64,000 nt of DNA from Arthrobacter yangruifuii (lineage in GTDB: Bacteria; Actinomycetota; Actinomycetes; Actinomycetales; Micrococcaceae), in NCBI RefSeq assembly GCF_009192775.1, contig NZ_VTFX01000001.1, forward strand, positions 310,001 to 374,000, read 5' to 3'. A model generated the notes under the pieces. The model was not told the origin of the DNA. It saw only the letters and a list, made by a program, of their open reading frames with translations, and did not search any database. This document shows, piece by piece, positions 1 to 64,000 of the stretch; position 1 is the first letter of the stretch; every line of letters starts with the position of its first letter. The position numbers were made by a program, and so were the translations under genes.

Positions 1-251
1 AAACCGGCCCCGGAGCCTGTGAGCAGCCGGACCGCAAAGGGCAGCTCGTTCCACCGGTAGAACGTGCGCGCCCACTCGGTGAACCCGCGCAGGTCCTCGC
101 GGAGCCCTGCCGGGCCGCCGCCGTAGCCGCCGGCAAATACCTCGGGCACCGCGATGGCCCGGTGCAGGGCCGGCAGCAGGTCCGCTGTGAGCGGTTCCAG
201 CCGGACAAACCGTCCGGTCAGGACGGCGGGAAGGGGCCGTACGGCAGTCAT
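1..251 (-). CDS. GNAT family N-acetyltransferase, 3' end outside window
   Basis: The frame opens with an ATG whose complement is at 249-251 and stays open to the left edge, so only the first 83 residues are visible. The N-terminus reads MTAVRPLPAVLTGRFVRLEP followed by LTADLLPAL, the usual start of RimJ/RimL-type GNAT acetyltransferases (L-x-G-x-x-V-x-L-x-P-L). These transfer acetyl from acetyl-CoA to an amine. The acetyl-CoA-binding motif would lie in the missing part, so the substrate cannot be guessed. It lies 50 bp beyond the stop of the molybdoenzyme large subunit, on the same strand. Confidence 0.7.
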   Translation of the reverse strand, partial: MTAVRPLPAVLTGRFVRLEPLTADLLPALHRAIAVPEVFAGGYGGGPAGLREDLRGFTEWARTFYRWNELPFAVRLLTGSGAG

Positions 252-301
252 GGCGCCAGTGTTGCAGATCGCGGGCCGTCCATCCCGCCTGCGGCACTTC
301 G

Positions 302-2386
302 TTACGCCAAGAACTTGTCCGGCGTCAGCGGCAGGTCCCGCACCCGGATGCCCGAGGCGTTGTAGGCGGCATTGGCAATGGCCGCCGCGCTGCCCACAAT
401 CCCGATCTCCCCGATCCCGCGGGCGCCCAGCGGCCCGGCGTGTTCATCCACGTCCTCAATCCACACGGCGTCCATGTCCAGCACATCCGCGCTGGTTGGG
501 ATGTGGTACTCGGCGAGGTCGTGATTGACGAAGATGCCGAACCGCGGATCCAGGATGCTCTGCTCATGCAGTGCCATGCCCAGGCCCATGGTCATTCCAC
601 CCAGGAACTGGGACCGGGCAGTACGCGGATTGATGATCCGTCCGGGGGAGAAAACGCCCAGCATCCTCGGCACCCGGATTTCTCCGGTGTCTGCGGAGAT
701 CCGCACCTCGGCGAAATGCGCGCCGAAGGAGTAGAGGGCGAAGTCCTGTGCTTCGGGATCCTCGGGGGCATCCGCTTCGGTGGCGGCGCCGGGCGAGGGG
801 TGTTCGCCGTGGTCGGCACGGAACGCGTGTGCTGCGGCGATGATCGTGCCGCCCCAGCTCGCTGTGCCGGAGGATCCGCCGGCCACGCTGGCGGCCGGGA
901 ACCGGGTGTCGCCGATGCCGAGCCGGACGCGGTCGATCGGCACCCGCAGGGCATCCGCGGCAATCTGCGTGAGGGCCGTCCAGGCGCCGGTGCCGATATC
1001 CGCGGCGCCGATCTGCACCGAATAGATCCCGTCCTGTTCATAGCTGATCCGGGCAGTGTTGGAGGGCTGGCGCATGAAGGGATAGACGGCACTGGCCGTG
1101 CCCATCCCCACCAGCCAGCCGTCCTCCTGCACCGAACGCGGCCGGGTGACCCGGCGGTCCCAGCCGAAGCGTTCCGCGCCCAGGTCGAAGCATTCCATCA
1201 GATGCCTGCTGGACCAGGGTTTGCCGGTTTCCGGGTCGGTCTCCGGCTCGTTCCGGCGGCGCAGTTCAATCGGGTCCAGTCCCGCCGCAGCGGCGAGTTC
1301 ATCCATGGCCACCTCGGGCCCGAACATACCCGGGCATTCACCCGGTGCCCGCATCCAGGACGGCACCGGAATGTCCAGCGGCGCCAGCCGGGTGGTGGTC
1401 CGCCGGTTGGGGGAGGCGTACATCATCCGGAACGGCGCCGGTGTCTGTTCCGCGAATTCCTTAATCCTGGAGGTGTGCTCCACAATGTCCAGGGACATGG
1501 CGGTCAGCCTACCGTCGTCGGCCGCGCCCAGCCGGATCCGCTGGATGGTGGGCGTGCGGTGGCTGGTCAGCGAATACATGTGCTGGCGGCTGACCGGGAA
1601 CTTCACCGGCCGGCCCTCGGTGCACTGCGCAGCCAGGGCCGCCATCACCACGTGCACGTGCGGCATGCCCTTGGAGCCGAAGCCGCCGCCCACGTGCGGG
1701 GCGATGACCCGGACCTGCTCCTCTTCCAGGCCCAGGACCTGCGCCAGCGTGCCCTTGACCGCATGGACCCCCTGGGTGGAGTCCCAGAGGGTCAACAGGG
1801 TCCCGTCCCACTGCGCCACGGTGGCGTGGGGTTCCAGGGGATTGTTGTGTTCGGCGGGTGTGGAGTAGGTCTGCTCGATCGTCAGGGCCGCCGTCTCGAA
1901 GGCGGCTTCCACATCGCCCTGGCTGCTGTCCGTCGGGGTGCCGGCATTGAGTTCCTCGGGGGCGTAAAGTGCCGGGTCGTCCGCGCGCAGATGGGCGCTG
2001 AACGGTTCGGCGGCGTACCGGACCCTGACCAGGTCTGCTGCCTGCCGGGCGGTTTCCGGGGTTTCGGCCAGTACGGCGGCCACAATCTGCCCGCGGTATC
2101 CCACTGTGCTGTCCTGCAGGACGGCCAGCTCCCGGTCCGAGGTATCCGCCAGGCGCGGCGCGGTTTCGGGTGTCAGGACGGTCAGCACGCCCGGGACGGC
2201 TTCGGCCTCGGCGGTGTCCACTCGTTCCACGGTGCCCCGCGCAATGGTGGACAGGACCGGATACAGGTGCAGGGGGCGTTCGACCGGCTGTTCATACGCG
2301 TAGGGCGCGGTGCCGGTGACCTTGAGTTCGCCGTCGAGCCGTTCATACGCCGTGCCGATGGCGGAGGCGGGGATGAGGTTGGTCAT
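302..2386 (-). CDS. Molybdopterin-binding subunit of xanthine/aldehyde oxidoreductase (PaoC-like)
   Basis: This 694-residue protein is the catalytic molybdenum subunit of a xanthine-dehydrogenase-family enzyme. It contains [10 protein letters not shown] (Mo-cofactor contact) at about residue 231 and a C-terminal [11 protein letters not shown], where the Glu would be the catalytic base. The GIGEIG form is that of the PaoC/YagR branch, which oxidises aromatic aldehydes to acids, rather than the GVGEPP form of true xanthine dehydrogenases. It is last in a three-gene set in the order Fe-S, FAD, Mo, and its start overlaps the FAD gene stop by 4 bp, which implies translational coupling. No XdhC/PaoD-type cofactor chaperone is visible in the window. 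Family assignment is firm; the aldehyde substrate is inferred. Confidence 0.9.
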
Positions 2387-3462
2387 GGGGTGGTGTCCTC
2401 CCAGCCGGTGCCGCGGGGCCCGTCCGGACCCTCGGGATGATCGGTTCCAGCGGCGCCCGCGTCCGGAGCCGGGACGCCGGTGAGATCACGCAGGACGGCC
2501 GCCAGGGTGTTGCGGACCATCGGCAGCTTGAACCCGTTGTCACCCAGCGGCCTGGCCTGCCGCAGCTCGGCGTCCGCCGCGGCCCGGAAGTTGGCATCGG
2601 TGGCCTCAGCCCCGCGCAGCACTGCCTCCGCCTGCAGGGCACGCCAGGGTTTGTGGGCCACTCCGCCGAGAGCGATGCGCACGTCGCGGATCACCGGTAC
2701 GGCGGCGTCGTCGTCTTCCAGCTCCAGCGCGGCAGCGACGGAAACCAGGGCGAAGGCATACGAGGCACGGTCCCGGACCTTACGGTAGGCGGACCGGGGC
2801 GGTGCCGGCGGCAGTTCGACGGCGGTAACCAGCTCCCCGTGCGCGAGCACGGTGTCCAGCTGCGGCTCGGTGCCGGGGAGCCGGTGGAAGTCGCTGACCG
2901 GGATCACCCGTTCGCCGCCGGGACCCAATACCACCACGGCGGCGTCGAGGGCGGCCAGAGCCACGGCCATGTCCGAGGGGTGGGTGGCTACGCAGTCCTC
3001 GGAGGCGCCCAGGATGGCGTGATAGCGGGTGTAGCCGTCCACGGCGGAACAGCCTGTACCCGGTTCACGCTTGTTGCACGGGGTGGAAGGGTTCTGGAAG
3101 TACACGCAGCGGGTCCGCTGGAGCAGGTTGCCGCCGGTGGTGGCGAGGTTCCGGAGCTGCCCGGACGCGCCGGCGAGCAGCGCCTGGGACAGGGCCGGAT
3201 AACGGAGCCGGATATGGGTGTTGGCGGCCAGATCCGCATTGCGGACGTTGGTGCCGATCCGCACCCGGCCGTCAGCCTGCACATCCACTGTGTCCAGCGG
3301 CAGCCGGCTGATGTCCACCAGCATCGCCGGTTCAGCCACACCCAGCTTCATCCGGTCCACCAGATTGGTGCCGCCGGCCAGGAAGGCTGCTTCCGGGTGG
3401 CCGGTGACGAGCGCGACGGCGGACGCGGCATCCTCGGCGCGCCGGTAGTCGAAGGGAATCAT
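2383..3462 (-). CDS. FAD-binding subunit of xanthine/aldehyde oxidoreductase (PaoB-like)
   Basis: This 359-residue subunit carries electrons from the Mo/2Fe-2S centres through FAD. The N-terminal [18 protein letters not shown] and the FAD-binding stretch [17 protein letters not shown] are typical of the CoxM/PaoB family. Around residues 115-160 there is a cysteine-rich insertion: [15 protein letters not shown], then PGTGCSA, then [11 protein letters not shown]. This is the spacing known for the extra [4Fe-4S] cluster of E. coli PaoB, absent from ordinary XDH FAD subunits, and it supports the Pao-type call. It overlaps both neighbours by 4 bp. Confidence 0.9.
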
Positions 3463-4079
3463 GGCCGCTCCTCGGGGTGTGCGGGCATGGACGCGGCGGT
3501 CGGCGAGTCCACCACTGCCGGCTGCCCGGGGTCGGCCGCCCCGCCCCGCCGTTCTTCGGCGGCTTCGGCGGCCTGCCGGACGGCGGCCACGATGTTGGCA
3601 TACGCCCCGCAGCGGCAGAGGTTTCCGCTCATGCGCTCGCGGATCTCGGCGTCGGTGAGTTCAATGCCGCCTTCGGTCTGCAGGTTGCCGGTGGCCCCCG
3701 AGGGGTGGCCGGCGGCTGCTTCTTCGATGATGCCGGCGGCGGAGCAGACCTGGCCGGGGGTGCAGTAGCCGCACTGGAATCCGTCGTGTTCCAGGAACGC
3801 GCGCTGTACCGGATGCAGGCCCCCGTCCGGGGTGCGGCCGGCCAGGCCTTCAGCCGTAGTGATGTCCGCGCCGTCGTGGGCCACGGCCAGGGTGAGGCAG
3901 GAATTGGCGCGCCGGCCGTCCAGCAGGACCGTACAGGCGCCGCACTGGCCGTGATCGCAGCCTTTCTTGGGGCTCGTCACGCCGAGCCTGTCGCGCAGTG
4001 CGTCCAGCACAGTGGTCCTGGTATCCAGCGTCAGGGTGCGCGGGATACCGTCCACCTGCAACGTAATTTCGGCTTCCAT
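3459..4079 (-). CDS. 2Fe-2S subunit of xanthine/aldehyde oxidoreductase (PaoA-like)
   Basis: This small electron-transfer subunit holds two [2Fe-2S] clusters. The plant-ferredoxin-type motif [18 protein letters not shown] lies near residue 43. The C-terminal helical-cluster motifs are [10 protein letters not shown] and [10 protein letters not shown] prefer the ATG at 4079. A GTG at 4094 in the same frame would add five residues but sits directly on the GGAG of the ribosome-binding site. E. coli PaoA has a twin-arginine signal, but none is visible here from either start, so this enzyme is probably cytoplasmic. It is first in the operon and the initiator tRNA gene lies upstream on the same strand. 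Confidence 0.9.
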
Positions 4080-4197
4080 CAGTGCTTTGGCCACCTCTCC
4101 ACAACGGATCTTCCCCGCAACCTATCCGAGGAAGTGGAATGGAGACAAGCATGGCCGCCGAGGGAGGGCCGGCGGCCGCGGAACCGGACGCGGGCAC

Positions 4198-4231
4198 AAA
4201 AAATCCCGATCCGGTGTTCCGGATCGGGATT
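4198..4231 (-). terminator. Rho-independent terminator of the initiator tRNA
   Basis: A 13-bp perfect stem (4202-4214 with 4219-4231) closes a four-base loop. On the minus strand it is followed by six T residues (4203-4198). It begins 7 bp past the encoded CCA of the tRNA and separates the tRNA from the molybdoenzyme operon downstream. Confidence 0.92.
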
Positions 4232-4237
4232 CTCACG

Positions 4238-4314
4238 TGGTTGCGGGGGCAAGATTTGAACTTGCGACCTCTGGGTTATGAGCCCAGCGAGCTACCGAAC
4301 TGCTCCACCCCGCG
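4238..4314 (-). tRNA. Initiator tRNA-fMet (anticodon CAT)
   Basis: The minus strand folds into a 77-nt cloverleaf that includes an encoded CCA (4238-4240). The acceptor arms CGCGGGG and CCCCGCA leave a C1-A72 mismatch, and the anticodon stem is GCTGGGCTCATAACCCAG with three G-C pairs. Both are hallmarks of bacterial initiator tRNA. The T-loop GTTCAAATC is present. A strong terminator follows. Confidence 0.95.
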
Positions 4315-4394
4315 GCGTGGTCTCAACTTTACCGTAGATTTGCCGCACAGTGTAATCCAGTGGCCGCAGTCACAGTCGACGCGGCAGGATTCGC

Positions 4395-4407
4395 TAGGCT
4401 GGGGCCC
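4395..4407 (+). promoter_or_regulatory. Leaderless -10 element of the AlaX-like gene
   Basis: TAGGCT (4395-4400) is followed by 7 bases and the GTG start. There is no Shine-Dalgarno sequence in the space. The same arrangement recurs at several other genes in this window, which supports both the promoter and the start choice. Confidence 0.55.
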
Positions 4408-5301
4408 GTGAGCCTGCCGAAAATTGATACAACCGTCACTTATCCCGCCGGAGCGTTGACGGGCACCGGAACCGTCCTGCACGTCGAAGCCCTGCCGGAC
4501 GGGAGGTCGGCGGTGCTTCTGGACACCACCCCGGTACATCCCGTGGATGCGGCCTGGCCGGACCAGGGCGCTGACCTTGCGACACTGACGACGCCGGATG
4601 GCCGCGAGGTACCGGTGCTGGAGTGCGTAGTGGGGGCCACGGACCAGTCCGCACTGTTCCTGGGCGGGCAGGTTCCCGTCCGCAAGGGCACCGAGGGCTG
4701 GGTGTTCCTGGTGGTCCATGTGGTGCCCGGAGAGGCCGGACTTGCGGAAGGGCAGCGGGTGGACATCCAGGTGGACGGTCACCGCCGGACTGCACTCTCC
4801 GCGGGGCACACCGCCTGCCACCTGGCCTCGCTGGCCCTGAACCGGCAGCTGGCCACAGCCTGGAAAAAGGACGTGCAGGCCGACGCCGCCGGCAACCCGA
4901 ACTTCGACGCCCTGGCAATCGAGACCTCCACCATCGATGCCTACGGGTCCGTCGACGTCTACCGGCTGGGGAAATCCCTGCGCCGGAAGGGATTCCTGCC
5001 GGAGGCATTGCTGGCGGATACGGCTGCCGTGGAAGCGGGGGTGAACGCCACCCTGGCCGAGTGGGTGGCCTCCGGCGCCGAGGTGCGCATCGAGCGGGAA
5101 TCGGAACTCCTGACCGGCATGCGCCGCTGGGTCTGCGCATTGCCCGGCGGGGAGGTTCGCATTCCCTGCGGCGGAACGCACCTTTCCTCCTTGAAAGAGG
5201 TATCGGAGATGACAATCCGGCTGATCCTCAATGCCGGGGAGGGAAGCGCGGCGGAAGTGATCATGGAAACCCGCTGCGTTCCCGCCAAATTACCTGCGTA
5301 G
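4408..5301 (+). CDS. AlaX-like alanyl-tRNA editing (metal-dependent hydrolase) protein
   Basis: This 297-residue protein is related to the second additional (editing) domain of alanyl- and threonyl-tRNA synthetases. Free-standing relatives (AlaX) hydrolyse mischarged Ser- or Gly-tRNA(Ala). The zinc-site signatures are present: SAGHTACHLASLAL (HxxxH) in the middle and IPCGGTHLSSLKEV near the C-terminus. The N-terminal 90 residues form a beta-barrel-like region as in AlaX-M/L types. I choose the GTG at 4408 (MSLPKIDTT) because a -10-like TAGGCT lies 7 bases upstream. An in-frame start at 4360 would run through that promoter. It is divergent from the initiator tRNA. Confidence 0.82.
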   Translation: MSLPKIDTTVTYPAGALTGTGTVLHVEALPDGRSAVLLDTTPVHPVDAAWPDQGADLATLTTPDGREVPVLECVVGATDQSALFLGGQVPVRKGTEGWVFLVVHVVPGEAGLAEGQRVDIQVDGHRRTALSAGHTACHLASLALNRQLATAWKKDVQADAAGNPNFDALAIETSTIDAYGSVDVYRLGKSLRRKGFLPEALLADTAAVEAGVNATLAEWVASGAEVRIERESELLTGMRRWVCALPGGEVRIPCGGTHLSSLKEVSEMTIRLILNAGEGSAAEVIMETRCVPAKLPA

Positions 5302-5367
5302 ACGCCCGCGCTTTATCCTTCGTGCAGATTTTGAGGGGTTTGTTCCTGTCCGGGTCCGGCAGGGGTA

Positions 5368-5401
5368 GAACTTTCGCGCCCTGTGCGCGTAAAAGTAGTT
5401 C
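5368..5401. promoter_or_regulatory. Interrupted inverted repeat upstream of the sugar ABC operon
   Basis: GAACTTTCGCG (5368-5378) is mirrored imperfectly by CGCGtAAAAGTaGTTC (5386-5401). It lies about 50 bp before the binding-protein start and could be an operator. No regulator gene lies in the cluster. Confidence 0.35.
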
Positions 5402-5451
5402 CACGCCCGAGCGGGCGGTATCCAAAATCTCAAATGAGCCGAGGAAACCAG

Positions 5452-6834
5452 ATGGGATTACGAATAAATCGGCAAATTCGCCGCCGGAAGCGTCCCAGGA
5501 TCCGCGCCGGTGCGGCGGGAGCAGCCGTCGCGGCGCTTGTGCTGACCGGCTGCGGAGGCAGTGAAGCCGACGGCAACCAGGAAATAGTCGTGGCGATCGT
5601 TTCCAATCCGCAGATGCAGGACGCCATCACGCTTCAGGATGAATTCGAGGCCCAGTACCCGGACATTGACGCCCGGTTCGTTTCGCTTCCCGAAAACGAG
5701 GCCCGCGCGAAGATCACTGCGTCCGTCGCGACCCAGGGCGGGGAATTCGACGTCGTGATGATTTCCAATTACGAAACTTCCATGTGGGCGGAAAACGGCT
5801 GGATTACCAATCTTCAGGAGTACGCGGACTCCACCGAGGGTTACGACCCTGATGATTTTGTGCCGACCATCCGCGAGGCACTCAGCTACGAAGGGGACCT
5901 CTACTCCGTGCCCTTCTACGGAGAATCCTCGTTTGTGGCTTACCGTACGGACCTGTTCGAGGAAGCGGGCCTCACCATGCCGGCGAAACCGACCTGGGAT
6001 GACATCCGGAACTTCGCGGAAAAGCTGGATGACCCGGACAAGGACATGGACGGGGTGTGCCTGCGCGGGCTGGCGGGCTGGGGTGAAGTCATGGCCCCGC
6101 TGGACACCATGATCAACACCTACGGCGGACGCTGGTTCGACGAGAATTGGAACGCCACCCTGGATTCCCCGGAGGTGGAGGCCGCGGTCACCGATTACGT
6201 CAATCTGGTCCAGGCCCATGGGCAGGCCGGCGCCGCCACCAGCGGATACGGGGACTGCATCACCCGGTACAGCCAGGGCAACGCCGCCATGTGGTACGAC
6301 GCCACGGCCATGGTGTCCTCCGTGGAGGATCCCGCCTCCTCCCTGGTGGTCGGCAAGAACGGGTACGCACCCGCCCCGGTGCAGGAAACGGATTCCTCGG
6401 GATGGCTCTACAGCTGGTCCCTGGCCATACCGGCGACGAGCGACTCTAAAGACGAGGCGTGGGACTTTGTGTCCTGGATGACGGACAAGGAGTACATCCG
6501 GTTGGTCGGCGAAAAGATCGGCTGGGAGCGGGTGCCGCCCGGCAGCCGGCTCTCCACCTACGAGATCCCAGAGTACGCGGAGGTCGCCAAGGCGTACGCG
6601 GAACCGACGCTGACAGCCATGGCGGGAGCCTCGCAGGAGGACAGCATGGTCAAGCCCGTGCCGTACACCGGGCTCCAGTTTGTGGGTATTCCCGAATTCC
6701 AGGACCTGGGCACCCGCGTAGCGCAGCAGATATCGGCTGCAATTGCCGGCCAGCAGACAGTGCAGGAAGCCCTGGAGCAATCCCAGAGCTATGCCGAAAC
6801 GGTGGCTGAAAGCTACCAGGACGGAGGCAGTTGA
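5452..6834 (+). CDS. Extracellular sugar/polyol-binding lipoprotein (ABC importer)
   Basis: This 460-residue family 1 solute-binding protein would capture a sugar or sugar alcohol outside the membrane. The N-terminus has basic residues, a hydrophobic stretch and the lipobox LTGC, so it should be a lipoprotein anchored at the Cys near residue 30. The body (TMINTYGGRWFDENWN, SYGEGNAAMWYDAT-like segments) resembles SmoE/MtlE-type polyol binders. The ATG at 5452 is chosen because GAGGAAA lies 7 bases upstream. In-frame codons further up lack a site. Its stop overlaps the permease ATG (TGATG). Substrate is inferred from family resemblance only. Confidence 0.85.
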   Translation: MGLRINRQIRRRKRPRIRAGAAGAAVAALVLTGCGGSEADGNQEIVVAIVSNPQMQDAITLQDEFEAQYPDIDARFVSLPENEARAKITASVATQGGEFDVVMISNYETSMWAENGWITNLQEYADSTEGYDPDDFVPTIREALSYEGDLYSVPFYGESSFVAYRTDLFEEAGLTMPAKPTWDDIRNFAEKLDDPDKDMDGVCLRGLAGWGEVMAPLDTMINTYGGRWFDENWNATLDSPEVEAAVTDYVNLVQAHGQAGAATSGYGDCITRYSQGNAAMWYDATAMVSSVEDPASSLVVGKNGYAPAPVQETDSSGWLYSWSLAIPATSDSKDEAWDFVSWMTDKEYIRLVGEKIGWERVPPGSRLSTYEIPEYAEVAKAYAEPTLTAMAGASQEDSMVKPVPYTGLQFVGIPEFQDLGTRVAQQISAAIAGQQTVQEALEQSQSYAETVAESYQDGGS

Positions 6835-7778
6835 TGTCTACCTTGGTTGCCCGCCAGCAGATCCGTGCCCGCAAGTCCGCTACGGAGCGGAAGGCCGGGG
6901 GCCTGTCATCGGCGGAAGGATGGCGGCGGCGGCTGCCGCTGCTGCCCGCGCTGATCTTCACGCTGATTGTCACGCAGGTCCCGTTCCTGTTTACGCTCTG
7001 GTACTCGCTGCAGAACTGGAACCTGCTTCGCCCCGAAGGAGACCGCTTCGTGGGGCTGTCCAACTATGTGGACATCTTCGCGGATTCCACCTTCCGCCGT
7101 GCCGCACTCAACAGCGTCCTCTTCACCGTGGGCTGCGTCTTCTTTGCCATGCTTCTGGGCATCGTTTTCGCGCTGCTGCTCGACCGGTCCTTTGCCGGCC
7201 GCGGAATTGTACGGACGCTGCTCATTACGCCCTTTTTGATCATGCCCGTGGCCAGTGCACTGCTGTGGTCCATGTCCATCCTCAACCCCACGTACGGACT
7301 GTTGAACTGGGTGATCGGCCTGGTGGGAATCCCGCCGGTGGACTGGACCTCGCAGCATCCGATCGCCTCCATTTTGATGGCCCTGGTGTGGCAGTGGACG
7401 CCGTTCATGATGCTGCTTGTCCTGTCCGGGCTGCAGTCGCAGTCCAAGGACGTGCTGGAGGCCGCGCAGGTGGACGGTGCCGGCTGGTGGCGGACCTTTA
7501 TCTCCGTCACCCTTCCGCAGCTGCGCCGCTACATTGAACTGGGCGTCCTGCTGGGGGCCATTTACGTGGTCAACACCTTCGACCAGATCTACCTGATGAC
7601 CGCCGGCGGCCCCGGTACGGCAAGCGCCAACCTGCCGTTCTACATCTACCAGCGCGCCTTCCTCGGCTTTGACGTGGGCCAGGCCGCAGCCATGGGCGTT
7701 GTGGTGGTCATTGCCACCATGATCGTTGCAACCCTTGCCCTCCGCCTGATCTTCCGAAGCTTCGACGTAAAGGACTGA
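6834..7778 (+). CDS. ABC sugar/polyol importer permease, MalF/SmoF type
   Basis: This 314-residue inner-membrane permease has six predicted membrane spans, beginning with LPLLPALIFTLIVTQVPFLF. The EAA loop for ATPase docking reads EAAQVDGAGWWRTFISVTLP at about residues 207-226. The segment AGGPGTASANLPFYIYQRAF is typical of SmoF/MtlF polyol systems. The ATG overlaps the last base of the upstream stop, and GGAGG lies just upstream in the binding-protein gene. Confidence 0.88.
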   Translation: MSTLVARQQIRARKSATERKAGGLSSAEGWRRRLPLLPALIFTLIVTQVPFLFTLWYSLQNWNLLRPEGDRFVGLSNYVDIFADSTFRRAALNSVLFTVGCVFFAMLLGIVFALLLDRSFAGRGIVRTLLITPFLIMPVASALLWSMSILNPTYGLLNWVIGLVGIPPVDWTSQHPIASILMALVWQWTPFMMLLVLSGLQSQSKDVLEAAQVDGAGWWRTFISVTLPQLRRYIELGVLLGAIYVVNTFDQIYLMTAGGPGTASANLPFYIYQRAFLGFDVGQAAAMGVVVVIATMIVATLALRLIFRSFDVKD

Positions 7779-7782
7779 CGAC

Positions 7783-8676
7783 GTGGCTACTGAAACAGCT
7801 GCCCCTACCCCGCCCGCCCCCAAGGCGGCCGATCCGGCGCGCCGGACCGTGCGGAAGCCGGCCCGCCGGTTCAACAGCGGGCCGATCCTGACCACGGTGA
7901 CCTGGGTGCTCGCCCTGGTTTTCTTCTCACCCGTGCTGTGGATGGTGCTGACGTCCTTCAAGCAGGAGTCCGCCGCAGCGTCCGATCCGCCGATCTTTTT
8001 CTTCGCCCCCACCCTGGACCAATACCGTGCCGTGCTGGGCAGCGGGGCCGGAAGCTATTTCGCCAATTCAGCCATCGCCACGGGTGTCTCCACCATCCTG
8101 GTGGTGGCGCTCGCCGTGCCCGCCGCTTACGCAGTGAGCATCCGGCCGGTGAAAAAAACCTCCGATGTGCTGTTCTTCTTCATCTCCACCCGCATGCTGC
8201 CGGTCGTGGCAGTGATTATGCCCATCTACGTCATCGCCGGCCAGCTGAAGGTCCTGGACAACGTCTGGACCCTGGTGGTGCTGTACACGTCGATGAACCT
8301 TCCGATTGCCGTCTGGATGATGCGTTCCTTCTTCCTGGAGGTGCCCGGAGAAGTTCTGGAAGCGGCCCAGATGGACGGTGCGGGCCTGCTGAAAACGCTG
8401 TGGCGGGTGCTGATGCCGATGGTGGCACCGGGACTGGCCGCCACCGCCCTGATCTGCGTGATTTTCGCGTGGAACGAGTTTTTCTTCGCGCTCATCCTCA
8501 CGGCGGGCAAATCCGCCACGGTGCCGGTCTTCCTGGTGTCGCAGATGACCAGTGAAGGCCTGTTCCTGGCACAGCTGTCTGCGGCGTCGGTCCTGGCCTC
8601 GTTGCCCGTGGTGATCGCGGGATGGGTGGCGCAGAAGCAGCTGGTGCGCGGTCTGTCCATGGGCGCAGTCAAATAG
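7783..8676 (+). CDS. ABC sugar/polyol importer permease, MalG/SmoG type
   Basis: This second permease (297 residues) starts at GTG 7783, 4 bp after the previous stop, with AAAGGA upstream. It has a long Pro/Ala-rich cytoplasmic N-terminus, then six membrane spans. The EAA loop reads EAAQMDGAGLLKTLWRVLMP. No ATP-binding subunit follows; the next gene is convergent. As in many actinobacteria, the importer probably uses a shared MsiK/SmoK-like ATPase encoded elsewhere (inference). Confidence 0.88.
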   Translation: MATETAAPTPPAPKAADPARRTVRKPARRFNSGPILTTVTWVLALVFFSPVLWMVLTSFKQESAAASDPPIFFFAPTLDQYRAVLGSGAGSYFANSAIATGVSTILVVALAVPAAYAVSIRPVKKTSDVLFFFISTRMLPVVAVIMPIYVIAGQLKVLDNVWTLVVLYTSMNLPIAVWMMRSFFLEVPGEVLEAAQMDGAGLLKTLWRVLMPMVAPGLAATALICVIFAWNEFFFALILTAGKSATVPVFLVSQMTSEGLFLAQLSAASVLASLPVVIAGWVAQKQLVRGLSMGAVK

Positions 8677-8706
8677 GAAACGCTGCCACAGGGGAAGAAG
8701 GAACCG

Positions 8707-8729
8707 GGGAGCGGGGCGGCCCCGCTCCC
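8707..8729. terminator. Hairpin between convergent genes
   Basis: GGGAGCGGGG (8707-8716) and CCCCGCTCCC (8720-8729) form a 10-bp stem with a 3-base loop. It lies between the stops of the ABC permease and the VOC gene, so it can serve both strands. There is no clear T run. Confidence 0.6.
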
Positions 8730-8735
8730 GGCCGC

Positions 8736-9209
8736 CTAGAGCGCGGAGTCCTGCTCCTGCACGGTGGCATTCGAGGAAACCTCGAAGGTCCTTTCGGGCG
8801 GTTCGGCGTTGGCCGGGTCCATCCACAGGAACTCCCAGACATGCCCGTCCGGATCCGTGGCGGAGCCGCTGTACATGCCCGGCATCCGTTCCTCGGCCGG
8901 GAGATAAACCGCGCCGCCGCCCGTGGTGCAGGCGGCCAGGATGCGGTCCACTTCCTCGCGGCTGTCACAGCTGATGCAGTTCAGCACTTCCTTGCCGGCG
9001 GAGGCGAGGTGCGGGGTGTCGCCCTCGGGGAGGAACCCCTGATAGAAGTCCTGCTGCAGCAGCATCACCACAATGCTGTCGGAAATCACGACGGCGGTGC
9101 CCCGGTCATTGCTGAACTGCGGGTCCTTGGCAAAGCCGAGTCCCAAATAGAACCGCTCGGCCGCCTGCAGGTCCGCAACGGGGAGATTGGGGAAGATCAT
9201 GCGTTCCAT
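8736..9209 (-). CDS. VOC superfamily protein (glyoxalase/dioxygenase fold)
   Basis: This 157-residue protein has two beta-alpha-beta-beta-beta modules: MERMIFPNLPVADLQAAERF with FYLGLGFAKDP at the front, and DPDGHVWEFLWMDP at the end. It resembles the PhnB/YaeR-like lactoylglutathione-lyase-fold proteins, whose activities are diverse. The ATG at 9209 is preceded by GAAAGGA with proper spacing, while upstream in-frame codons have no site. Substrate unknown. It is divergent from the deaminase gene. Confidence 0.8.
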   Translation of the reverse strand: MERMIFPNLPVADLQAAERFYLGLGFAKDPQFSNDRGTAVVISDSIVVMLLQQDFYQGFLPEGDTPHLASAGKEVLNCISCDSREEVDRILAACTTGGGAVYLPAEERMPGMYSGSATDPDGHVWEFLWMDPANAEPPERTFEVSSNATVQEQDSAL

Positions 9210-9383
9210 GACGGGTCCTTTCAAGGGTGGATAGCAACACGTTCCCACCGCCGCGGGCCGGTGACAACGGATGGCCGGAAGCACGGTCCCCGCCCGCCCG
9301 CACCAAAAAGCCTTTGTCAGTTCGTGACGGACCCGTCTTCGCTGCGCTGGCCGAAAACTGCTAATCTCACACCTGCGAAGGCG

Positions 9384-9407
9384 GGCCGGATTCTCCGGCC
9401 ATCTACC
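9384..9407 (+). other. Structured leader before the guanine-deaminase-like gene
   Basis: GGCCGG attct CCGGCC (9384-9400) is a perfect 6-bp hairpin followed directly by ATCTACC. A TCTACC joint after a hairpin occurs in purine riboswitches, but the P1 helix and the J3/1 ACTA signature are not seen. I record it only as a possible leader structure. Confidence 0.2.
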
Positions 9408-9452
9408 TGGCACATCTGCATCAGCGGTGCATCAGGACCAAGGAAGAAGCCA

Positions 9453-9935
9453 ATGAACACCACTTCGGACAGCATGTATCTGGCCCGGGCCATCCAGCTC
9501 GCCACCGAGAACGTGGCGGACGACGGCGGCCCGTTCGGCGCCGTCGTCGTCACCGCGGAAGGTGCCGCCTTCGAGGGCGTGAACCGGGTGACGGCGAACA
9601 ACGATCCCACCGCCCACGCAGAGGTCACTGCCATCCGCAATGCCTGCGCCACCCTGGGCACCTTCGACCTCACGGGCGCGGTGCTCTACACCAGCTGTGA
9701 GCCGTGCCCCATGTGCCTGGCATCCTCGCTGTGGGCCCGCGTGGAGCGGGTGGTGTACGCAGCAGACCGGCATGACGCTGCGGGCGCGGGGTTTGACGAC
9801 GCCGCCTTCTACGAATACTTCGAGACCCCTTTGGAGCAGCGTTCCATGCAGGTGACGCAGCTTGCCGTGGAGGACAGCCCGGCCATGGCCCCTTTCGATG
9901 CCTGGACCGCGGCTGCGGCCCGCATCGACTACTGA
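9453..9935 (+). CDS. Guanine deaminase-like nucleoside/tRNA deaminase family protein
   Basis: This 160-residue zinc deaminase has HAEVTAIRNAC (zinc His and catalytic Glu) and TSCEPCPMCLAS (zinc cysteines). The overall pattern GGPFGAVVV, NDPTAHAEV and an acidic-aromatic C-terminus matches GuaD of the cytidine-deaminase fold, which converts guanine to xanthine. The ATG at 9453 has AAGGAAG upstream. It could act on a related base or a pterin; guanine is the best guess. Confidence 0.82.
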   Translation: MNTTSDSMYLARAIQLATENVADDGGPFGAVVVTAEGAAFEGVNRVTANNDPTAHAEVTAIRNACATLGTFDLTGAVLYTSCEPCPMCLASSLWARVERVVYAADRHDAAGAGFDDAAFYEYFETPLEQRSMQVTQLAVEDSPAMAPFDAWTAAAARIDY

Positions 9936-9963
9936 GCCGCCCGCAGCGGACAACCCCGGCCGG

Positions 9964-10482
9964 CTACAGGGGCAGGACGGGTCCAATGGTCTTGGCGAAG
10001 CAGGTGGACCCGTCGGACATGATGTACGCACCGAAATTCGGCACCACCCGGTAGCCGCCGTTCTCATAAAAGCGGTGCCCGTCCGGCTGCGCCGAGCCGG
10101 CCTCCGCGGTCAGCACCGCGAATCCCATCTGTTTCGCCCGGTCCTCCAGCGCCACGAGGACCGCCGTCGCAACCCCCGCCCCGCGCGCATAGGGCAGGAC
10201 ATACACCCGCTTGATTTCCGCCGTCGTGCTGTCCGTCCGGTGGAGCCCGCCGCAGCCGAGCGGCTGTCCGGTGCTGCGCTCGTAGGCGACCAGGAAAACC
10301 GCGGAATCCGCCGCGCAGGGAGGGTTCGGGTCGCGATGGCCGGTGCCGTGGCGGGCATCGAGTTCGGCCTGCTGGGCTTCGCGCAGGTCCGCGCCCACCG
10401 GGTTGCTCCACGGCACTTCCCGGATCCGCAGGTGCGGGGTCGAGTAGGAACGGAACCCGGATAAGGGTCGTAAATCCGACAT
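9964..10482 (-). CDS. GNAT family N-acetyltransferase
   Basis: This 172-residue GNAT protein has the acetyl-CoA loop as VYVLPYARGAGVATAVLVALE (Q/RxxGxG/A type) and the C-terminal RFYENGGYRVVPNFGAY. This is the common small-molecule acetyltransferase pattern. The ATG at 10482 follows GGAGGCAGC, an ideal ribosome-binding site. Substrate unknown. It is convergent with the deaminase gene and divergent from rlmN. Confidence 0.85.
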   Translation of the reverse strand: MSDLRPLSGFRSYSTPHLRIREVPWSNPVGADLREAQQAELDARHGTGHRDPNPPCAADSAVFLVAYERSTGQPLGCGGLHRTDSTTAEIKRVYVLPYARGAGVATAVLVALEDRAKQMGFAVLTAEAGSAQPDGHRFYENGGYRVVPNFGAYIMSDGSTCFAKTIGPVLPL

Positions 10483-10611
10483 GCTGCCTCCAGCCGGCCA
10501 AAAGGGGTATGGCACCACGCTAGGAGCGGAGGGTTTCGCCGGTGTTTCCGTGATGTGGCCGACGGGCAAAAGGAATGTTCCGGACGTGCGAACCGTGCGA
10601 GAATGGTGCCG

Positions 10612-11856
10612 ATGTCAAGCCTCGAAATCACCCCCGCAAAAAAGCAGCGCACTGCCCGCGCGCTTCCCACCGCTACCGGACCGCAGGTCCGCCCTGCCAC
10701 GGAGGGTTGGGAACAGGCCAAGGAACCGGACGGCCGCCCGCTGCTTCAGTTCAAGTCCCCGCGCGTCTCCCAGCCGCCGGCCCACCTGGCTGACATGACG
10801 CTGGCCGAGCGCCAGGAGAAGCTGAAGTCCCTGGGCCTGCCGGCGTTCCGCGCCAAGCAGCTGTCGGTGCATTACTTCCAGCACTACACCACCGATCCGG
10901 AAGCCATGAGCGACCTCCCCAAGGACCGCCGTGACGAGCTGGTGGGTGAGATGTTCCCCACGCTGCTCACCGAGATCAAGCGCCTGACCACTGACAACGG
11001 GGACACGATCAAGTTCCTCTGGCGCCTCTTCGACGGCTCCCTCGTGGAGTCCGTGCTGATGCGCTACCCCGGCCGGATCACCCTGTGCGTGTCCAGCCAG
11101 TGCGGCTGCGGCATGAACTGCCCGTTCTGCGCCACCGGCCAGGCCGGCCTGACCCGCAACATGTCCACCGCGGAAATCCTGGACCAGATTGTCCAGGCCA
11201 ACCGGGTGATCAAGGAAGGCGGCCTCGGCGGCAAGCGGCGCGACGGCGGCCACGACGCCGAGCGAGTCACCAACATTGTTTTCATGGGCATGGGTGAGCC
11301 GCTGGCCAACTACAAGCGGGTCATGAACGCCGTGCACCGGATGGCCGCCGAAGTTCCCGAAGGCCTGGGCATGAGCGCCCGGAACATCACCGTCTCCACC
11401 GTGGGCCTGGTGCCCGCCATCAAGAAGCTCGCCGAGGAGAACATCCCGGTGACCTTCGCGCTGAGCCTGCACGCTCCGGACGACGAGCTGCGCGACGAGC
11501 TGATCCCGGTCAACAGCCGCTGGAAGGTGGACGAGGCGCTGGACGCCGCGTACAACTACTACCGCGTCACCGGCCGCCGCGTCTCCATCGAGTACGCCCT
11601 GATCAAGGACATGAATGACCACGCCTGGCGCGCGGACCTGCTGGCCAAGAAGCTCAATGCCCGCGGCCGCGGCTGGGTGCATGTAAACCCCATTCCGCTG
11701 AACCCCACGCCCGGGTCCATCTGGACGTCCCCGGAGCCCGAGGTCATCTCCGAATTCATCAACCACCTGATCGATGCCGGTATCCCGACCACCATCCGCG
11801 ACACCCGCGGCAAGGAAATCGACGGCGCCTGCGGCCAGCTGGCTGCGGCGGACTAA
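10612..11856 (+). CDS. rlmN: 23S rRNA/tRNA (adenine-C2) methyltransferase RlmN
   Basis: This 414-residue radical-SAM enzyme methylates A2503 of 23S rRNA and A37 of some tRNAs. The [4Fe-4S] motif CGCGMNCPFCATGQ (CxxxCxxC) is near residue 164. Downstream motifs are GMGEPLANY and SLHAPDDELRDELIPVN. The catalytic Cys region near the end reads RGKEIDGACGQLA. The first 60 residues are a variable Pro/Lys-rich extension. ATG 10612 is chosen because GAGAAT lies 7 bases upstream as a leaderless -10. ATG 10603 is also possible. The stop overlaps the convergent VOC stop by 4 bp. Confidence 0.97.
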   Translation: MSSLEITPAKKQRTARALPTATGPQVRPATEGWEQAKEPDGRPLLQFKSPRVSQPPAHLADMTLAERQEKLKSLGLPAFRAKQLSVHYFQHYTTDPEAMSDLPKDRRDELVGEMFPTLLTEIKRLTTDNGDTIKFLWRLFDGSLVESVLMRYPGRITLCVSSQCGCGMNCPFCATGQAGLTRNMSTAEILDQIVQANRVIKEGGLGGKRRDGGHDAERVTNIVFMGMGEPLANYKRVMNAVHRMAAEVPEGLGMSARNITVSTVGLVPAIKKLAEENIPVTFALSLHAPDDELRDELIPVNSRWKVDEALDAAYNYYRVTGRRVSIEYALIKDMNDHAWRADLLAKKLNARGRGWVHVNPIPLNPTPGSIWTSPEPEVISEFINHLIDAGIPTTIRDTRGKEIDGACGQLAAAD

Positions 11857-12299
11857 CCGGCGCCGGGCGCGGCCGACGTTCCGGGTCCGCGGACAAAGAT
11901 GCAGAACGGATGTCCCGCCGGATCGGCGTAGACGTATAAGGGCTCCTCGGGGTCGTCCGTGCGGTCAAAAAGCAGCTCGGCCCCGAGCGCCAATGCCCTG
12001 CCATGTTGGTCCGTGAGGGACTTCCGATCGGGGACCGTGAGGTCGAGGTGCAGCTGCATGGGCACCTCCGGCCGGGGCCATGTTGTCCGCTTGAGCTGAT
12101 CGACATGCTGGAAGGCCAGCCGGGGGCTGCCGTGTGCGTCCGTCAGCGTTAGCCAATCGGCGTCGTCGGCCGTTCCATCCGGCGCCGTCTCATCCCCCGG
12201 CCGGTAGCGGAGGCCCAGGAGCCGACGGTAAAACTCCGCCAGCCCCCGCACATCGGGAGCGTCCAAAACCGTATGAAGCAGCTGAGGGTATTCGGCCAT
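11853..12299 (-). CDS. VOC family protein (glyoxalase-like domain)
   Basis: This 148-residue protein has paired modules: MAEYPQLLHTVLDAPDVRGL with AEFYRRLLGLRYRPGDE, and YADPAGHPFCIFVRG at the end. The DPAGHPFC ending is shared with the two VOC genes at 62.2-63.0 kb, so all three belong to the same actinobacterial subfamily. ATG 12299 starts at the conserved domain. An upstream in-frame start would add only eight residues. Function unknown. Confidence 0.8.
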   Translation of the reverse strand: MAEYPQLLHTVLDAPDVRGLAEFYRRLLGLRYRPGDETAPDGTADDADWLTLTDAHGSPRLAFQHVDQLKRTTWPRPEVPMQLHLDLTVPDRKSLTDQHGRALALGAELLFDRTDDPEEPLYVYADPAGHPFCIFVRGPGTSAAPGAG

Positions 12300-12385
12300 G
12301 GGGTAACCGTAATAGCCAGCCACCTGCTCCGCATCCCCGGCCCGGCGCCCGCCCCATCCGCAACTACTGCAGGCCGTCGCCCGGA

Positions 12386-13810
12386 TTACTTGGTGACGTG
12401 ATCCACCAGGGAATCGGCAATGCCGATGTACTTGGCGGGGGTGAGATCCAGCAGGCGCGCTTCCGCCTCGGCGGGCAGACCCAGGCCGGAAACAAACTCC
12501 CGCATCCGTTCCGCGTCCACGCGGTGGCCCCGGGTCAGTTCCTTCAGCCGCTCGTAGGGGTTGTCCATGCCGGGCGTGCCGGCGACGGCCTCGGCGCGCA
12601 TCACCATCTGGATGGCTTCACCGAGCACCTCCCAGTTGCTGTCCAGATCGGCGGCGAGGACATCGTCCGCCACATCGAGGCGTTCCAAGCCCTTCACCAC
12701 ATTGGAGATGGCGAGGACGGAGTGGCCGAAGGCCACCCCGATGTTGCGCTGCGAGGATGAATCGGTAAGGTCGCGCTGCCAGCGGGACGTCACCAGGGTG
12801 GAGGCCAGGGTGTCCAGCAGGCCGTTGGAAATCTCCAGGTTGGCCTCGGCGTTTTCGAAGCGGATCGGGTTGACCTTATGCGGCATGGTTGAGGACCCGG
12901 TGGCGCCGGCGACCGGAATCTGCTTGAAGTAGCCGATGGAGATGTAGCTCCACACGTCCGTGCAGAAGTTGTGCAGGATCCGGTTGAAGCGGGCCATGTC
13001 TGCGTAGAGCTCGGCCTGCCAGTCATGGGACTCAATCTGCGTGGTGAGCGGATTCCAGGTCAGGCCCAGGCCCTCCACGAAGCTGCGGGCCACCTGCTGC
13101 CAGTCGGCGCCGGGCACGGAGGCGTAATGCGCGGCGTAGGTGCCGGTGGCGCCGTTGATCTTGCCCAGGTACTCGGTCTTCGCGATCCGGCGCAGCTGGC
13201 GGGTGAGGCGGTGCGCCGTGACGGCCAGTTCCTTGCCCAGGGTAGTGGGTGTGGCCGGCTGGCCGTGGGTGCGCGAGAGCATCGGCACGGAGCGGGTTTC
13301 TTCGGCCATGACGGTGATCCGGTCCACCAGGTCATGTGCTGCGGGAAGCCACACGTTTTCCACCGCGCCCTTCACACCCAGGGCATAGGAGAGATTGTTG
13401 ACGTCCTCGGAGGTGCAGCCGAAGTGCACCAGCGCGGTCAGGTTCTCAATACCGATGGCTGTCAGGCGGCGTCCGATGTAGTACTCCACTGCCTTCACAT
13501 CATGGACGGTGACCTGTTCGATCTCGGCGAGTTCCGCAATGGAGGTGCCGTCGAAGCCGGTGACGATTTCGCGCAGCTGTGCCTGCTGCTCTTCGCTGAG
13601 CGGGGAGGCGCCCGGGAGTACCGCGTTGGATGTCAAGTGGATCAGCCACTCGACTTCCACGTGTGTCCGGTCGCGGTTCAGCGCGGCTTCGGACAGGTAG
13701 TCCACGAGCGGTGCCGTGACGCCGCGGTAGCGGCCGTCCAGCGGGCCCAGCGCAATCGCGGGTGTGACGGAGGCAAGGGAGACACGGGGTGCAGCTGCGG
13801 ATTCGGCCAT
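12386..13810 (-). CDS. purB: Adenylosuccinate lyase
   Basis: PurB (474 residues) acts twice in purine synthesis, splitting SAICAR to AICAR plus fumarate and adenylosuccinate to AMP plus fumarate. The lyase signature GSSTMPHKVNPIRFENAEA is near residue 304. ALGPLDGRY at the N-terminus and TSEDVNN/GCTSEDVNNLSYA in the first third are typical of the PurB branch. Full length. A -10-like AAGAAT lies 6 bases before the ATG on the coding strand, so it may be leaderless. Confidence 0.96.
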   Translation of the reverse strand: MAESAAAPRVSLASVTPAIALGPLDGRYRGVTAPLVDYLSEAALNRDRTHVEVEWLIHLTSNAVLPGASPLSEEQQAQLREIVTGFDGTSIAELAEIEQVTVHDVKAVEYYIGRRLTAIGIENLTALVHFGCTSEDVNNLSYALGVKGAVENVWLPAAHDLVDRITVMAEETRSVPMLSRTHGQPATPTTLGKELAVTAHRLTRQLRRIAKTEYLGKINGATGTYAAHYASVPGADWQQVARSFVEGLGLTWNPLTTQIESHDWQAELYADMARFNRILHNFCTDVWSYISIGYFKQIPVAGATGSSTMPHKVNPIRFENAEANLEISNGLLDTLASTLVTSRWQRDLTDSSSQRNIGVAFGHSVLAISNVVKGLERLDVADDVLAADLDSNWEVLGEAIQMVMRAEAVAGTPGMDNPYERLKELTRGHRVDAERMREFVSGLGLPAEAEARLLDLTPAKYIGIADSLVDHVTK

Positions 13811-14044
13811 GCGGTAATTCTTTCATGCCGCGCGGGCGCTGCCGGTGCGTGACTTTCCGGCCGGTGCCCTGCCCGCGTTCCACCGTCCGTCCGGTCGTTG
13901 CCGAAGACGGCTTTCCCTCCACAGGAAGGCTTTGGGCGGTACCGGTGCGGGGTGTGTCCCCTGCCAGGCCGGTGGCGCCGGCTACCCGGCCGGGTGTGCG
14001 GGAATCTAAGCGGACCGGCATCGATCCTGGGAAGCCGGAAAGTG

Positions 14045-14061
14045 CGTCTACCGCGTAGACG
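14045..14061. promoter_or_regulatory. Inverted repeat upstream of the WXG-like gene
   Basis: CGTCTAC CGC GTAGACG is a perfect 7-bp inverted repeat with a 3-bp centre, 24 bp before the GTG start. It is a candidate operator or small 5' hairpin. The rest of the 275-bp gap back to purB shows no gene. Confidence 0.4.
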
Positions 14062-14085
14062 TTCAATCACTGCCGGGAGGTAATA

Positions 14086-14337
14086 GTGGACGAAATGGCA
14101 GCTTACGCGGTTGCTGCGGAGACGGAGCAGTTGCTTTTGGGATTCGCAGCGGATACCGATGAGCTGGAACGGGAGCTTGCAGAGGCGGCCTTGGTTCAGT
14201 GGGACTCTCCTGCCGCTAATGCTTTCCGGCGGGAGCTGCTCGCCGCCGCCCGGTGGATTCCGGAGGCCTCCTCGCAACTGCTTGCAGCAGCCGGCGAGCT
14301 ACGGCAGGATCCGTTTCTGCTCGCCACGGGGCACTGA
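14086..14337 (+). CDS. Small helical WXG100-like protein
   Basis: This 83-residue protein, predicted all-helical, starts at GTG 14086 with GGGAGG upstream. The central VQWDSPAANAFRRELLAA resembles the WXG100/ESAT-6 hairpin turn (W-x-[GS]-x-A-A-x-x-[FR]), with SP in place of G. WXG100 proteins are exported through type VII systems or act as partners of larger exported proteins. The gene is coupled to the hydrolase 2 bp downstream, as expected for such a partner. No type VII machinery is visible here. Family call is tentative. Confidence 0.55.
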   Translation: MDEMAAYAVAAETEQLLLGFAADTDELERELAEAALVQWDSPAANAFRRELLAAARWIPEASSQLLAAAGELRQDPFLLATGH

Positions 14338-14339
14338 CG

Positions 14340-15758
14340 ATGACGGCGCCAGCAGCCGGCGGCAGTGACGGGGGGACATATGTCGTCAGGGGAGGGGTGG
14401 CAGGGCTCCTTGTCCAGTATGAGGATCTGGTCCGGGTCGCCGGCAGGCTGGATTCCGCAACCGGTCGCCTGCGGCAAGTCGAAGAGAGGGTGACGGATCT
14501 TTGGCTGAGATTCAGTGCGCTAGGCGTCGGTTCCGCGTCGGCTCACCGGGTCACGGTACGGATGCTGGAAGCACGCCACGCGCTCAGGGCTTCTGCTGCC
14601 GCCGTTGATGAACTCGCGGACGGGGTGCGCGGGAGTGCCCGCGCCTATGCCGAAGCCGAAGGGAGGGTCCGGGGCCGCATTCTTCACGGTGTCAATCCGT
14701 GGTTTGCGCCCGGTGTTTACCCCCGGGCTGGAGGATTTCCCACTCTCCAGCAGGCGGAAACCGGCCTGGCTTCTCCGGTCTCCGAGACCGCAATGCACGC
14801 CGGCCTGGGCCTGATAACCGCAACCGGCCTGGGGAAGCTGCGCCCGGTCGACGTGACGACCCTTCCCGGGAAAACGGAAACCGTCAGGGCAGAGGGAACC
14901 GCCGCGTGGATCCTGGGACGCTCGGACGTGTTGAAGCGTGAAAATGACCCGGGTGTGATTGAAGTGATCCAGACAGTGGGGGCCGACGGCGAGCCGACGT
15001 TCGTGGTTACCCTCCCGGGTACGCAGGGCATCGGCATTTCGGAAGACAGCGAAAACCCGTTTGATGTCCTGGGGGTTCTGGAACCCACCGTCGAAGACAG
15101 CCGGTATGTAACGGCGGGAGTGGCGGAGGCGCTGCGGCGTGCCGGAGCGGAGGCGGGGGACGCGGTCATTCTGTCCGGTTACAGCCAGGGCGGGGGCCAT
15201 GCCGCCCACGTCGCCGTAAACCTCACGGAGGAAAGCAACTACGAGGTGGTGTTCCTGCTGACGGCCGGCAGTCCGACCGGCGGCACGGATCTACCGCCCG
15301 GTCTGGCGGCACTGCATTTGGAGCATGTCCAGGACTGGGTGCCCGGAATTGACGGCAAGCAGAATCCCGATACACGGGACCGGGTCACCATGACCCTGAC
15401 CGATCCCGTGGCCATTCCCGAGGGTGAGGATGCCGGTTTGGGTCCTGCGCACCGGCTGGACAACTACCGTGAGGGTGCCGCACGAGCCGATGCCAGCGAT
15501 GACGCTTCCCTGAAAGCAGCCCTGGGCTCGCTGGGCACAGCCATTGCGGCCGGAAGTATCGCCACCCGGCATCTCTACCGCTTCACGCGGGAGAAGCTCC
15601 CGCGCCGGCCGGTGCGGGTTGTGCCGCCCGGGCCGACTCCATCACCTTCGCCGGGTCCTGTGCCGCCGCCGGGGACTGCACCGCCGCCGGGGACGCGGGG
15701 CCGTGTCAGGGGAACGGGGGAGGATTATCATCCGCCCGTGGGGCCCTGGGGAAAATAG
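14340..15758 (+). CDS. Alpha/beta hydrolase with helical N-terminal domain and proline-rich tail
   Basis: Residues 1 to about 125 are helical without a signal peptide (repeats of LDSATGRLRQVEERVTDL type). Residues 180-420 form an alpha/beta-hydrolase or lipase-like domain with the nucleophile elbow LSGYSQGGGHAAH and an upstream VVTLPGTQG. The last 45 residues are Pro-rich (PGPTPSPSPGPVPPPG) and end in GPWGK. The ATG at 14340 follows the WXG-like stop by 2 bp. The order small WXG-like partner, then helical-N-terminal effector, is seen in type VII substrates, so this may be an exported lipase or esterase (inference). Confidence 0.7.
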   Translation: MTAPAAGGSDGGTYVVRGGVAGLLVQYEDLVRVAGRLDSATGRLRQVEERVTDLWLRFSALGVGSASAHRVTVRMLEARHALRASAAAVDELADGVRGSARAYAEAEGRVRGRILHGVNPWFAPGVYPRAGGFPTLQQAETGLASPVSETAMHAGLGLITATGLGKLRPVDVTTLPGKTETVRAEGTAAWILGRSDVLKRENDPGVIEVIQTVGADGEPTFVVTLPGTQGIGISEDSENPFDVLGVLEPTVEDSRYVTAGVAEALRRAGAEAGDAVILSGYSQGGGHAAHVAVNLTEESNYEVVFLLTAGSPTGGTDLPPGLAALHLEHVQDWVPGIDGKQNPDTRDRVTMTLTDPVAIPEGEDAGLGPAHRLDNYREGAARADASDDASLKAALGSLGTAIAAGSIATRHLYRFTREKLPRRPVRVVPPGPTPSPSPGPVPPPGTAPPPGTRGRVRGTGEDYHPPVGPWGK

Positions 15759-15792
15759 GCCGCCTTCGGGCCGGGCATGGGTGCCGCCGCGG

Positions 15793-16218
15793 TTAGTTCC
15801 GGCTCCGGCTCCGGCTCCGCCGCCGGCTCCCGGTCACCATATCCAGCACCAGCGAAACAAGGCTGATGACAATAGCCCCGAGTATGGCGGTCCAGAAGAA
15901 GGAATCAACCTCGAACCGGATGGGGGTGTAGCTGCTTAGCCAGGCGGTGAGCTCCAGCATGGCGGCATTAACGACCACGCGGAACAAACCCAGCGTCAGG
16001 ATGGCCAGCGGCAATGTCAGTCCCTGGGCAATGGGGCGAACCAGGGCGTTAACCGCACCGAAGATGAGGCCGACGAACAAATACGCAAGCGCCCTATCGA
16101 CGGCCGGATCGCCGCTCAGGCTCCCCGTAGGCGCGCTGACCGTAAGGCCGGGCAAAAGCCACCCCGCAACCCACAGGGCAACGGCATTCAGGACTACCCG
16201 CAGCAACAGAGAAAGCAT
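15793..16218 (-). CDS. Phage holin family 4 / YvlD-type membrane protein
   Basis: This 141-residue protein has four hydrophobic spans: LLRVVLNAVALWVAGWLLPG, AYLFVGLIFGAVNAL, LPLAILTLGLFRVVVNAAML and FFWTAILGAIVISLVSLVL. It ends in an Arg/Ser-rich tail (GSRRRSRSRSRN). This is the PF04020 family, common in actinobacteria outside phages, so it is not evidence of a prophage. Function in the membrane is unknown. It is divergent from the hisC-like gene. Confidence 0.85.
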   Translation of the reverse strand: MLSLLLRVVLNAVALWVAGWLLPGLTVSAPTGSLSGDPAVDRALAYLFVGLIFGAVNALVRPIAQGLTLPLAILTLGLFRVVVNAAMLELTAWLSSYTPIRFEVDSFFWTAILGAIVISLVSLVLDMVTGSRRRSRSRSRN

Positions 16219-16246
16219 GCGTCCATGCTGGCAGAAAAGGGGCCAC

Positions 16247-16259
16247 TACTGTTAACGCC
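16247..16259 (+). promoter_or_regulatory. Leaderless -10 element of the HisC-like gene
   Basis: TACTGT (16247-16252) lies 7 bases before the ATG at 16260, with no ribosome-binding site between. It matches the pattern seen at other starts in the window. Confidence 0.5.
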
Positions 16260-17435
16260 ATGACCACCACCGAGAATGACACCAACGCAGCTGAAATTCC
16301 CGCACCCGGCATCGCCCCCGCACCCGGCATCGCCCCCGCACCCGGCATCGCCCCCAGGCCCGTCATCGGGAAGTTGCCCCAGTACAAAGCGGGTAAGCCG
16401 CCGACGGTAGTGGAAGGCCTGCAGAGCTACAAGGTGTCCTCCAACGAAAACCCCTTCCCGCCGCTGCCCGCGGTGCTGGAAGCCATCATGGCCTCCGCTG
16501 CCGTGAACCGCTATCCGGATCCGCTCTCCACCGCACTGCGCAACGAGCTCTCCACGTTCCTGGACGTTCCCGCCGAAGACATCGTGACGGGCGGTGGCAG
16601 CCTCGGAGCGCTGAACCAGCTGCTCGCCGCCTTTGCCGGACAGACGCCGGACGGAAAAGCGGATGAAGTCATCTACGCCTGGCGCTCCTTTGAGGCCTAC
16701 CCCATTAGCGTTGGCCTGGCCGGTGCTGAAAGTGTCCAGGTGCCCCTGAACGCCGACGGCACCCACAATCTGGACGCCATGGCCGACGCCGTCACGGAGC
16801 GGACCAGGGTGATTCTGCTGTGCACCCCGAACAACCCGACCGGCCCGGTGCTCACCACCGCCCAGGTGGAGGATTTCCTCCGCCGGGTTCCGTCCAACGT
16901 CATCGTGGTGATCGACGAGGCCTACGAGGACTTCGTGCGGGACGATGACGCGGTCAACGGCATCGATATGTACCGCAGCCACCCCAATGTGGTGGTGCTG
17001 AGGACGTTCTCCAAGGGTGCAGGACTGGCCGGACTGCGTGTGGGGTATTCCGTCTCCCACGCTCCGGTGACCCAGCATCTTCGGGTGGCGGCGGTTCCGT
17101 TCGCAGTGTCGACAATCGCCGAACAGGCGGCAGTGGCGTCTCTGCGCCACCACGGAGAACTTGTGGAAAGAATACAAGGACTCGTTGCGGAGCGGACCCG
17201 CGTGGTGGACGGCTTGAAAGCGCTGGGCTGGTCCATTCCGGCGGCCCAGGGCAACTTCGTCTGGCTCGGTTTGGGGGAGAATACCCCCGAGTTTGCAGCT
17301 CTCGCGGAACAGCAGGCCCTGGCGGTCCGGGCGTTCGGAAATGAGGGCGTGAGGGTGACCATCGGTGAAGAGGACGCAAATACAAGGTTCCTCGCGTTAT
17401 GTGCAACCTATACAAAAGGCCCCGGCGTTTCCTAG
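16260..17435 (+). CDS. HisC-like/aromatic aminotransferase (PLP, class I/II)
   Basis: This 391-residue enzyme is of the histidinol-phosphate aminotransferase family. Motifs are SSNENPFPPLPAVLEAI with NRYPDP, CTPNNPTGPV, the PLP lysine in LRTFSKGAGLAGLRVGY, and a C-terminal arginine region (NEGVRVTIG). Actinobacterial members act as HisC or as the aromatic aminotransferase Pat. No other his gene is nearby, and an aromatic or broad role fits the adjacent 2-oxoacid dehydrogenase. The N-terminus carries a lengthened tail with three identical APGIAP blocks (see repeat). Confidence 0.85.
   Translation: MTTTENDTNAAEIPAPGIAPAPGIAPAPGIAPRPVIGKLPQYKAGKPPTVVEGLQSYKVSSNENPFPPLPAVLEAIMASAAVNRYPDPLSTALRNELSTFLDVPAEDIVTGGGSLGALNQLLAAFAGQTPDGKADEVIYAWRSFEAYPISVGLAGAESVQVPLNADGTHNLDAMADAVTERTRVILLCTPNNPTGPVLTTAQVEDFLRRVPSNVIVVIDEAYEDFVRDDDAVNGIDMYRSHPNVVVLRTFSKGAGLAGLRVGYSVSHAPVTQHLRVAAVPFAVSTIAEQAAVASLRHHGELVERIQGLVAERTRVVDGLKALGWSIPAAQGNFVWLGLGENTPEFAALAEQQALAVRAFGNEGVRVTIGEEDANTRFLALCATYTKGPGVS
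16301..16354 (+). repeat. Three perfect 18-bp tandem repeats inside the HisC-like gene
   Basis: The unit CGCACCCGGCATCGCCCC occurs three times head to tail without mismatch (16301, 16319, 16337). It codes for in-frame APGIAP blocks in the N-terminal tail. Unit length is a multiple of three, so copy-number change would not break the gene. Confidence 0.95.
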
Positions 17436-17506
17436 CGTGTCTTAGGTAGGGGCTGAAGCCGCGCCGTCGTTAGGCTTTGGAAGGTAACTTCCACTTGTAT
17501 GCAACA

Positions 17507-17524
17507 CCGGGAATATATTCCCGG
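17507..17524. promoter_or_regulatory. Perfect 18-bp palindrome before the 2-oxoacid dehydrogenase operon
   Basis: CCGGGAATATATTCCCGG reads the same on both strands. It lies 55 bp before the E1-alpha start in a 143-bp gap, beside an AT-rich TATATT (17530-17535) that may be a -10. It is a strong candidate operator; the cognate regulator is not in the immediate neighbourhood. Confidence 0.65.
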
Positions 17525-17578
17525 GACGGTATATTTCTAGCGCGGTGCGGCTTTTGGCTGTCCAGGCGAGGAGTAGGC

Positions 17579-18799
17579 ATGGACGTAGGACACTTGCCGG
17601 CCAGTGAGTTCGACTCGGCCGGACTCGAGCAATCCCTGATGGGTGCTCCGGAGCTGAACCCTGTCCCGGACATGGTTCAGCTCCTCACCATCGACGGGGA
17701 GCTGCGCCAGGACGGGACCTACAGCAGCTACGTCCAGGATTTGACCCCCGAGGAACTCCGCGGGTTCTACCGGGACATGTTCCTGGTCCGCCGGTTCGAT
17801 GAAGAGGCCACTGCGCTCCAGCGGCAGGGTGAACTCGTCATGTGGGTTCCGCTCACCGGCCAGGAAGGCGCACAGATCGGTTCCGGCCGGGCACTGCTGC
17901 CGCAGGACTATGTTTTCCCCACTTACCGCGAGCACGGTGTCGCCTACACGCGCGGGCTGGAACTTGCCCAGCTGCTTCGGCGCTTCCGCGGCATTTCCCA
18001 TGGTGGGTGGGATCCCCGGGAGGTGAATTTCCATCTCTACACGCTCGTGCTGGCTGCCCAGGTGCCGCACGCCGTCGGCTACGCCATGGGGATGGCACGT
18101 GACCGGCTGGTGGATCCCAAACTGCCCGAAGCCGCCACGGTGGCCTACTTCGGCGACGGCGCCAGCTCCGAAGGCGACGTGCACGAGGGTATGGTTTTTG
18201 CCGCGTCCTACAACGCTCCGGTGGTCTTCTTCTGCCAGAACAACCACTGGGCCATCTCCGTTCCTACCGAAGTCCAGTCGCGGATTCCCCTGGCCAACAG
18301 GGCCCAGGGCTACGGCTTCCCCGGTGTGCGGGTGGATGGCAACGACGTTCTGGCCGTCCATGCGGTGACGCGCTGGGCCCTGGAACGGGCGCGTTCCGGC
18401 GCCGGTCCCGTGCTGATCGAGGCTTTCACCTACCGGATGAGTGCCCATACGACGGCGGACGATCCCACTAAGTACCGTCTCAGCGCGGACGAGGAAGCGT
18501 GGCTGGACCGGGACCCGATGCTTCGGATGGAAAAGTACCTGCGCCGCCAGGGCCTGGCCGATGACGCGTTCTTCGAGGAACTCCGCGAGGAAGGCCGCAG
18601 CATGGCGGTCCGGCTGCGGGAAAACGTCCAGCAGATGGAGGCGCCGGGTTTTGCGGATGCTTTCACCGATGTGTACGCCGAAGCGCACCCGCTGATCCGT
18701 GAGGAACTGGATGCCCACCGCCGGTACGAGGCAGGCTTCGCCGACGCCGAACCTGCCGCCGGCACCGCCACACCCACCTCCCGGGAGCACAACGCATGA
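17579..18799 (+). CDS. bkdA: 2-oxoacid dehydrogenase E1 alpha subunit (branched-chain/pyruvate type)
   Basis: This 406-residue thiamine-diphosphate enzyme subunit decarboxylates a 2-oxoacid. The TPP motif is GDGASSEGDVHEGMVFAA, with NNHWAIS downstream. TYREHGVAYTRG and RMSAHTTADDPTKYR are typical of BkdA/PdhA heterodimer enzymes. The ATG at 17579 is preceded by GAGGAG. The stop overlaps the E1-beta start by 4 bp. Actinobacteria usually run pyruvate through AceE, so this type is likely for branched-chain 2-oxoacids, which fits the aminotransferases on both sides (inference). Confidence 0.88.
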   Translation: MDVGHLPASEFDSAGLEQSLMGAPELNPVPDMVQLLTIDGELRQDGTYSSYVQDLTPEELRGFYRDMFLVRRFDEEATALQRQGELVMWVPLTGQEGAQIGSGRALLPQDYVFPTYREHGVAYTRGLELAQLLRRFRGISHGGWDPREVNFHLYTLVLAAQVPHAVGYAMGMARDRLVDPKLPEAATVAYFGDGASSEGDVHEGMVFAASYNAPVVFFCQNNHWAISVPTEVQSRIPLANRAQGYGFPGVRVDGNDVLAVHAVTRWALERARSGAGPVLIEAFTYRMSAHTTADDPTKYRLSADEEAWLDRDPMLRMEKYLRRQGLADDAFFEELREEGRSMAVRLRENVQQMEAPGFADAFTDVYAEAHPLIREELDAHRRYEAGFADAEPAAGTATPTSREHNA

Positions 18800-19773
18800 G
18801 CACCACCATGACCATGGCCAAGGCCATCAACGCCGGTCTGCGCGCCGCCCTGGAATCACACCCGAATTCGCTGCTGATGGGCGAGGACATCGGTTCCCTC
18901 GGCGGCGTCTACCGGGTCACCGAAGGCCTGAAGGCGGACTTCGGTGCCGACCGCGTGATGGACACTCCGCTGGCGGAATCCGGAATCATCGGCACCGCCA
19001 TCGGCCTGGCCCTGCGCGGCTACCTGCCCGTGTGCGAAATCCAGTTCGACGGGTTTGTCTTCCCGGGCTTCAACCAAATCACCACGCAGCTGGCCAAAAT
19101 GCACTCCCGCAGCGAGGGTGCGCTCAGCGCACCCGTGGTCATCAGGATTCCCTACGGCGGCGGAATCGGCTCTATTGAGCATCATTCGGAATCCCCGGAA
19201 GCGCTCTTTGCCCACACCGCCGGATTGCGCATCATCACGCCGTCGAACCCCCAGGACGCGTACTGGATGATCCAGCAGGCCGTTGACTGCAAGGACCCGG
19301 TCATCGTCTTCGAGCCCAAGCGCCGCTACTGGCTCAAGGGCGACGTCGACACCACCGCGCCCACGTCGGATCCGTTCTCCGCACACATTGTCCGCGAAGG
19401 AACCGATGCCACCATCGTGGCGTACGGGCCGCTGGTACCCGTCGCCCTGGCCGCTGCCGCGGCAGCGGAGGAAGACGGACGGTCCGTGGAAGTGGTGGAC
19501 CTGCGCTCCATTTCCCCCATCGACTTCGACACCGTGACCGAGTCCGTCCGCAAAACCGGACGGCTGATCGTCACCCACGAAGCACCGACCTTCGGCGGGA
19601 TCGGCGGGGAAATCGCCGCGCGCGTCGCAGAGCGGGCCTTCCTGTCCCTCGAAGCACCGGTGCTGCGCGTGGGCGGGTTCCACATGCCGTACCCCGTGGC
19701 GAAGGTCGAGGAGCACTACCTGCCGGACATCGACCGCCTGCTCGAAGCGCTGGACCGCTCCTTCGCCTACTGA
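18796..19773 (+). CDS. bkdB: 2-oxoacid dehydrogenase E1 beta subunit
   Basis: This 325-residue transketolase-like subunit completes the E1 heterotetramer. Motifs are [50 protein letters not shown] and the C-terminal [12 protein letters not shown]. Its ATG overlaps the E1-alpha stop (ATGA), so translation is coupled for 1:1 synthesis. Length is standard. Confidence 0.9.
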
Positions 19774-19823
19774 CGAGCCTGCCTGCCCGCCAACCAACCG
19801 CCGAAAACCAAGAACGAGTAACC

Positions 19824-21227
19824 ATGACTGAAAAGACATTCCGCCTGCCGGACGTGGGCGAAGGCCTGACCGAAGCAGACATCGTGCAGTGGAAGGTCGC
19901 GCCCGGAGACACGGTGGCGGTCAATGACGTGATCGTGGAAATCGAGACCGCCAAGTCCCTCGTGGAGCTGCCCTCACCGTACGCCGGCACGGTGTCCTCC
20001 CTCATGGTCGCGGAAGGTGACACGGTCGACGTCGGCACGCCCATCATTAGCGTGACGGTCGGCAGCGCTGCCGGATCAACGACGCCGGAGGAAACCCCCG
20101 CACCAGCCTCCCCGGCGGCGGCACCTGTTTCGGCACCGTCCGCGGCTGCGGGGGACGCTCCCCGGGCCTCGCTCACGGGCACCGGGCCCAAGCCCGACGC
20201 CGTCCACCGCCGTCCCCGCCGTTCCGCCCCGTCCGGGACGCCGGCGTCGTCTGCAGCCCAGGCCCCGGAAGCCTCTGTCCCGGCGCCGTCCGGCAAGCCG
20301 GCACCGTCAGGAACCGCCGCAGTGCAGGACCGGGCCACCCGGCTGATCCAGCGCGTGTTGGCCAAGCCGCCCGTACGCAAGGCGGCAAAGGACCTGGGCA
20401 TCAACCTGGAGGATGTCACCGCCACGGGCGCCAGCGGCGAGGTCACCAAACAGGACCTGATGAGCTACCAGGCTCAGCGTGAGTCAGAGCGCGGGTCGGC
20501 CGGCGGATTCCGGTTCCCCGGCTCCGCAGCGGACGACTCCCGCATTGAACGCATCCCCGTCAAGGGAGTTCGGCGCGCCACGGCAAACGCCATGGTTGAA
20601 AGCGCCTTCAGTGCACCCCACGTCAGCATCTTCGTGGATGTGGATGCCTCCCGCACCATGGAGTTCGTCAAGCGGCTCAAGGCATCGAAGGATTACGAGG
20701 GCATCCGGGTCTCTCCGCTGCTGATCCTCGCGAAGGCGGTCATCTGGGCCGCCGCCCGCAACCCGTCCGTGAACGCCACCTGGGCCGGCGACGAGATCCT
20801 GGTCAAGCACTTCATGAACCTCGGTATCGCAGCAGCTACCCCGCGTGGGCTGATGGTGCCCAACATCAAGGAGGCGCAGGATCTTTCGCTGAAGGAACTC
20901 GCTGTCGCCCTCAACACCCTGGCGGCCACTGCACGGGAAGGCAGGACGCAGCCTGCCGATATGCGCGGCGGCACCCTGACCGTCACCAACATCGGATCGC
21001 TGGGCATCGACACCGGCACCCCGATCATCAACCCCGGTGAAGTCGCCATTGTGGCGTTCGGAACCATCAAGCAGAAGCCCTGGGTGGTGGACGGCGAGGT
21101 GGTGCCGCGCTGGATCACGACCCTTGGCGGCTCCTTCGACCACCGCGTGGTCGACGGCGATCTGTCGGCCCGCTTCATGGCCGACGTTGCCGCGATTCTG
21201 GAGGAACCGGCGCTGCTGCTGGGCTGA
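19824..21227 (+). CDS. bkdC: 2-oxoacid dehydrogenase E2 (lipoamide acyltransferase)
   Basis: This 467-residue core subunit has one lipoyl domain (residues 1-80, lipoyl Lys44 in [11 protein letters not shown]), an Ala/Pro-rich linker (90-165) and a peripheral-subunit-binding domain (about 170-213, [19 protein letters not shown]). The catalytic domain carries [15 protein letters not shown] near the end. It transfers the acyl group to CoA. No E3 (dihydrolipoamide dehydrogenase) is encoded nearby, so a shared one must be used. It lies 50 bp after E1-beta. Confidence 0.92.
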
Positions 21228-21234
21228 GGAACGT

Positions 21235-22539
21235 TCAGCCCACCTTGACGGCGTCGACGGCGGCTCTCAGGATCGGTGCGAGGCGGCGGACACCTTCGGC
21301 AATGTCCTCGGCGGAGACAGCACTGAAGGCCAGCCGCAGCTTGTTGGAGGATCCCTCGCCCGGCCTGAAGGCCGCGCCGGGGATGAAGACCGTTCCGGCC
21401 TCGATGGCCTTGTACAGCAGCGGGTAGGTGTCCACGCCCTCGGGCAGCGTCACCCAGATGAAGAACCCGCCCTCCGGACGGGTCCACGTGACACCCTCGG
21501 GCATCTGGTCCGCCAGGGCAGCCAGCATCGCGGAGCACCGTCCGGCGTAGAGGGTGCGTGAACTGCGTACGTGGCCCATCCAGTCGTAGTCCCTCAGGTA
21601 CGCCGAAACCAGCATCTGGGTCAGGGGCGAGGGGCAGAGGACAACCGCCTCGCAGGCAAGGTAAAAACGCCGGTAGAGGTGGCGGGGGATCAGCGCCCAG
21701 CCGAGCCGGACCCCGGGGGCGAAAATCTTGGAGAACGAGCCCAGATACAGCACGTCCTGGGGGTTTCCGGCGCGCATGGGAGCCAGCGGTTCGCCGTCGA
21801 ACCGGAGGAGGCCGTAGGGGTTGTCCTCGAGGACCAGGATGTTGTTCCGCCGGCAAATTTCCACGACTGCCCGTCTGCGGTCCGCGGTGAGGGTGACCCC
21901 GCTGGGGTTGTTGAAACTGGGGATGGTGTAGAGCAACTTGATGGTTTTGCCCTCGGCACGCAGCTGGCGGATCCGCTCCTCCAGAGCCTCCGGAATGAGG
22001 CCGTCCCCATCCATGGGCACGGTGCGCACATCAACCTCATAGGCTTCAAAGGCATTCAGCGCGCCCACATAGGTGGGATCCTCGCAGAGGATGACGTCCC
22101 CGGGGTTGCAGAAAACCTTGGCTGCCACGTCCTGCGCCGACTGCGAGCCCGTGGTAATGACAATGTCCGCGGGATCGGCGTCGAGGATTCCCTCCGCCGC
22201 CATCACCTCGCAGGCCTGCCGGCGCAGCTCATCCATGCCCTGTCCGCCGCCGTACTGCAGGGCTTCCAACCCATGCTCGGCGAGGATCCGCTGCGCCGTC
22301 CGGCCAAGCTCTTCCAGGGGAAGGGAACGGAGGTAGGGGCTGCCGCCCGCAAGGGAAATCAGGCCGGGTTGGACAGAAATGTCAAAGACGTCCCGCACCG
22401 CCGACTGCTTGATGTGGAAGGCGCGGTTGGAGAACAGCACCTCATGCCGGTGTGAACCGGCGGCACGCTCCAGGGCGGCCATGGTGTCAACGGGCAGTTC
22501 TACGGCATCGGAGAATTCCTCGCGGGTCATGCCACCCAT
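21235..22539 (-). CDS. PLP-dependent aminotransferase, MocR-domain/2-aminoadipate type
   Basis: This 434-residue class I/II aminotransferase is related to LysN/ARO8 and the catalytic half of MocR regulators, but has no HTH domain. Motifs are ISLAGGSPYLRSLP, QYGGGQGMDELR, PSFNNPSGVTL and the PLP lysine in LYLGSFSKIFAPGVRLGW. Such enzymes use broad substrates, including branched-chain, aromatic and 2-aminoadipate. It is convergent with the E2 gene, 7 bp apart. A second possible ATG lies three codons in. Confidence 0.85.
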   Translation of the reverse strand: MGGMTREEFSDAVELPVDTMAALERAAGSHRHEVLFSNRAFHIKQSAVRDVFDISVQPGLISLAGGSPYLRSLPLEELGRTAQRILAEHGLEALQYGGGQGMDELRRQACEVMAAEGILDADPADIVITTGSQSAQDVAAKVFCNPGDVILCEDPTYVGALNAFEAYEVDVRTVPMDGDGLIPEALEERIRQLRAEGKTIKLLYTIPSFNNPSGVTLTADRRRAVVEICRRNNILVLEDNPYGLLRFDGEPLAPMRAGNPQDVLYLGSFSKIFAPGVRLGWALIPRHLYRRFYLACEAVVLCPSPLTQMLVSAYLRDYDWMGHVRSSRTLYAGRCSAMLAALADQMPEGVTWTRPEGGFFIWVTLPEGVDTYPLLYKAIEAGTVFIPGAAFRPGEGSSNKLRLAFSAVSAEDIAEGVRRLAPILRAAVDAVKVG

Positions 22540-22605
22540 GCTAACCCCGTAAGTTGACCGTCAGGCAACGGCTGTTTCGTACACGCGGCGCGGAAGGGCC
22601 GGCTG

Positions 22606-23574
22606 CTAAATCCAGCCCGCCTTATGGGCCTTGATTCCGGCCTGGAACCGGCTGTCCGCACCCAGCTCCTCCAGCATCCAGGCGATGTGTCGCCGGCACG
22701 TGCGCACACTGATGCCCAGTCGGCGGGCAATGGCCTCGTCGGAATGCCCGGCTGCCAGCGCCGTCAGCACCGCCCGCTGCGTGCTGGTGAGGTCTTCCCT
22801 GCCCGGATTGTCGGTCAGGAACGGCTCCGCCAGGCCCCATGCAAACTCGAAGAGCAGGCCGAAAATCCGGATCAGGTTGGGATCCCGTACTACCAGCCCG
22901 GCAACATCGCCGGGATGCAGGTCACGGGCCACCACCGCCACTTTCTCATCGAAAATGAGGGTCCGCAGGGGCACGTACGGAAGGGTGCGGAACTGTCCTC
23001 CGGCAGCGGTAATGGTCTCCACCGCCTTGCGCGTGGGTACGTGGTCCCGCGTGCTCGCGTGGTAGAGCGTCTGCCGGCGTACACCGCTGCGCAGGAGGTC
23101 CAGGTCCTTCTCCACGCTTTCCTCATGGATGTCGGCATTGGCGCCCGGCCCCGGGCGGGCAATCAGTACGCGGTCGGTGGCGCTGCGGCCGTACTCGATC
23201 AGCACCCGCTGCACTTTTTCCTTATCTTCGACCACTTCCACGGTCGGATCGGCGGCGAGCCGTTTGCGTGCTTCAACGTAGGCCGGCGTCAAGGCGCTCA
23301 TCTCCCGGCGGCGGGCATTGATCCTGCCGCGCAGTTCCAGCAGCGTCCGTTCATCCGGGTCAACCAGCTCCGCGAGGGCCACTTCCGGGGAAACAGCAAT
23401 GTAGCTGGGGCAATCGGAGGCCTGCTGCAGCAGGAGGCAGCGGGCCGTCAGTTCGCTGATGGCGGTGTCGACCATCCGGCTGGTGTACCCCAGTGCTTCG
23501 GAGGCCTCCGCTGCCGTCCATCCCGGTCGGGTGACGGCAAAGCGGTAGACGTCGAGCGAAACCTGAGACAGCAC
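22606..23574 (-). CDS. LuxR-type HTH regulator with TrmB-like N-terminal domain
   Basis: This 322-residue regulator has a winged-helix front (residues about 1-50: RPGWTAAEASEALGYTSRM), a central region that resembles the phospholipase-D-like sensor half of TrmB regulators, and a C-terminal LuxR HTH (SDEAIARRLGISVRTCRRHI). It lacks a receiver domain. The start is GTG 23574, because AAGAAAGGA lies 7 bases upstream; in-frame codons upstream lack a site. It is divergent from the SpaB_C/peptide genes. Regulators of this build often accompany actinobacterial peptide clusters (my recollection, not testable here), so it probably controls them. Confidence 0.8.
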   Translation of the reverse strand: MLSQVSLDVYRFAVTRPGWTAAEASEALGYTSRMVDTAISELTARCLLLQQASDCPSYIAVSPEVALAELVDPDERTLLELRGRINARRREMSALTPAYVEARKRLAADPTVEVVEDKEKVQRVLIEYGRSATDRVLIARPGPGANADIHEESVEKDLDLLRSGVRRQTLYHASTRDHVPTRKAVETITAAGGQFRTLPYVPLRTLIFDEKVAVVARDLHPGDVAGLVVRDPNLIRIFGLLFEFAWGLAEPFLTDNPGREDLTSTQRAVLTALAAGHSDEAIARRLGISVRTCRRHIAWMLEELGADSRFQAGIKAHKAGWI

Positions 23575-23660
23575 GGCGAATCCTTTCTTCAAAGCATTGG
23601 CTGGAGCCCCCCCAGCTACCCTACCCAGCGCCGACGGATAACGGGCTGGGTGTGACGAAA

Positions 23661-23680
23661 GTGTTTTATGACGGCAACAC
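23661..23680. promoter_or_regulatory. Inverted repeat in the divergent regulator/peptide region
   Basis: GTGTT (23661-23665) and AACAC (23676-23680) form short inverted arms 10 bp apart in the 358-bp gap between the LuxR gene and the seven-codon ORF. This is a possible regulator site; the match is short. Confidence 0.3.
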
Positions 23681-23691
23681 ACTTTGAAATG

Positions 23692-23818
23692 CCGGACATG
23701 GCCGGTTAATGACATGGGTGCCCCCGTCATCCACTCGTCCCCAAAAGCCTGCCCCAAGGCCTGAGCCTACGCGCTGCGGCCCGGGAGCGGGGACTCTCCG
23801 GGTCCACATCCGGACATG
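23692..23818. promoter_or_regulatory. Two CCGGACATG repeats in the divergent region
   Basis: CCGGACATG occurs at 23692-23700 and again at 23810-23818, about 118 bp apart in direct orientation. The first lies in a near-palindrome (GCCGGACATGGCCGG). They may be binding sites for the adjacent LuxR/TrmB regulator. Apart from these and the short inverted repeat, I see no gene between 23575 and 23932. Confidence 0.35.
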
Positions 23819-23932
23819 TCAGGAACCGGGCAGCGGAGGGTCTTTACAGCCCTTGCAACGGCGGGGGAAGCTTTCGGAGTCAATCAAGGCGCCGGCTGAG
23901 CAACAGCCTGAGACCCAAGGGGGATAGCGATT

Positions 23933-23956
23933 ATGAAGAGCTGGGACTGGTTCTAA
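23933..23956 (+). CDS. Seven-residue peptide MKSWDWF (putative minimal precursor or leader peptide)
   Basis: The ORF is ATG, six codons and TAA. It encodes Met-Lys-Ser-Trp-Asp-Trp-Phe. AAGGGGG at 23917-23923 lies 9 bases upstream, one of the best Shine-Dalgarno matches in the window and the same sequence as before the 62-residue gene. It precedes a SpaB_C-like modification enzyme by 88 bp. Five-residue RiPP precursor genes are known (biarylitide MRYYH), so this size is possible. It could instead be a Trp-sensing leader peptide controlling the downstream gene. Assignment rests on the start site, composition and position only. Confidence 0.5.
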   Translation: MKSWDWF

Positions 23957-24044
23957 CCTAAGGCCCGCACAGGGCAATCACCCGAAAAACAAGAACAAGA
24001 CAGGCCGCCAGCGGCGGTAACCGCACCCCGAGGGGAAGACACAT

Positions 24045-25004
24045 ATGAGCCAGCTAGCTGCTGTTCGACCAGCCTCACGGACGCAACCCGGCACTCACTG
24101 GTGGTCGCTCTCCATCCATACCGGGGGCTTTGATGTAGCGGACGGCGTCATCGGAGAACTGGTTACCCCGCTGGCAGCCCAGGCCCAGCTTCTGGGGGCG
24201 CAGCGGTGGTACTTCACCCGGTGCGCGGAACCGGCCCACGCACACGTCAAACTCCGGGTACTCGCGGGCATGAGCACGCTGGACCGGCTGCAGTCATTGT
24301 TCGTCGCGTTGCAGGAACAGTCCAGCGGCGTCATCGGGCACCTTGAAACGAGCCAGCAGTTCAGCGAGCCGGCCACGGACCGGCTCAGCCCCGGGGGCAG
24401 CGAGCCGCAGGACCCCCGTATTGAAGCGGACCTCGCCAAATACGGCGGCGTGGAGGGCCTCTCCCTCGCCGAAGAGGTCTTTGAACTCTCCTCTGACCTG
24501 GCCAGCTGGGCCACTGCGCGCTTTCCCAAGGTCCAGAACCGCTGGGCGCTCGGTTCGCTGCTGCTCTTTGATGCGGCCCGGAGCATGATGAAGGGTCCCC
24601 GGGCATCAGCCTGGCCGGACCGCCGCCGTCTGTCCTGGGACTATTACTGGGACAGCCACCTGCGCAGCTGCACCGCCGGGTTCGGCCCGCGGGCAGCCGG
24701 GGTGCGCCAGGCCATGACGGTCCAGATCGGGGCAAAGGTCATGCCTACCCACCGGCTTATGGCGGCGACGGCGGCCGAATCCGCCGTCGAAAACTGGCGC
24801 CGCCGCTGGTTCCGCGGCATCGACACGTATCTTTACCGGGCGGATAAGGCACGGCTGAGTCGAAGCGCCCAGCACCTCACGGTGTACCAGGCGCATATGC
24901 TTTTGAACCGCCTTGGCCTAAGTCTGCGGGAAGAAGCCGCCATGGGACTGTACGCACGGACCTGGAGTCCGGAGCGCGAGTCGGTTCTGCTTGATAAGCG
25001 CTGA
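24045..25004 (+). CDS. Stand-alone SpaB_C/thiopeptide-type bacteriocin biosynthesis protein
   Basis: This 319-residue protein resembles the C-terminal elimination domain of class I lanthipeptide dehydratases and the free-standing pyridine synthases of thiopeptide pathways. The N-terminal HWWSLSIHT (residues 18-26) and WYFTRCAEPAHAHVKLRV (55-72) match the family's W-x-S-x-x-I-H and WFxRY-x-x-P-x-x-H-L-R-L-R signatures. The family's paired Arg reads K-L-R here, so one Arg is replaced by Lys. The glutamylating LanB_N half is absent here and in the neighbourhood. ATG 24045 has GAGGGGAAG upstream. It probably acts on a small peptide, but the reaction is unknown. Confidence 0.72.
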   Translation: MSQLAAVRPASRTQPGTHWWSLSIHTGGFDVADGVIGELVTPLAAQAQLLGAQRWYFTRCAEPAHAHVKLRVLAGMSTLDRLQSLFVALQEQSSGVIGHLETSQQFSEPATDRLSPGGSEPQDPRIEADLAKYGGVEGLSLAEEVFELSSDLASWATARFPKVQNRWALGSLLLFDAARSMMKGPRASAWPDRRRLSWDYYWDSHLRSCTAGFGPRAAGVRQAMTVQIGAKVMPTHRLMAATAAESAVENWRRRWFRGIDTYLYRADKARLSRSAQHLTVYQAHMLLNRLGLSLREEAAMGLYARTWSPERESVLLDKR

Positions 25005-25034
25005 CGGCGCAGAAATGGGAAGGGGGTCCATCCG

Positions 25035-25223
25035 GTGGCCGAGCATGAAGAAGTAGTGGTGGGGGACTCCCAGGAACTCGGGACGGTCCTTGGATGTTCT
25101 GACGACGTCCTTGATGACCTGAAGAACAGCGGGGTTCTCGCATCCCACGGAGAAGCTTGGAATGTGGGTCCGGCGCGCGAATACCTGAGGGACGCGGCCT
25201 GGGCGGACGAGGTGTGGTTCTAG
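25035..25223 (+). CDS. 62-residue acidic peptide ending in Trp-Phe
   Basis: GTG 25035 is preceded by GGAAGGGGG (25018-25026) at 8-base spacing. The product is acidic, with one Cys (LGCSDDVLDDL) and four Trp/Phe near its end: AAWADEVWF. The C-terminal W-F recalls MKSWDWF encoded upstream, which suggests one enzyme could recognise both. Alternatively, TVLGCSDDVLDDLKNSGVLA resembles the last helices of CaiB/BaiF CoA-transferases, so it could be a remnant of such a gene. It lies 30 bp after the SpaB_C-like gene and before a strong hairpin, so it is part of the same transcript. No confident family. Confidence 0.5.
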   Translation: MAEHEEVVVGDSQELGTVLGCSDDVLDDLKNSGVLASHGEAWNVGPAREYLRDAAWADEVWF

Positions 25224-25276
25224 GCGGTTTCCCGCGCAGAACTCGCCGAGCCAGCCCGCACAGAGTTACCAGCGCA

Positions 25277-25312
25277 GAAGAGGGACGGACCGATGACGGT
25301 CCGTCCCTCTTC
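25277..25312. terminator. Long hairpin ending the peptide cluster
   Basis: A 15-bp perfect stem (25277-25291 with 25298-25312) with a 6-base loop lies between the 62-residue gene and the convergent FMN reductase. It lacks a T run but is well placed to end both transcripts. Confidence 0.75.
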
Positions 25313-25329
25313 TGTGTGTCTGCGGCAGC

Positions 25330-25887
25330 CTAGACTGCGGAGACGGATGCGTCCGCAAGAATGCGCACTGCCTCACCGAGCTGTTCCACGGTGTCCGGAT
25401 CATCCTGCGGGTGGATTCCGGCGTAGCGGGTGACCGAACCGCCGATGGCCAGGCGCACTTCCTCAACCACGCGTGCACCCGCAATGCCAACCGACTTGCG
25501 CGCGTCGTCCTGCGCCCATACGCCGCCGTACTGGCCGAAAGCAGCACCGATCACGGCGGTCGGCATACCGGAAATGGCTCCGGCGCCGAACGGGCGGGAC
25601 AGCCAGTCGATGGCGTTCTTCAGCACAGCCGGCATGGTGCCGTTGTATTCGGGGCTGATCAGCAGCAGGCCGTCGGACGCTGCGGCAGCGTCCCGCAGGG
25701 CCTGGGCGGCTGCAGGAACGAGCCCTTCCACATCAATGTCCTCGTTATAGAACGGAATCTCGCCCAGCCCGTCGAAGAGCTTCACCTCGACGCCTTCCGG
25801 AGCGCCGGCGGCGGCGGCCTCTGCGAGCTGCCGGTTGATGGAACCGGCGCGGAGGCTGCCGACGAGGGTCAGGATGGTGGTGCTCAA
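25330..25887 (-). CDS. NADPH-dependent FMN reductase family protein
   Basis: This 185-residue flavodoxin-fold reductase has LVGSLRAGSINRQLA (FMN phosphate loop) and LLISPEYNGTMPAVLKNAID, the signature of ChrR/YieF/azoreductase-type quinone reductases. It reduces FMN, quinones or chromate using NAD(P)H. The TTG at 25887 is chosen because AGGAG precedes it with good spacing and the protein then begins at the conserved strand (STTILTLVGSLR). It is divergent from a TetR gene, with an inverted repeat between. Confidence 0.85.
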   Translation of the reverse strand: MSTTILTLVGSLRAGSINRQLAEAAAAGAPEGVEVKLFDGLGEIPFYNEDIDVEGLVPAAAQALRDAAAASDGLLLISPEYNGTMPAVLKNAIDWLSRPFGAGAISGMPTAVIGAAFGQYGGVWAQDDARKSVGIAGARVVEEVRLAIGGSVTRYAGIHPQDDPDTVEQLGEAVRILADASVSAV

Positions 25888-25955
25888 AATTGGAACTCCT
25901 GTCTTGGCCGTGCCGGATGGCAGGCACGGGCACGGATTCTTCTTCATGGCTTAAG

Positions 25956-25969
25956 CGGACTACAGTCCG
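25956..25969. promoter_or_regulatory. TetR-type operator candidate
   Basis: CGGACT AC AGTCCG is a perfect 6-bp inverted repeat with a 2-bp centre, between the divergent FMN reductase and TetR genes and 34 bp before the TetR start. The size and symmetry suit a TetR dimer. Confidence 0.6.
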
Positions 25970-26002
25970 ATTTTATTCCCGACGGGAGTTACACTGGCCC
26001 GC

Positions 26003-26590
26003 ATGGGCGGGAGAGGACCATCACAGGCAGGTATCCGGGTGGATGCCGCACGGAACCGCAGCCTCCTGCTCCAAGCGGCCCTGGAACTCGTCGCGGCGGG
26101 CGGAGCAGACGCCCTGACAATGGACGATCTCGCTGCCCGTGCGCGCGTGGGCAAGGGGACCGTATTTCGCCGCTTCGGTTCGCGGGCCGGCCTTATGCAG
26201 GCGTTGCTGGACCATGCCGAGCAGGGTTTCCGGACCGCGTACGTACTTGGTCCGCCGCCCCTGGGGCCGGGGGCTTCGGCCAGGGACCGCCTCCATGCCT
26301 TCGGCCTGGCCCGGCTGGCTTCACTGAAAGTCACCGGTGAACTGGCGCGGGCAGCCGACGTCGACCCCCGGACGCGGTACCGGCATCCATCCCGGAGCCT
26401 TGCCCGGGCGCACCTCGCCGGGCTGCTCCGGATGGCCGGACCGGTTCCGGATCCGGAACTGGTTGCCTATCAGCTGGCTGCGTTTCTGGACGCCGGCCTG
26501 CTGCTGCACCTGAACGGAGAAGAACGGATGAGCCTGCACCGGCTGGAGAAAGGCTGGAGAAAGGCTGGGAAGAGCTGGTGGACGCGGTGA
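26003..26590 (+). CDS. TetR/AcrR family transcriptional regulator
   Basis: This 195-residue repressor has an N-terminal HTH (ALTMDDLAARARVGKGTVFR then RFGSRAGLMQALLDHAE) and a ligand-binding helical rest. It most likely controls the divergent FMN reductase and itself through the palindrome in between. The TetR/quinone-reductase pairing suggests a quinone or electrophile as inducer (inference). Convergent with the MarR gene. Confidence 0.88.
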   Translation: MGGRGPSQAGIRVDAARNRSLLLQAALELVAAGGADALTMDDLAARARVGKGTVFRRFGSRAGLMQALLDHAEQGFRTAYVLGPPPLGPGASARDRLHAFGLARLASLKVTGELARAADVDPRTRYRHPSRSLARAHLAGLLRMAGPVPDPELVAYQLAAFLDAGLLLHLNGEERMSLHRLEKGWRKAGKSWWTR

Positions 26591-26612
26591 TCCGGACCGG
26601 AAACTCCCCGGC

Positions 26613-27083
26613 CTAGGAGGGAATCTGGCCGTTCGGCTGTCCGCGCCGCAGCGATGCGATGAGGCAACGGAGCGCCTCCCGCAGTTCACGGCTGTCTTCC
26701 GCGACCAGGTCCGCTTCCGACTCGGCCAGCTGTGCGCACTCGAGGGCCCTCGCGCCGGCGTCCGTCACCACCCAGGTCCCCGAACCGTCCGGGACCGCAT
26801 ATCCGGCGGACCGGAACTCCATCAGGTGTTTTTCAACGGCAGGCAGGAGCCGGCCGGTCGCAGCGGCCAGCGCGTGCGCCGCGGCGGGCTCCGCGGCAAG
26901 GTGCTCCAGCAGCCTGTAGCTGCTCCTATTCAGTCCGAACCGTTCCAATACCCTGTCGCAGGCAGCCTGTGACACATACGCCGCGGCGGAGAGCAGCCGC
27001 GGAAGGTATCCAGGCGCAGCGCCGGCTTCGGATGCGGCATCGGTTGCGTGGGTTGCTTCTTCCTCGGGGCCGGCGGGTTTCAC
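26613..27083 (-). CDS. MarR-like winged-helix regulator
   Basis: This 156-residue protein has a central winged helix: RFGLNRSSYRLLEHLAAEPA, AHALAAATGRLLPAVEKHL, then the wing GYAVPDGSGTWVVTDAGARA. It fits the MarR layout, though the sequence is divergent. GTG 27083 has GGGGAGGA upstream. The 294-bp gap to the MFS gene contains no other gene. It may regulate the MFS transporter or itself. Confidence 0.7.
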   Translation of the reverse strand: MKPAGPEEEATHATDAASEAGAAPGYLPRLLSAAAYVSQAACDRVLERFGLNRSSYRLLEHLAAEPAAAHALAAATGRLLPAVEKHLMEFRSAGYAVPDGSGTWVVTDAGARALECAQLAESEADLVAEDSRELREALRCLIASLRRGQPNGQIPS

Positions 27084-27377
27084 GAGTCCTCCCCGGCGGT
27101 GCGGGCGTGGAGCAGGACCGGGATTCGCGGGGCGCTGGCCAGCGGTATGGCATCGCTGAAGCAGACGTGGCAAGACGGCACAGGGTTTCCTCGAGAAGTT
27201 GGAAAGGTACAGCTGGGGAAGCAGGCCTCGTCTTGACCAGTAAATATCCTAATGCGGCATTTCCCCGCGGGACAAACGGGATCGGAGGGGGCAAACGCGG
27301 CGCCCTCCCGCTGTAATGATGCCGCCTCCGGATGACTCCGAATGTCCCGGGACGTATTTCTCGGTTAGCTTGGTCTG

Positions 27378-28712
27378 GTGCAAATCAAGGACCGGATAGA
27401 GAAGTCACCGATGAGCCGGCGGCAGGTGGCGATCATCGCCATTTGTACTGCCCTTTATATGATTGACGGCTTTGACGTCCTGGTCATGGCCTTCAGTGCC
27501 AGCCACGTCGAAGATGAATGGGGTTTATCGGGAGCACAGCTGGGTTACCTGCTCAGCGCCGCACTGGTGGGAATGGCAGTGGGATCCATTTTCGTTTCCA
27601 CGGTTTCGGACATCATCGGGCGCCGGAAAACACTACTGATCGGTGTCTGCATTGTCGCGGCAGGCATGCTGGCCTCGTTCTTTGCCCCCGGCTACGGAGT
27701 CCTGGTGATCCTGCGCTTCCTGACGGGCGTGGCCATCGGAACGCTGCAGTCCACCATCAGCGTGTTTGCATCCGAGTTCTCCAATGCCAAGCGCCGCTCC
27801 ACCGCCTTATCCATCGTCAGCATCGGCCAGCCTATCGGCGGAGTTCTGGGCGGACTGATCAGCGGCATCCTCATCAGTCACTACGGCTGGCGGTCGGCGT
27901 TCCTGTTCGGCGCCGTCGTCACTTTCCTGATGATCCCGCTGGTGATGAAGGCCTTCCCGGAATCGGTGGATTACCTGCTGGTGCGGCGGCCGTCCGGCGC
28001 GCTGACCCGCGTTAATCAGAGCCTGCGTGCCATCGGCCAGCCCACGGTGGACGTCCTGCCCGAAGACGTAGCCTCCTTTGAGGCCAAGTCCCGTTTTGCA
28101 GACATTCTGACGGGCTACAACGCCCGCCGGACCATCCTGCTCTCCCTGGCCTACTTCGTCCTGATGGGAAGCTTCTACTTTGCGAATTCCTGGACTCCGC
28201 GCCTGATTACCGCCAGCGGATTCACTGCGCAGGACGGGATCAATGCCGGAGTGTTGTTCAGTGTCGGGGCGATTACCGGCGGCGTCCTGCTGGGTCTGCT
28301 CGGTGCGCGCTTCCCCATGCGCAAGGTCCTGGCCGTGTTCTTTGTCATCGGCGCCGCCACCTTCGTGGTGTTTGCCAACTCGACCACGGGCTCGCTCGGC
28401 TGGGCCCTGTTTGCGGCGGCGCTGGTGGGCTTCGGCTCGAACGCACCGATCGCCGGCATGCTGGCGATCAGCCCCACTTATTATTCCAGCGAGGTCCGCG
28501 GCACTGCTCTGGGGCTGGTCATCGGTATGGGCCGCGTGGGTGCCATCATCTCGCCGATCCTGGCAGGAGCGCTGATCGACGGCGGCTGGACGGCCGGGGA
28601 TCTGTACTTCCTGTTCGTGATTCCGATGGCCTTGGGTGCCGTCATCATCTCGCTGCTGGGCCAACCGGTCCTGCGCGGCGCCACCCCCAAGGCTTCGGCC
28701 CCGGCCCCGTAG
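27378..28712 (+). CDS. MFS transporter, aromatic acid:H+ symporter type
   Basis: This 444-residue, 12-span transporter carries MIDGFDVLVMAFSASHV in helix 1 (the DGxD motif of the AAHS family, such as PcaK/BenK) and the loop 2-3 motif DIIGRRKTLL. It would import an aromatic or other organic acid with protons. The start is GTG 27378, with a -10-like TAGCTT 6 bases upstream (leaderless). ATG 27411 is an alternative. It is followed by a strong bidirectional terminator. Confidence 0.85.
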   Translation: MQIKDRIEKSPMSRRQVAIIAICTALYMIDGFDVLVMAFSASHVEDEWGLSGAQLGYLLSAALVGMAVGSIFVSTVSDIIGRRKTLLIGVCIVAAGMLASFFAPGYGVLVILRFLTGVAIGTLQSTISVFASEFSNAKRRSTALSIVSIGQPIGGVLGGLISGILISHYGWRSAFLFGAVVTFLMIPLVMKAFPESVDYLLVRRPSGALTRVNQSLRAIGQPTVDVLPEDVASFEAKSRFADILTGYNARRTILLSLAYFVLMGSFYFANSWTPRLITASGFTAQDGINAGVLFSVGAITGGVLLGLLGARFPMRKVLAVFFVIGAATFVVFANSTTGSLGWALFAAALVGFGSNAPIAGMLAISPTYYSSEVRGTALGLVIGMGRVGAIISPILAGALIDGGWTAGDLYFLFVIPMALGAVIISLLGQPVLRGATPKASAPAP

Positions 28713-28757
28713 CTCCTTCCCGGTCCGACGCCCGAAGGTGCCGGACCGGGAAGGAGC
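28712..28757. terminator. Bidirectional terminator between MFS gene and ald
   Basis: A 16-bp perfect stem (28712-28727 with 28742-28757) with a 14-base loop fills the 56-bp gap between two convergent genes. Confidence 0.8.
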
Positions 28758-28768
28758 AGCCGAAAAGG

Positions 28769-29887
28769 CTAGGAATTCACCACCTCCGGCCAGTCCGAGG
28801 CCAGCTCCAGTCCGTGGGCGGCAGAGACCGAGGAATGGGTGACGCGGCCGCCGGCGATGTTGAGTCCGTGGGCGAGGTCCGTGTACTTCTCAAAGGCACC
28901 CGCCACGCCGAGGTCGGCCAGCGCCACCGCGTAGGGCAGCGTTACGTTGGTCAACGCATAGGTGGATGTGTTGGGCACCGCGCCGGGCATGTTGGCCACG
29001 CAGTAGAACAGGGAACCGTGCACGCGGAACGTGGGATCCTCGTGCGTGGTGGGATGGCTGTCCTCAAAGCAGCCGCCCTGGTCCACGGCAATGTCCACCA
29101 GGACGCTGCCCGGCTTCATCCGCGACACCATGTCATTGGTGACCAGTTTGGGGGCCCGGGCGCCGGGAATCAGGACGGATCCGATGACGAGGTCCGCGTC
29201 CATGACGGCCCGTTGGATTTCGAAGGAGTTGGACGCCACCGTCTTGATGCGGCCGGCGTACAGCGCATCCAGTTCACGCAGGCGGTCAATATTGATGTCC
29301 AGGACCGTGACGTCGGCATGGGTGCCGACGGCGGCTGCAGCCGCGTTGGTTCCGGCCACGCCTGCCCCAAGAACCACCACCTTCGCGGGGCGGACTCCCG
29401 GAACGCCTCCGAGCAGCAGTCCGGGGCCGCCGGCGGGAGCCATGAGGGACTGCGCACCCACCTGGACCGAGAGCCGCCCGGCCACTTCGGACATGGGTGC
29501 CAGCAGGGGGAGGGCACGGCCGCGCTGCACGGTTTCGTACGCGATAGCGGTGACGCCGCTGTCCAGCAGTGCGGCAGTCAGTTCCGGTTCCGCGGCAAGA
29601 TGCAGGTACGTGAAGAGAATCAGACCCGGCCGGAAATGGCGGTATTCAGAAGCGATGGGCTCCTTGACCTTGAGGATCATTGCGGCCTGGGACCAGACGT
29701 CGTCGGCTGAATCCAGGATCTGCGCTCCTGCAGCGCTATATTCCGCGTCAGTAATATTCGAACCGGTGCCGGCACCGCTCTGTACCAGCACCTGATGGCC
29801 GTGGGAGCGCAGTTCATGCACGCCCGAAGCGGTTATGGCTACACGGAATTCATTGTTCTTGATTTCCTTGGGGATACCGATGATCAC
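28769..29887 (-). CDS. ald: Alanine dehydrogenase
   Basis: This 372-residue NAD-dependent enzyme interconverts L-alanine and pyruvate plus ammonia. It shows MIIGIPKEIKNNEFRVAI at the start, VKEPIASEYRHFRPGLILFT (pyruvate-site region) near residue 75, and the Rossmann stretch VVLGAGVAGTNAAAAAVG near 170. Length is standard. It is preceded on the same strand by an HTH gene 91 bp upstream; no Lrp-type AldR is adjacent. Confidence 0.96.
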   Translation of the reverse strand: MIIGIPKEIKNNEFRVAITASGVHELRSHGHQVLVQSGAGTGSNITDAEYSAAGAQILDSADDVWSQAAMILKVKEPIASEYRHFRPGLILFTYLHLAAEPELTAALLDSGVTAIAYETVQRGRALPLLAPMSEVAGRLSVQVGAQSLMAPAGGPGLLLGGVPGVRPAKVVVLGAGVAGTNAAAAAVGTHADVTVLDINIDRLRELDALYAGRIKTVASNSFEIQRAVMDADLVIGSVLIPGARAPKLVTNDMVSRMKPGSVLVDIAVDQGGCFEDSHPTTHEDPTFRVHGSLFYCVANMPGAVPNTSTYALTNVTLPYAVALADLGVAGAFEKYTDLAHGLNIAGGRVTHSSVSAAHGLELASDWPEVVNS

Positions 29888-29978
29888 AGTATGGCTCCGT
29901 CAGTAGGGTCAGCCGGCGGGGTGTCCGCCGTCACAGCCCCAGCATAAAGCCCCGGCCGAAAGGAGCAGCCCGTCGGAG

Positions 29979-30437
29979 TCAGCCGTCGGTGGCTCGCCCG
30001 GTGTCTCCGGCGGCTTCACCCGCAGCTTTGGCCGTTTTCGCGGCCTGCTGCGATTCAAGCCAGGAGGAGATGTCTTCCATCCGGATGCGGCGATGCGACC
30101 CCCGGTACTGCACCGGGATGATCCCGGCATCCGTCAGGTTCCGCAGGTACGTGTGGGAGATGCCGGCCGCCGCGGCTGCCTGGGAAGTCGTCAACAGCGG
30201 TACCGGGCCGGCGGGAAACGGCGGATCCGCCGGGGCGGACAGTTTGGATGACACCGTCACCGGGTTCCCCTCCGCGAGGCGGGACAGCAGGTCCAGTACC
30301 GCATCGCGGGCGGTCTCGGGCAGGCGCAGGGCGGTGCCGTCCACGAAGACGGTGACATCACCCGCGGCCAGCGCCCGTTTCAGCGCAAGGGTGTCTTTGT
30401 CCGGCAGTGCAGGTACGGTCCTGGAACTCTCACTCAT
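29979..30437 (-). CDS. Excisionase-type HTH protein, antitoxin-like orphan
   Basis: This 152-residue protein has a small N-terminal domain (VTVFVDGTALRLPETARDAV) and an HTH_17/excisionase-like domain at about residues 87-135 (LLTTSQAAAAAGISHTYLRN then HRRIRMEDISSWLE). The layout is that of actinobacterial antitoxins usually followed by a PIN-domain toxin. Here ald follows instead. ATG 30437 has AGGA just upstream; a start three codons earlier is possible. It may be an orphan antitoxin or a regulator of ald. Confidence 0.72.
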   Translation of the reverse strand: MSESSRTVPALPDKDTLALKRALAAGDVTVFVDGTALRLPETARDAVLDLLSRLAEGNPVTVSSKLSAPADPPFPAGPVPLLTTSQAAAAAGISHTYLRNLTDAGIIPVQYRGSHRRIRMEDISSWLESQQAAKTAKAAGEAAGDTGRATDG

Positions 30438-30595
30438 GGTCCTCATCTTGCCAAAGGAATGGCGGGCGGGAGGCCACCGGCGCGGTGGGAGCGGGGCGGA
30501 ATGGAGGACGGTGCGGAACGGTCGTGGTGGAATAGGGCTGTCACGGCGAAAACGGGGACCCGTTTCCGGTCCGGCAGATACTCGAGGGAGAGCTC

Positions 30596-31741
30596 ATGGG
30601 CACCGACAGCAGCAGGTCCATCCGGGGTGCAGTCCTGCAGACCATCGGCGCTCCGCGTCCCTATGCCCGCTCCCGGCCGGTGGTGGTCCGGGACCTGGAG
30701 CTTCAGCCGCCGGGGCCCGGGGAGATCCTGGTCCGCATTGAGGCTGCGGGGCTGTGCCACTCGGATCTGTCAGTGGTCAACGGGAGCCGGATGAGGCCGC
30801 TGCCCATGCTGCTGGGACATGAGGCCGCCGGCAAGGTGGAGGAACTGGGCGAGGGCGTTGAGGACCTAGCCGTCGGGCAGCGGGTGGTGATGGCCTTCCT
30901 CCCGCGCTGCGGCGAATGTGCGGGCTGCCGGACCGAGGGCAAAATGCCGTGCATCCCCGGGTCCGCAGCCAATAATGCCGGCACCCTGCTTGGCGGCGGC
31001 ATGAGGCTGCGGGGCGCTGACGGCGAAGAAGTGAGGCACCACCTGGGCGTTTCCGGATTTGCCACCCATGCCGTGGTCAACCGGAAGTCGGTGGTGCCGG
31101 TGGATGACGACATTCCGCCGGAGGTGGCGGCGCTGCTGGGCTGTGCGGTGCTGACCGGAGGGGGCGCGGTGCTGAACCCGGCCCGGCCGGGCAAGGACGA
31201 CGACGTCGCCATCGTCGGGCTCGGCGGCGTCGGCATGGCAGCGCTGCTCACGGCGCTCTCCCTCGACGTGCACAGCGTCATCGGCATCGACGCACTGCCG
31301 GGGAAGCTGGCCCGTGCCCGGGAGCTCGGAGCGGACGCGGTCTACACCCCGCAGGAAGCGCTCGACGCCGGCATCCGCCCCGCCCTGGTCATCGAAGCCG
31401 CGGGGCATCCCCGTGCGTTCGAAACGGCCGTGCGGATCACCGCCCCCGGCGGCACCACCGTCACGGTGGGGCTTCCCGCCCCGGACCAGACGGCTGAAAT
31501 TGCCCCGCTGACACTCACGGCGGAGGCACGGACCATCGTGGGCAGCTACCTCGGCTCCGCCGTTCCCGCCCGCGATATCCCCGTCTATGCGCAGCTGTGG
31601 CGGGAGGGGAGGCTGCCGGTGGAAAAACTGGTCTCCTCCACCGTTGCCCTGGAGGATATCAACGCGGCCATGGATACCCTGGCGGACGGCCAGGCCATCC
31701 GCCAGGTCATCCGCTTCGATCCGGACGGCGCTTCCGTATGA
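30596..31741 (+). CDS. Zinc-dependent alcohol dehydrogenase, class III-like MDR
   Basis: This 381-residue medium-chain dehydrogenase has catalytic zinc ligands in AAGLCHSDLSV and GHEAAGKVEELGEGV, and the structural-zinc loop CGECAGCRTEGKMPC. The NAD motif is VAIVGLGGVGMAALL. The long loop after the zinc lobe (about residues 125-160) places it in the class III/mycothiol-dependent or aryl-alcohol group. Its stop overlaps the hydrolase start (ATGA), so the two are translated together and may act in sequence. Substrate unknown. Confidence 0.88.
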   Translation: MGTDSSRSIRGAVLQTIGAPRPYARSRPVVVRDLELQPPGPGEILVRIEAAGLCHSDLSVVNGSRMRPLPMLLGHEAAGKVEELGEGVEDLAVGQRVVMAFLPRCGECAGCRTEGKMPCIPGSAANNAGTLLGGGMRLRGADGEEVRHHLGVSGFATHAVVNRKSVVPVDDDIPPEVAALLGCAVLTGGGAVLNPARPGKDDDVAIVGLGGVGMAALLTALSLDVHSVIGIDALPGKLARARELGADAVYTPQEALDAGIRPALVIEAAGHPRAFETAVRITAPGGTTVTVGLPAPDQTAEIAPLTLTAEARTIVGSYLGSAVPARDIPVYAQLWREGRLPVEKLVSSTVALEDINAAMDTLADGQAIRQVIRFDPDGASV

Positions 31742-32754
31742 GTGCAGCAGAGTCCGGGCGCCGGTGGCAGCCTGACATCTTGGGCGAGGGGTTCGAGCAG
31801 CTGACCCTGGATCTGCCCGACGGTGCCGTCGCCACCCTGGTCCGCTACACGCCGCCGGCGCCGGAGGCACCATCAGGTGCCCTGCGGGGCCATACGCCGG
31901 ATGTCCTTTATGTGCACGGCTGGTCCGACTATTTTTTCCAGACCGAGCTGGCACGCTACTGGGCCGGGCAGGGTGCCCGGTTCTTCGCCGTTGACCTGCA
32001 TAACTACGGGCGGAGCCTGCGTCCGGGGCAGGAACCCGGCTACGTCCGGGACCTCAGCGAGTACGACGAGGATCTGGCCGCTGCGCTGGACGCCATGGGG
32101 CAAAACGCCCCGGATGCCGGGCCGCTGATCCTGCTTGGGCACTCCACCGGCGGCTTAACGCTGGCCGTCTGGGCGCACCGCCACCCCGGCAGGGCGGCAG
32201 CCCTGATCCTGAACAGCCCCTGGCTGGAATTCCAGGCCACGGAATGGGCCCGCCGGGTCATTTCCCCGCTGGTCAGCCTGCAGGCCCAGCATCATCCGCG
32301 CAGGCCGTTGCCGCCGATAGATCCCGGGATCTACACCCGGACGGTTTCCGCTGCGTTCGGCGGGGAATGGCACTACAACGTCCAGTGGCGTCCCGTCCGG
32401 GGATTTCCGGTCACTCTCGCGTTCCTGCACGCCGTGTTCTCCGCCCAGGCCATGGTGGCCGCCGGCCTGCAGCTGCAGCTTCCGGTCCTGGTGCTGCTCT
32501 CGGACAACAGCTACCTGCATCCGCGCTGGTCGGAGGATGCGGAACGTTCCGACGTCGTCCTGGATGTGAACACAGTGGCCCAACGCGCCCTCTCCCTCGG
32601 ATCCTCCGTGACCGTGGGCCGGATCCCGCATGCGATGCACGATGTGTTCCTGTCCGCACCCGAGGTCCGGCGCCGGGCCTACGAGGCGATGACCCGCTGG
32701 GGCCGGGGCTATCTGCAGCCCGGGCCCCAGCGCGGCCCGGCGCCCGCCCCTTAG
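31738..32754 (+). CDS. Alpha/beta hydrolase (serine lipase/lysophospholipase-like)
   Basis: This 338-residue protein has VLYVHGWSDYFFQTELARY (oxyanion region), the nucleophile elbow ILLGHSTGGLTLAVWAHR near residue 143 and a C-terminal HAMHDVFLS with the likely catalytic His. It resembles monoacylglycerol-lipase/lysophospholipase-type hydrolases. ATG 31738 overlaps the dehydrogenase stop. Its own stop overlaps that of the convergent malate synthase by 4 bp. Confidence 0.85.
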   Translation: MSAAESGRRWQPDILGEGFEQLTLDLPDGAVATLVRYTPPAPEAPSGALRGHTPDVLYVHGWSDYFFQTELARYWAGQGARFFAVDLHNYGRSLRPGQEPGYVRDLSEYDEDLAAALDAMGQNAPDAGPLILLGHSTGGLTLAVWAHRHPGRAAALILNSPWLEFQATEWARRVISPLVSLQAQHHPRRPLPPIDPGIYTRTVSAAFGGEWHYNVQWRPVRGFPVTLAFLHAVFSAQAMVAAGLQLQLPVLVLLSDNSYLHPRWSEDAERSDVVLDVNTVAQRALSLGSSVTVGRIPHAMHDVFLSAPEVRRRAYEAMTRWGRGYLQPGPQRGPAPAP

Positions 32755-34349
32755 TCGATCAGCTCGTAGGCCGGAAGGGTCAGGAAGTCCGTGTATTCCC
32801 GGGACAGGCTGATCTCCCCGATCAGGCGGCTGGCCGGCTCAAAGTAGCCGGTGAACATGTCCGCGGAGACCTCCTGGCGCAGGCGTTCCGTCTCCTCGGC
32901 CAGGAGCCGGCTGACGAGTTCCTCGGTGACGGTTTCGCCGGTGTCTTCCAGGACGACGTTGTTGCGCACCTGCTGCCAGACCTGGGAGCGTGAAATCTCT
33001 GCAGTCGCTGCGTCCTCCATGAGGTTGCGGATGGCTACGGCCCCGTTGCCGGAGAGCCAGACGGCCACATAGTTGACCGCAACATAGAGGTTGGACCGCA
33101 GTCCGGCCTCGGTAATGGAGCCTTCGGCGGTGCTGACATCCAGCAGGTCCGCAGCCGTCACGGACACGTCTTCGCGCTGCCGGTCCACCTGGTTGGGCCG
33201 GCTGCCCAGGACGGCGTCGAAGACATCGCGGCAGACCGGAACCAGATCCGGGTGGGCCACCCATGAACCGTCAAAACCGTCGCCGGCCTCGCGGGTCTTA
33301 TCCGCCTTGACCTTCTCCAGTGCGCTCGCGGTGATCTCCGGTTCACGCCGGTTGGGGATGAAGGCGGCCATGCCGCCCATGGCGAAGGCGCCGCGGCGGT
33401 GGCAGGTCTTCACCAACAGCTCGGTGTACGCACGCATGAACGGCGCCGTCATCGAAACGTCGGCGCGGTCCGGCAGCAGGTAGTTCTTCCCGGCGTCGCG
33501 GAAGACCTTGATCATGCTGAACAGGTAGTCCCAGCGTCCTGCGTTCAGCCCGGAGGCGTGGTCCCGCAGCTCGTAGAGGATCTCTTCCATTTCGAACGCG
33601 GCCGGAATGGTCTCGATCAGGACTGTCGCCCGGACGGAGCCCTGCGGCACGCCCACATACTCTTCGGAGAAGGAGAAGACGTCATTCCACAGGCGGGCCT
33701 CGAGGTGGCTCTCCATCTTGGGCAGGTAGTAGTAGGGGCCCTGTCCGTTGTCCAGGAGATGTTTGGCATTGGCGAAGAAGTGCAGGCCGAAATCCACCAG
33801 CGCACCGACGGCGGGTTCCCCGTCGATCAGTACGTGTTTTTCGGGAAGGTGCCAGCCGCGCGGACGCATCACGACGACGGCGAGCGGCGCATCGGTGCGC
33901 AGCGTGTATTCCTTGCCCTCGGGCGAGGTGAAGGAAAGGTCGTTGCGCGCCGCGCGGTAGAGGTTCACCTGGGAATCCACAACATTGTGCCAGGTGGGCG
34001 TGCAGGCGTCTTCAAGGTCCGCCAGCCAGACCTTGGCACCCGAATTCAGGGCATTGATAGCCATTTTGGCCGGGGACGCCGGGCCGGTCATTTCCACGCG
34101 GCGATCCTGCAGCGCGGCCGGCGCCTCGGCGACCTTCCACTCCCCGCTGCGGATGTCCGCGGTTTCGGGCAGGAAATCCAGCCTGCCGGTGGAGGCCGCT
34201 TCCTGCCGGCGCACGGAGCGGGCGGCAAGGCGCTCGTCCCGGGTGCTTCGGAAACGCCGGTGGAGTTCTTCGATGAATTCCAGCGCCCCGGGCGTCAGGA
34301 TCAGGTCTGCACCCTCGGCGGGTGCGGGATCGGTTATTTCAATGGCCAT
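32751..34349 (-). CDS. aceB: Malate synthase A
   Basis: This 532-residue glyoxylate-shunt enzyme condenses glyoxylate with acetyl-CoA. Typical isoform A motifs are KVWLADLEDACTPTWHNVV, VVVMRPRGWHLPEKHVL, KMESHLEARLWNDVF and FDGSWVAHPDLVPVCRDVFD. Length is standard. Isocitrate lyase is not in the window. The ATG at 34349 is preceded by GAGGGAGATC. Confidence 0.96.
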   Translation of the reverse strand: MAIEITDPAPAEGADLILTPGALEFIEELHRRFRSTRDERLAARSVRRQEAASTGRLDFLPETADIRSGEWKVAEAPAALQDRRVEMTGPASPAKMAINALNSGAKVWLADLEDACTPTWHNVVDSQVNLYRAARNDLSFTSPEGKEYTLRTDAPLAVVVMRPRGWHLPEKHVLIDGEPAVGALVDFGLHFFANAKHLLDNGQGPYYYLPKMESHLEARLWNDVFSFSEEYVGVPQGSVRATVLIETIPAAFEMEEILYELRDHASGLNAGRWDYLFSMIKVFRDAGKNYLLPDRADVSMTAPFMRAYTELLVKTCHRRGAFAMGGMAAFIPNRREPEITASALEKVKADKTREAGDGFDGSWVAHPDLVPVCRDVFDAVLGSRPNQVDRQREDVSVTAADLLDVSTAEGSITEAGLRSNLYVAVNYVAVWLSGNGAVAIRNLMEDAATAEISRSQVWQQVRNNVVLEDTGETVTEELVSRLLAEETERLRQEVSADMFTGYFEPASRLIGEISLSREYTDFLTLPAYELID

Positions 34350-34452
34350 AATGGATCTCCCTCAGGCAATGCCGGTGGACAGCCGGAACGTGACGCCGGC
34401 TACTTCTTCCGTATCGTGGATATTATTGTCTAGCCAGTGGAATTACAAGGGA

Positions 34453-35097
34453 TTACCGCCACTGCACCATGGCTGTGGAGAGGTGTTCGCGGGCCCTGGC
34501 CAGCCGGCCGCGCACTGCCGACGGGGTGATCCGCAGCGCGGCACCGATCTCCGCATAGCTCTGCCCATGGATCTCGCGGAGCAGCCAGCAGGCACGCTGA
34601 TCGGCCGGAAGCAGGGCAAGCGCCCGGCGCAGGGCCTGCAGTTCCGCCGCCACCTCGGCCGTATGATGCGGATCCGACTCCCGGTCCGGATCCCGGGCGG
34701 TGACGGCCGCAATCGCATCCGCCAGCGGATCGGCCCCGGGCAGGACCTGGGGGTGGGAGGTGCGGTGCCGAAGCACATCCAGGCAGCGGTTGGTGGCCGT
34801 CCGGTAGACCCAGCCGCCGAATGCTTCTTCCCGGTTCAGGGTGGGAAGGACCCTCCAGCCGGCCGTCAGGGTGTCCTGGACAACGTCTTCGGCGTCCCCG
34901 CGGTCCCGGAGCATCCGGTAGGCAAGCCGGAAGAGCCTGCGCCGGTAGATGGCCACCAGGTATTCGAAGGCGGGGAGGTCCCCGTCCCGTGCCTGGGCAA
35001 CTAGGGCGGCCTCGTCCACATGCCCATTCCCCGGCTGCGTGGGCCGGAGGGAATTCCTGCCGTTGTGCGCCGCCTGCGGCAGCTCGGATCCTGCCAT
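34453..35097 (-). CDS. ECF-type RNA polymerase sigma factor
   Basis: This 214-residue sigma factor has region 2 (FEYLVAIYRRRLFRLAYRM then RDRGDAEDVVQDTLTAGWR) and region 4 (ADQRACWLLREIHGQSYAEI then ALRITPSAVRGRLARAREH). The ATG at 35097 is the likely start; an in-frame GTG nearer the first conserved segment is possible. No anti-sigma gene is adjacent. It is divergent from the Asp23/AmaP cluster 200 bp away, and in related bacteria the two are often neighbours, so it probably drives that cluster (inference). Confidence 0.88.
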   Translation of the reverse strand: MAGSELPQAAHNGRNSLRPTQPGNGHVDEAALVAQARDGDLPAFEYLVAIYRRRLFRLAYRMLRDRGDAEDVVQDTLTAGWRVLPTLNREEAFGGWVYRTATNRCLDVLRHRTSHPQVLPGADPLADAIAAVTARDPDRESDPHHTAEVAAELQALRRALALLPADQRACWLLREIHGQSYAEIGAALRITPSAVRGRLARAREHLSTAMVQWR

Positions 35098-35197
35098 GGT
35101 GTCCCTGTTCCGTCCGGCAGCGGCCGGACCTGCAGCGATCTTCCCAGAACCGGGGAAGAAGCGGAACAACAGCGGGCCGGACCGGAGGAATGTCAGC

Positions 35198-35225
35198 GGA
35201 ACTTTCCGTTGTGGCGTGACGATCG
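35198..35225 (+). promoter_or_regulatory. Possible ECF-sigma promoter of the Asp23 cluster
   Basis: GGAAC (35198-35202), a typical ECF -35 core, is followed about 17 bases later by CGATCG (35220-35225), which could be the -10. It lies between the sigma gene and the Asp23 gene, 70-100 bp before the latter. Confidence 0.4.
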
Positions 35226-35298
35226 CTGATCCGCACCGTCACTACCTGTGTAAGGGACGTACGCGCACCATCCGCAATGAACGCAGGAGATGATTTCC

Positions 35299-35913
35299 AT
35301 GGTCGATCCATCAAAATCAGCGGGGGCAACGTCCGCTACGACCGATCCGCACGGAGCCCAGGGAATACAGGCCGGGCCGGGCGCCCAGGGGCAGGGCTCA
35401 AGCAAGGGGCAGGGCATGCCGCAGGGACAGGGTTCAGCCCAGGGGCAGGGCATGCCGCAGGGATCGCCGTCGGTTGACGCCGACCGCCGGGAGGGGCCGC
35501 TGCAGACGCCCCGGGGCGACACCACCATCGAAGAAAGCGTGGTGCAGAAGCTGGCCGGGATGGCGACCCGGGAGGTTCCGGGCGTCTACGCCATGGGCAA
35601 TGCGGCCCGCCGTGCTTTCAGCTCCATGACGGAGCGCATTCCGGGCTCGCAGACCAACGTCAGCAACGGCGTCACCGTGGAAAAGGGCGAACGTCAGGCC
35701 GCGATCGACGTCAGCATCGTGGTGGAGTACGGCTTCTCCGTGGTGGAGGTGAGCCAGGGTATCCGGCGCAACGTCATCCGGTCCGTCGAAAACGCCACGG
35801 GCCTGGAGGTGCTCGAGGTGAACGTCAACGTCACCGACGTGCACCTGCCGGAGGAGAACGAAGACCAGGGCGGCGACCAGCCGGCGCCCAGCCCGGCAAA
35901 GAACCTGCAGTAA
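35299..35913 (+). CDS. Asp23/Gls24 family envelope stress protein
   Basis: This 204-residue protein has a Gly/Gln-rich N-terminus (two GQGMPQG blocks), then the Asp23 domain (VVQKLAGMATREVPGVYAMG, AIDVSIVVEYGFSVVEVSQG, then LEVNVNVTDVHLP). In Firmicutes Asp23 coats the membrane by binding AmaP; an AmaP-like gene ends this cluster. ATG 35299 sits 9 bases after AGGAG. An ATG at 35290 lies directly on it. Confidence 0.88.
   Translation: MVDPSKSAGATSATTDPHGAQGIQAGPGAQGQGSSKGQGMPQGQGSAQGQGMPQGSPSVDADRREGPLQTPRGDTTIEESVVQKLAGMATREVPGVYAMGNAARRAFSSMTERIPGSQTNVSNGVTVEKGERQAAIDVSIVVEYGFSVVEVSQGIRRNVIRSVENATGLEVLEVNVNVTDVHLPEENEDQGGDQPAPSPAKNLQ
35405..35463 (+). repeat. 23-bp direct repeat within the Asp23 gene
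   Basis: The sequence at 35405-35427 (starting AGGGGCAGGGCATGCC) is repeated exactly at 35441-35463, 36 bp apart and in frame. It encodes the GQGMPQG blocks of the N-terminal tail. Confidence 0.85.
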
Positions 35914-35943
35914 AGGCAGTACAACAACCAAGAGGAGGGTTCC

Positions 35944-36123
35944 ATGTCTGGAACACAGTGGTGTCTGGCAGTAGGACTGGTCCTGGGAATCGTGCTGGCC
36001 TTCGGCGGCTGGCTGGCTTTCCTGATAACGGTCCTGTTTGGCCTGGTCGGGCTTCTGGTGGGGCTGGTGGCTGACGGAAAGGTGGAGGTCCCCGGAGTCT
36101 TCGGCAAAGCGACAAGCCGATGA
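35944..36123 (+). CDS. Small integral membrane protein, DUF2273-like
   Basis: This 59-residue protein has two closely spaced hydrophobic segments (CLAVGLVLGIVLAFGGWLAF and TVLFGLVGLLVGLVADG) and a short basic tail. This matches the small DUF2273 membrane protein usually encoded with Asp23. ATG 35944 follows GAGGAGG. The stop overlaps the next ATG by 4 bp. Confidence 0.82.
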   Translation: MSGTQWCLAVGLVLGIVLAFGGWLAFLITVLFGLVGLLVGLVADGKVEVPGVFGKATSR

Positions 36124-36521
36124 CCGCCCTTGTCCCGGCCCTGGGGCAGATCTGGGACGTCGAGGACCGGGGGGAGACCGTCCTGGCCCGGCGGGTATTG
36201 GAAAAGACAGCCAGCCAGGTGGCGCGGGATGAAACCTTTGCAGGCGGAACCTCCGGCGGGTTCATGGGTATCGGGAGCCGGGCTGACCTTTCGGCGCGTC
36301 CGGATGCCAGCGTGGAACTGGCGGGAAACATCGCCAGCCTGAAGGTCACGGTGGGGCTTCCGTATCCCATGCCGCTGCGGCAGGCCACCGAACAGCTGCG
36401 CCGCCGGATCAGCGAACGGGTGACCGAGTTGACCGGAGTCCAGGTGCGGCAGGTGGACATTACGGTGTCCTGGTTGAAACCGCCCCAGCCCGAGCTGCGC
36501 CGGCGAAGGAAACTGCAGTGA
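36120..36521 (+). CDS. Second Asp23/Gls24-like protein
   Basis: This 133-residue protein lacks a membrane span. VLEKTASQVARDETFAGG near residue 26 and the C-terminal LRRRISERVTELTGVQVRQV then DITVSWLKP echo the Asp23 domain. A polybasic end (RRRRKLQ) may bind membrane lipid or nucleic acid. It overlaps both neighbours by 4 bp, so the cluster is tightly coupled. Confidence 0.7.
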   Translation: MTALVPALGQIWDVEDRGETVLARRVLEKTASQVARDETFAGGTSGGFMGIGSRADLSARPDASVELAGNIASLKVTVGLPYPMPLRQATEQLRRRISERVTELTGVQVRQVDITVSWLKPPQPELRRRRKLQ

Positions 36522-37132
36522 GTACGAACATCCGCCCGCCGGTGTCCATGCGGCGCCGGCCCAGTCGGTCCGTTCCCGCCACCATCACCGCGCTCCTGCT
36601 GCTGGCGCTGGGCGTGGCACTGGTCTGGGGCGGCGTCGTCCGCCTGGCGCAGGGCGGGTGGCCGGTGTTCGTGACGGAACCGGTACGCGTACTGGGCGAG
36701 ACCGGATGGGACAGCGCCTGGGGCTGGACCGGGGCGGTTGTGCTGCTGCTTATCGGGGTGATTCTGCTGTTGTGCGGGATGATCCCCGGTGACTTCTCCG
36801 CGCTGCCGCTGCGGGCCAAGCCGGGAAAGCTGACGGGGACCTCCGGGTCGGCGGAAGCGGGGGATCTTTCAGCGGTCCGGGGCGGGGAGAACGTGGTGAT
36901 GAGCCGGCGGGCAGTTGCCCGGCTGGCGGCATCCACCTGCGACCACATTGACGGAGTGGCGTCTGCCTCCGCGTCTGCTTCGTCCCGCAAGGTTCATCTG
37001 GACGTGACGACGGCGCTTCACGACGCCTCGGATGTGCAGCATTGGGTGGAGGACGGGGTGCGCTCACGTCTTGCCGCGACCGGACTTGATCCGGTGCCGG
37101 AGGTTACGGCATCGGTCCGGGTGCGGAATTGA
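36518..37132 (+). CDS. DUF6286-type membrane protein of the Asp23 cluster
   Basis: This 204-residue protein, from GTG 36518, has two spans (ITALLLLALGVALVWGGVV and WTGAVVLLLIGVILLLCGMI). A C-terminal soluble domain follows (VMSRRAVARLAASTCDHIDG, HLDVTTALHDASDVQHWV), which resembles the cytoplasmic part of AmaP/DUF6286 proteins. It probably anchors Asp23-like proteins. Confidence 0.7.
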   Translation: MSTNIRPPVSMRRRPSRSVPATITALLLLALGVALVWGGVVRLAQGGWPVFVTEPVRVLGETGWDSAWGWTGAVVLLLIGVILLLCGMIPGDFSALPLRAKPGKLTGTSGSAEAGDLSAVRGGENVVMSRRAVARLAASTCDHIDGVASASASASSRKVHLDVTTALHDASDVQHWVEDGVRSRLAATGLDPVPEVTASVRVRN

Positions 37133-37163
37133 ACGCGCGGACCAGTAGGGAAGGCAGCCGGAC

Positions 37164-37787
37164 ATGAGACATCATTCGGGTAAAGCCAATCGAACGTGGC
37201 TGATCATTCTGGGGATCCTCTTCCTGGCTGCCGGAGCGCTGGCCGCGCTCATCGCCAGCGGGACGCTGGCCCGCATGGCAAGCGGCAGCCCGGGGCAATC
37301 GGACCAGGTCCTCATCGGCGGCCCGGGATTCCTGGCCTGGGAGTACGCGTCCTGGTGCATGCTGGTGGCTGGACTGATCCTGGGCATCCTGGGACTGTGG
37401 TGGCTTCTGGCCCAGGTTCCGCGTGCCCGGGCGGCCGGAATGTTCCGGCTTCAGGGGGACCCGGCCCACGGAGCCACCGTGTGCGATCCGCAGGTGCTGG
37501 CCGCCGCCGTCGCCCATGAGACCGACCAGCTGCCCGGCGTGGTGGGTTCCAGCGTCCGCCTGCGCGGTACGGCGGACGAACCGGACCTGGCGATGAAGGT
37601 GACGGTCAATTCCGACACTGACGTGCAGGGAGTGATTGCCCGGATCCAGCAGGAAGTGGTGCCGCACCTGGCCTCCAGCCTGGAGGTTCCGCTCAACACG
37701 TTTGGCCTGGAGATCGATGCCAGCAGCAAGGCCGGGGCCCCCGGGGGAGGCTCGGCGGTCAGTTCCCGGGGGACGGTGGTCTACTAG
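37164..37787 (+). CDS. AmaP-like alkaline shock membrane anchor
   Basis: This 207-residue protein has two N-terminal spans (WLIILGILFLAAGALAALIA and ASWCMLVAGLILGILGLWWL) and a cytoplasmic domain with VAHETDQLPGVVGSSVRLRG. This is the AmaP layout (two spans plus Asp23-binding domain). It lies 31 bp after the previous gene and ends the cluster, convergent with the amino acid permease. Confidence 0.75.
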   Translation: MRHHSGKANRTWLIILGILFLAAGALAALIASGTLARMASGSPGQSDQVLIGGPGFLAWEYASWCMLVAGLILGILGLWWLLAQVPRARAAGMFRLQGDPAHGATVCDPQVLAAAVAHETDQLPGVVGSSVRLRGTADEPDLAMKVTVNSDTDVQGVIARIQQEVVPHLASSLEVPLNTFGLEIDASSKAGAPGGGSAVSSRGTVVY

Positions 37788-37793
37788 GAGTGG

Positions 37794-39284
37794 CTACGGC
37801 TGGGCTGCATTGAGCGCCGCGCGCTCGCGGGCGACGTCGTCGTGGTGGGCGGCCACCCGGGCCTGGTGCACGGGCGTGCGCCGCAGGACGGAGTAGATGA
37901 TGCCCAGCAGGAGGAACCAGACGGGGGTCACGAGCAGCGCCTGCAGGGTGTCGGTCTGGGTGGTGAGCGTCCACAGGATGAACAGGAAGAATGCCAACAC
38001 CACGTAAACCATGACGACGCCGCCCGGCAGCGGGAATTTCGATGCCCTGTGCAGCTGCGGCCGGCGCTTGCGGTACACGAGGTAGCTGATCAGGATGATG
38101 GACCAGACGAACATGAAGCACAGGGCCGAAATGGTGCTCACCAACGTGAAGGCCGCACTGACGGATTCGCCCGCGTAGAGCAGGGCCACGCCCCCGAGCA
38201 GGAACGTGCAGGAGAAGAACAGTGCGTTTTGCGGAACCTTCCGGCGGGAGAGGCGGCCGAAGGGCCGGGGGGCATCGCCGTCGTGCGCCAGGCCGAACAC
38301 CATGCGCGAAGTGGAATATATCCCTGAGTTCGCAGACGACGCAGCGGAGGTCAGCACCACAAAGTTCACGATGGCGGCAGCGGTGCCGAGCCCTGCCAGG
38401 GTGAACATGCCCACGAACGGACTCTCATCGGCGGAAAATTCGTCCCAGGGGATCACTGCCATCAGGACTACGAGTGCGCCTACGTAGAAGAGCAGGATGC
38501 GGATGGGAATGGAGTTCACGGCCCGGGGCAGGTTCTTTTCCGGATCCTTGGTCTCCGCCGCAGTGGTGCCCACCAGTTCGATGCCGACGAAGGCGAACAC
38601 GGCAATCTGGAAGCCGGCAACAAACCCCATGGGGCCGGTGGGGAAGAAGCCGCCGTGGTCCCAGAGGTTGCTGAAACCGGCGGTTACGCCGTCACCGTGC
38701 GTGAAGCCGGTGAAGATCATCACCAGTCCCACCACAATGAGCGTCAGGATGGCGACGATCTTGATCAGCGCGAACCAGAATTCGGTCTCACCGAAGGCCT
38801 TGACCGTCGGCAGGTTCAACGCGAGCAGAACCAGGATGCAGGCGAGGGCGGGTATCCACAGGGGAGCATTGCCCCACCAGAAGGTGACGTAGTGCGCAAT
38901 CGCCACCACGTCCGCGATGCCGGTGACCACCCAGCAGAACCAGTAGGTCCAGCCGGTGAAAAACCCCGCCCAGGGACCCAGCAGGTCCGCGGAAAAGTCG
39001 GTGAAGGATTTGTAGTTGAGGTTGGAGAGCAGCAGTTCTCCCATGGCCCGCATCACGAAGAACAGCATGAAACCGATGATCGCGTAGACGAAGATCACCG
39101 ACGGTCCCGCGGCGGAAATGGTTTTGCCGGAGCCCATGAACAGCCCGGTGCCGATAGCTCCGCCGATGGCGAGCAGCTGGATGTGGCGGCTGGACAGCGA
39201 GCGGGCAAGGGCGGGTTCTTCGGCGCTGCTCTTCGCTGGGGAATCAGTGCTGCCGCTGGGTGGGCGGGTCATGCGCTCAGACAT
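37794..39284 (-). CDS. Amino acid permease, AAT family (CycA-like)
   Basis: This 496-residue APC-superfamily transporter has 12 spans. The AAT signature is present: SSRHIQLLAIGGAIGTGLFM, and LLLSNLNYKSFTDFSADLLG in helix 3. It most resembles CycA, which imports D-serine, D-alanine and glycine. This fits the divergent glycine-cleavage operon. ATG 39284 has AAGAAAG upstream. Substrate is inferred. Confidence 0.85.
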   Translation of the reverse strand: MSERMTRPPSGSTDSPAKSSAEEPALARSLSSRHIQLLAIGGAIGTGLFMGSGKTISAAGPSVIFVYAIIGFMLFFVMRAMGELLLSNLNYKSFTDFSADLLGPWAGFFTGWTYWFCWVVTGIADVVAIAHYVTFWWGNAPLWIPALACILVLLALNLPTVKAFGETEFWFALIKIVAILTLIVVGLVMIFTGFTHGDGVTAGFSNLWDHGGFFPTGPMGFVAGFQIAVFAFVGIELVGTTAAETKDPEKNLPRAVNSIPIRILLFYVGALVVLMAVIPWDEFSADESPFVGMFTLAGLGTAAAIVNFVVLTSAASSANSGIYSTSRMVFGLAHDGDAPRPFGRLSRRKVPQNALFFSCTFLLGGVALLYAGESVSAAFTLVSTISALCFMFVWSIILISYLVYRKRRPQLHRASKFPLPGGVVMVYVVLAFFLFILWTLTTQTDTLQALLVTPVWFLLLGIIYSVLRRTPVHQARVAAHHDDVARERAALNAAQP

Positions 39285-39563
39285 TGGAATCTTTCTTATA
39301 GGCACCCGCCGGCAGCTCATCCGCCGTCCATCACCTATGCCGCCCCAAGAGGCAGCCCCGGGATGTTGGCGCTGCCGCCGACATTTCAGTTTGGAAGCCC
39401 CTGAGAGCCCCCGTCAAATCAGCCGGTGTGTGACGTTTCGGGTCACACGGTCCGTTCCGGCGCGGCACCGGCGTCCGCGCCCGGGCGTGTCAGGAGGTTG
39501 AGGCGGTACCGGGGGCAGGCTAAAGTTGGCTGTGTCACAACTGCATATATGCCTATATCAGCC

Positions 39564-39756
39564 GTGGCGGGAGAGTCCCGCCGGATGCGCATCAGCATCG
39601 GCGGGCGCCGTAGGAGCAAACCCTCCCCGGGAATCTCTCAGGCCCCCGTACCGCCACAGTGAGGCAACTCTGGAAAGCAGTTCCGGGCACGGCCCGGAAC
39701 TCACCGACGGTGCAAGCGGAAGTACACCCGCGGAATCTCTCAGGTCCAATACAGAG
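39564..39756 (+). ncRNA. Tandem glycine riboswitch (gcvT element)
   Basis: There are two adjacent aptamers. The first (39564-39657) is closed by GTGGCGG/CCGCCAC and contains GGAGCAAACC and GGGAATCTCTCAGG. The second (39668-39756) is closed by CTCTG/CAGAG and contains ACGGTGCAAGC and GGAATCTCTCAGG. These are the conserved cores of the glycine riboswitch. It ends 58 bp before gcvP and should activate the whole operon when glycine binds. AT-rich TATATG/TATATC sequences just upstream (39546-39559) may belong to the promoter. Confidence 0.96.
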
Positions 39757-39814
39757 CGGGGAGGAGCCGACGTTAGTTTGGCGTACCCCCCGTCTGCCTT
39801 TCCTGGAGCCTCAC

Positions 39815-42664
<2,850 letters not shown>

Positions 42665-42675
42665 GGGATACTCCA

Positions 42676-43800
42676 GTGACTGAGAAATACACCGCGCTCT
42701 ACGAGGCGCACAAACAGCTGGGCGCTTCCTTCACGGACTTCGGCGGCTGGCAGATGCCGCTCAAATACAGCTCCGAGCTGGCCGAACATCGGGCCGTACG
42801 CAGCGCCGCCGGGTTGTTCGACCTCTCCCACATGGGCGAAGTGGAGGTCACCGGGCCCGACGCCGGCGCCTTCCTGGACTACGCCCTCGTAGGCAAGCTC
42901 TCCGCCGTGAAGCCGGGACGCGCCAAATACTCGCTGATCACCAACAACGACGGCGGGATCATTGATGACCTGATCAGCTACCGCCTCGCGGAGGACTCCT
43001 ACCTGGTGGTCCCCAACGCCGGCAACGCGGACACCGTCGCCGCCGAGCTGGCCGCTCGGGCGGATGGCTTCGACGTCACCGTGAACAACGTATCCGCGGA
43101 CACCTCGCTGGTGGCCGTCCAGGGACCGGCCGCGGAGGCCATCCTGCTGACCCTGGTCTCTGCGCAACAGCACGACGCCGTCACCGGCATGAAGTACTAC
43201 GCGGCGGACACCGTGGAGATTACCGCCGGGGAGAAAACACTTCGCCTGCTGGTGGCCCGCACCGGCTACACCGGCGAGGACGGCTTCGAGATCTACGTCC
43301 CCAACGACGACGCCGCTGCCCTCTGGGACGCGCTGCTCGCCGCCGGCGCGGACTCGGGTCTGGTTCCGGCGGGCCTGGCCTGCCGCGACTCGCTCCGCCT
43401 GGAGGCCGGCATGCCGCTGTACGGCAACGAGCTCACCCTGGACACCGACCCCTACGCCGCGGGCCTCGGCCCGGTTGTTGCCCTGTCCAAGGAAGGCGAC
43501 TTCGTGGGCCGTGCCGCCCTCGAAGCCCGCAAGGAATCCGGCCCGGCGCGCCGCCTGGTGGGCCTGAAAGGCTCCGGCCGCCGTTCGGCCCGCAGCCATT
43601 ACCCGGTCCTGGACGGTGACACGGTTATCGGCGAAGTCACCTCGGGTGCTCCCAGCCCCACCCTCGGCTTCCCGATCGCCCTGGCCTACGTCGACGCCGC
43701 CTTCACCGAGCCCGGCACGACGCTCTCTGTCGACCTTCGCGGCAAGCCGGAGCAGTTCACCGTCGTCGCCCTGCCGTTCTACAAGCGCAGCAAGCAGTAA
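42676..43800 (+). CDS. gcvT: Glycine cleavage system T protein (aminomethyltransferase)
   Basis: This 374-residue tetrahydrofolate-dependent enzyme releases ammonia and makes methylene-THF. Motifs are FTDFGGWQMPLKYSSELAEH, FDLSHMGEVEV, and RTGYTGEDGFEIYVP. It starts at GTG 42676, 11 bp after gcvP. Confidence 0.97.
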   Translation: MTEKYTALYEAHKQLGASFTDFGGWQMPLKYSSELAEHRAVRSAAGLFDLSHMGEVEVTGPDAGAFLDYALVGKLSAVKPGRAKYSLITNNDGGIIDDLISYRLAEDSYLVVPNAGNADTVAAELAARADGFDVTVNNVSADTSLVAVQGPAAEAILLTLVSAQQHDAVTGMKYYAADTVEITAGEKTLRLLVARTGYTGEDGFEIYVPNDDAAALWDALLAAGADSGLVPAGLACRDSLRLEAGMPLYGNELTLDTDPYAAGLGPVVALSKEGDFVGRAALEARKESGPARRLVGLKGSGRRSARSHYPVLDGDTVIGEVTSGAPSPTLGFPIALAYVDAAFTEPGTTLSVDLRGKPEQFTVVALPFYKRSKQ

Positions 43801-44055
43801 CGCCAAAAACAAAAGGCGCTTTTGACGGCGGCGCGAGCTGTGGCAAGCGGTATTGTCTCGAGCGCGGCTCCCGCAAGTAGGTGGATGCTATGGGGCTGGA
43901 ACGTGCGCGCGGTGCGGCATTCGTGTAGCCCCGCATCGCCGAGCGAGGAACGAGCGAGGTGTCTAAGGGGCGGCGAATGCCGCCCCGCCAGCGCCCGGAA
44001 CCTAGACTTTGAACTAATGAACGACCCGACAGAGACTTTCGAAAGGCTATCCAAG
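43801..44055 (+). other. Structured gap between gcvT and gcvH
   Basis: This 255-bp spacer interrupts an otherwise compact operon. It contains a perfect 8-bp hairpin GGGGCGGC gaat GCCGCCCC (43967-43986) and the near-repeat GAGCGAGGAACGAGCGAGG (43941-43959). No gene is evident. It may be an mRNA-processing or stability element, or a genome-wide dispersed repeat. Confidence 0.45.
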
Positions 44056-44433
44056 ATGAGCAAAGTAAACGCAGGACTCCGTTATTCCGCCGAACACGAG
44101 TGGGTCGACTCCTCCAGCCCCGTCAAGGTCGGCATTTCAGCAGTCGCAGCGGATGCCCTCGGCGACGTCGTCTACGTTGACCTGCCCGCCGTCGGCGACA
44201 CGGTCACGGCCGGCGAAACCTGCGGCGAGGTGGAGTCCACCAAGTCCGTCTCGGACCTCTACGCCCCGGTTTCCGGCGAGATCGTGGAGATCAACCAGGA
44301 GGCCATCGACAACCCGGCGCTGTTGAACGAGGACCCGTACGGTGCCGGCTGGCTGTTTACCGTCAATGCCACGAGCGAGGGTGCACTGCTCAGCGCCGAG
44401 GAATACGCGGAAAAGAACGGCGGCGAGCTGTGA
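44056..44433 (+). CDS. gcvH: Glycine cleavage system H protein
   Basis: This 125-residue lipoyl carrier shuttles the aminomethyl group between P, T and L proteins. The lipoylated Lys63 lies in [22 protein letters not shown] 44056 begins the conserved [10 protein letters not shown] region; GAAAGG lies upstream. The stop overlaps the glyA GTG (GTGA). Confidence 0.97.
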
Positions 44434-45737
44434 GCGATTACCTGAACGATTCCCTGGCGGAAATTGACCCCGAGGTCGCGGAGCAGATCGATAACGAGTT
44501 GCGGCGGCAGCAGCGGGGCCTGGAAATGATCGCCTCGGAGAACCACACCGCGGTTTCCGTGATGGAGGCCCAGGGCTCGGTACTGACCAATAAGTATGCC
44601 GAGGGCTACCCGGGGCGGCGCTACTACGGCGGCTGCGAATTCGTGGATGTCATTGAGCAGCTGGCCATCGACCGCGCCAAGTCCCTCTTCGGAGCGAACT
44701 TCGCCAACGTGCAGCCGCACTCCGGCGCGCAGGCCAACGCCTCCGTGATGCACGCGCTGATCCGGCCCGGCGACACCATCCTGGGCCTGTCCCTGGCCCA
44801 CGGCGGACACCTGACGCACGGCATGAAGATCAACTTCTCCGGCCGGCTCTACAACGTGGTGCCCTACAACGTCTCCGAGACGGACCACCGCGTGGACATG
44901 GCCGAGGTCGAGGCCCTTGCCAAGGAACACCAGCCCAAACTGATCGTGGCCGGCTGGTCCGCCTACGCCCGCCAGCTCGACTTCGCCGAGTTCCGCCGCA
45001 TCGCGGACGAGGTAGGCGCCTACCTCATGGTGGACATGGCCCACTTTGCCGGTCTCGTGGCCGCAGGCCTGCACCCCAGCCCCGTGCCGCACGCCCACGT
45101 GGTCACCACCACCACGCACAAGACCCTTGCCGGTCCGCGCGGCGGCATTATCCTCTCCAACGACGCCGACATTGCCAAGAAGATCAACTCCGCGGTGTTC
45201 CCCGGCCAGCAGGGCGGACCGCTGGAACACGTCATTGCCGGCAAGGCCACCGCCTTTAAGATTGCCGCCACCCCTGAGTTCAAGGAACGCCAGGAGCGCA
45301 CGCTGGCGGGCGCCCGGATCCTTGCCGAACGGCTGCTGGCCGACGACGTCGCCGCAGCCGGCATCTCGGTCGTCTCCGGCGGCACGGACGTCCACCTGGT
45401 GCTGGTGGACCTGCGCAACGCAGCCCTCAACGGCCAGGAGGCCGAAGACCGGCTCGCGCAGATCGACATCACCGTGAACCGCAATGCGGTACCGTTTGAT
45501 CCCCGGCCGCCCATGGTGACCTCCGGACTGCGGATCGGTACCCCTGCCCTCGCCACCCGCGGCTTCGGCGAAGACGCGTTCCGCGAGGTCGCGGATATCA
45601 TTGCCCAGGCCCTCATTGCAGACGGGGACTCAGACCTGGCACCGCTGCGCGAGCGCGTCACCGCCCTCGCCCAGGCCCACCCGCTGTACCCGCAGGTGGA
45701 AAATCTCTCCGCCGCCCCTGCTGCGGCAAACCGTTAG
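44430..45737 (+). CDS. glyA: Serine hydroxymethyltransferase
   Basis: This 435-residue PLP enzyme combines glycine with methylene-THF from GcvT to make serine. Motifs are [30 protein letters not shown], and the PLP lysine in [16 protein letters not shown]. It starts at GTG 44430 overlapping gcvH. Being in a glycine-induced operon, it is probably the catabolic copy. Confidence 0.97.
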
Positions 45738-45747
45738 GAAGTACCCC

Positions 45748-47163
45748 TTGGCCGTCGGCGTTTTTGATCTGTTTACCGTGGGCATTGGCCCATCGAGCTC
45801 CCATACCGTGGGCCCGATGCGTGCCGCTGCCGTTTTCGCGGCGGAGCTGGTCGACGCCGGCAGCCTGCCCGCCGTCGCCGGCCTCCGCGTGGACCTGTAC
45901 GGGTCCCTCGCGGCAACCGGCCGCGGCCACGGCACCATGACCGCCGTGCTACTCGGGCTGGAAGGGTTCGCGCCCGAACTGATCCTGCCCGAGCAGGTGG
46001 AGCAGCGGCTGGCGGATATCGAGGCCACACGGAAACTGCAGTTGTGCGCCCAGATCCCCGGAGCCGTCGCCTGCCCGCTGGAATACGGCGAGGCAGACAT
46101 CGTGCTGCACCCGCTGACAGTGCTGCCGCGGCACACCAACGGCATGAAATTCGCCGCCCTGGCCGCAGACGGCTCCGTCCTGCAGGAGGCCACCTTCTTC
46201 TCCGTGGGGGGCGGCTTTATCGTCCGCGAGGGCGAGGAGCGGGCCGCCGCCCTGGAACTGGAAGCCAGCAAGTCTGACCTGCCGTATCCGTTCCGCACCG
46301 CCGTCGAACTGCTGCAGCACTGCACCGCCGGCGGACTGAGCATCAGCGAGGTCATGCTGGCTAACGAGCGGGCTTCCCGCCCCGAAGCCGAAATCCGTGC
46401 AGGACTGCTGCACATCCGCGACGTCATGGAGGAGTGCAAGAACTCCGCCATCCGCCGCACCGGCCTGCTGCCCGGCGGACTCAAGGTCCGCCGTCGTGCT
46501 CCGGCCTGGCACACCCGGCTGCGCGCCGAGGACCCGAACCGTGACCCGAAGTTCTGGCAGGAATGGGTGAACCTTGTGGCGCTGGCCGTCAACGAGGAAA
46601 ACGCGTCCGGCGGGCGGGTGGTCACTGCTCCCACCAACGGCGCCGCCGGCATCATCCCGGCCGTCATGTTCTACGCCACCCATTACGGCCCCGGCATGGA
46701 GAATGCGACGCAGGAACAGAAGGACGACGTCGTGGTGCGCTTCCTGCTCGCCGCCGCCGCCGTGGGGGTGCTGTACAAGGAACAGGCCTCCATCTCGGGA
46801 GCGGAGGTGGGCTGCCAGGGCGAGGTCGGATCGGCGTCGTCCATGGCCGCTGCGGGACTCGCCGAAATCCTTGGCGGCACCCCCGAACAGGTGGAAAACG
46901 CCGCAGAAATCGCCATGGAGCACAACCTGGGCCTGACCTGTGATCCGATCGGCGGGCTGGTGCAGGTCCCCTGCATCGAGCGCAATGCCATCGGTGCGGC
47001 GAAGGCCGTGAATGCCGCCAAGATGGCGCTCTGGGGGGACGGGGAGCACCGGGTCTCGCTGGACGAAGTCATCGTGACCATGCGGGAAACCGGCAGGGAC
47101 ATGAGCTCCAAGTATAAGGAAACCGCGCTCGGCGGGCTGGCCGTCAACGTGGTGGAGTGCTGA
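45748..47163 (+). CDS. sdaA: L-serine ammonia-lyase (L-serine dehydratase)
   Basis: This 471-residue single-chain iron-sulfur enzyme converts serine to pyruvate and ammonia. The beta part begins [20 protein letters not shown]. The alpha part has [13 protein letters not shown] and the cluster cysteines in [34 protein letters not shown] and the C-terminal Cys. The TTG at 45748 follows TAGGAAG and gives the family-typical N-terminus. It completes the glycine to serine to pyruvate route. Confidence 0.95.
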
Positions 47164-47269
47164 CGGCCCGTCTCACGTACGGCATGTGATTTGTGCAATA
47201 CCACTGGGTTAAGCGAGGCTATGTTGTCGCATTCGACAGCACGCTTACAGAAAACAGGGGTTCGATCCA

Positions 47270-48844
47270 GTGAACGCAGCACGGGCAGTTTCCATGGCAC
47301 CGGCATCGGAGGACGGTGGGTTGCTCGGGTCCATTGATGCCGCGGTCAACTCCTTTTTTGAGCCAATCACCACGGTGTTTTCGGGAATCGTGTTCTTCCC
47401 GGTCAGCATCGGAGATTTCAGCTTCCCGGTTGTCGTCGCCTGGCTGATCCTGGCCGGCATCATCTTCACCATCTATTTCGGCTTCATCCAGTTCCGCGGA
47501 CTGAAGGTGGCGGTGCAGGTGATCCGCGGCAAATTCTCCTCCAAGGATGATCCGGGAGAAGTGCCGCACTTCCAGGCCCTCACCTCCGCCCTGTCCGGCA
47601 CCGTCGGACTCGGGAACATCGCCGGTGTCGGCGCGGCCATGGCCCTGGGCGGTCCCGGTGCAACCTTCTGGATGATCCTGGCCGGGCTGCTGGGCATGGC
47701 GTCAAAATTCGCGGAATGCACGCTCGGCGTGAAGTACCGCGAAGTGCATGAAGACGGTTCCATCAGCGGCGGCCCGTTCAAGTACCTGCCGGTGGCCTTT
47801 CGGCGGCTCGGCAGGTGGCCGGCGAAGATCCTCACGGGTATCTTCGCCGTGGCGATCCTGATCTTCGGCATTGCCGGCGGAAACATGTTCCAGGCCAACC
47901 AGACCTTTGCGCAGATCCAGAATGTCACCGGCGGGGATGACGGCCTTCTGGGCAGCGCGGGGGCGGCCCTGATCTTCGGCCTGGTCCTGGCTGTCCTGGT
48001 GGCCGTAGTGATCCTGGGCGGCATCAAATCGATCGGTGCCACCACCTCCAAGCTGGTTCCCGCCATGGGCGGTATCTACATCCTGGCGTGCCTGTTCGTG
48101 ATTATCGTGAACTTCGAGAACGTGCCGGCGGCGTTCGGCGCCATCATCGAGGGCGCCTTCCGGCCCGAAGGCTTTGCGGGCGGCGTCATCGGCGTCATGA
48201 TTGTCGGTTTCCAGCGCGCGTCCTTCTCGAACGAGGCGGGCGTCGGCTCTGCGGCGATCGCCCACTCGGCGGTCAAAACCCGCCGCCCGGTCAGCGAAGG
48301 CTTCGTGGCCCTCTTCGAACCGCTCGTGGATACGGTCCTTATCTGCACCATGACCGCCCTGGCCATCATCATGGCTTCCACGCCCAGCCTGCAGGCCGGC
48401 ATCGACCAGGTCCAGGCCGGCGGAGACGCGCCCGACGGCGTCATCCTCACCTCGGATGCCTTCGCCACCGTCCTGCCGTGGTTCCCGATCGTGCTGTCCA
48501 TCGCCGTCGCACTCTTCGCCTACTCCACGCTGATCACCTGGTCCTACTACGGCCTGAAGTCCTGGGAGTACCTCTTCGGCCGCGGCCGTCGCCGGGAGAT
48601 CACCTACAAGGTCATCTTCCTGGCCTTCACCGTGGCCGGCTGCGTCCTGTCCTTCAGCCAGGTCATCAGCTTCGCGGACGCCGCGCTCTTTGTCTGCGCG
48701 TTCGTGAACCTGCTCGGCGTGTACCTGCTGCTGCCCGTAATCAAGAAGGAAATGAAGCAGTACCTGGCAGACCGCAGGAGCGGAAAGCTGGAGATGCTGG
48801 GCATTGACGACGACGACATCGAGGCCGCCGCCGCCACTGCCTAG
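47270..48844 (+). CDS. Alanine/glycine:cation symporter (AGCS family)
   Basis: This 524-residue membrane protein has about 10-11 spans. The AGCS signatures GTVGLGNIAGVGAAMALGGP and GFQRASFSNEAGVGSAAIAH are present. It would import alanine or glycine with Na+ or H+. It starts at GTG 47270, 106 bp after sdaA, on the same strand. Its place after the glycine operon supports glycine as a substrate. A T6 terminator follows. Confidence 0.92.
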   Translation: MNAARAVSMAPASEDGGLLGSIDAAVNSFFEPITTVFSGIVFFPVSIGDFSFPVVVAWLILAGIIFTIYFGFIQFRGLKVAVQVIRGKFSSKDDPGEVPHFQALTSALSGTVGLGNIAGVGAAMALGGPGATFWMILAGLLGMASKFAECTLGVKYREVHEDGSISGGPFKYLPVAFRRLGRWPAKILTGIFAVAILIFGIAGGNMFQANQTFAQIQNVTGGDDGLLGSAGAALIFGLVLAVLVAVVILGGIKSIGATTSKLVPAMGGIYILACLFVIIVNFENVPAAFGAIIEGAFRPEGFAGGVIGVMIVGFQRASFSNEAGVGSAAIAHSAVKTRRPVSEGFVALFEPLVDTVLICTMTALAIIMASTPSLQAGIDQVQAGGDAPDGVILTSDAFATVLPWFPIVLSIAVALFAYSTLITWSYYGLKSWEYLFGRGRRREITYKVIFLAFTVAGCVLSFSQVISFADAALFVCAFVNLLGVYLLLPVIKKEMKQYLADRRSGKLEMLGIDDDDIEAAAATA

Positions 48845-48886
48845 CAGCTGCCGCCGGCCCGCACCGACTTGCCGGCTGCGGCAAAA

Positions 48887-48935
48887 GCTCCTTCGCCGTT
48901 CCCGGATACTGCCGGGAGCAGCGGAGGAGTTTTTT
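48887..48935 (+). terminator. Rho-independent terminator after the AGCS gene
   Basis: CTCCTTCGC near 48888 pairs with GCGGAGGAG (48921-48929) with one wobble pair, around an inner CCCGG/CCGGG stem. TTTTTT (48930-48935) follows. Confidence 0.85.
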
Positions 48936-49006
48936 GCTTGAGCCCGCCCGCCAAGGGTGATAAACCCGCAGGTAAGCCGAAGCACCCGAGACGGAGAGGG
49001 ACGCTA

Positions 49007-49429
49007 ATGCCCAAGACCGGAAAGAAGAACCGCGCACTGAAGAACGAACTGCCGTCCACGCTGCAGCGCTCGGAGGCAAAAGCCCAGGACACCTTTGCCA
49101 AAACCTACGATTCCGCGGAGGAGGAATACGGCGACGGCGAACGGGCGGCCCGTACGGCCTACGCGTCCCTGAAACGCACCCACGAGAAGGTGGGCGACCA
49201 TTGGGAGGAAAAGGAGCAGAGGGGTCCTTCGGATGCCAAGGCGGAAGAAGGCCGCAGCTCATCCAAGGAGACGGCCGGGGGAGTGGACGCCAACGCCTCC
49301 AAGGAGCATCTCTACGCCCTGGCGGCCAGGCTGGAAATCTCCGGGCGTTCCAAGATGACGAAGGGCGAGTTGGTCCAGGCGCTTCGGAAGGCCAGCGGGA
49401 AGCAGACCCGGAAGGCTCGGGAAACCTAG
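49007..49429 (+). CDS. ChaB-domain protein with Rho-N/SAP-like C-terminus
   Basis: In this 140-residue basic protein, residues 12-65 match ChaB: NELPSTLQRSEAKAQDTFAK then YDSAEEEYGDGERAARTAY and KVGDHWEEK. The C-terminal 40 residues (KEHLYALAARLEISGRSKMT then KGELVQALRKAS) resemble the nucleic-acid-binding Rho N-terminal/SAP helices. Function unknown; similar fusions occur in actinobacteria. ATG 49007 has GGAGAGGG upstream. Confidence 0.82.
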   Translation: MPKTGKKNRALKNELPSTLQRSEAKAQDTFAKTYDSAEEEYGDGERAARTAYASLKRTHEKVGDHWEEKEQRGPSDAKAEEGRSSSKETAGGVDANASKEHLYALAARLEISGRSKMTKGELVQALRKASGKQTRKARET

Positions 49430-49439
49430 GGGCGGGGAC

Positions 49440-50210
49440 CTAGCCGCGGCCGCCGAACGGCATGCCGGCCGCGGTGAGCACCAGGGAACGCACGTTGGCC
49501 GACGCTGGCGCAGAGGCCATGAACAGCACCGCGGCTGCAGCCTCTTCCGCGGGAAATGCGGGTTCCACGGCCCGGGTGCCGTCGGCCTGCAGCGCTCCCT
49601 GTCCGCCGCCGATGCCGGCGAGCAGTTCGGTGGCGGCATTGCCGATGTCGATCTGCCCGCAGCTGATACCGAAGGGGCGCCCGTCCAGGTCTATCGCTTT
49701 GGTCAGCCCGGTCACGGCGTGCTTGGTGGCCGTATACGCAGCCGACAGCGGACGGGGCGTGTGCGCCGACACGGACCCGTTGTTGATGATCCGGCCGCCC
49801 TGCGGGGATTGGGCCTTCATGTGCCGCACCGCAGCCGCCGAGCACAGCATGGTGCCGGTGACGTTCACCGCCAGGGTACGGTTCCAGTCCTCGATGCTCA
49901 GCTCGTCAATGCTGCCGACCGGGCCGAAGGTTCCGGCATTGTTGAACAGGACATCCACGCGCCCGAACGCGCCGATGGCCGCGGCGAACAGCCGTTCGAC
50001 GTCGTCGGGCACCGTGACGTCCGCCGGCAGGACCAGCGCGTCAGCGGATCCGCCGGCTGTTTCCCGCAGTTCCGTTTCGCGCCGTCCAGCCAGGACTACC
50101 CGGAAGCCGGCTGCGAGAAAGGCGCGGGCGGTGGCGCGGCCAATCCCCGAGCCGGCCCCGGTAATCACGGCCGTCCTGGGTGTTTCGGGTGCAGGGGTGC
50201 GGTTGTCCAT
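49440..50210 (-). CDS. SDR family oxidoreductase
   Basis: This 256-residue short-chain dehydrogenase shows the NAD(P) motif VITGAGSGIGRATARAF, NNAG in LFNNAGTFGPVG, and catalytic Ser plus YxxxK in NNGSVSAHTPRPLSAAYTAT followed by K. ATG 50210 begins just before the first strand. It is convergent with the ChaB-like gene. Substrate unknown. Confidence 0.88.
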   Translation of the reverse strand: MDNRTPAPETPRTAVITGAGSGIGRATARAFLAAGFRVVLAGRRETELRETAGGSADALVLPADVTVPDDVERLFAAAIGAFGRVDVLFNNAGTFGPVGSIDELSIEDWNRTLAVNVTGTMLCSAAAVRHMKAQSPQGGRIINNGSVSAHTPRPLSAAYTATKHAVTGLTKAIDLDGRPFGISCGQIDIGNAATELLAGIGGGQGALQADGTRAVEPAFPAEEAAAAVLFMASAPASANVRSLVLTAAGMPFGGRG

Positions 50211-50429
50211 CCTTCGATTGTGCCTTGCCCTTTGCGCCTTCGGCACCGCGGGCGGCACGCCGGCAGCGGGCCGGAGAGCAGGCGGCGGTACCGCCGGTGA
50301 GCCCGCCACCCGGATTGTCCCCCACATATTGCGCCGTGGGGTCTGGCGGGGCGTCCGCCGCCGCCCTACGATACGAAGCACAGGTCGTTCCTGGCAGGGC
50401 AGTACCCTTCGGCGGATCGGGATAGTTCC

Positions 50430-52184
50430 ATGTCGACAGTGAAATACACCGCGGAACCGGACGGAACATACGTTGCACCCCGGGTGGTGCCGGTGTCCAA
50501 GGGACGGATAGTCGTCCAATGGATCACCTCAACGGACCATAAAACCATCGGGTTCATGTACCTGATCGCGTCCTTCATCTTTTTCTGCTTTGCCGGCGTG
50601 ATGGCATTGCTGATCCGTGCCGAGCTGTTTGAGCCGGGCATGCAGATCCTGCAGACCAGGGAGCAGTACAACCAGCTGTTCACGATGCACGGCACCGCGA
50701 TGCTGCTGATGTTCGCCACGCCGCTGTTCGCCGGCTTTGCCAACGTGATGATGCCGCTGCAGATCGGAGCGCCGGATGTCGCGTTCCCCCGCCTGAATGC
50801 GCTCGCGTTCTGGTTCTTCCTGTTCGGCTCGACGCTGGCATTGTCCGGGTTCATCACCCCGCAGGGCACCGCGTCCTTCGGCTGGACGGCCTATACGCCC
50901 CTGTCCAGCGTGACCTTCAGTCCCGGACTCGGTGGAGATCTATGGGTCTTCGGGCTGGCGCTCTCCGGATTCGGCACCATTCTGGGCTCCGTCAACTTTG
51001 TCACCACCATCATCTGCCTGCGGGCCCCCGGCATGACCATGTGGCGGATGCCCATCTTCACCTGGAACACCCTGGTGACCTCCATCCTGGTCCTGATGGC
51101 GTTCCCGCCCCTGGCGGCAGCGCTCTTCGCCCTGGGCGCGGACCGCCGCTTCGGCGCCGAGATCTACAACCCTGAACGCGGCGGCTCCATCCTGTGGCAG
51201 CACCTGTTCTGGTTCTTCGGCCACCCCGAGGTCTACATCATCGCGCTGCCGTTCTTCGGCATCGTGTCCGAAATTTTTCCGGTGTTCAGCCGCAAATCCA
51301 TCTTCGGCTACAAGGGCCTGGTCTTCGCCACCATCGCCATCGCCGCCCTGTCCGTGACGGTCTGGGCACACCACATGTACGTGACCGGCGCCGTCATGCT
51401 GCCCTTCTTCGCCTTCATGACGATGCTGATTGCGGTGCCCACGGGCGTGAAGTTCTTCAACTGGATCGGCACCCTGTGGCGCGGCTCCATCACGTTCGAG
51501 ACGCCCATGCTGTGGAGCCTCGGCTTCCTCATCACGTTCCTGTTCGGCGGCCTGACCGGCATCATCCTGTCTTCGCCTCCGCTGGACTTCCACGTCTCGG
51601 ACACCTACTTTGTGGTGGCGCACTTCCACTACGTCATCTTCGGCACCGTGGTCTTCGCAATGTTCGCCGGCTTCTACTTCTGGTGGCCCAAGTGGACCGG
51701 AAAGATGCTCAACGAACGCCTGGGCAAGATCCACTTCTGGCTGCTTTTCCTCGGCTTCCACACCACATTCCTCATCCAGCACTGGCTGGGCGTCCTGGGC
51801 ATGCCGCGCCGCTACGCGGACTATCTGGTGGAGGACAACTTCACCGGGATGAATCAGCTGTCCACCATCGGGTCCGGCATCCTGGCCTTGTCGATGATTC
51901 CGTTCTTCTGGAACGTGTACATCACCTGGCGCCACGGCAAGAAGGTTGAAGTGGATGACCCCTGGGGCTTCGGCGGCTCGCTGGAATGGGCTACGTCCTG
52001 CCCGCCCCCGCGCCACAACTTCACCTCGCTGCCCAAGATCCGCTCGGAGCGTCCCGCCTTGGATCTCCACCATCCGGAGCTGATGGCGCGGGCCAATTCA
52101 AGTACGGATTCCCCCGCGGAAAAGTTTTTCGGTGCAGCGGATATGGGCAGTGAAGAACCGCGCAATCCGGACCCGCGGCAATAG
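50430..52184 (+). CDS. ctaD: Cytochrome c oxidase subunit I
   Basis: This 584-residue, 12-span heme-copper oxidase core reduces O2 and pumps protons. The copper/active-site motif [16 protein letters not shown] (with the cross-linked His-Tyr pair), WAHHMYVTG and the heme ligands in [12 protein letters not shown] are intact. No ctaC, ctaE or ctaF lies nearby, so this is a solitary or second copy. ATG 50430 begins the family-typical N-terminus. Confidence 0.96.
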
Positions 52185-52213
52185 ATTTACCAAGCCAACG
52201 CGCATTCCGCCCC

Positions 52214-52256
52214 CCGCCGCGGTTCCCGGGCCATCATGGTCCGGGAACCGCGGCGG
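52214..52256 (+). terminator. Long hairpin after ctaD
   Basis: A stem of about 20 bp (52214-52233 with 52237-52256, one G-T pair) closes a 3-base loop 30 bp past the ctaD stop. There is no T run, but it probably ends or stabilises the transcript. Confidence 0.65.
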
Positions 52257-52387
52257 CATTTAACCGGTTCCGCCGGGCGGCTCGGGGTTTCCCCGAGTGG
52301 ATGCGAACCGTTGACCCGGACAGGGTACGGGCCTAGGGTCAAACGCAGCATCATCGTGGATGTGGCAACAAAAACAAAGGAGTTTTT

Positions 52388-54208
52388 GTGACGACTGCTG
52401 CCTTTCAACAGCCGCTTGACCCGATTGCCGGTTCCCTGGCCCTTTCCGCCATCCTGGCCGCACTGCCGCTGCTGATCCTCTTTGTCCTGCTCGGGGTATT
52501 TCGAATGAAGGCCTATCAGGCGGCCCTGATCAGCCTCGCGCTGTCCATCATCCTCGCAGTGATCGGCTGGCAGATGCCGGTGGGGCAGGTCCTGTCGGCC
52601 ACGGGTCTGGGCGCGTTCTACGCCATCTTTCCCATCCTCTGGATCCTGATCAATGCCTTGTGGATCTACAAACTCACCGTGGCAACACCCTGGTTCGAGG
52701 TCCTGGGCCGCACCATCCGCTCCATTTCCGATGATCTGCGCATCCTGTCCATCCTGATCGCCTTCTGCTTCGGCGCGCTGCTGGAATCCCTGGCAGGTTT
52801 CGGTGCGCCGGTGGCCATCGCGGCTGCCATGCTGATGGCAGCCGGAATGAAGCCGTTGAAATCCGCCATGGTGGCGCTGCTGGCCAACACTGCGCCGGTG
52901 GCCTTCGGCGCGATGGCCGCGCCCATCATTGCGCTGAACGGCGTCACCGGCATCCCGCTGCAGGAACTTGCCTCCATGACCGGACGGCAGACGCCGTTCA
53001 TTGCCCTGGTGGTTCCGTTGATCCTGGTTTTCCTGGTGGACGGCAAGCGCGGCCTGCGGCAGACGTGGCCGGTGGCGCTGGTCGCCGGGGCCGCCTTCGG
53101 CCTGGCGCAGTTTGTCGCGTCGAACTACTTCATCGTGGAACTGACCGACGTTGTTGCCGCCGTGGTGACCGTGATCGCGGTGCTGCTGATGCTCCGTGTC
53201 TGGCAGCCGGCGGAGATTATCGGCATGACCGGGGAGACCCGGGAAAGCGAAAAGGCGGGGGAAGCTGCCTCCCTTACGGAAGCAGGATCCGCCGGAGCTG
53301 ACAGTCGGACCGGAACGGACACCCTCACCGGATCCGGGCGCGGTACAGGGGCGGGGTCCGGAACGGGGCGGATGTCCGGAGGAGCCACAGCAGTGGGGGG
53401 CGGCGATGCTGAAAGGCCGGCCGGAGGCGCCGCCGGACCGGGCACCCCGCAGACGGGGCGGCCGCCGCGCCATGACGTCTGGATGGCCATTGCCCCCTAC
53501 CTGGTGATCATTACCGTGTTCTCCATCGCCCAGATCCCCGCGGTCAAGACCTGGCTGACCAGCATCGGGAGCACCACCTTCCTGTGGCCGGGCCTGGATG
53601 TCACCGGATCCAACGGCAAGCCGGTAGCGGCCCAGACGCTGCGCTTTGACCACATCCGCGCCACCGGAACACTGCTGCTTTTCTCCGGAATCGTGACCAT
53701 GGTGCTGTACCGGATCGCACCGCGCCGCGGTGTCCGCGTCTACGGGGAAACACTTATGCAGCTGCGCTGGACTATCCTGACGGTTTGCTCCGTGCTGGCA
53801 CTGTCCTTTGTGATGAACCTGTCCGGGCAGACCACCACCCTCGGCGTTGCCCTGGCCTCCGCCGGCGGTTTCTTCGCGCTGCTCTCACCGCTGCTGGGCT
53901 GGATCGGGGTGGCCCTCACGGGTTCCGATACGTCGTCGAATTCCCTCTTCGGCGCCCTGCAGGTTGCTGCCGCGAATGAAACCGGGCTTTCGCCCACCCT
54001 GATGGCAGCGGCCAATTCCTCCGCCGGAGTGATGGGCAAGATGCTCTCGCTGCAGAACCTGGCTATCGCCTCCGCTGCCGTCGGGCTCGAAGGGGCGGAA
54101 GGGACGCTGCTGCGCAAACTCATCGGGTGGAGTCTTGGCCTGCTGGCGTTCATCACGGTGCTGATCTGGCTGCAGTCCACCTCGATCCTGGGGTGGATGG
54201 TCCCGTAG
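52388..54208 (+). CDS. lldP: L-lactate permease (LctP/LldP family)
   Basis: This 606-residue multi-span H+ symporter for lactate or glycolate has the family motifs LESLAGFGAPVAIAAAMLMA, ANTAPVAFGAMAAPIIALNG and GSDTSSNSLFGALQ. It is longer than the usual 550 because of a Gly/Ser/Thr-rich hydrophilic insert at about residues 280-360. GTG 52388 follows AAAGGAG. It pairs with the GlcD-type dehydrogenase downstream. Confidence 0.93.
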   Translation: MTTAAFQQPLDPIAGSLALSAILAALPLLILFVLLGVFRMKAYQAALISLALSIILAVIGWQMPVGQVLSATGLGAFYAIFPILWILINALWIYKLTVATPWFEVLGRTIRSISDDLRILSILIAFCFGALLESLAGFGAPVAIAAAMLMAAGMKPLKSAMVALLANTAPVAFGAMAAPIIALNGVTGIPLQELASMTGRQTPFIALVVPLILVFLVDGKRGLRQTWPVALVAGAAFGLAQFVASNYFIVELTDVVAAVVTVIAVLLMLRVWQPAEIIGMTGETRESEKAGEAASLTEAGSAGADSRTGTDTLTGSGRGTGAGSGTGRMSGGATAVGGGDAERPAGGAAGPGTPQTGRPPRHDVWMAIAPYLVIITVFSIAQIPAVKTWLTSIGSTTFLWPGLDVTGSNGKPVAAQTLRFDHIRATGTLLLFSGIVTMVLYRIAPRRGVRVYGETLMQLRWTILTVCSVLALSFVMNLSGQTTTLGVALASAGGFFALLSPLLGWIGVALTGSDTSSNSLFGALQVAAANETGLSPTLMAAANSSAGVMGKMLSLQNLAIASAAVGLEGAEGTLLRKLIGWSLGLLAFITVLIWLQSTSILGWMVP

Positions 54209-54283
54209 CCCCGAGCCGCCCTTCGTTTACCGGCGGCGCCCACGCGTCCCGAACTGCGTTTCCGAACTACAAGGAGAAATTCC

Positions 54284-55675
54284 GTGAGCACGCACTCCCT
54301 CGATCCCGTTTCCGCCGACGTCGCCGCCGCTCCGGAGCGTACCGTCCTCAGCGGTTTCCCCTCCGTCTCCTTCCTGGAGGCGGACCGGCAGCGGGTGAGT
54401 ACCGACCGCTCCGGTTTCGTTCCGGACTCGCTGCCGGACGGTGTGGTGTTCGCCCGGACGCCGGACGACGTCGTCACCACCCTCCGGATGGCTTCGGAAC
54501 ACCGCATCCCGGTGGTTCCGCGCGGCGCCGGCACCGGCCTGGCGGCGGCGTCGTCCTCCCGTGCCGGTGAGCTGGTCCTGGATGTCTCGGGCATGAACCG
54601 GATCCTGCGCATCGACCCGCAGGAACAGCTGGCCGTGGTGGAACCCGGGGTGTTGAACGCGGACCTCAACGCTGCGGCCGCTGAATACGGACTGTTCTAC
54701 GCTCCGGACCCGGCGAGCACGGCCATCTGCAGCATCGGAGGCAACATCGCCACCAATGCGGGAGGCATGCGCTGCGCCAAGTACGGCGTCACCCGGGAAT
54801 CCGTGCTGGCCCTTCGGGTGATCCTGGCGGACGGCCGGGAACTGCGCACCGGGCGGGAAACCATCAAGGGCGTCAGCGGGTATGACCTCAATGCCCTGAT
54901 GATCGGCTCGGAGGGGACCCTCGGCGTGGTGGTTGAAGCCACCCTCCGGCTGCGCCCGATGCCGGTGCACACCGCCACGGTGGCAGCGTTCTTCCCCGAT
55001 GTCACCACGGCAGCCAGGGCCGCCTCCGCCGTCGTCGCCGCCCGGATCCAGCCCTCGGTGATGGAACTGATGGACGGGCCCACGCTGGAAGCCGTGGACA
55101 TGGCCATGGGCACCGGTTACCGGTCCAAGGGCGGAGCGTTCCTGCTGGTGCAGACGGACGGGTTCGGAGCGTTCCTTGAGCAGGAAGTAGTGATGGATGT
55201 CCTGGAACCCCTGGGCAGCTGCGAGAAGGCCGTGGATGACGAGCACGCCGCCGCGCTGCTGACCGCGCGCCGGGAAGCCATCCCCTCACTGGAAAAGCTG
55301 GGGCGGGTATCCATCGGCGACATCGGTGTTCCCCGGGGCAGGCTGGCGGAAGTGGTGAGCGGGCTCGAAGAAATCTCGGCGCGCACCGGGGTCCGCATCT
55401 TCACCATTGCGCATGCCTCGGACGGGAACCTGCACCCGATGATCGTGCTGGACCCGGAGGATTCAGTGACCTCCGGTCCGGCGAAAGCGGCGCTGGGGGA
55501 AATGTTCCATCTTGCGCACAAGCTGGGCGGCACCTTGACCGGCGAGCACGGGATCGGGCTGCTGAAGCGGGACTGGCTGGAGGAGGAGGTGGGCAAGGTG
55601 TCCCTGGAAGTCATGAACACCATCCGGACCGCCCTGGATCCATTGGGCATCCTCAACCCGGGCAAAGGGCTCTAG
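54284..55675 (+). CDS. FAD-linked D-lactate/glycolate dehydrogenase (GlcD/Dld type)
   Basis: This 463-residue enzyme has an N-terminal FAD domain (VVPRGAGTGLAAASSSRAGE, ASTAICSIGGNIATNAGGMR, IGSEGTLGVVVEATL). The C-terminal FAD-oxidase domain includes AHASDGNLHPMIVLDPED and GGTLTGEHGIGLLKRDWLEE. It oxidises D-lactate or glycolate. It lies 75 bp after the lactate permease, so D-lactate is the more likely substrate. It starts at GTG 54284. No GlcE/GlcF partner is seen. Confidence 0.9.
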   Translation: MSTHSLDPVSADVAAAPERTVLSGFPSVSFLEADRQRVSTDRSGFVPDSLPDGVVFARTPDDVVTTLRMASEHRIPVVPRGAGTGLAAASSSRAGELVLDVSGMNRILRIDPQEQLAVVEPGVLNADLNAAAAEYGLFYAPDPASTAICSIGGNIATNAGGMRCAKYGVTRESVLALRVILADGRELRTGRETIKGVSGYDLNALMIGSEGTLGVVVEATLRLRPMPVHTATVAAFFPDVTTAARAASAVVAARIQPSVMELMDGPTLEAVDMAMGTGYRSKGGAFLLVQTDGFGAFLEQEVVMDVLEPLGSCEKAVDDEHAAALLTARREAIPSLEKLGRVSIGDIGVPRGRLAEVVSGLEEISARTGVRIFTIAHASDGNLHPMIVLDPEDSVTSGPAKAALGEMFHLAHKLGGTLTGEHGIGLLKRDWLEEEVGKVSLEVMNTIRTALDPLGILNPGKGL

Positions 55676-55790
55676 GAGCATCCAGGCCCGTTCCCTCTGC
55701 CGCGGGAGGCCGTTCCCTCTTAACCTTGGGAAGTAGGCGTCCCCGGCCTTGGGGAGCGTACCCGCAGGACCAACAGAAGAGGAGCGTGCC

Positions 55791-56768
<978 letters not shown>

Positions 56769-56786
56769 GGCACCTTTCGGAACCGT

Positions 56787-56816
56787 TTGCACCCAGTGCA
56801 ATCAGGTACGTACTGT
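56787..56816 (+). promoter_or_regulatory. Promoter with overlapping palindrome for the TetR-MMPL operon
   Basis: TTGCAC (56787-56792), an 18-base spacer and TACTGT (56811-56816) form a promoter 6 bases before the GTG start. TTGCAC CCA GTGCAA (56787-56801) is a perfect inverted repeat that covers the -35, a probable operator for the TetR protein encoded next. Confidence 0.65.
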
Positions 56817-56822
56817 AGAAGC

Positions 56823-57491
56823 GTGCAGATCACTGTTCCCTCTGAAGACCGCCGCAAGGCGCTCAAGGACCGCCACCGGCAGGCCATTGTGGCAGCCGCA
56901 GCGGCGCTCATGCATGACCGCCAGACCACGGACTTCACCGTGGATGAGCTGGCCCAGCGCGCCGAGGTTTCCCGCCGCACGGTGTTCAATCACTTCGGGT
57001 CCGTCCGGGACATCGTTTCCGAGGTGTGCAGCGACGTCCTCAGTGCCGCAGTCGAACGCCTGATTGCCGTTCCCGTGTCCGACGTCGGACGCCCGGGCAT
57101 GTTCGAGGAAATCGCCGAAACCTTCAGGACTGCGGATCTGGTGGCACCCATGGCCTACCTGACCCGGCTGCTCGGCAACGGGCCTATTCCGTTGCCGGCC
57201 CAGGCCTCGGCGCACCCCATCGCCCTGCGCGCATTCACCGAACTCAGTGAACGGCTCTCAGCCGCCATGCTTACCCGCTATCCCGAAGCCGATCGGCTCA
57301 GTGTGCACCTGCTCGTGGGTGCTCTGACCAGCGGGCTGGGCGTGCTGTATCACCACTGGCACTGCGCCACCGGCGCCGTGGATACCTCCGAGTCCCGCCG
57401 GATCTGGGCAGAACTGCTGGACGCGCTCCTGGAAAAGGTGCGCTCGGGCTATGTCCCCGGCCCTGCTTCCCCTCATTCACTCCACCCGTAG
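56823..57491 (+). CDS. TetR family regulator of the MMPL exporter
   Basis: This 222-residue repressor has its HTH at residues 35-60 (FTVDELAQRAEVSRRTVFNH then FGSVRDIV). It starts at GTG 56823 as a leaderless message. It lies 35 bp before the MMPL gene and probably represses both through the palindrome in its promoter. The pairing of TetR and MMPL is common in actinobacteria. Confidence 0.9.
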   Translation: MQITVPSEDRRKALKDRHRQAIVAAAAALMHDRQTTDFTVDELAQRAEVSRRTVFNHFGSVRDIVSEVCSDVLSAAVERLIAVPVSDVGRPGMFEEIAETFRTADLVAPMAYLTRLLGNGPIPLPAQASAHPIALRAFTELSERLSAAMLTRYPEADRLSVHLLVGALTSGLGVLYHHWHCATGAVDTSESRRIWAELLDALLEKVRSGYVPGPASPHSLHP

Positions 57492-57526
57492 TTTCCACCC
57501 AATCCCATATAAGGACAGACCCCCAA

Positions 57527-60046
57527 ATGGCTGAATTCCTCTACCGCCTCGGAGCCGCGGCCGCCCGCCGCGCGAAAACCGTGCTCGCGGCATGGATCGG
57601 AGTGCTTGTGGTTGCCGGAGCGGCGTTTATGCTCTTCGGCGGCACGCTTGCGACCGGCTTCTCCATCCCGGACACCCCCACCACCCAGGTCACCAACCAC
57701 CTGCAGGAGAAACTCCCTGCGGCTTCCGGCGGCTCCGGCTCGGTGGTGGTCCAGACTGAGGACGGCTCCGCCTTCACGGATGACCAGAAACAGGAAATTT
57801 CCGCCGTGATCGCCGAGGCATCGAACATCGACGGCGTGGAAACCGTGGTGGACCCGTTTGCCACCGAGGCGGACCGTGCCGCACAGGCCCAGCAGCTTCA
57901 GGACGGCCAGGCACAGGTTGATGCGGGCCGCACCCAGATTGAGCAGGGGCGTGCCCAGCTCGAGAGCGGCCAGGCCCAGCTCGATGCAGCCCGGCAGCAG
58001 GCCGAAGCGGGCGGTGCTCCGGCTCAAATGCTGGCCCAGCTCGATGCCCAGCAGGCCACCCTGGACGCCAGCCGCGCTGAGCTGGACGCCAAGAGTGCCG
58101 AACTGGAAGCCGGCGCCGTGCAGGCCGAACAGGGCGCTGCCCTGCTGGAGATGGCCACCGAGATCCGTACCGTCTCCGAGGACGGCAGTGCGGCAGTGGT
58201 CAACGTCGTCTTCAGCGAGACCCAGATGGAGGTCGAACAGGAAACCAAGGACGCCCTGGTCGCGGCCTTTGACAACGAGACGGTCGACGGCGTCAAGGTG
58301 GACTTCTCCTCGGAGGTATCCGCCGGCGTCCCCAGCATCCTGGGTGTCGGCGAGGTCGTAGGCCTCGCGGTTGCCGCCGTCGTTCTGGTGGTAATGCTGG
58401 GCACCTTCATCGGTGCCGGCCTGCCGCTGGTGACCGCATTGATCGGTGTGGGCATTGGTGCCGCGGGCGCCCTGGCCTTCTCCGGCGTCGTCGAAATGGC
58501 GTCCGTCACCCCCATCCTCGGCGTGATGCTCGGCCTGGCCGTGGGCATCGACTACGCCCTGTTCATCGTCAACCGGCACCGCCGCCAGCTGAAGGCCGGC
58601 TATGCAGTGGAGGAATCCATTGCCCTGGCCAACGGCACCTCCGGCAACGCAGTGGTGTTTGCCGGAGCCACGGTATTCATCGCCCTGCTGGCCCTGAACA
58701 TCACCGGCATCCCCTTCCTGGGCCTGATGGGCACCGTGGGTGCGGCCTGCGTCGCCATTGCCGTCATGGTCGCCACCACACTGACTCCGGCCCTGCTCAA
58801 GCTGGCCGGCATGCGGATCCTCAGCCGCAAGGAGCGCGCGGCACATGAGAAGGACCACGGTGCCTCCGCCTCGGCCGGCAAGCCGGAATCCATTCCGGTG
58901 AAGCAGATGTCCACGCTGCGCGCCGTGCTCACCGTAGTGCTGTCCATCGCGGGGCTGCTGGTCATCGCCATTCCGGCGCTGGACCTGCGCACCAACCTGC
59001 CCGACGGGTCCTCCGAGGCCCACGACACCACCCAGTACCGGGCCTATGAAGCCGTCTCGCAGAAGTTCGGAGAGGGCCAGAACGGCTCCCTGCTGGTGGT
59101 CGCGGACCTGCCCGGCAACCCGAACGAGGAAGAAGCCCTGGTGGCGCAGGGCGAGATCGCCCGGACGCTGTTCGACCAGGACAACGTGGCGGCCGTAGCC
59201 CCCATCGGCTCCTCCGAGGACCGCACCGTCACCGCCTTCCAGGTCATCCCGTCCGAAGGTCCCACCAGCGAGTCCACCCAGGAACTGGTGCACACACTGC
59301 GGGACCTGTCACCGATCGACACCGACAACGGTGACGTGGAGCTGGGCGTGGCCGGTACGGCCAGCGGCAACATCGACATTTCCGAAAAGCTCTCCGAAGC
59401 GCTCCCCGTCTACCTGGGCGTAGTGGTGGGTCTGTCGCTGCTGATCCTGATCCTGGTCTTCCGGTCCATCTTTGTTCCGGTGATCGCGACGCTGGGCTTC
59501 ATTCTGTCCTACTTCGCGGCCATCGGCGGCGTGGTGGCCATCTACCAGTGGGGCTGGCTGTCCGGCGTCTTCGGCGTGGAGACCCCGGGCCCGGTGCTGA
59601 ACTTCCTGCCGACCATCCTGGTGGGCATCCTGTTCGGCCTGGCCATGGACTACATGCTCTTCCTGGGCTCCGGCATGCGCGAGGCCTTCGTGCATGGTTC
59701 CCCGGCCCGCGTGGCCGTGATGCAGGGCTTCCGGAACGGCCGCTCCGTGGTGACCGCTGCCGCGATCATCATGGTCTCCGTGTTCGGCGGGTTCATCTTC
59801 TCGCACAGCACCATGATCCGGCCCATCGGCTTCGCCCTGGCCTTCGGTGTCCTGGTGGACGCCTTTGTGGTGCGGATGCTGCTCATCCCGGCCCTGATGC
59901 ACCTGGCCGGAGACAAGGCCTGGTGGCTGCCGAAGTGGCTGGACAAGATCCTGCCGGACGTCGACGTCGAGGGTGCGTCCCTGGAGCGGCGCCACCCGCA
60001 CGCCGAGGATAACCACGCCGAGGTGGAGGAACCGGTCCGAAGCTAG
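57527..60046 (+). CDS. MMPL/RND family membrane exporter
   Basis: This 839-residue exporter of the YdfJ/MmpL type has about 12 spans in two halves, each with a GxxxDY-like motif: GLAVGIDYALFIVNRHRR and GLAMDYMLFLGSGMREAF. The first extracytoplasmic domain holds a Gln/Ala-rich coiled coil of heptads (for example DGQAQVDAGRTQIEQGRAQL) at about residues 120-190. It probably exports drugs or lipids. ATG 57527; controlled with the upstream TetR gene. Confidence 0.93.
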   Translation: MAEFLYRLGAAAARRAKTVLAAWIGVLVVAGAAFMLFGGTLATGFSIPDTPTTQVTNHLQEKLPAASGGSGSVVVQTEDGSAFTDDQKQEISAVIAEASNIDGVETVVDPFATEADRAAQAQQLQDGQAQVDAGRTQIEQGRAQLESGQAQLDAARQQAEAGGAPAQMLAQLDAQQATLDASRAELDAKSAELEAGAVQAEQGAALLEMATEIRTVSEDGSAAVVNVVFSETQMEVEQETKDALVAAFDNETVDGVKVDFSSEVSAGVPSILGVGEVVGLAVAAVVLVVMLGTFIGAGLPLVTALIGVGIGAAGALAFSGVVEMASVTPILGVMLGLAVGIDYALFIVNRHRRQLKAGYAVEESIALANGTSGNAVVFAGATVFIALLALNITGIPFLGLMGTVGAACVAIAVMVATTLTPALLKLAGMRILSRKERAAHEKDHGASASAGKPESIPVKQMSTLRAVLTVVLSIAGLLVIAIPALDLRTNLPDGSSEAHDTTQYRAYEAVSQKFGEGQNGSLLVVADLPGNPNEEEALVAQGEIARTLFDQDNVAAVAPIGSSEDRTVTAFQVIPSEGPTSESTQELVHTLRDLSPIDTDNGDVELGVAGTASGNIDISEKLSEALPVYLGVVVGLSLLILILVFRSIFVPVIATLGFILSYFAAIGGVVAIYQWGWLSGVFGVETPGPVLNFLPTILVGILFGLAMDYMLFLGSGMREAFVHGSPARVAVMQGFRNGRSVVTAAAIIMVSVFGGFIFSHSTMIRPIGFALAFGVLVDAFVVRMLLIPALMHLAGDKAWWLPKWLDKILPDVDVEGASLERRHPHAEDNHAEVEEPVRS

Positions 60047-60257
60047 CTTCCGGACATCCCCGCCAGTGGCAAACGGGCCGCCCTTCCTTCGCAGGAGGGC
60101 GGCCCGTTTCATTCCCGGTCGGGGCCGGAGGAATACCCGCTGTCCAATTCGGAATCTTGAGCCGGGCCAGATGCCTACGGATGCCGACGACGGACGCCGT
60201 CAGCGCGATGGCAAGGAGCGTCCACATGACGATCAGGAATTCCCCGGTGAGTCTCAT
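59883..60257 (-). CDS. Possible small single-span membrane protein
   Basis: The ATG at 60257 opens a frame whose N-terminus is MRLTGEFLIVMWTLLAIALT then ASVVGIRRHLARLKIPNW, one clear membrane span followed by basic residues. TTGTAT, a 17-base spacer, TAACTT and a 7-base gap precede it on the minus strand, the same leaderless promoter form seen elsewhere. Against it, the C-terminal half reads through the MMPL terminator and antisense to that gene, and its composition looks random. The rest of the 309-bp gap holds only the terminator. Confidence 0.35.
   Translation of the reverse strand: MRLTGEFLIVMWTLLAIALTASVVGIRRHLARLKIPNWTAGIPPAPTGNETGRPPAKEGRPVCHWRGCPEASFGPVPPPRRGYPRRAGGAAPGTHPRRRRPAGSCPATSAATRPCLRPGASGPG
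60071..60109. terminator. Bidirectional terminator after the MMPL gene
   Basis: A 16-bp stem (60071-60086 with 60094-60109, one wobble pair) has a 7-base loop. It starts with AAA and ends with TTT, so it can act on both strands. It lies 25 bp after the MMPL stop. Confidence 0.85.
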
Positions 60258-60355
60258 GGCGGACAAGTTATCCCCGGGGGTGCCAACATACAACAGCTCC
60301 CCGGGCCGGGGAGGATGAAATCCGGCTTCCGGGGAGCAGCGTATTCCTGCCGGGC

Positions 60356-61606
60356 CTAGACCGACGGGGCCTGGGCTTCCGCAGAGGTGGTCCTGCGGGT
60401 CAGGAGCAGATAGGACGCAGCGGCGAGAACCAGGAAGCCGATCATGGCCACGCCCATCGGCACACCGGTCTCCTCACCCCAGAGGCCCACCAGCGGCGAG
60501 ACGAGGGCGGCCAGCAGGAACTGCAGGGAACCCAGGAAGGCAGAACCCGTGCCGGCATGGTGGCCGGCTTCTTCCAGCGCCAGCACCGTGGCGTTGCCGA
60601 AGACCATGCCCATGGAGCCCTGGAACACGGCGAACAGCACCAGTGTGGGGACCATCGGGGTGCCGTTGGTGACCGAGATGAGCATGCCTGCGGCTGCCAG
60701 GAGCCCCGCCGCCAGGCCGATGGAGATCATGGTGCGGTAGGGGGCCTTGCCGGCGAGGGCTGCGGCGACGGCGCTCACGAGGGTGATGGCTACCGCGTTC
60801 ATGGCGAAGATCAGCGAGAAACGGGTCTCGGACAGGCCGAGGATGTTCTGCACCACGAACGGCGAGGCGGCAATGTACGCGAAGAGGCCGGCGAAGGCGA
60901 AGCAGAAGGTCAGGAGGTAGCCGGTGTAATTGCGGTTGCGCAGGACAATGCCCGCCACCTGGAACGTGGTTTTGAGGCCGCCGCGGTTGCGGTCTTCGTC
61001 CTGCAAGGTCTCCCGAACGCCGAACAATGCGCCCAGGAACATCAGCAGCACCAGGATGGCCAGGACCCAGAACACGGTCCGCCAGCTGCCTGCGGACAGA
61101 ATGGCGCCGCCGGCGAGCGGGCCGATGACCGGGGCGATGACGCTGATCATGGTCAGGACGCCCAGCAGCTTCGCGGCGGCCGGGCCGCGGGAGGTGTCGG
61201 AGACAATGGCGCGGGCCAGCACAATGCCGGCGGCACCGCCCAGGCCCTGCAGGAAGCGGGCTGCGGTGAGGATTTCCACGTTCGGCGCGACGGCGCAGAT
61301 CACCGTCGCCACCAGGGCCACAAAGGAGCCGATCAGCAGGGGACGGCGGCGTCCAACGCCGTCGGAGAGCGGGCCGATCAGCAGCTGGCCCAAAGCCAGG
61401 CCCACCAGGAATGCGGTCATGGTGAGCTGGATGCCCGTGGCCGTGGTGTCCAGGTCTTCGGCCATATGCGGGAAGGCCGGCAGGTACATGTCGATGGACA
61501 GGGGGGCCACTGCGGTCAGCAGGGCCAGAATACCCGTCAGCATGGCCCCGGCGGGCCGCTTAACCGGCGGCTTGGCGGGTGGAGCGGAGAGCGAAGTGCT
61601 CGTCAT
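60356..61606 (-). CDS. Bcr/CflA-type multidrug MFS exporter
   Basis: This 416-residue, 12-span transporter has VAPLSIDMYLPAFPHMAEDL in helix 1 and GPLSDGVGRRRPLLIGSFV in loop 2-3, typical of the Bcr/CflA drug:H+ antiporters. RFLQGLGGAAGIVLARAIVS is the motif C region of drug exporters. ATG 61606 has AAGAAGG upstream. It is divergent from a MarR regulator with a palindrome between, so expression is probably derepressed by a drug-like ligand. Confidence 0.92.
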   Translation of the reverse strand: MTSTSLSAPPAKPPVKRPAGAMLTGILALLTAVAPLSIDMYLPAFPHMAEDLDTTATGIQLTMTAFLVGLALGQLLIGPLSDGVGRRRPLLIGSFVALVATVICAVAPNVEILTAARFLQGLGGAAGIVLARAIVSDTSRGPAAAKLLGVLTMISVIAPVIGPLAGGAILSAGSWRTVFWVLAILVLLMFLGALFGVRETLQDEDRNRGGLKTTFQVAGIVLRNRNYTGYLLTFCFAFAGLFAYIAASPFVVQNILGLSETRFSLIFAMNAVAITLVSAVAAALAGKAPYRTMISIGLAAGLLAAAGMLISVTNGTPMVPTLVLFAVFQGSMGMVFGNATVLALEEAGHHAGTGSAFLGSLQFLLAALVSPLVGLWGEETGVPMGVAMIGFLVLAAASYLLLTRRTTSAEAQAPSV

Positions 61607-61652
61607 GAATAAACCTTCTTCTAAGACCGTAAGAGTGCCGAGCGAGCATAGC

Positions 61653-61666
61653 ATATGTAAACATAT
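61653..61666. promoter_or_regulatory. MarR operator candidate
   Basis: ATATGT AA ACATAT is a perfect inverted repeat in an unusually AT-rich patch (61650-61680) between the divergent exporter and MarR genes. Further TATATATG and ATATGC half-sites follow. It lies 46 bp before the exporter start and 31 bp before the MarR start. Confidence 0.65.
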
Positions 61667-61697
61667 ATATGTCAAGATATGCGTTAGGATGGTGGGC

Positions 61698-62153
61698 ATG
61701 AGCAACGACGGCGTGCCCGCGGCACAGCGTGAACTGGCGGACCTGTTGCGGGACTTGTCGTGGAACGTCCACCGCAAGGCGCCGGACATCACCGGCATGG
61801 ATCCGCTTCCGGCCACTGATCTGGCCGTGCTCAAGCACGTACTCGATGCTCCGGGCCTGACCGTGACCGAACTGGCGCGGGTGATGGGGTTGAAGCAGAG
61901 CAACGCCAGTGCCGCAGTGCGGAACCTGACCGAGCGGGGTTTGCTTACCCGTTCCAGCAGCCCCACGGACCGTCGGGTCAGCCATCTGGAGCCCACGGAG
62001 GAAGCCCGCGCACAGAACGAGAGCATCGCCGCCGCCTGGGCCGGGCCCATCCGCGCCGGTATCGCGCAGTTGGACGAAGAGCAGCGGGAGGCACTGGAAG
62101 CGGCCGGTGACGCGTTGGCCGCCCTCAGCCGCCTGCTTCAGGTCCGGGGCTGA
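61698..62153 (+). CDS. MarR family transcriptional regulator
   Basis: This 151-residue winged-helix repressor has its recognition region in LTVTELARVMGLKQSNASAA then VRNLTERGLLTRSSSPTDRR. It probably controls the divergent Bcr/CflA exporter and itself. ATG 61698 lies 7 bases after TAGGAT, so the message is likely leaderless. Confidence 0.9.
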   Translation: MSNDGVPAAQRELADLLRDLSWNVHRKAPDITGMDPLPATDLAVLKHVLDAPGLTVTELARVMGLKQSNASAAVRNLTERGLLTRSSSPTDRRVSHLEPTEEARAQNESIAAAWAGPIRAGIAQLDEEQREALEAAGDALAALSRLLQVRG

Positions 62154-62168
62154 CCACACAAAACCCCC

Positions 62169-62204
62169 GTGACGAACGGCTGCGGTTGCCCTACTCTTCC
62201 TGCC
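62169..62204 (+). promoter_or_regulatory. Leaderless promoter of the first VOC gene
   Basis: GTGACG (62169-62174), a 17-base spacer, TACTCT (62192-62197), then 7 bases to the ATG. There is no ribosome-binding site. Confidence 0.5.
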
Positions 62205-62564
62205 ATGGCTATTGCACGCGTTCCCAACACTGTTATCGACTGCCCGGATCCTGCAGCACTCGCGGGCTTCTACGGCGCCCTCCTCGACTGGAAGGTGAAG
62301 GTGGATGACCACGGCTGGGCCGATATCACGGACACCACCGGCCAGCGGTTCGCGTTCCAGCGAGTGGAGAATTACACACCGCCCGCGTGGCCGGACCAGA
62401 ACGTTCCCCAGCAAATGCACATCGACATGGACGTGGATGACCTGGATGAGGGGGAAGCGGCGGTGCTCCTGCTTGGGGCCACCAAGCATCCGCACCAGCC
62501 GGGCACCAGCTTCCGGGTGTTCCTGGACCCTGCCGGCCATCCGTTCTGCCTCTGCCAGTCCTAG
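62205..62564 (+). CDS. VOC family protein, copy 1 of a tandem pair
   Basis: This 119-residue protein has a paired VOC fold: MAIARVPNTVIDCPDPAALA, FQRVENYTPPAWPDQNVPQQ, and a C-terminal FRVFLDPAGHPFCLC. It is highly similar to the next gene over its full length, so a recent duplication is likely. The conserved QQMHID and HPFCLC could supply ligands, but no enzyme activity can be assigned. Confidence 0.85.
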   Translation: MAIARVPNTVIDCPDPAALAGFYGALLDWKVKVDDHGWADITDTTGQRFAFQRVENYTPPAWPDQNVPQQMHIDMDVDDLDEGEAAVLLLGATKHPHQPGTSFRVFLDPAGHPFCLCQS

Positions 62565-62601
62565 CCGCACTCCCTCGCCGTCCACGGAGTCCGAGGAGCC
62601 A

Positions 62602-62637
62602 TTGTGTCCGGCATTAAAGCGCCCTAGGCTTCCGGCC
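62602..62637 (+). promoter_or_regulatory. Leaderless promoter of the second VOC gene
   Basis: TTGTGT (62602-62607), a 17-base spacer, TAGGCT (62625-62630), then 7 bases to the ATG at 62638. It is the clearest example in the window of the leaderless arrangement. Confidence 0.6.
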
Positions 62638-63009
62638 ATGGCTATCGCGCGCAATCCCACCACTGTCCTCGACTGCCCGGACCCAGTTGCCCTCGCCACC
62701 TTCTACGGTGCCCTCCTTGAGTGGAAGGTGAACCTCCACGAGGATCAGCCCTACGGCAACTGGACAGATGTCTCCGACGTCACCGGGCGGCGCTACTGCT
62801 TCCAGCACGTGGAGAATTACACTCCGCCGGTCTGGCCGGACCAGGATGTTCCCCAGCAAATGCACATCGACGTTGATGTGGATGACCTGGATGAGGCGGA
62901 AGCGGCGGTGCTGGCCCTCGGTGCAACCAAGCACGCGTACCAGCCGGGCGAAACCTTCCGGGTCTTCCTGGATCCGGCGGGCCACCCGTTCTGCCTCTGC
63001 CGGGACTAA
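62638..63009 (+). CDS. VOC family protein, copy 2 of a tandem pair
   Basis: This 123-residue protein starts MAIARNPTTVLDCPDPVALA. It shares VENYTPP, WPDQ, VPQQMHID, VDDLDE, GATKH and DPAGHPFCLC with copy 1 and has a four-residue longer loop (HEDQPYGNW). It has its own promoter, so the pair is not simply one operon. The stop overlaps the convergent ABC exporter stop by 4 bp. Substrate unknown. Confidence 0.85.
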   Translation: MAIARNPTTVLDCPDPVALATFYGALLEWKVNLHEDQPYGNWTDVSDVTGRRYCFQHVENYTPPVWPDQDVPQQMHIDVDVDDLDEAEAAVLALGATKHAYQPGETFRVFLDPAGHPFCLCRD

Positions 63010-64000
63010 CGCACTGCTGCAGGCATGCCATCCTCTGCGGCTGCAGTGTGCGCGGCCAGGCGGGCGAAGGCCCCGCCGGCGGCTTTCAGCTCGGCAGGTG
63101 TGCCGCGCTCGATGACGCGGCCGGCGTCGAGCACCACCACCTGGTCCGCGTTTTCGACGGTGGACAGCCGGTGTGCGATGGTCAGGGTGGTCCGCCCGGC
63201 GGACAGGTGCTCAAGCGCGGCCTGAACCTGGGCCTCGGTGGTGTTGTCCAGCGCCGAGGTGGCTTCATCCAGCACCAACACAGGCGGATTGCGCAGGATG
63301 GTCCGCGCAATCGCCAGGCGCTGCTGCTCGCCGCCGGAGAAACGGTGACCGCGCGCGCCCACCATGGTGTCCAGTCCCTCGGGCAGGGAACCGACGGTGT
63401 CGGCCATCTGTGCAGCAGCGAGTGCGGACCACAGACGCCCGTCGCCCGCCTCCGGATCGGCCAGCAGCAGGTTCTCGCGGATGGTCGCGTGGATCAGGTA
63501 GGTCTCCTGCGAGACGACGCCGACAATCCGGGCCAGGTCCTCGGGTGCCAGGTCGCGTACATCCACCCCGTCAATGCTCACGCGCCCCGACCCGGTGTCA
63601 TTGAGCCGCGGCAGCAGGGACGCGAGGGTGCTCTTGCCGGAGCCGGTGGGGCCGACGACGGCGGTGGCGGTGCCTGCGGGCAGCGCCAGATCGATGCCGT
63701 GGAGGACTTCGGTGCCGTCGTCGTACGCAAAGTGCACGTTCTCGAACCGCACGTCGCCGCGGACGGCAGCCGGGTCCAGGCGGACCGGATTGGCGGCCGG
63801 GCGGATTTCCGGCTCGAGGTCCAGGTATTCGAAGATCCGGCTGAAGAAGGCCAGCGCGGTCACCCACTGCACGCCAATGTTCAGCAGGCCCATGACCGGC
63901 CGGAAGATGCCGGCCTGCAGCCCGGTGAAGGCCACCAGGGTGCCGATGGTCATGCCGCCGCTGGTGGCCGGGAATCCGGCGGCCAGGTAAATGACGGCCG
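63006..64000 (-). CDS. ABC exporter (fused permease-ATPase), N-terminal part outside window
   Basis: The frame is open to the right edge, so 331 C-terminal residues are visible. The end of the membrane domain (VIYLAAGFPATSGGMTIGTL) precedes a complete ATPase: Walker A VVGPTGSGKSTLASLLPRL, signature FSGGEQQRLAIARTILRN, Walker B VLVLDEATSALD and the switch His in TIAHRLSTVENAD. This is a type IV (MsbA/MdlB-like) half-transporter for drugs or lipids. A partner half may lie beyond the edge. Confidence 0.92.
   Translation of the reverse strand, partial: AVIYLAAGFPATSGGMTIGTLVAFTGLQAGIFRPVMGLLNIGVQWVTALAFFSRIFEYLDLEPEIRPAANPVRLDPAAVRGDVRFENVHFAYDDGTEVLHGIDLALPAGTATAVVGPTGSGKSTLASLLPRLNDTGSGRVSIDGVDVRDLAPEDLARIVGVVSQETYLIHATIRENLLLADPEAGDGRLWSALAAAQMADTVGSLPEGLDTMVGARGHRFSGGEQQRLAIARTILRNPPVLVLDEATSALDNTTEAQVQAALEHLSAGRTTLTIAHRLSTVENADQVVVLDAGRVIERGTPAELKAAGGAFARLAAHTAAAEDGMPAAVR

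Follow-up and report, generated by a model that had tools for sequence, protein, structure and literature searches.

Proteins that consist of a SpaB_C (Lant_dehydr_C) domain alone are known in thiopeptide and lanthipeptide routes. A small locus of Arthrobacter yangruifuii raises the question of what such a protein does beside a gene of only seven codons and with no glutamylation partner at hand. We examined this locus within the window, by which we mean the whole 64,000-nucleotide stretch of DNA analysed. At the level of sequence comparison, its conservation, synteny, peptide motif and protein fold show a conserved partnership of the regulator, a W-x-W peptide and the SpaB_C protein. We regard it as rather probable that this is a reduced RiPP-type locus, in which a divergent LuxR regulator accompanies a short operon for a Trp-x-Trp precursor, a SpaB_C protein standing alone and, in most cases, a small helper protein. 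The earlier note, made from the letters alone, had proposed a peptide-modifying or signalling locus; its compact RiPP-like or signalling character stands, and both the SpaB_C protein and the tiny peptide are real, whereas modification and signalling themselves are still proposals.

Organisation of the locus

Table 1. Position of the cassette genes, neighbouring gene and non-coding elements in the window
Feature	Position	Strand	Remarks
Class I/II aminotransferase gene	21235..22539	-	same strand as luxR, behind luxR
luxR-type regulator gene, C-terminal GerE HTH	22606..23574	-	PF00196 38.1 bits, cut-off 23.5; GTG start
Conserved element 5' of the tiny ORF	23861..23883	+	core GGGAAGCTTTCGGAGTCAA
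Small hairpin GGCTG-loop-CAGCC directly before the Shine-Dalgarno site of the tiny ORF	23894..23908	+	
Seven-codon ORF, MKSWDWF and stop; putative W-x-W precursor peptide	23933..23956	+	Shine-Dalgarno AAGGGGG
Intergenic element CCGCCAGCGGCGGTAACC between peptide gene and SpaB_C gene	24005..24022	+	
Stand-alone SpaB_C / Lant_dehydr_C protein, 319 aa	24045..25004	+	PF14028 match
Small protein, 62 aa, C-terminal RDAAWAxxxW	25035..25223	+	GTG start
Hairpin, 21 bp, 3' of the last gene	25272..25317	.	−43.2 kcal/mol

The regulator and the genes read in the other direction lie as the earlier note had placed them, with luxR on the minus strand and the peptide operon on the plus strand (Table 1). Of its double label LuxR/TrmB only the first half can be kept: GerE scores above its cut-off, whereas TrmB is absent from the listed domains and falls below the cut-off in two homologues. 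The closing hairpin is present, although it has 21 pairs and not the 15 bp that had been counted (−43.2 kcal/mol, z −8.6), and the operon probably ends there; the terminator scan did not report this hairpin, which lacks a T-run. A promoter scan of the region found none. The 2-oxoacid dehydrogenase E1/E2 genes (window 17606-21227) and the aminotransferase gene retain synteny with the cassette across many loci. Elsewhere in the window, Rfam matches mark a glycine riboswitch aptamer (39558-39663) and a tRNA gene (4241-4314, minus strand).

The SpaB_C protein and its paralogues

The profile search confirmed the SpaB_C assignment, with a PF14028 match of 67.2 bits (cut-off 24.4), and TIGR03891, the model for thiopeptide-type biosynthesis proteins, scored below its threshold (44.7, cut-off 48.45). 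A fold search was needed because the sequence-profile searches against PDB were weak: profile A1 returned only MibB at E 0.15 and an unrelated oxidase, and profile A4 only a designed protein. The fold is that of LanB elimination domains and pyridine synthases, i.e. of peptide-tailoring enzymes. Mapped by sequence alignment only, the elimination-site His (H284) is kept in 44/46 cassette copies, and position 71, the counterpart of the second Arg in the LanB H-x-R-x-R motif, carries Arg in just 19/46, so that the SpaB_C protein could be a binder and not an enzyme.

SpaB_C relatives were found in all 29 genus genomes, with one to seven matches each, and in 64/295 genomes of the family sample, split-LanB proteins included; seven tested cassette genomes of other genera contain exactly one PF14028 protein each, the cassette's own. 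From 119 SpaB_C stretches, 11 failed the length or frame filter and 108 passed, 105 of them unique; alignment A4 holds 104 of these and the window protein, the frame-disrupted L058 being left out by hand. The copies in L054, L058, L061, L081 and L057 are broken by frameshifts or a stop codon, reflecting decay or sequencing error.

Several paralogues lie outside the window. One, at G000:C1:295365-296303 (L002), about 38 kb from the cassette, is 65% identical and has neither LuxR nor peptide nor small protein beside it; a copy of 64-67% identity occurs in 12/29 genus genomes. Four more (G000:C1:440254-452057; L008, L009), at 43-45% identity, are without W-x-W peptides and share non-coding DNA on their 5' side (TATGGACATTCACATTTTGGCAACACA type in relatives), and some relatives have two copies near each other. 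Hidden peptides beside the 45%-identity paralogues were considered and rejected, the shared upstream DNA falling in different frames. Small ORFs with W-x-W or AAWA were sought at 55 paralogue loci; the matches were scattered and gave no upstream peptide, and those that recur by eye (LWRWLSQ and SSWLWGL) are readings of the SpaB_C gene itself in other frames.

A W-x-W peptide tracks the cassette

The seven-codon ORF singled out by the earlier note is real. Defining a cassette copy of SpaB_C by its neighbours alone (a divergent LuxR and/or the small protein directly downstream), we found a W[D/E/G]W ORF at 64/66 copies with such neighbours and at 0/66 copies without them, and an initial count had given 62/126 unique upstream regions with this ORF and a Shine-Dalgarno-like site, 76-148 nt before SpaB_C; both counts leave out copies with less than 260 nt upstream, and they do not represent independent events, many source genomes being closely related. 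On this distribution a chance ORF was rejected. The two exceptions have a variant in the same place, MEATFSQILRSGGIYDWPTVA (Y-D-W) in L209 and MTASAARRIWAWPESWPILGRK (W-A-W) in L212.

The short forms of the peptide are MKSWDWF, MTKVWDWI, MASKVWDWI, MKKATAPVSIKSWEWF, MEKATGSTVSIKSWEWF and MNRIRISVAGSKSWEWF. In genera g5, g8, g26 and g32 the peptides measure 44-93 aa and begin with basic residues, followed by a hydrophobic stretch; these long peptides make up 34/62, and in 31/34 the hydrophobic stretch is succeeded by a loosely defined AxA-type pattern, as judged by a crude test that used no signal-peptide program. Repeated units are seen in several of them, namely SWDWPK twice (L053), VWDWPQQ four (L113) or six times (L116) and NWEWPK three times (L121), and the long peptide of L160 has AAWDW at its C-terminus. 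The signal sequence is absent from the Arthrobacter clade, L209 and L212. A precursor of seven residues leaves almost no room for a leader. A toxin-antitoxin pair was discarded as a poor fit with the repeated cores and AxA-like sites.

We next consider the cores themselves (n=91), which are WDW in 75 cases, WEW in 15 and WGW in one, preceded by S (58), V (18), N (6), A (6) or I (3). None of the three residues Ser, Thr and Cys is invariant at or beside the core across these 91, and only 17/91 are free of S, T and C within three residues. The argument for chemistry other than dehydration therefore rests on the lineages without S, T or C, and Ser chemistry is possible in those lineages that have Ser before the first Trp.

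Conserved elements around the tiny ORF

The core GGGAAGCTTTCGGAGTCAA of the upstream element was present in 28/28 short-peptide loci and was not seen in 300 nt of the 34 long-peptide loci; the element may be a promoter or regulator site. In the short-peptide loci the hairpin before the tiny ORF folds at −7.2 kcal/mol (alifold), in the forms GGCTG/CAGCC and GGCCG/CGGCC. A loose pattern of the intergenic element CCGCCAGCGGCGGTAACC matches 46/62 loci, with no consensus fold over the locus set. Together with the two Trp codons and the short distance to SpaB_C, the hairpin before the ORF and the conserved element after it would suit a regulatory leader (uORF or attenuator), in which SpaB_C expression depends on translation of the Trp-rich ORF and the peptide is without a function of its own. 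However, in relatives the peptide is 44-93 aa long, has a signal-like start and contains as many as six cores, and the peptide genes vary synonymously (GAC/GAT, GAA/GAG, AGC/AGT and each of the four Pro codons) around a fixed residue pattern. Rfam at gathering gave no match in the cassette region, nor in seven related loci, and the lax threshold added a single chance-level match in the cassette region (E 0.75). We judge such a leader very unlikely.

Regulator, small protein and synteny

A LuxR orthologue of at least 62% identity occurs in 29/29 genus genomes. Across 51 orthologous loci (48 distinct), the divergent LuxR lies within the flank in 48 and the aminotransferase sits behind LuxR on the same strand in 46. 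Judging from coordinates, with L197 and L198 inspected, five of the eight genomes with KVWDW[I/L] have LuxR 9-13 kb away; in L197 and L198 the aminotransferase remains with luxR despite about 9 kb between luxR and the peptide, and it is uncertain whether it belongs to the system. Both L209 and L212 keep LuxR (33% and 39%) and the aminotransferase; the L212 contig stops inside SpaB_C. Of 23 downstream ORFs listed, nine from four loci were scanned, and among these nine there is no common tailoring enzyme, protease or exporter, and no P450. The long-precursor profile matches 36/295 family genomes at E ≤0.01, a few weak matches being probably due to chance; the stretches fetched for two of these (L215 and L216, from G276 and G294) lack SpaB_C.

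The downstream ORF had been taken for a second peptide, a twin of the first, with both ending in W-F. Instead, we find a conserved protein of about 55-64 aa with the fixed part RDAAWAxxxW, and the W-F ending is confined to close relatives: across the 39 rows of alignment A5 (38 of 44 unique sequences and the window's), the protein ends in F, Y, D, E, H, G, A, R or Q, and the motif varies in 1/39 rows, with V for the second A. The protein was present in all 51 orthologous loci tested (48 distinct), in 57/295 genomes of the family sample and in 2/394 of the class sample, both from the window's family; it was not found in cassettes L209 and L213. Members of genus g8 keep the C-terminal RDAAWA but have a very different first half. 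HTH and RRE identities were tried and rejected, with no Pfam or NCBIfam match, no convincing PDB sequence match and an unreliable structure model (pLDDT 57.7). Because of this model, the missing database match and the differing first half in g8, we do not call the protein DNA-binding; its RDAAWAxxxW segment may serve in binding or act as a second substrate.

Relation to known RiPP systems

The earlier note had also described the glutamylation partner as missing, and this holds across the genus: LanB_N (PF04738) was found in 0/29 genus genomes, against 36/148 class genomes matched by the same search as positive control. The LanB_N proteins of the split LanB enzymes reach no more than 48 bits in L210 and 30 bits in L211, so a very divergent LanB_N could be missed. 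The earlier note's proposal that the chemistry departs from dehydration gains from this result and from the want of an invariant dehydratable core residue, and is weakened by the 58/91 cores with Ser before the first Trp.

The cassette can be compared with several established systems. Class I lanthipeptide (LanB) systems differ in that the cassette genus has no LanB_N match and the core no conserved Ser, Thr or Cys, and the glutamate-elimination domains of NisB and MibB differ in that the cassette has no glutamylation domain and does not conserve the R-x-R Arg. Unlike the thiopeptide pyridine synthases TbtD, PbtD and TsrL, the window SpaB_C protein stays below the TIGR03891 cut-off, and the W-x-W precursors have no invariant Ser or Cys and, unlike those of thiopeptide systems, are not Ser/Cys-rich. 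For biarylitides, the abstract of PMC13417212 gives a precursor of five residues from an 18 bp gene. The cassette resembles them in its extremely short, easily overlooked precursor gene, here of seven residues, and differs in having a SpaB_C neighbour where biarylitides are crosslinked by a P450.

The nearest likeness is with two other Micrococcaceae genera (L210 in G033, L211 in G050), where a SpaB_C relative follows an M50 peptidase and a LanB_N ORF, and the precursors match the thiocillin family at 49-53 bits (cut-off 25). In L210 and L211 the genes stand in a single row, as in the cassette, and in L211 the SpaB_C and LuxR proteins are each 37% identical to those of the window, which at the sequence level shows a kinship of the cassette with split-LanB thiocillin-type clusters. 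In contrast, L210 and L211 have LanB_N, the M50 peptidase, Ser/Thr/Cys-rich thiocillin-type precursors and an intact H-x-R-x-R, none of which is seen in the cassette.

A canonical lanthipeptide or thiopeptide route completed by a remote glutamylating or azole-forming partner would agree with the PF14028 and fold membership, with the mostly kept LanB-type His and with the Ser-bearing cores. It is very improbable in our view, given the LanB_N result (with the reservation that a divergent one could be missed), the finding that no Ser, Thr or Cys position at or next to the core is invariant, and the TIGR03891 score.

Tree and origin

We built a SpaB_C tree with the G033 and G050 relatives as outgroup and 16 of the 38 group-3 paralogues drawn at random. 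Stand-alone SpaB_C copies form one clade (SH-aLRT 99), within which the peptide-less paralogues nest in the peptide-bearing stock (98), adjoining the Arthrobacter copies (82). The Arthrobacter peptides, which have no signal, belong to one clade (86), and the signal-less L209 and L212 are placed elsewhere; the outgroup, L209 and L212 are all on long branches, and the join of L209 with L212 is flagged. In the simplest order of events, which is tentative, LanB_N would first have been lost as a new precursor came in; the signal start would then have disappeared in Arthrobacter and on at least one other occasion, and last the paralogues would have lost the peptide.

Proposed function

Beyond the conserved partnership, the steps that follow are ones we infer. 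The SpaB_C protein would recognise the aromatic-x-Trp segment and alter or chaperone it by chemistry other than Ser/Thr dehydration. Peptides with a signal-like start would be exported by Sec and then cleaved into short W-x-W units, while Arthrobacter sensu stricto and, separately, the two divergent cassettes would use precursors of 7-24 residues without a signal sequence. The product would be a signal or bioactive peptide, and LuxR would govern the operon. Taken further, this may tentatively be a new RiPP class, in which a LanB elimination domain freed of its glutamylating partner acts on an aromatic-Asp/Glu-Trp motif of a secreted precursor (in Arthrobacter signal-less, down to seven codons) to give a LuxR-linked signal peptide; we hold this to be possible, at somewhat less than even chances.

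The strongest rival is a pheromone without chemistry, in which the W-x-W peptide is secreted unmodified and a catalytically degenerate SpaB_C protein binds the re-imported peptide and informs LuxR. Short aromatic peptide pheromones occur in the streptococcal SHP/Rgg and XIP/ComR systems, which the cassette resembles in its tiny Trp-rich peptide adjoining a regulator, and from which it differs in its LuxR/GerE regulator, SpaB_C protein, signal-like starts and repeated cores. Signal-like starts with repeated cores do resemble processed signal precursors, the R-x-R Arg is not conserved, and LuxR is near in 48/51 loci and present throughout the genus. The retention of H284, the tailoring-enzyme fold and the Arthrobacter peptides without an export signal argue against it, and we consider it unlikely.

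In the open-access PMC articles searched, a scope that leaves aside most subscription journals, we found no description of the cassette; the fold is known, and the SpaB_C-peptide partnership and the precursor family appear to be new. In Arthrobacter-like bacteria, the peptide appears to represent a modified or signalling type that has not been described before. Cores free of Ser, Thr and Cys stand beside a kept SpaB_C protein in several lineages, which suggests that this fold either carries out an unrecognised chemistry or binds peptides. The range from precursors with a signal-like start and repeated cores to one of seven codons is a natural experiment on the smallest possible precursor, and genes of this size are easily overlooked. 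If the peptide signals through LuxR, the cassette would offer a peptide communication system to study in Arthrobacter-type soil bacteria.
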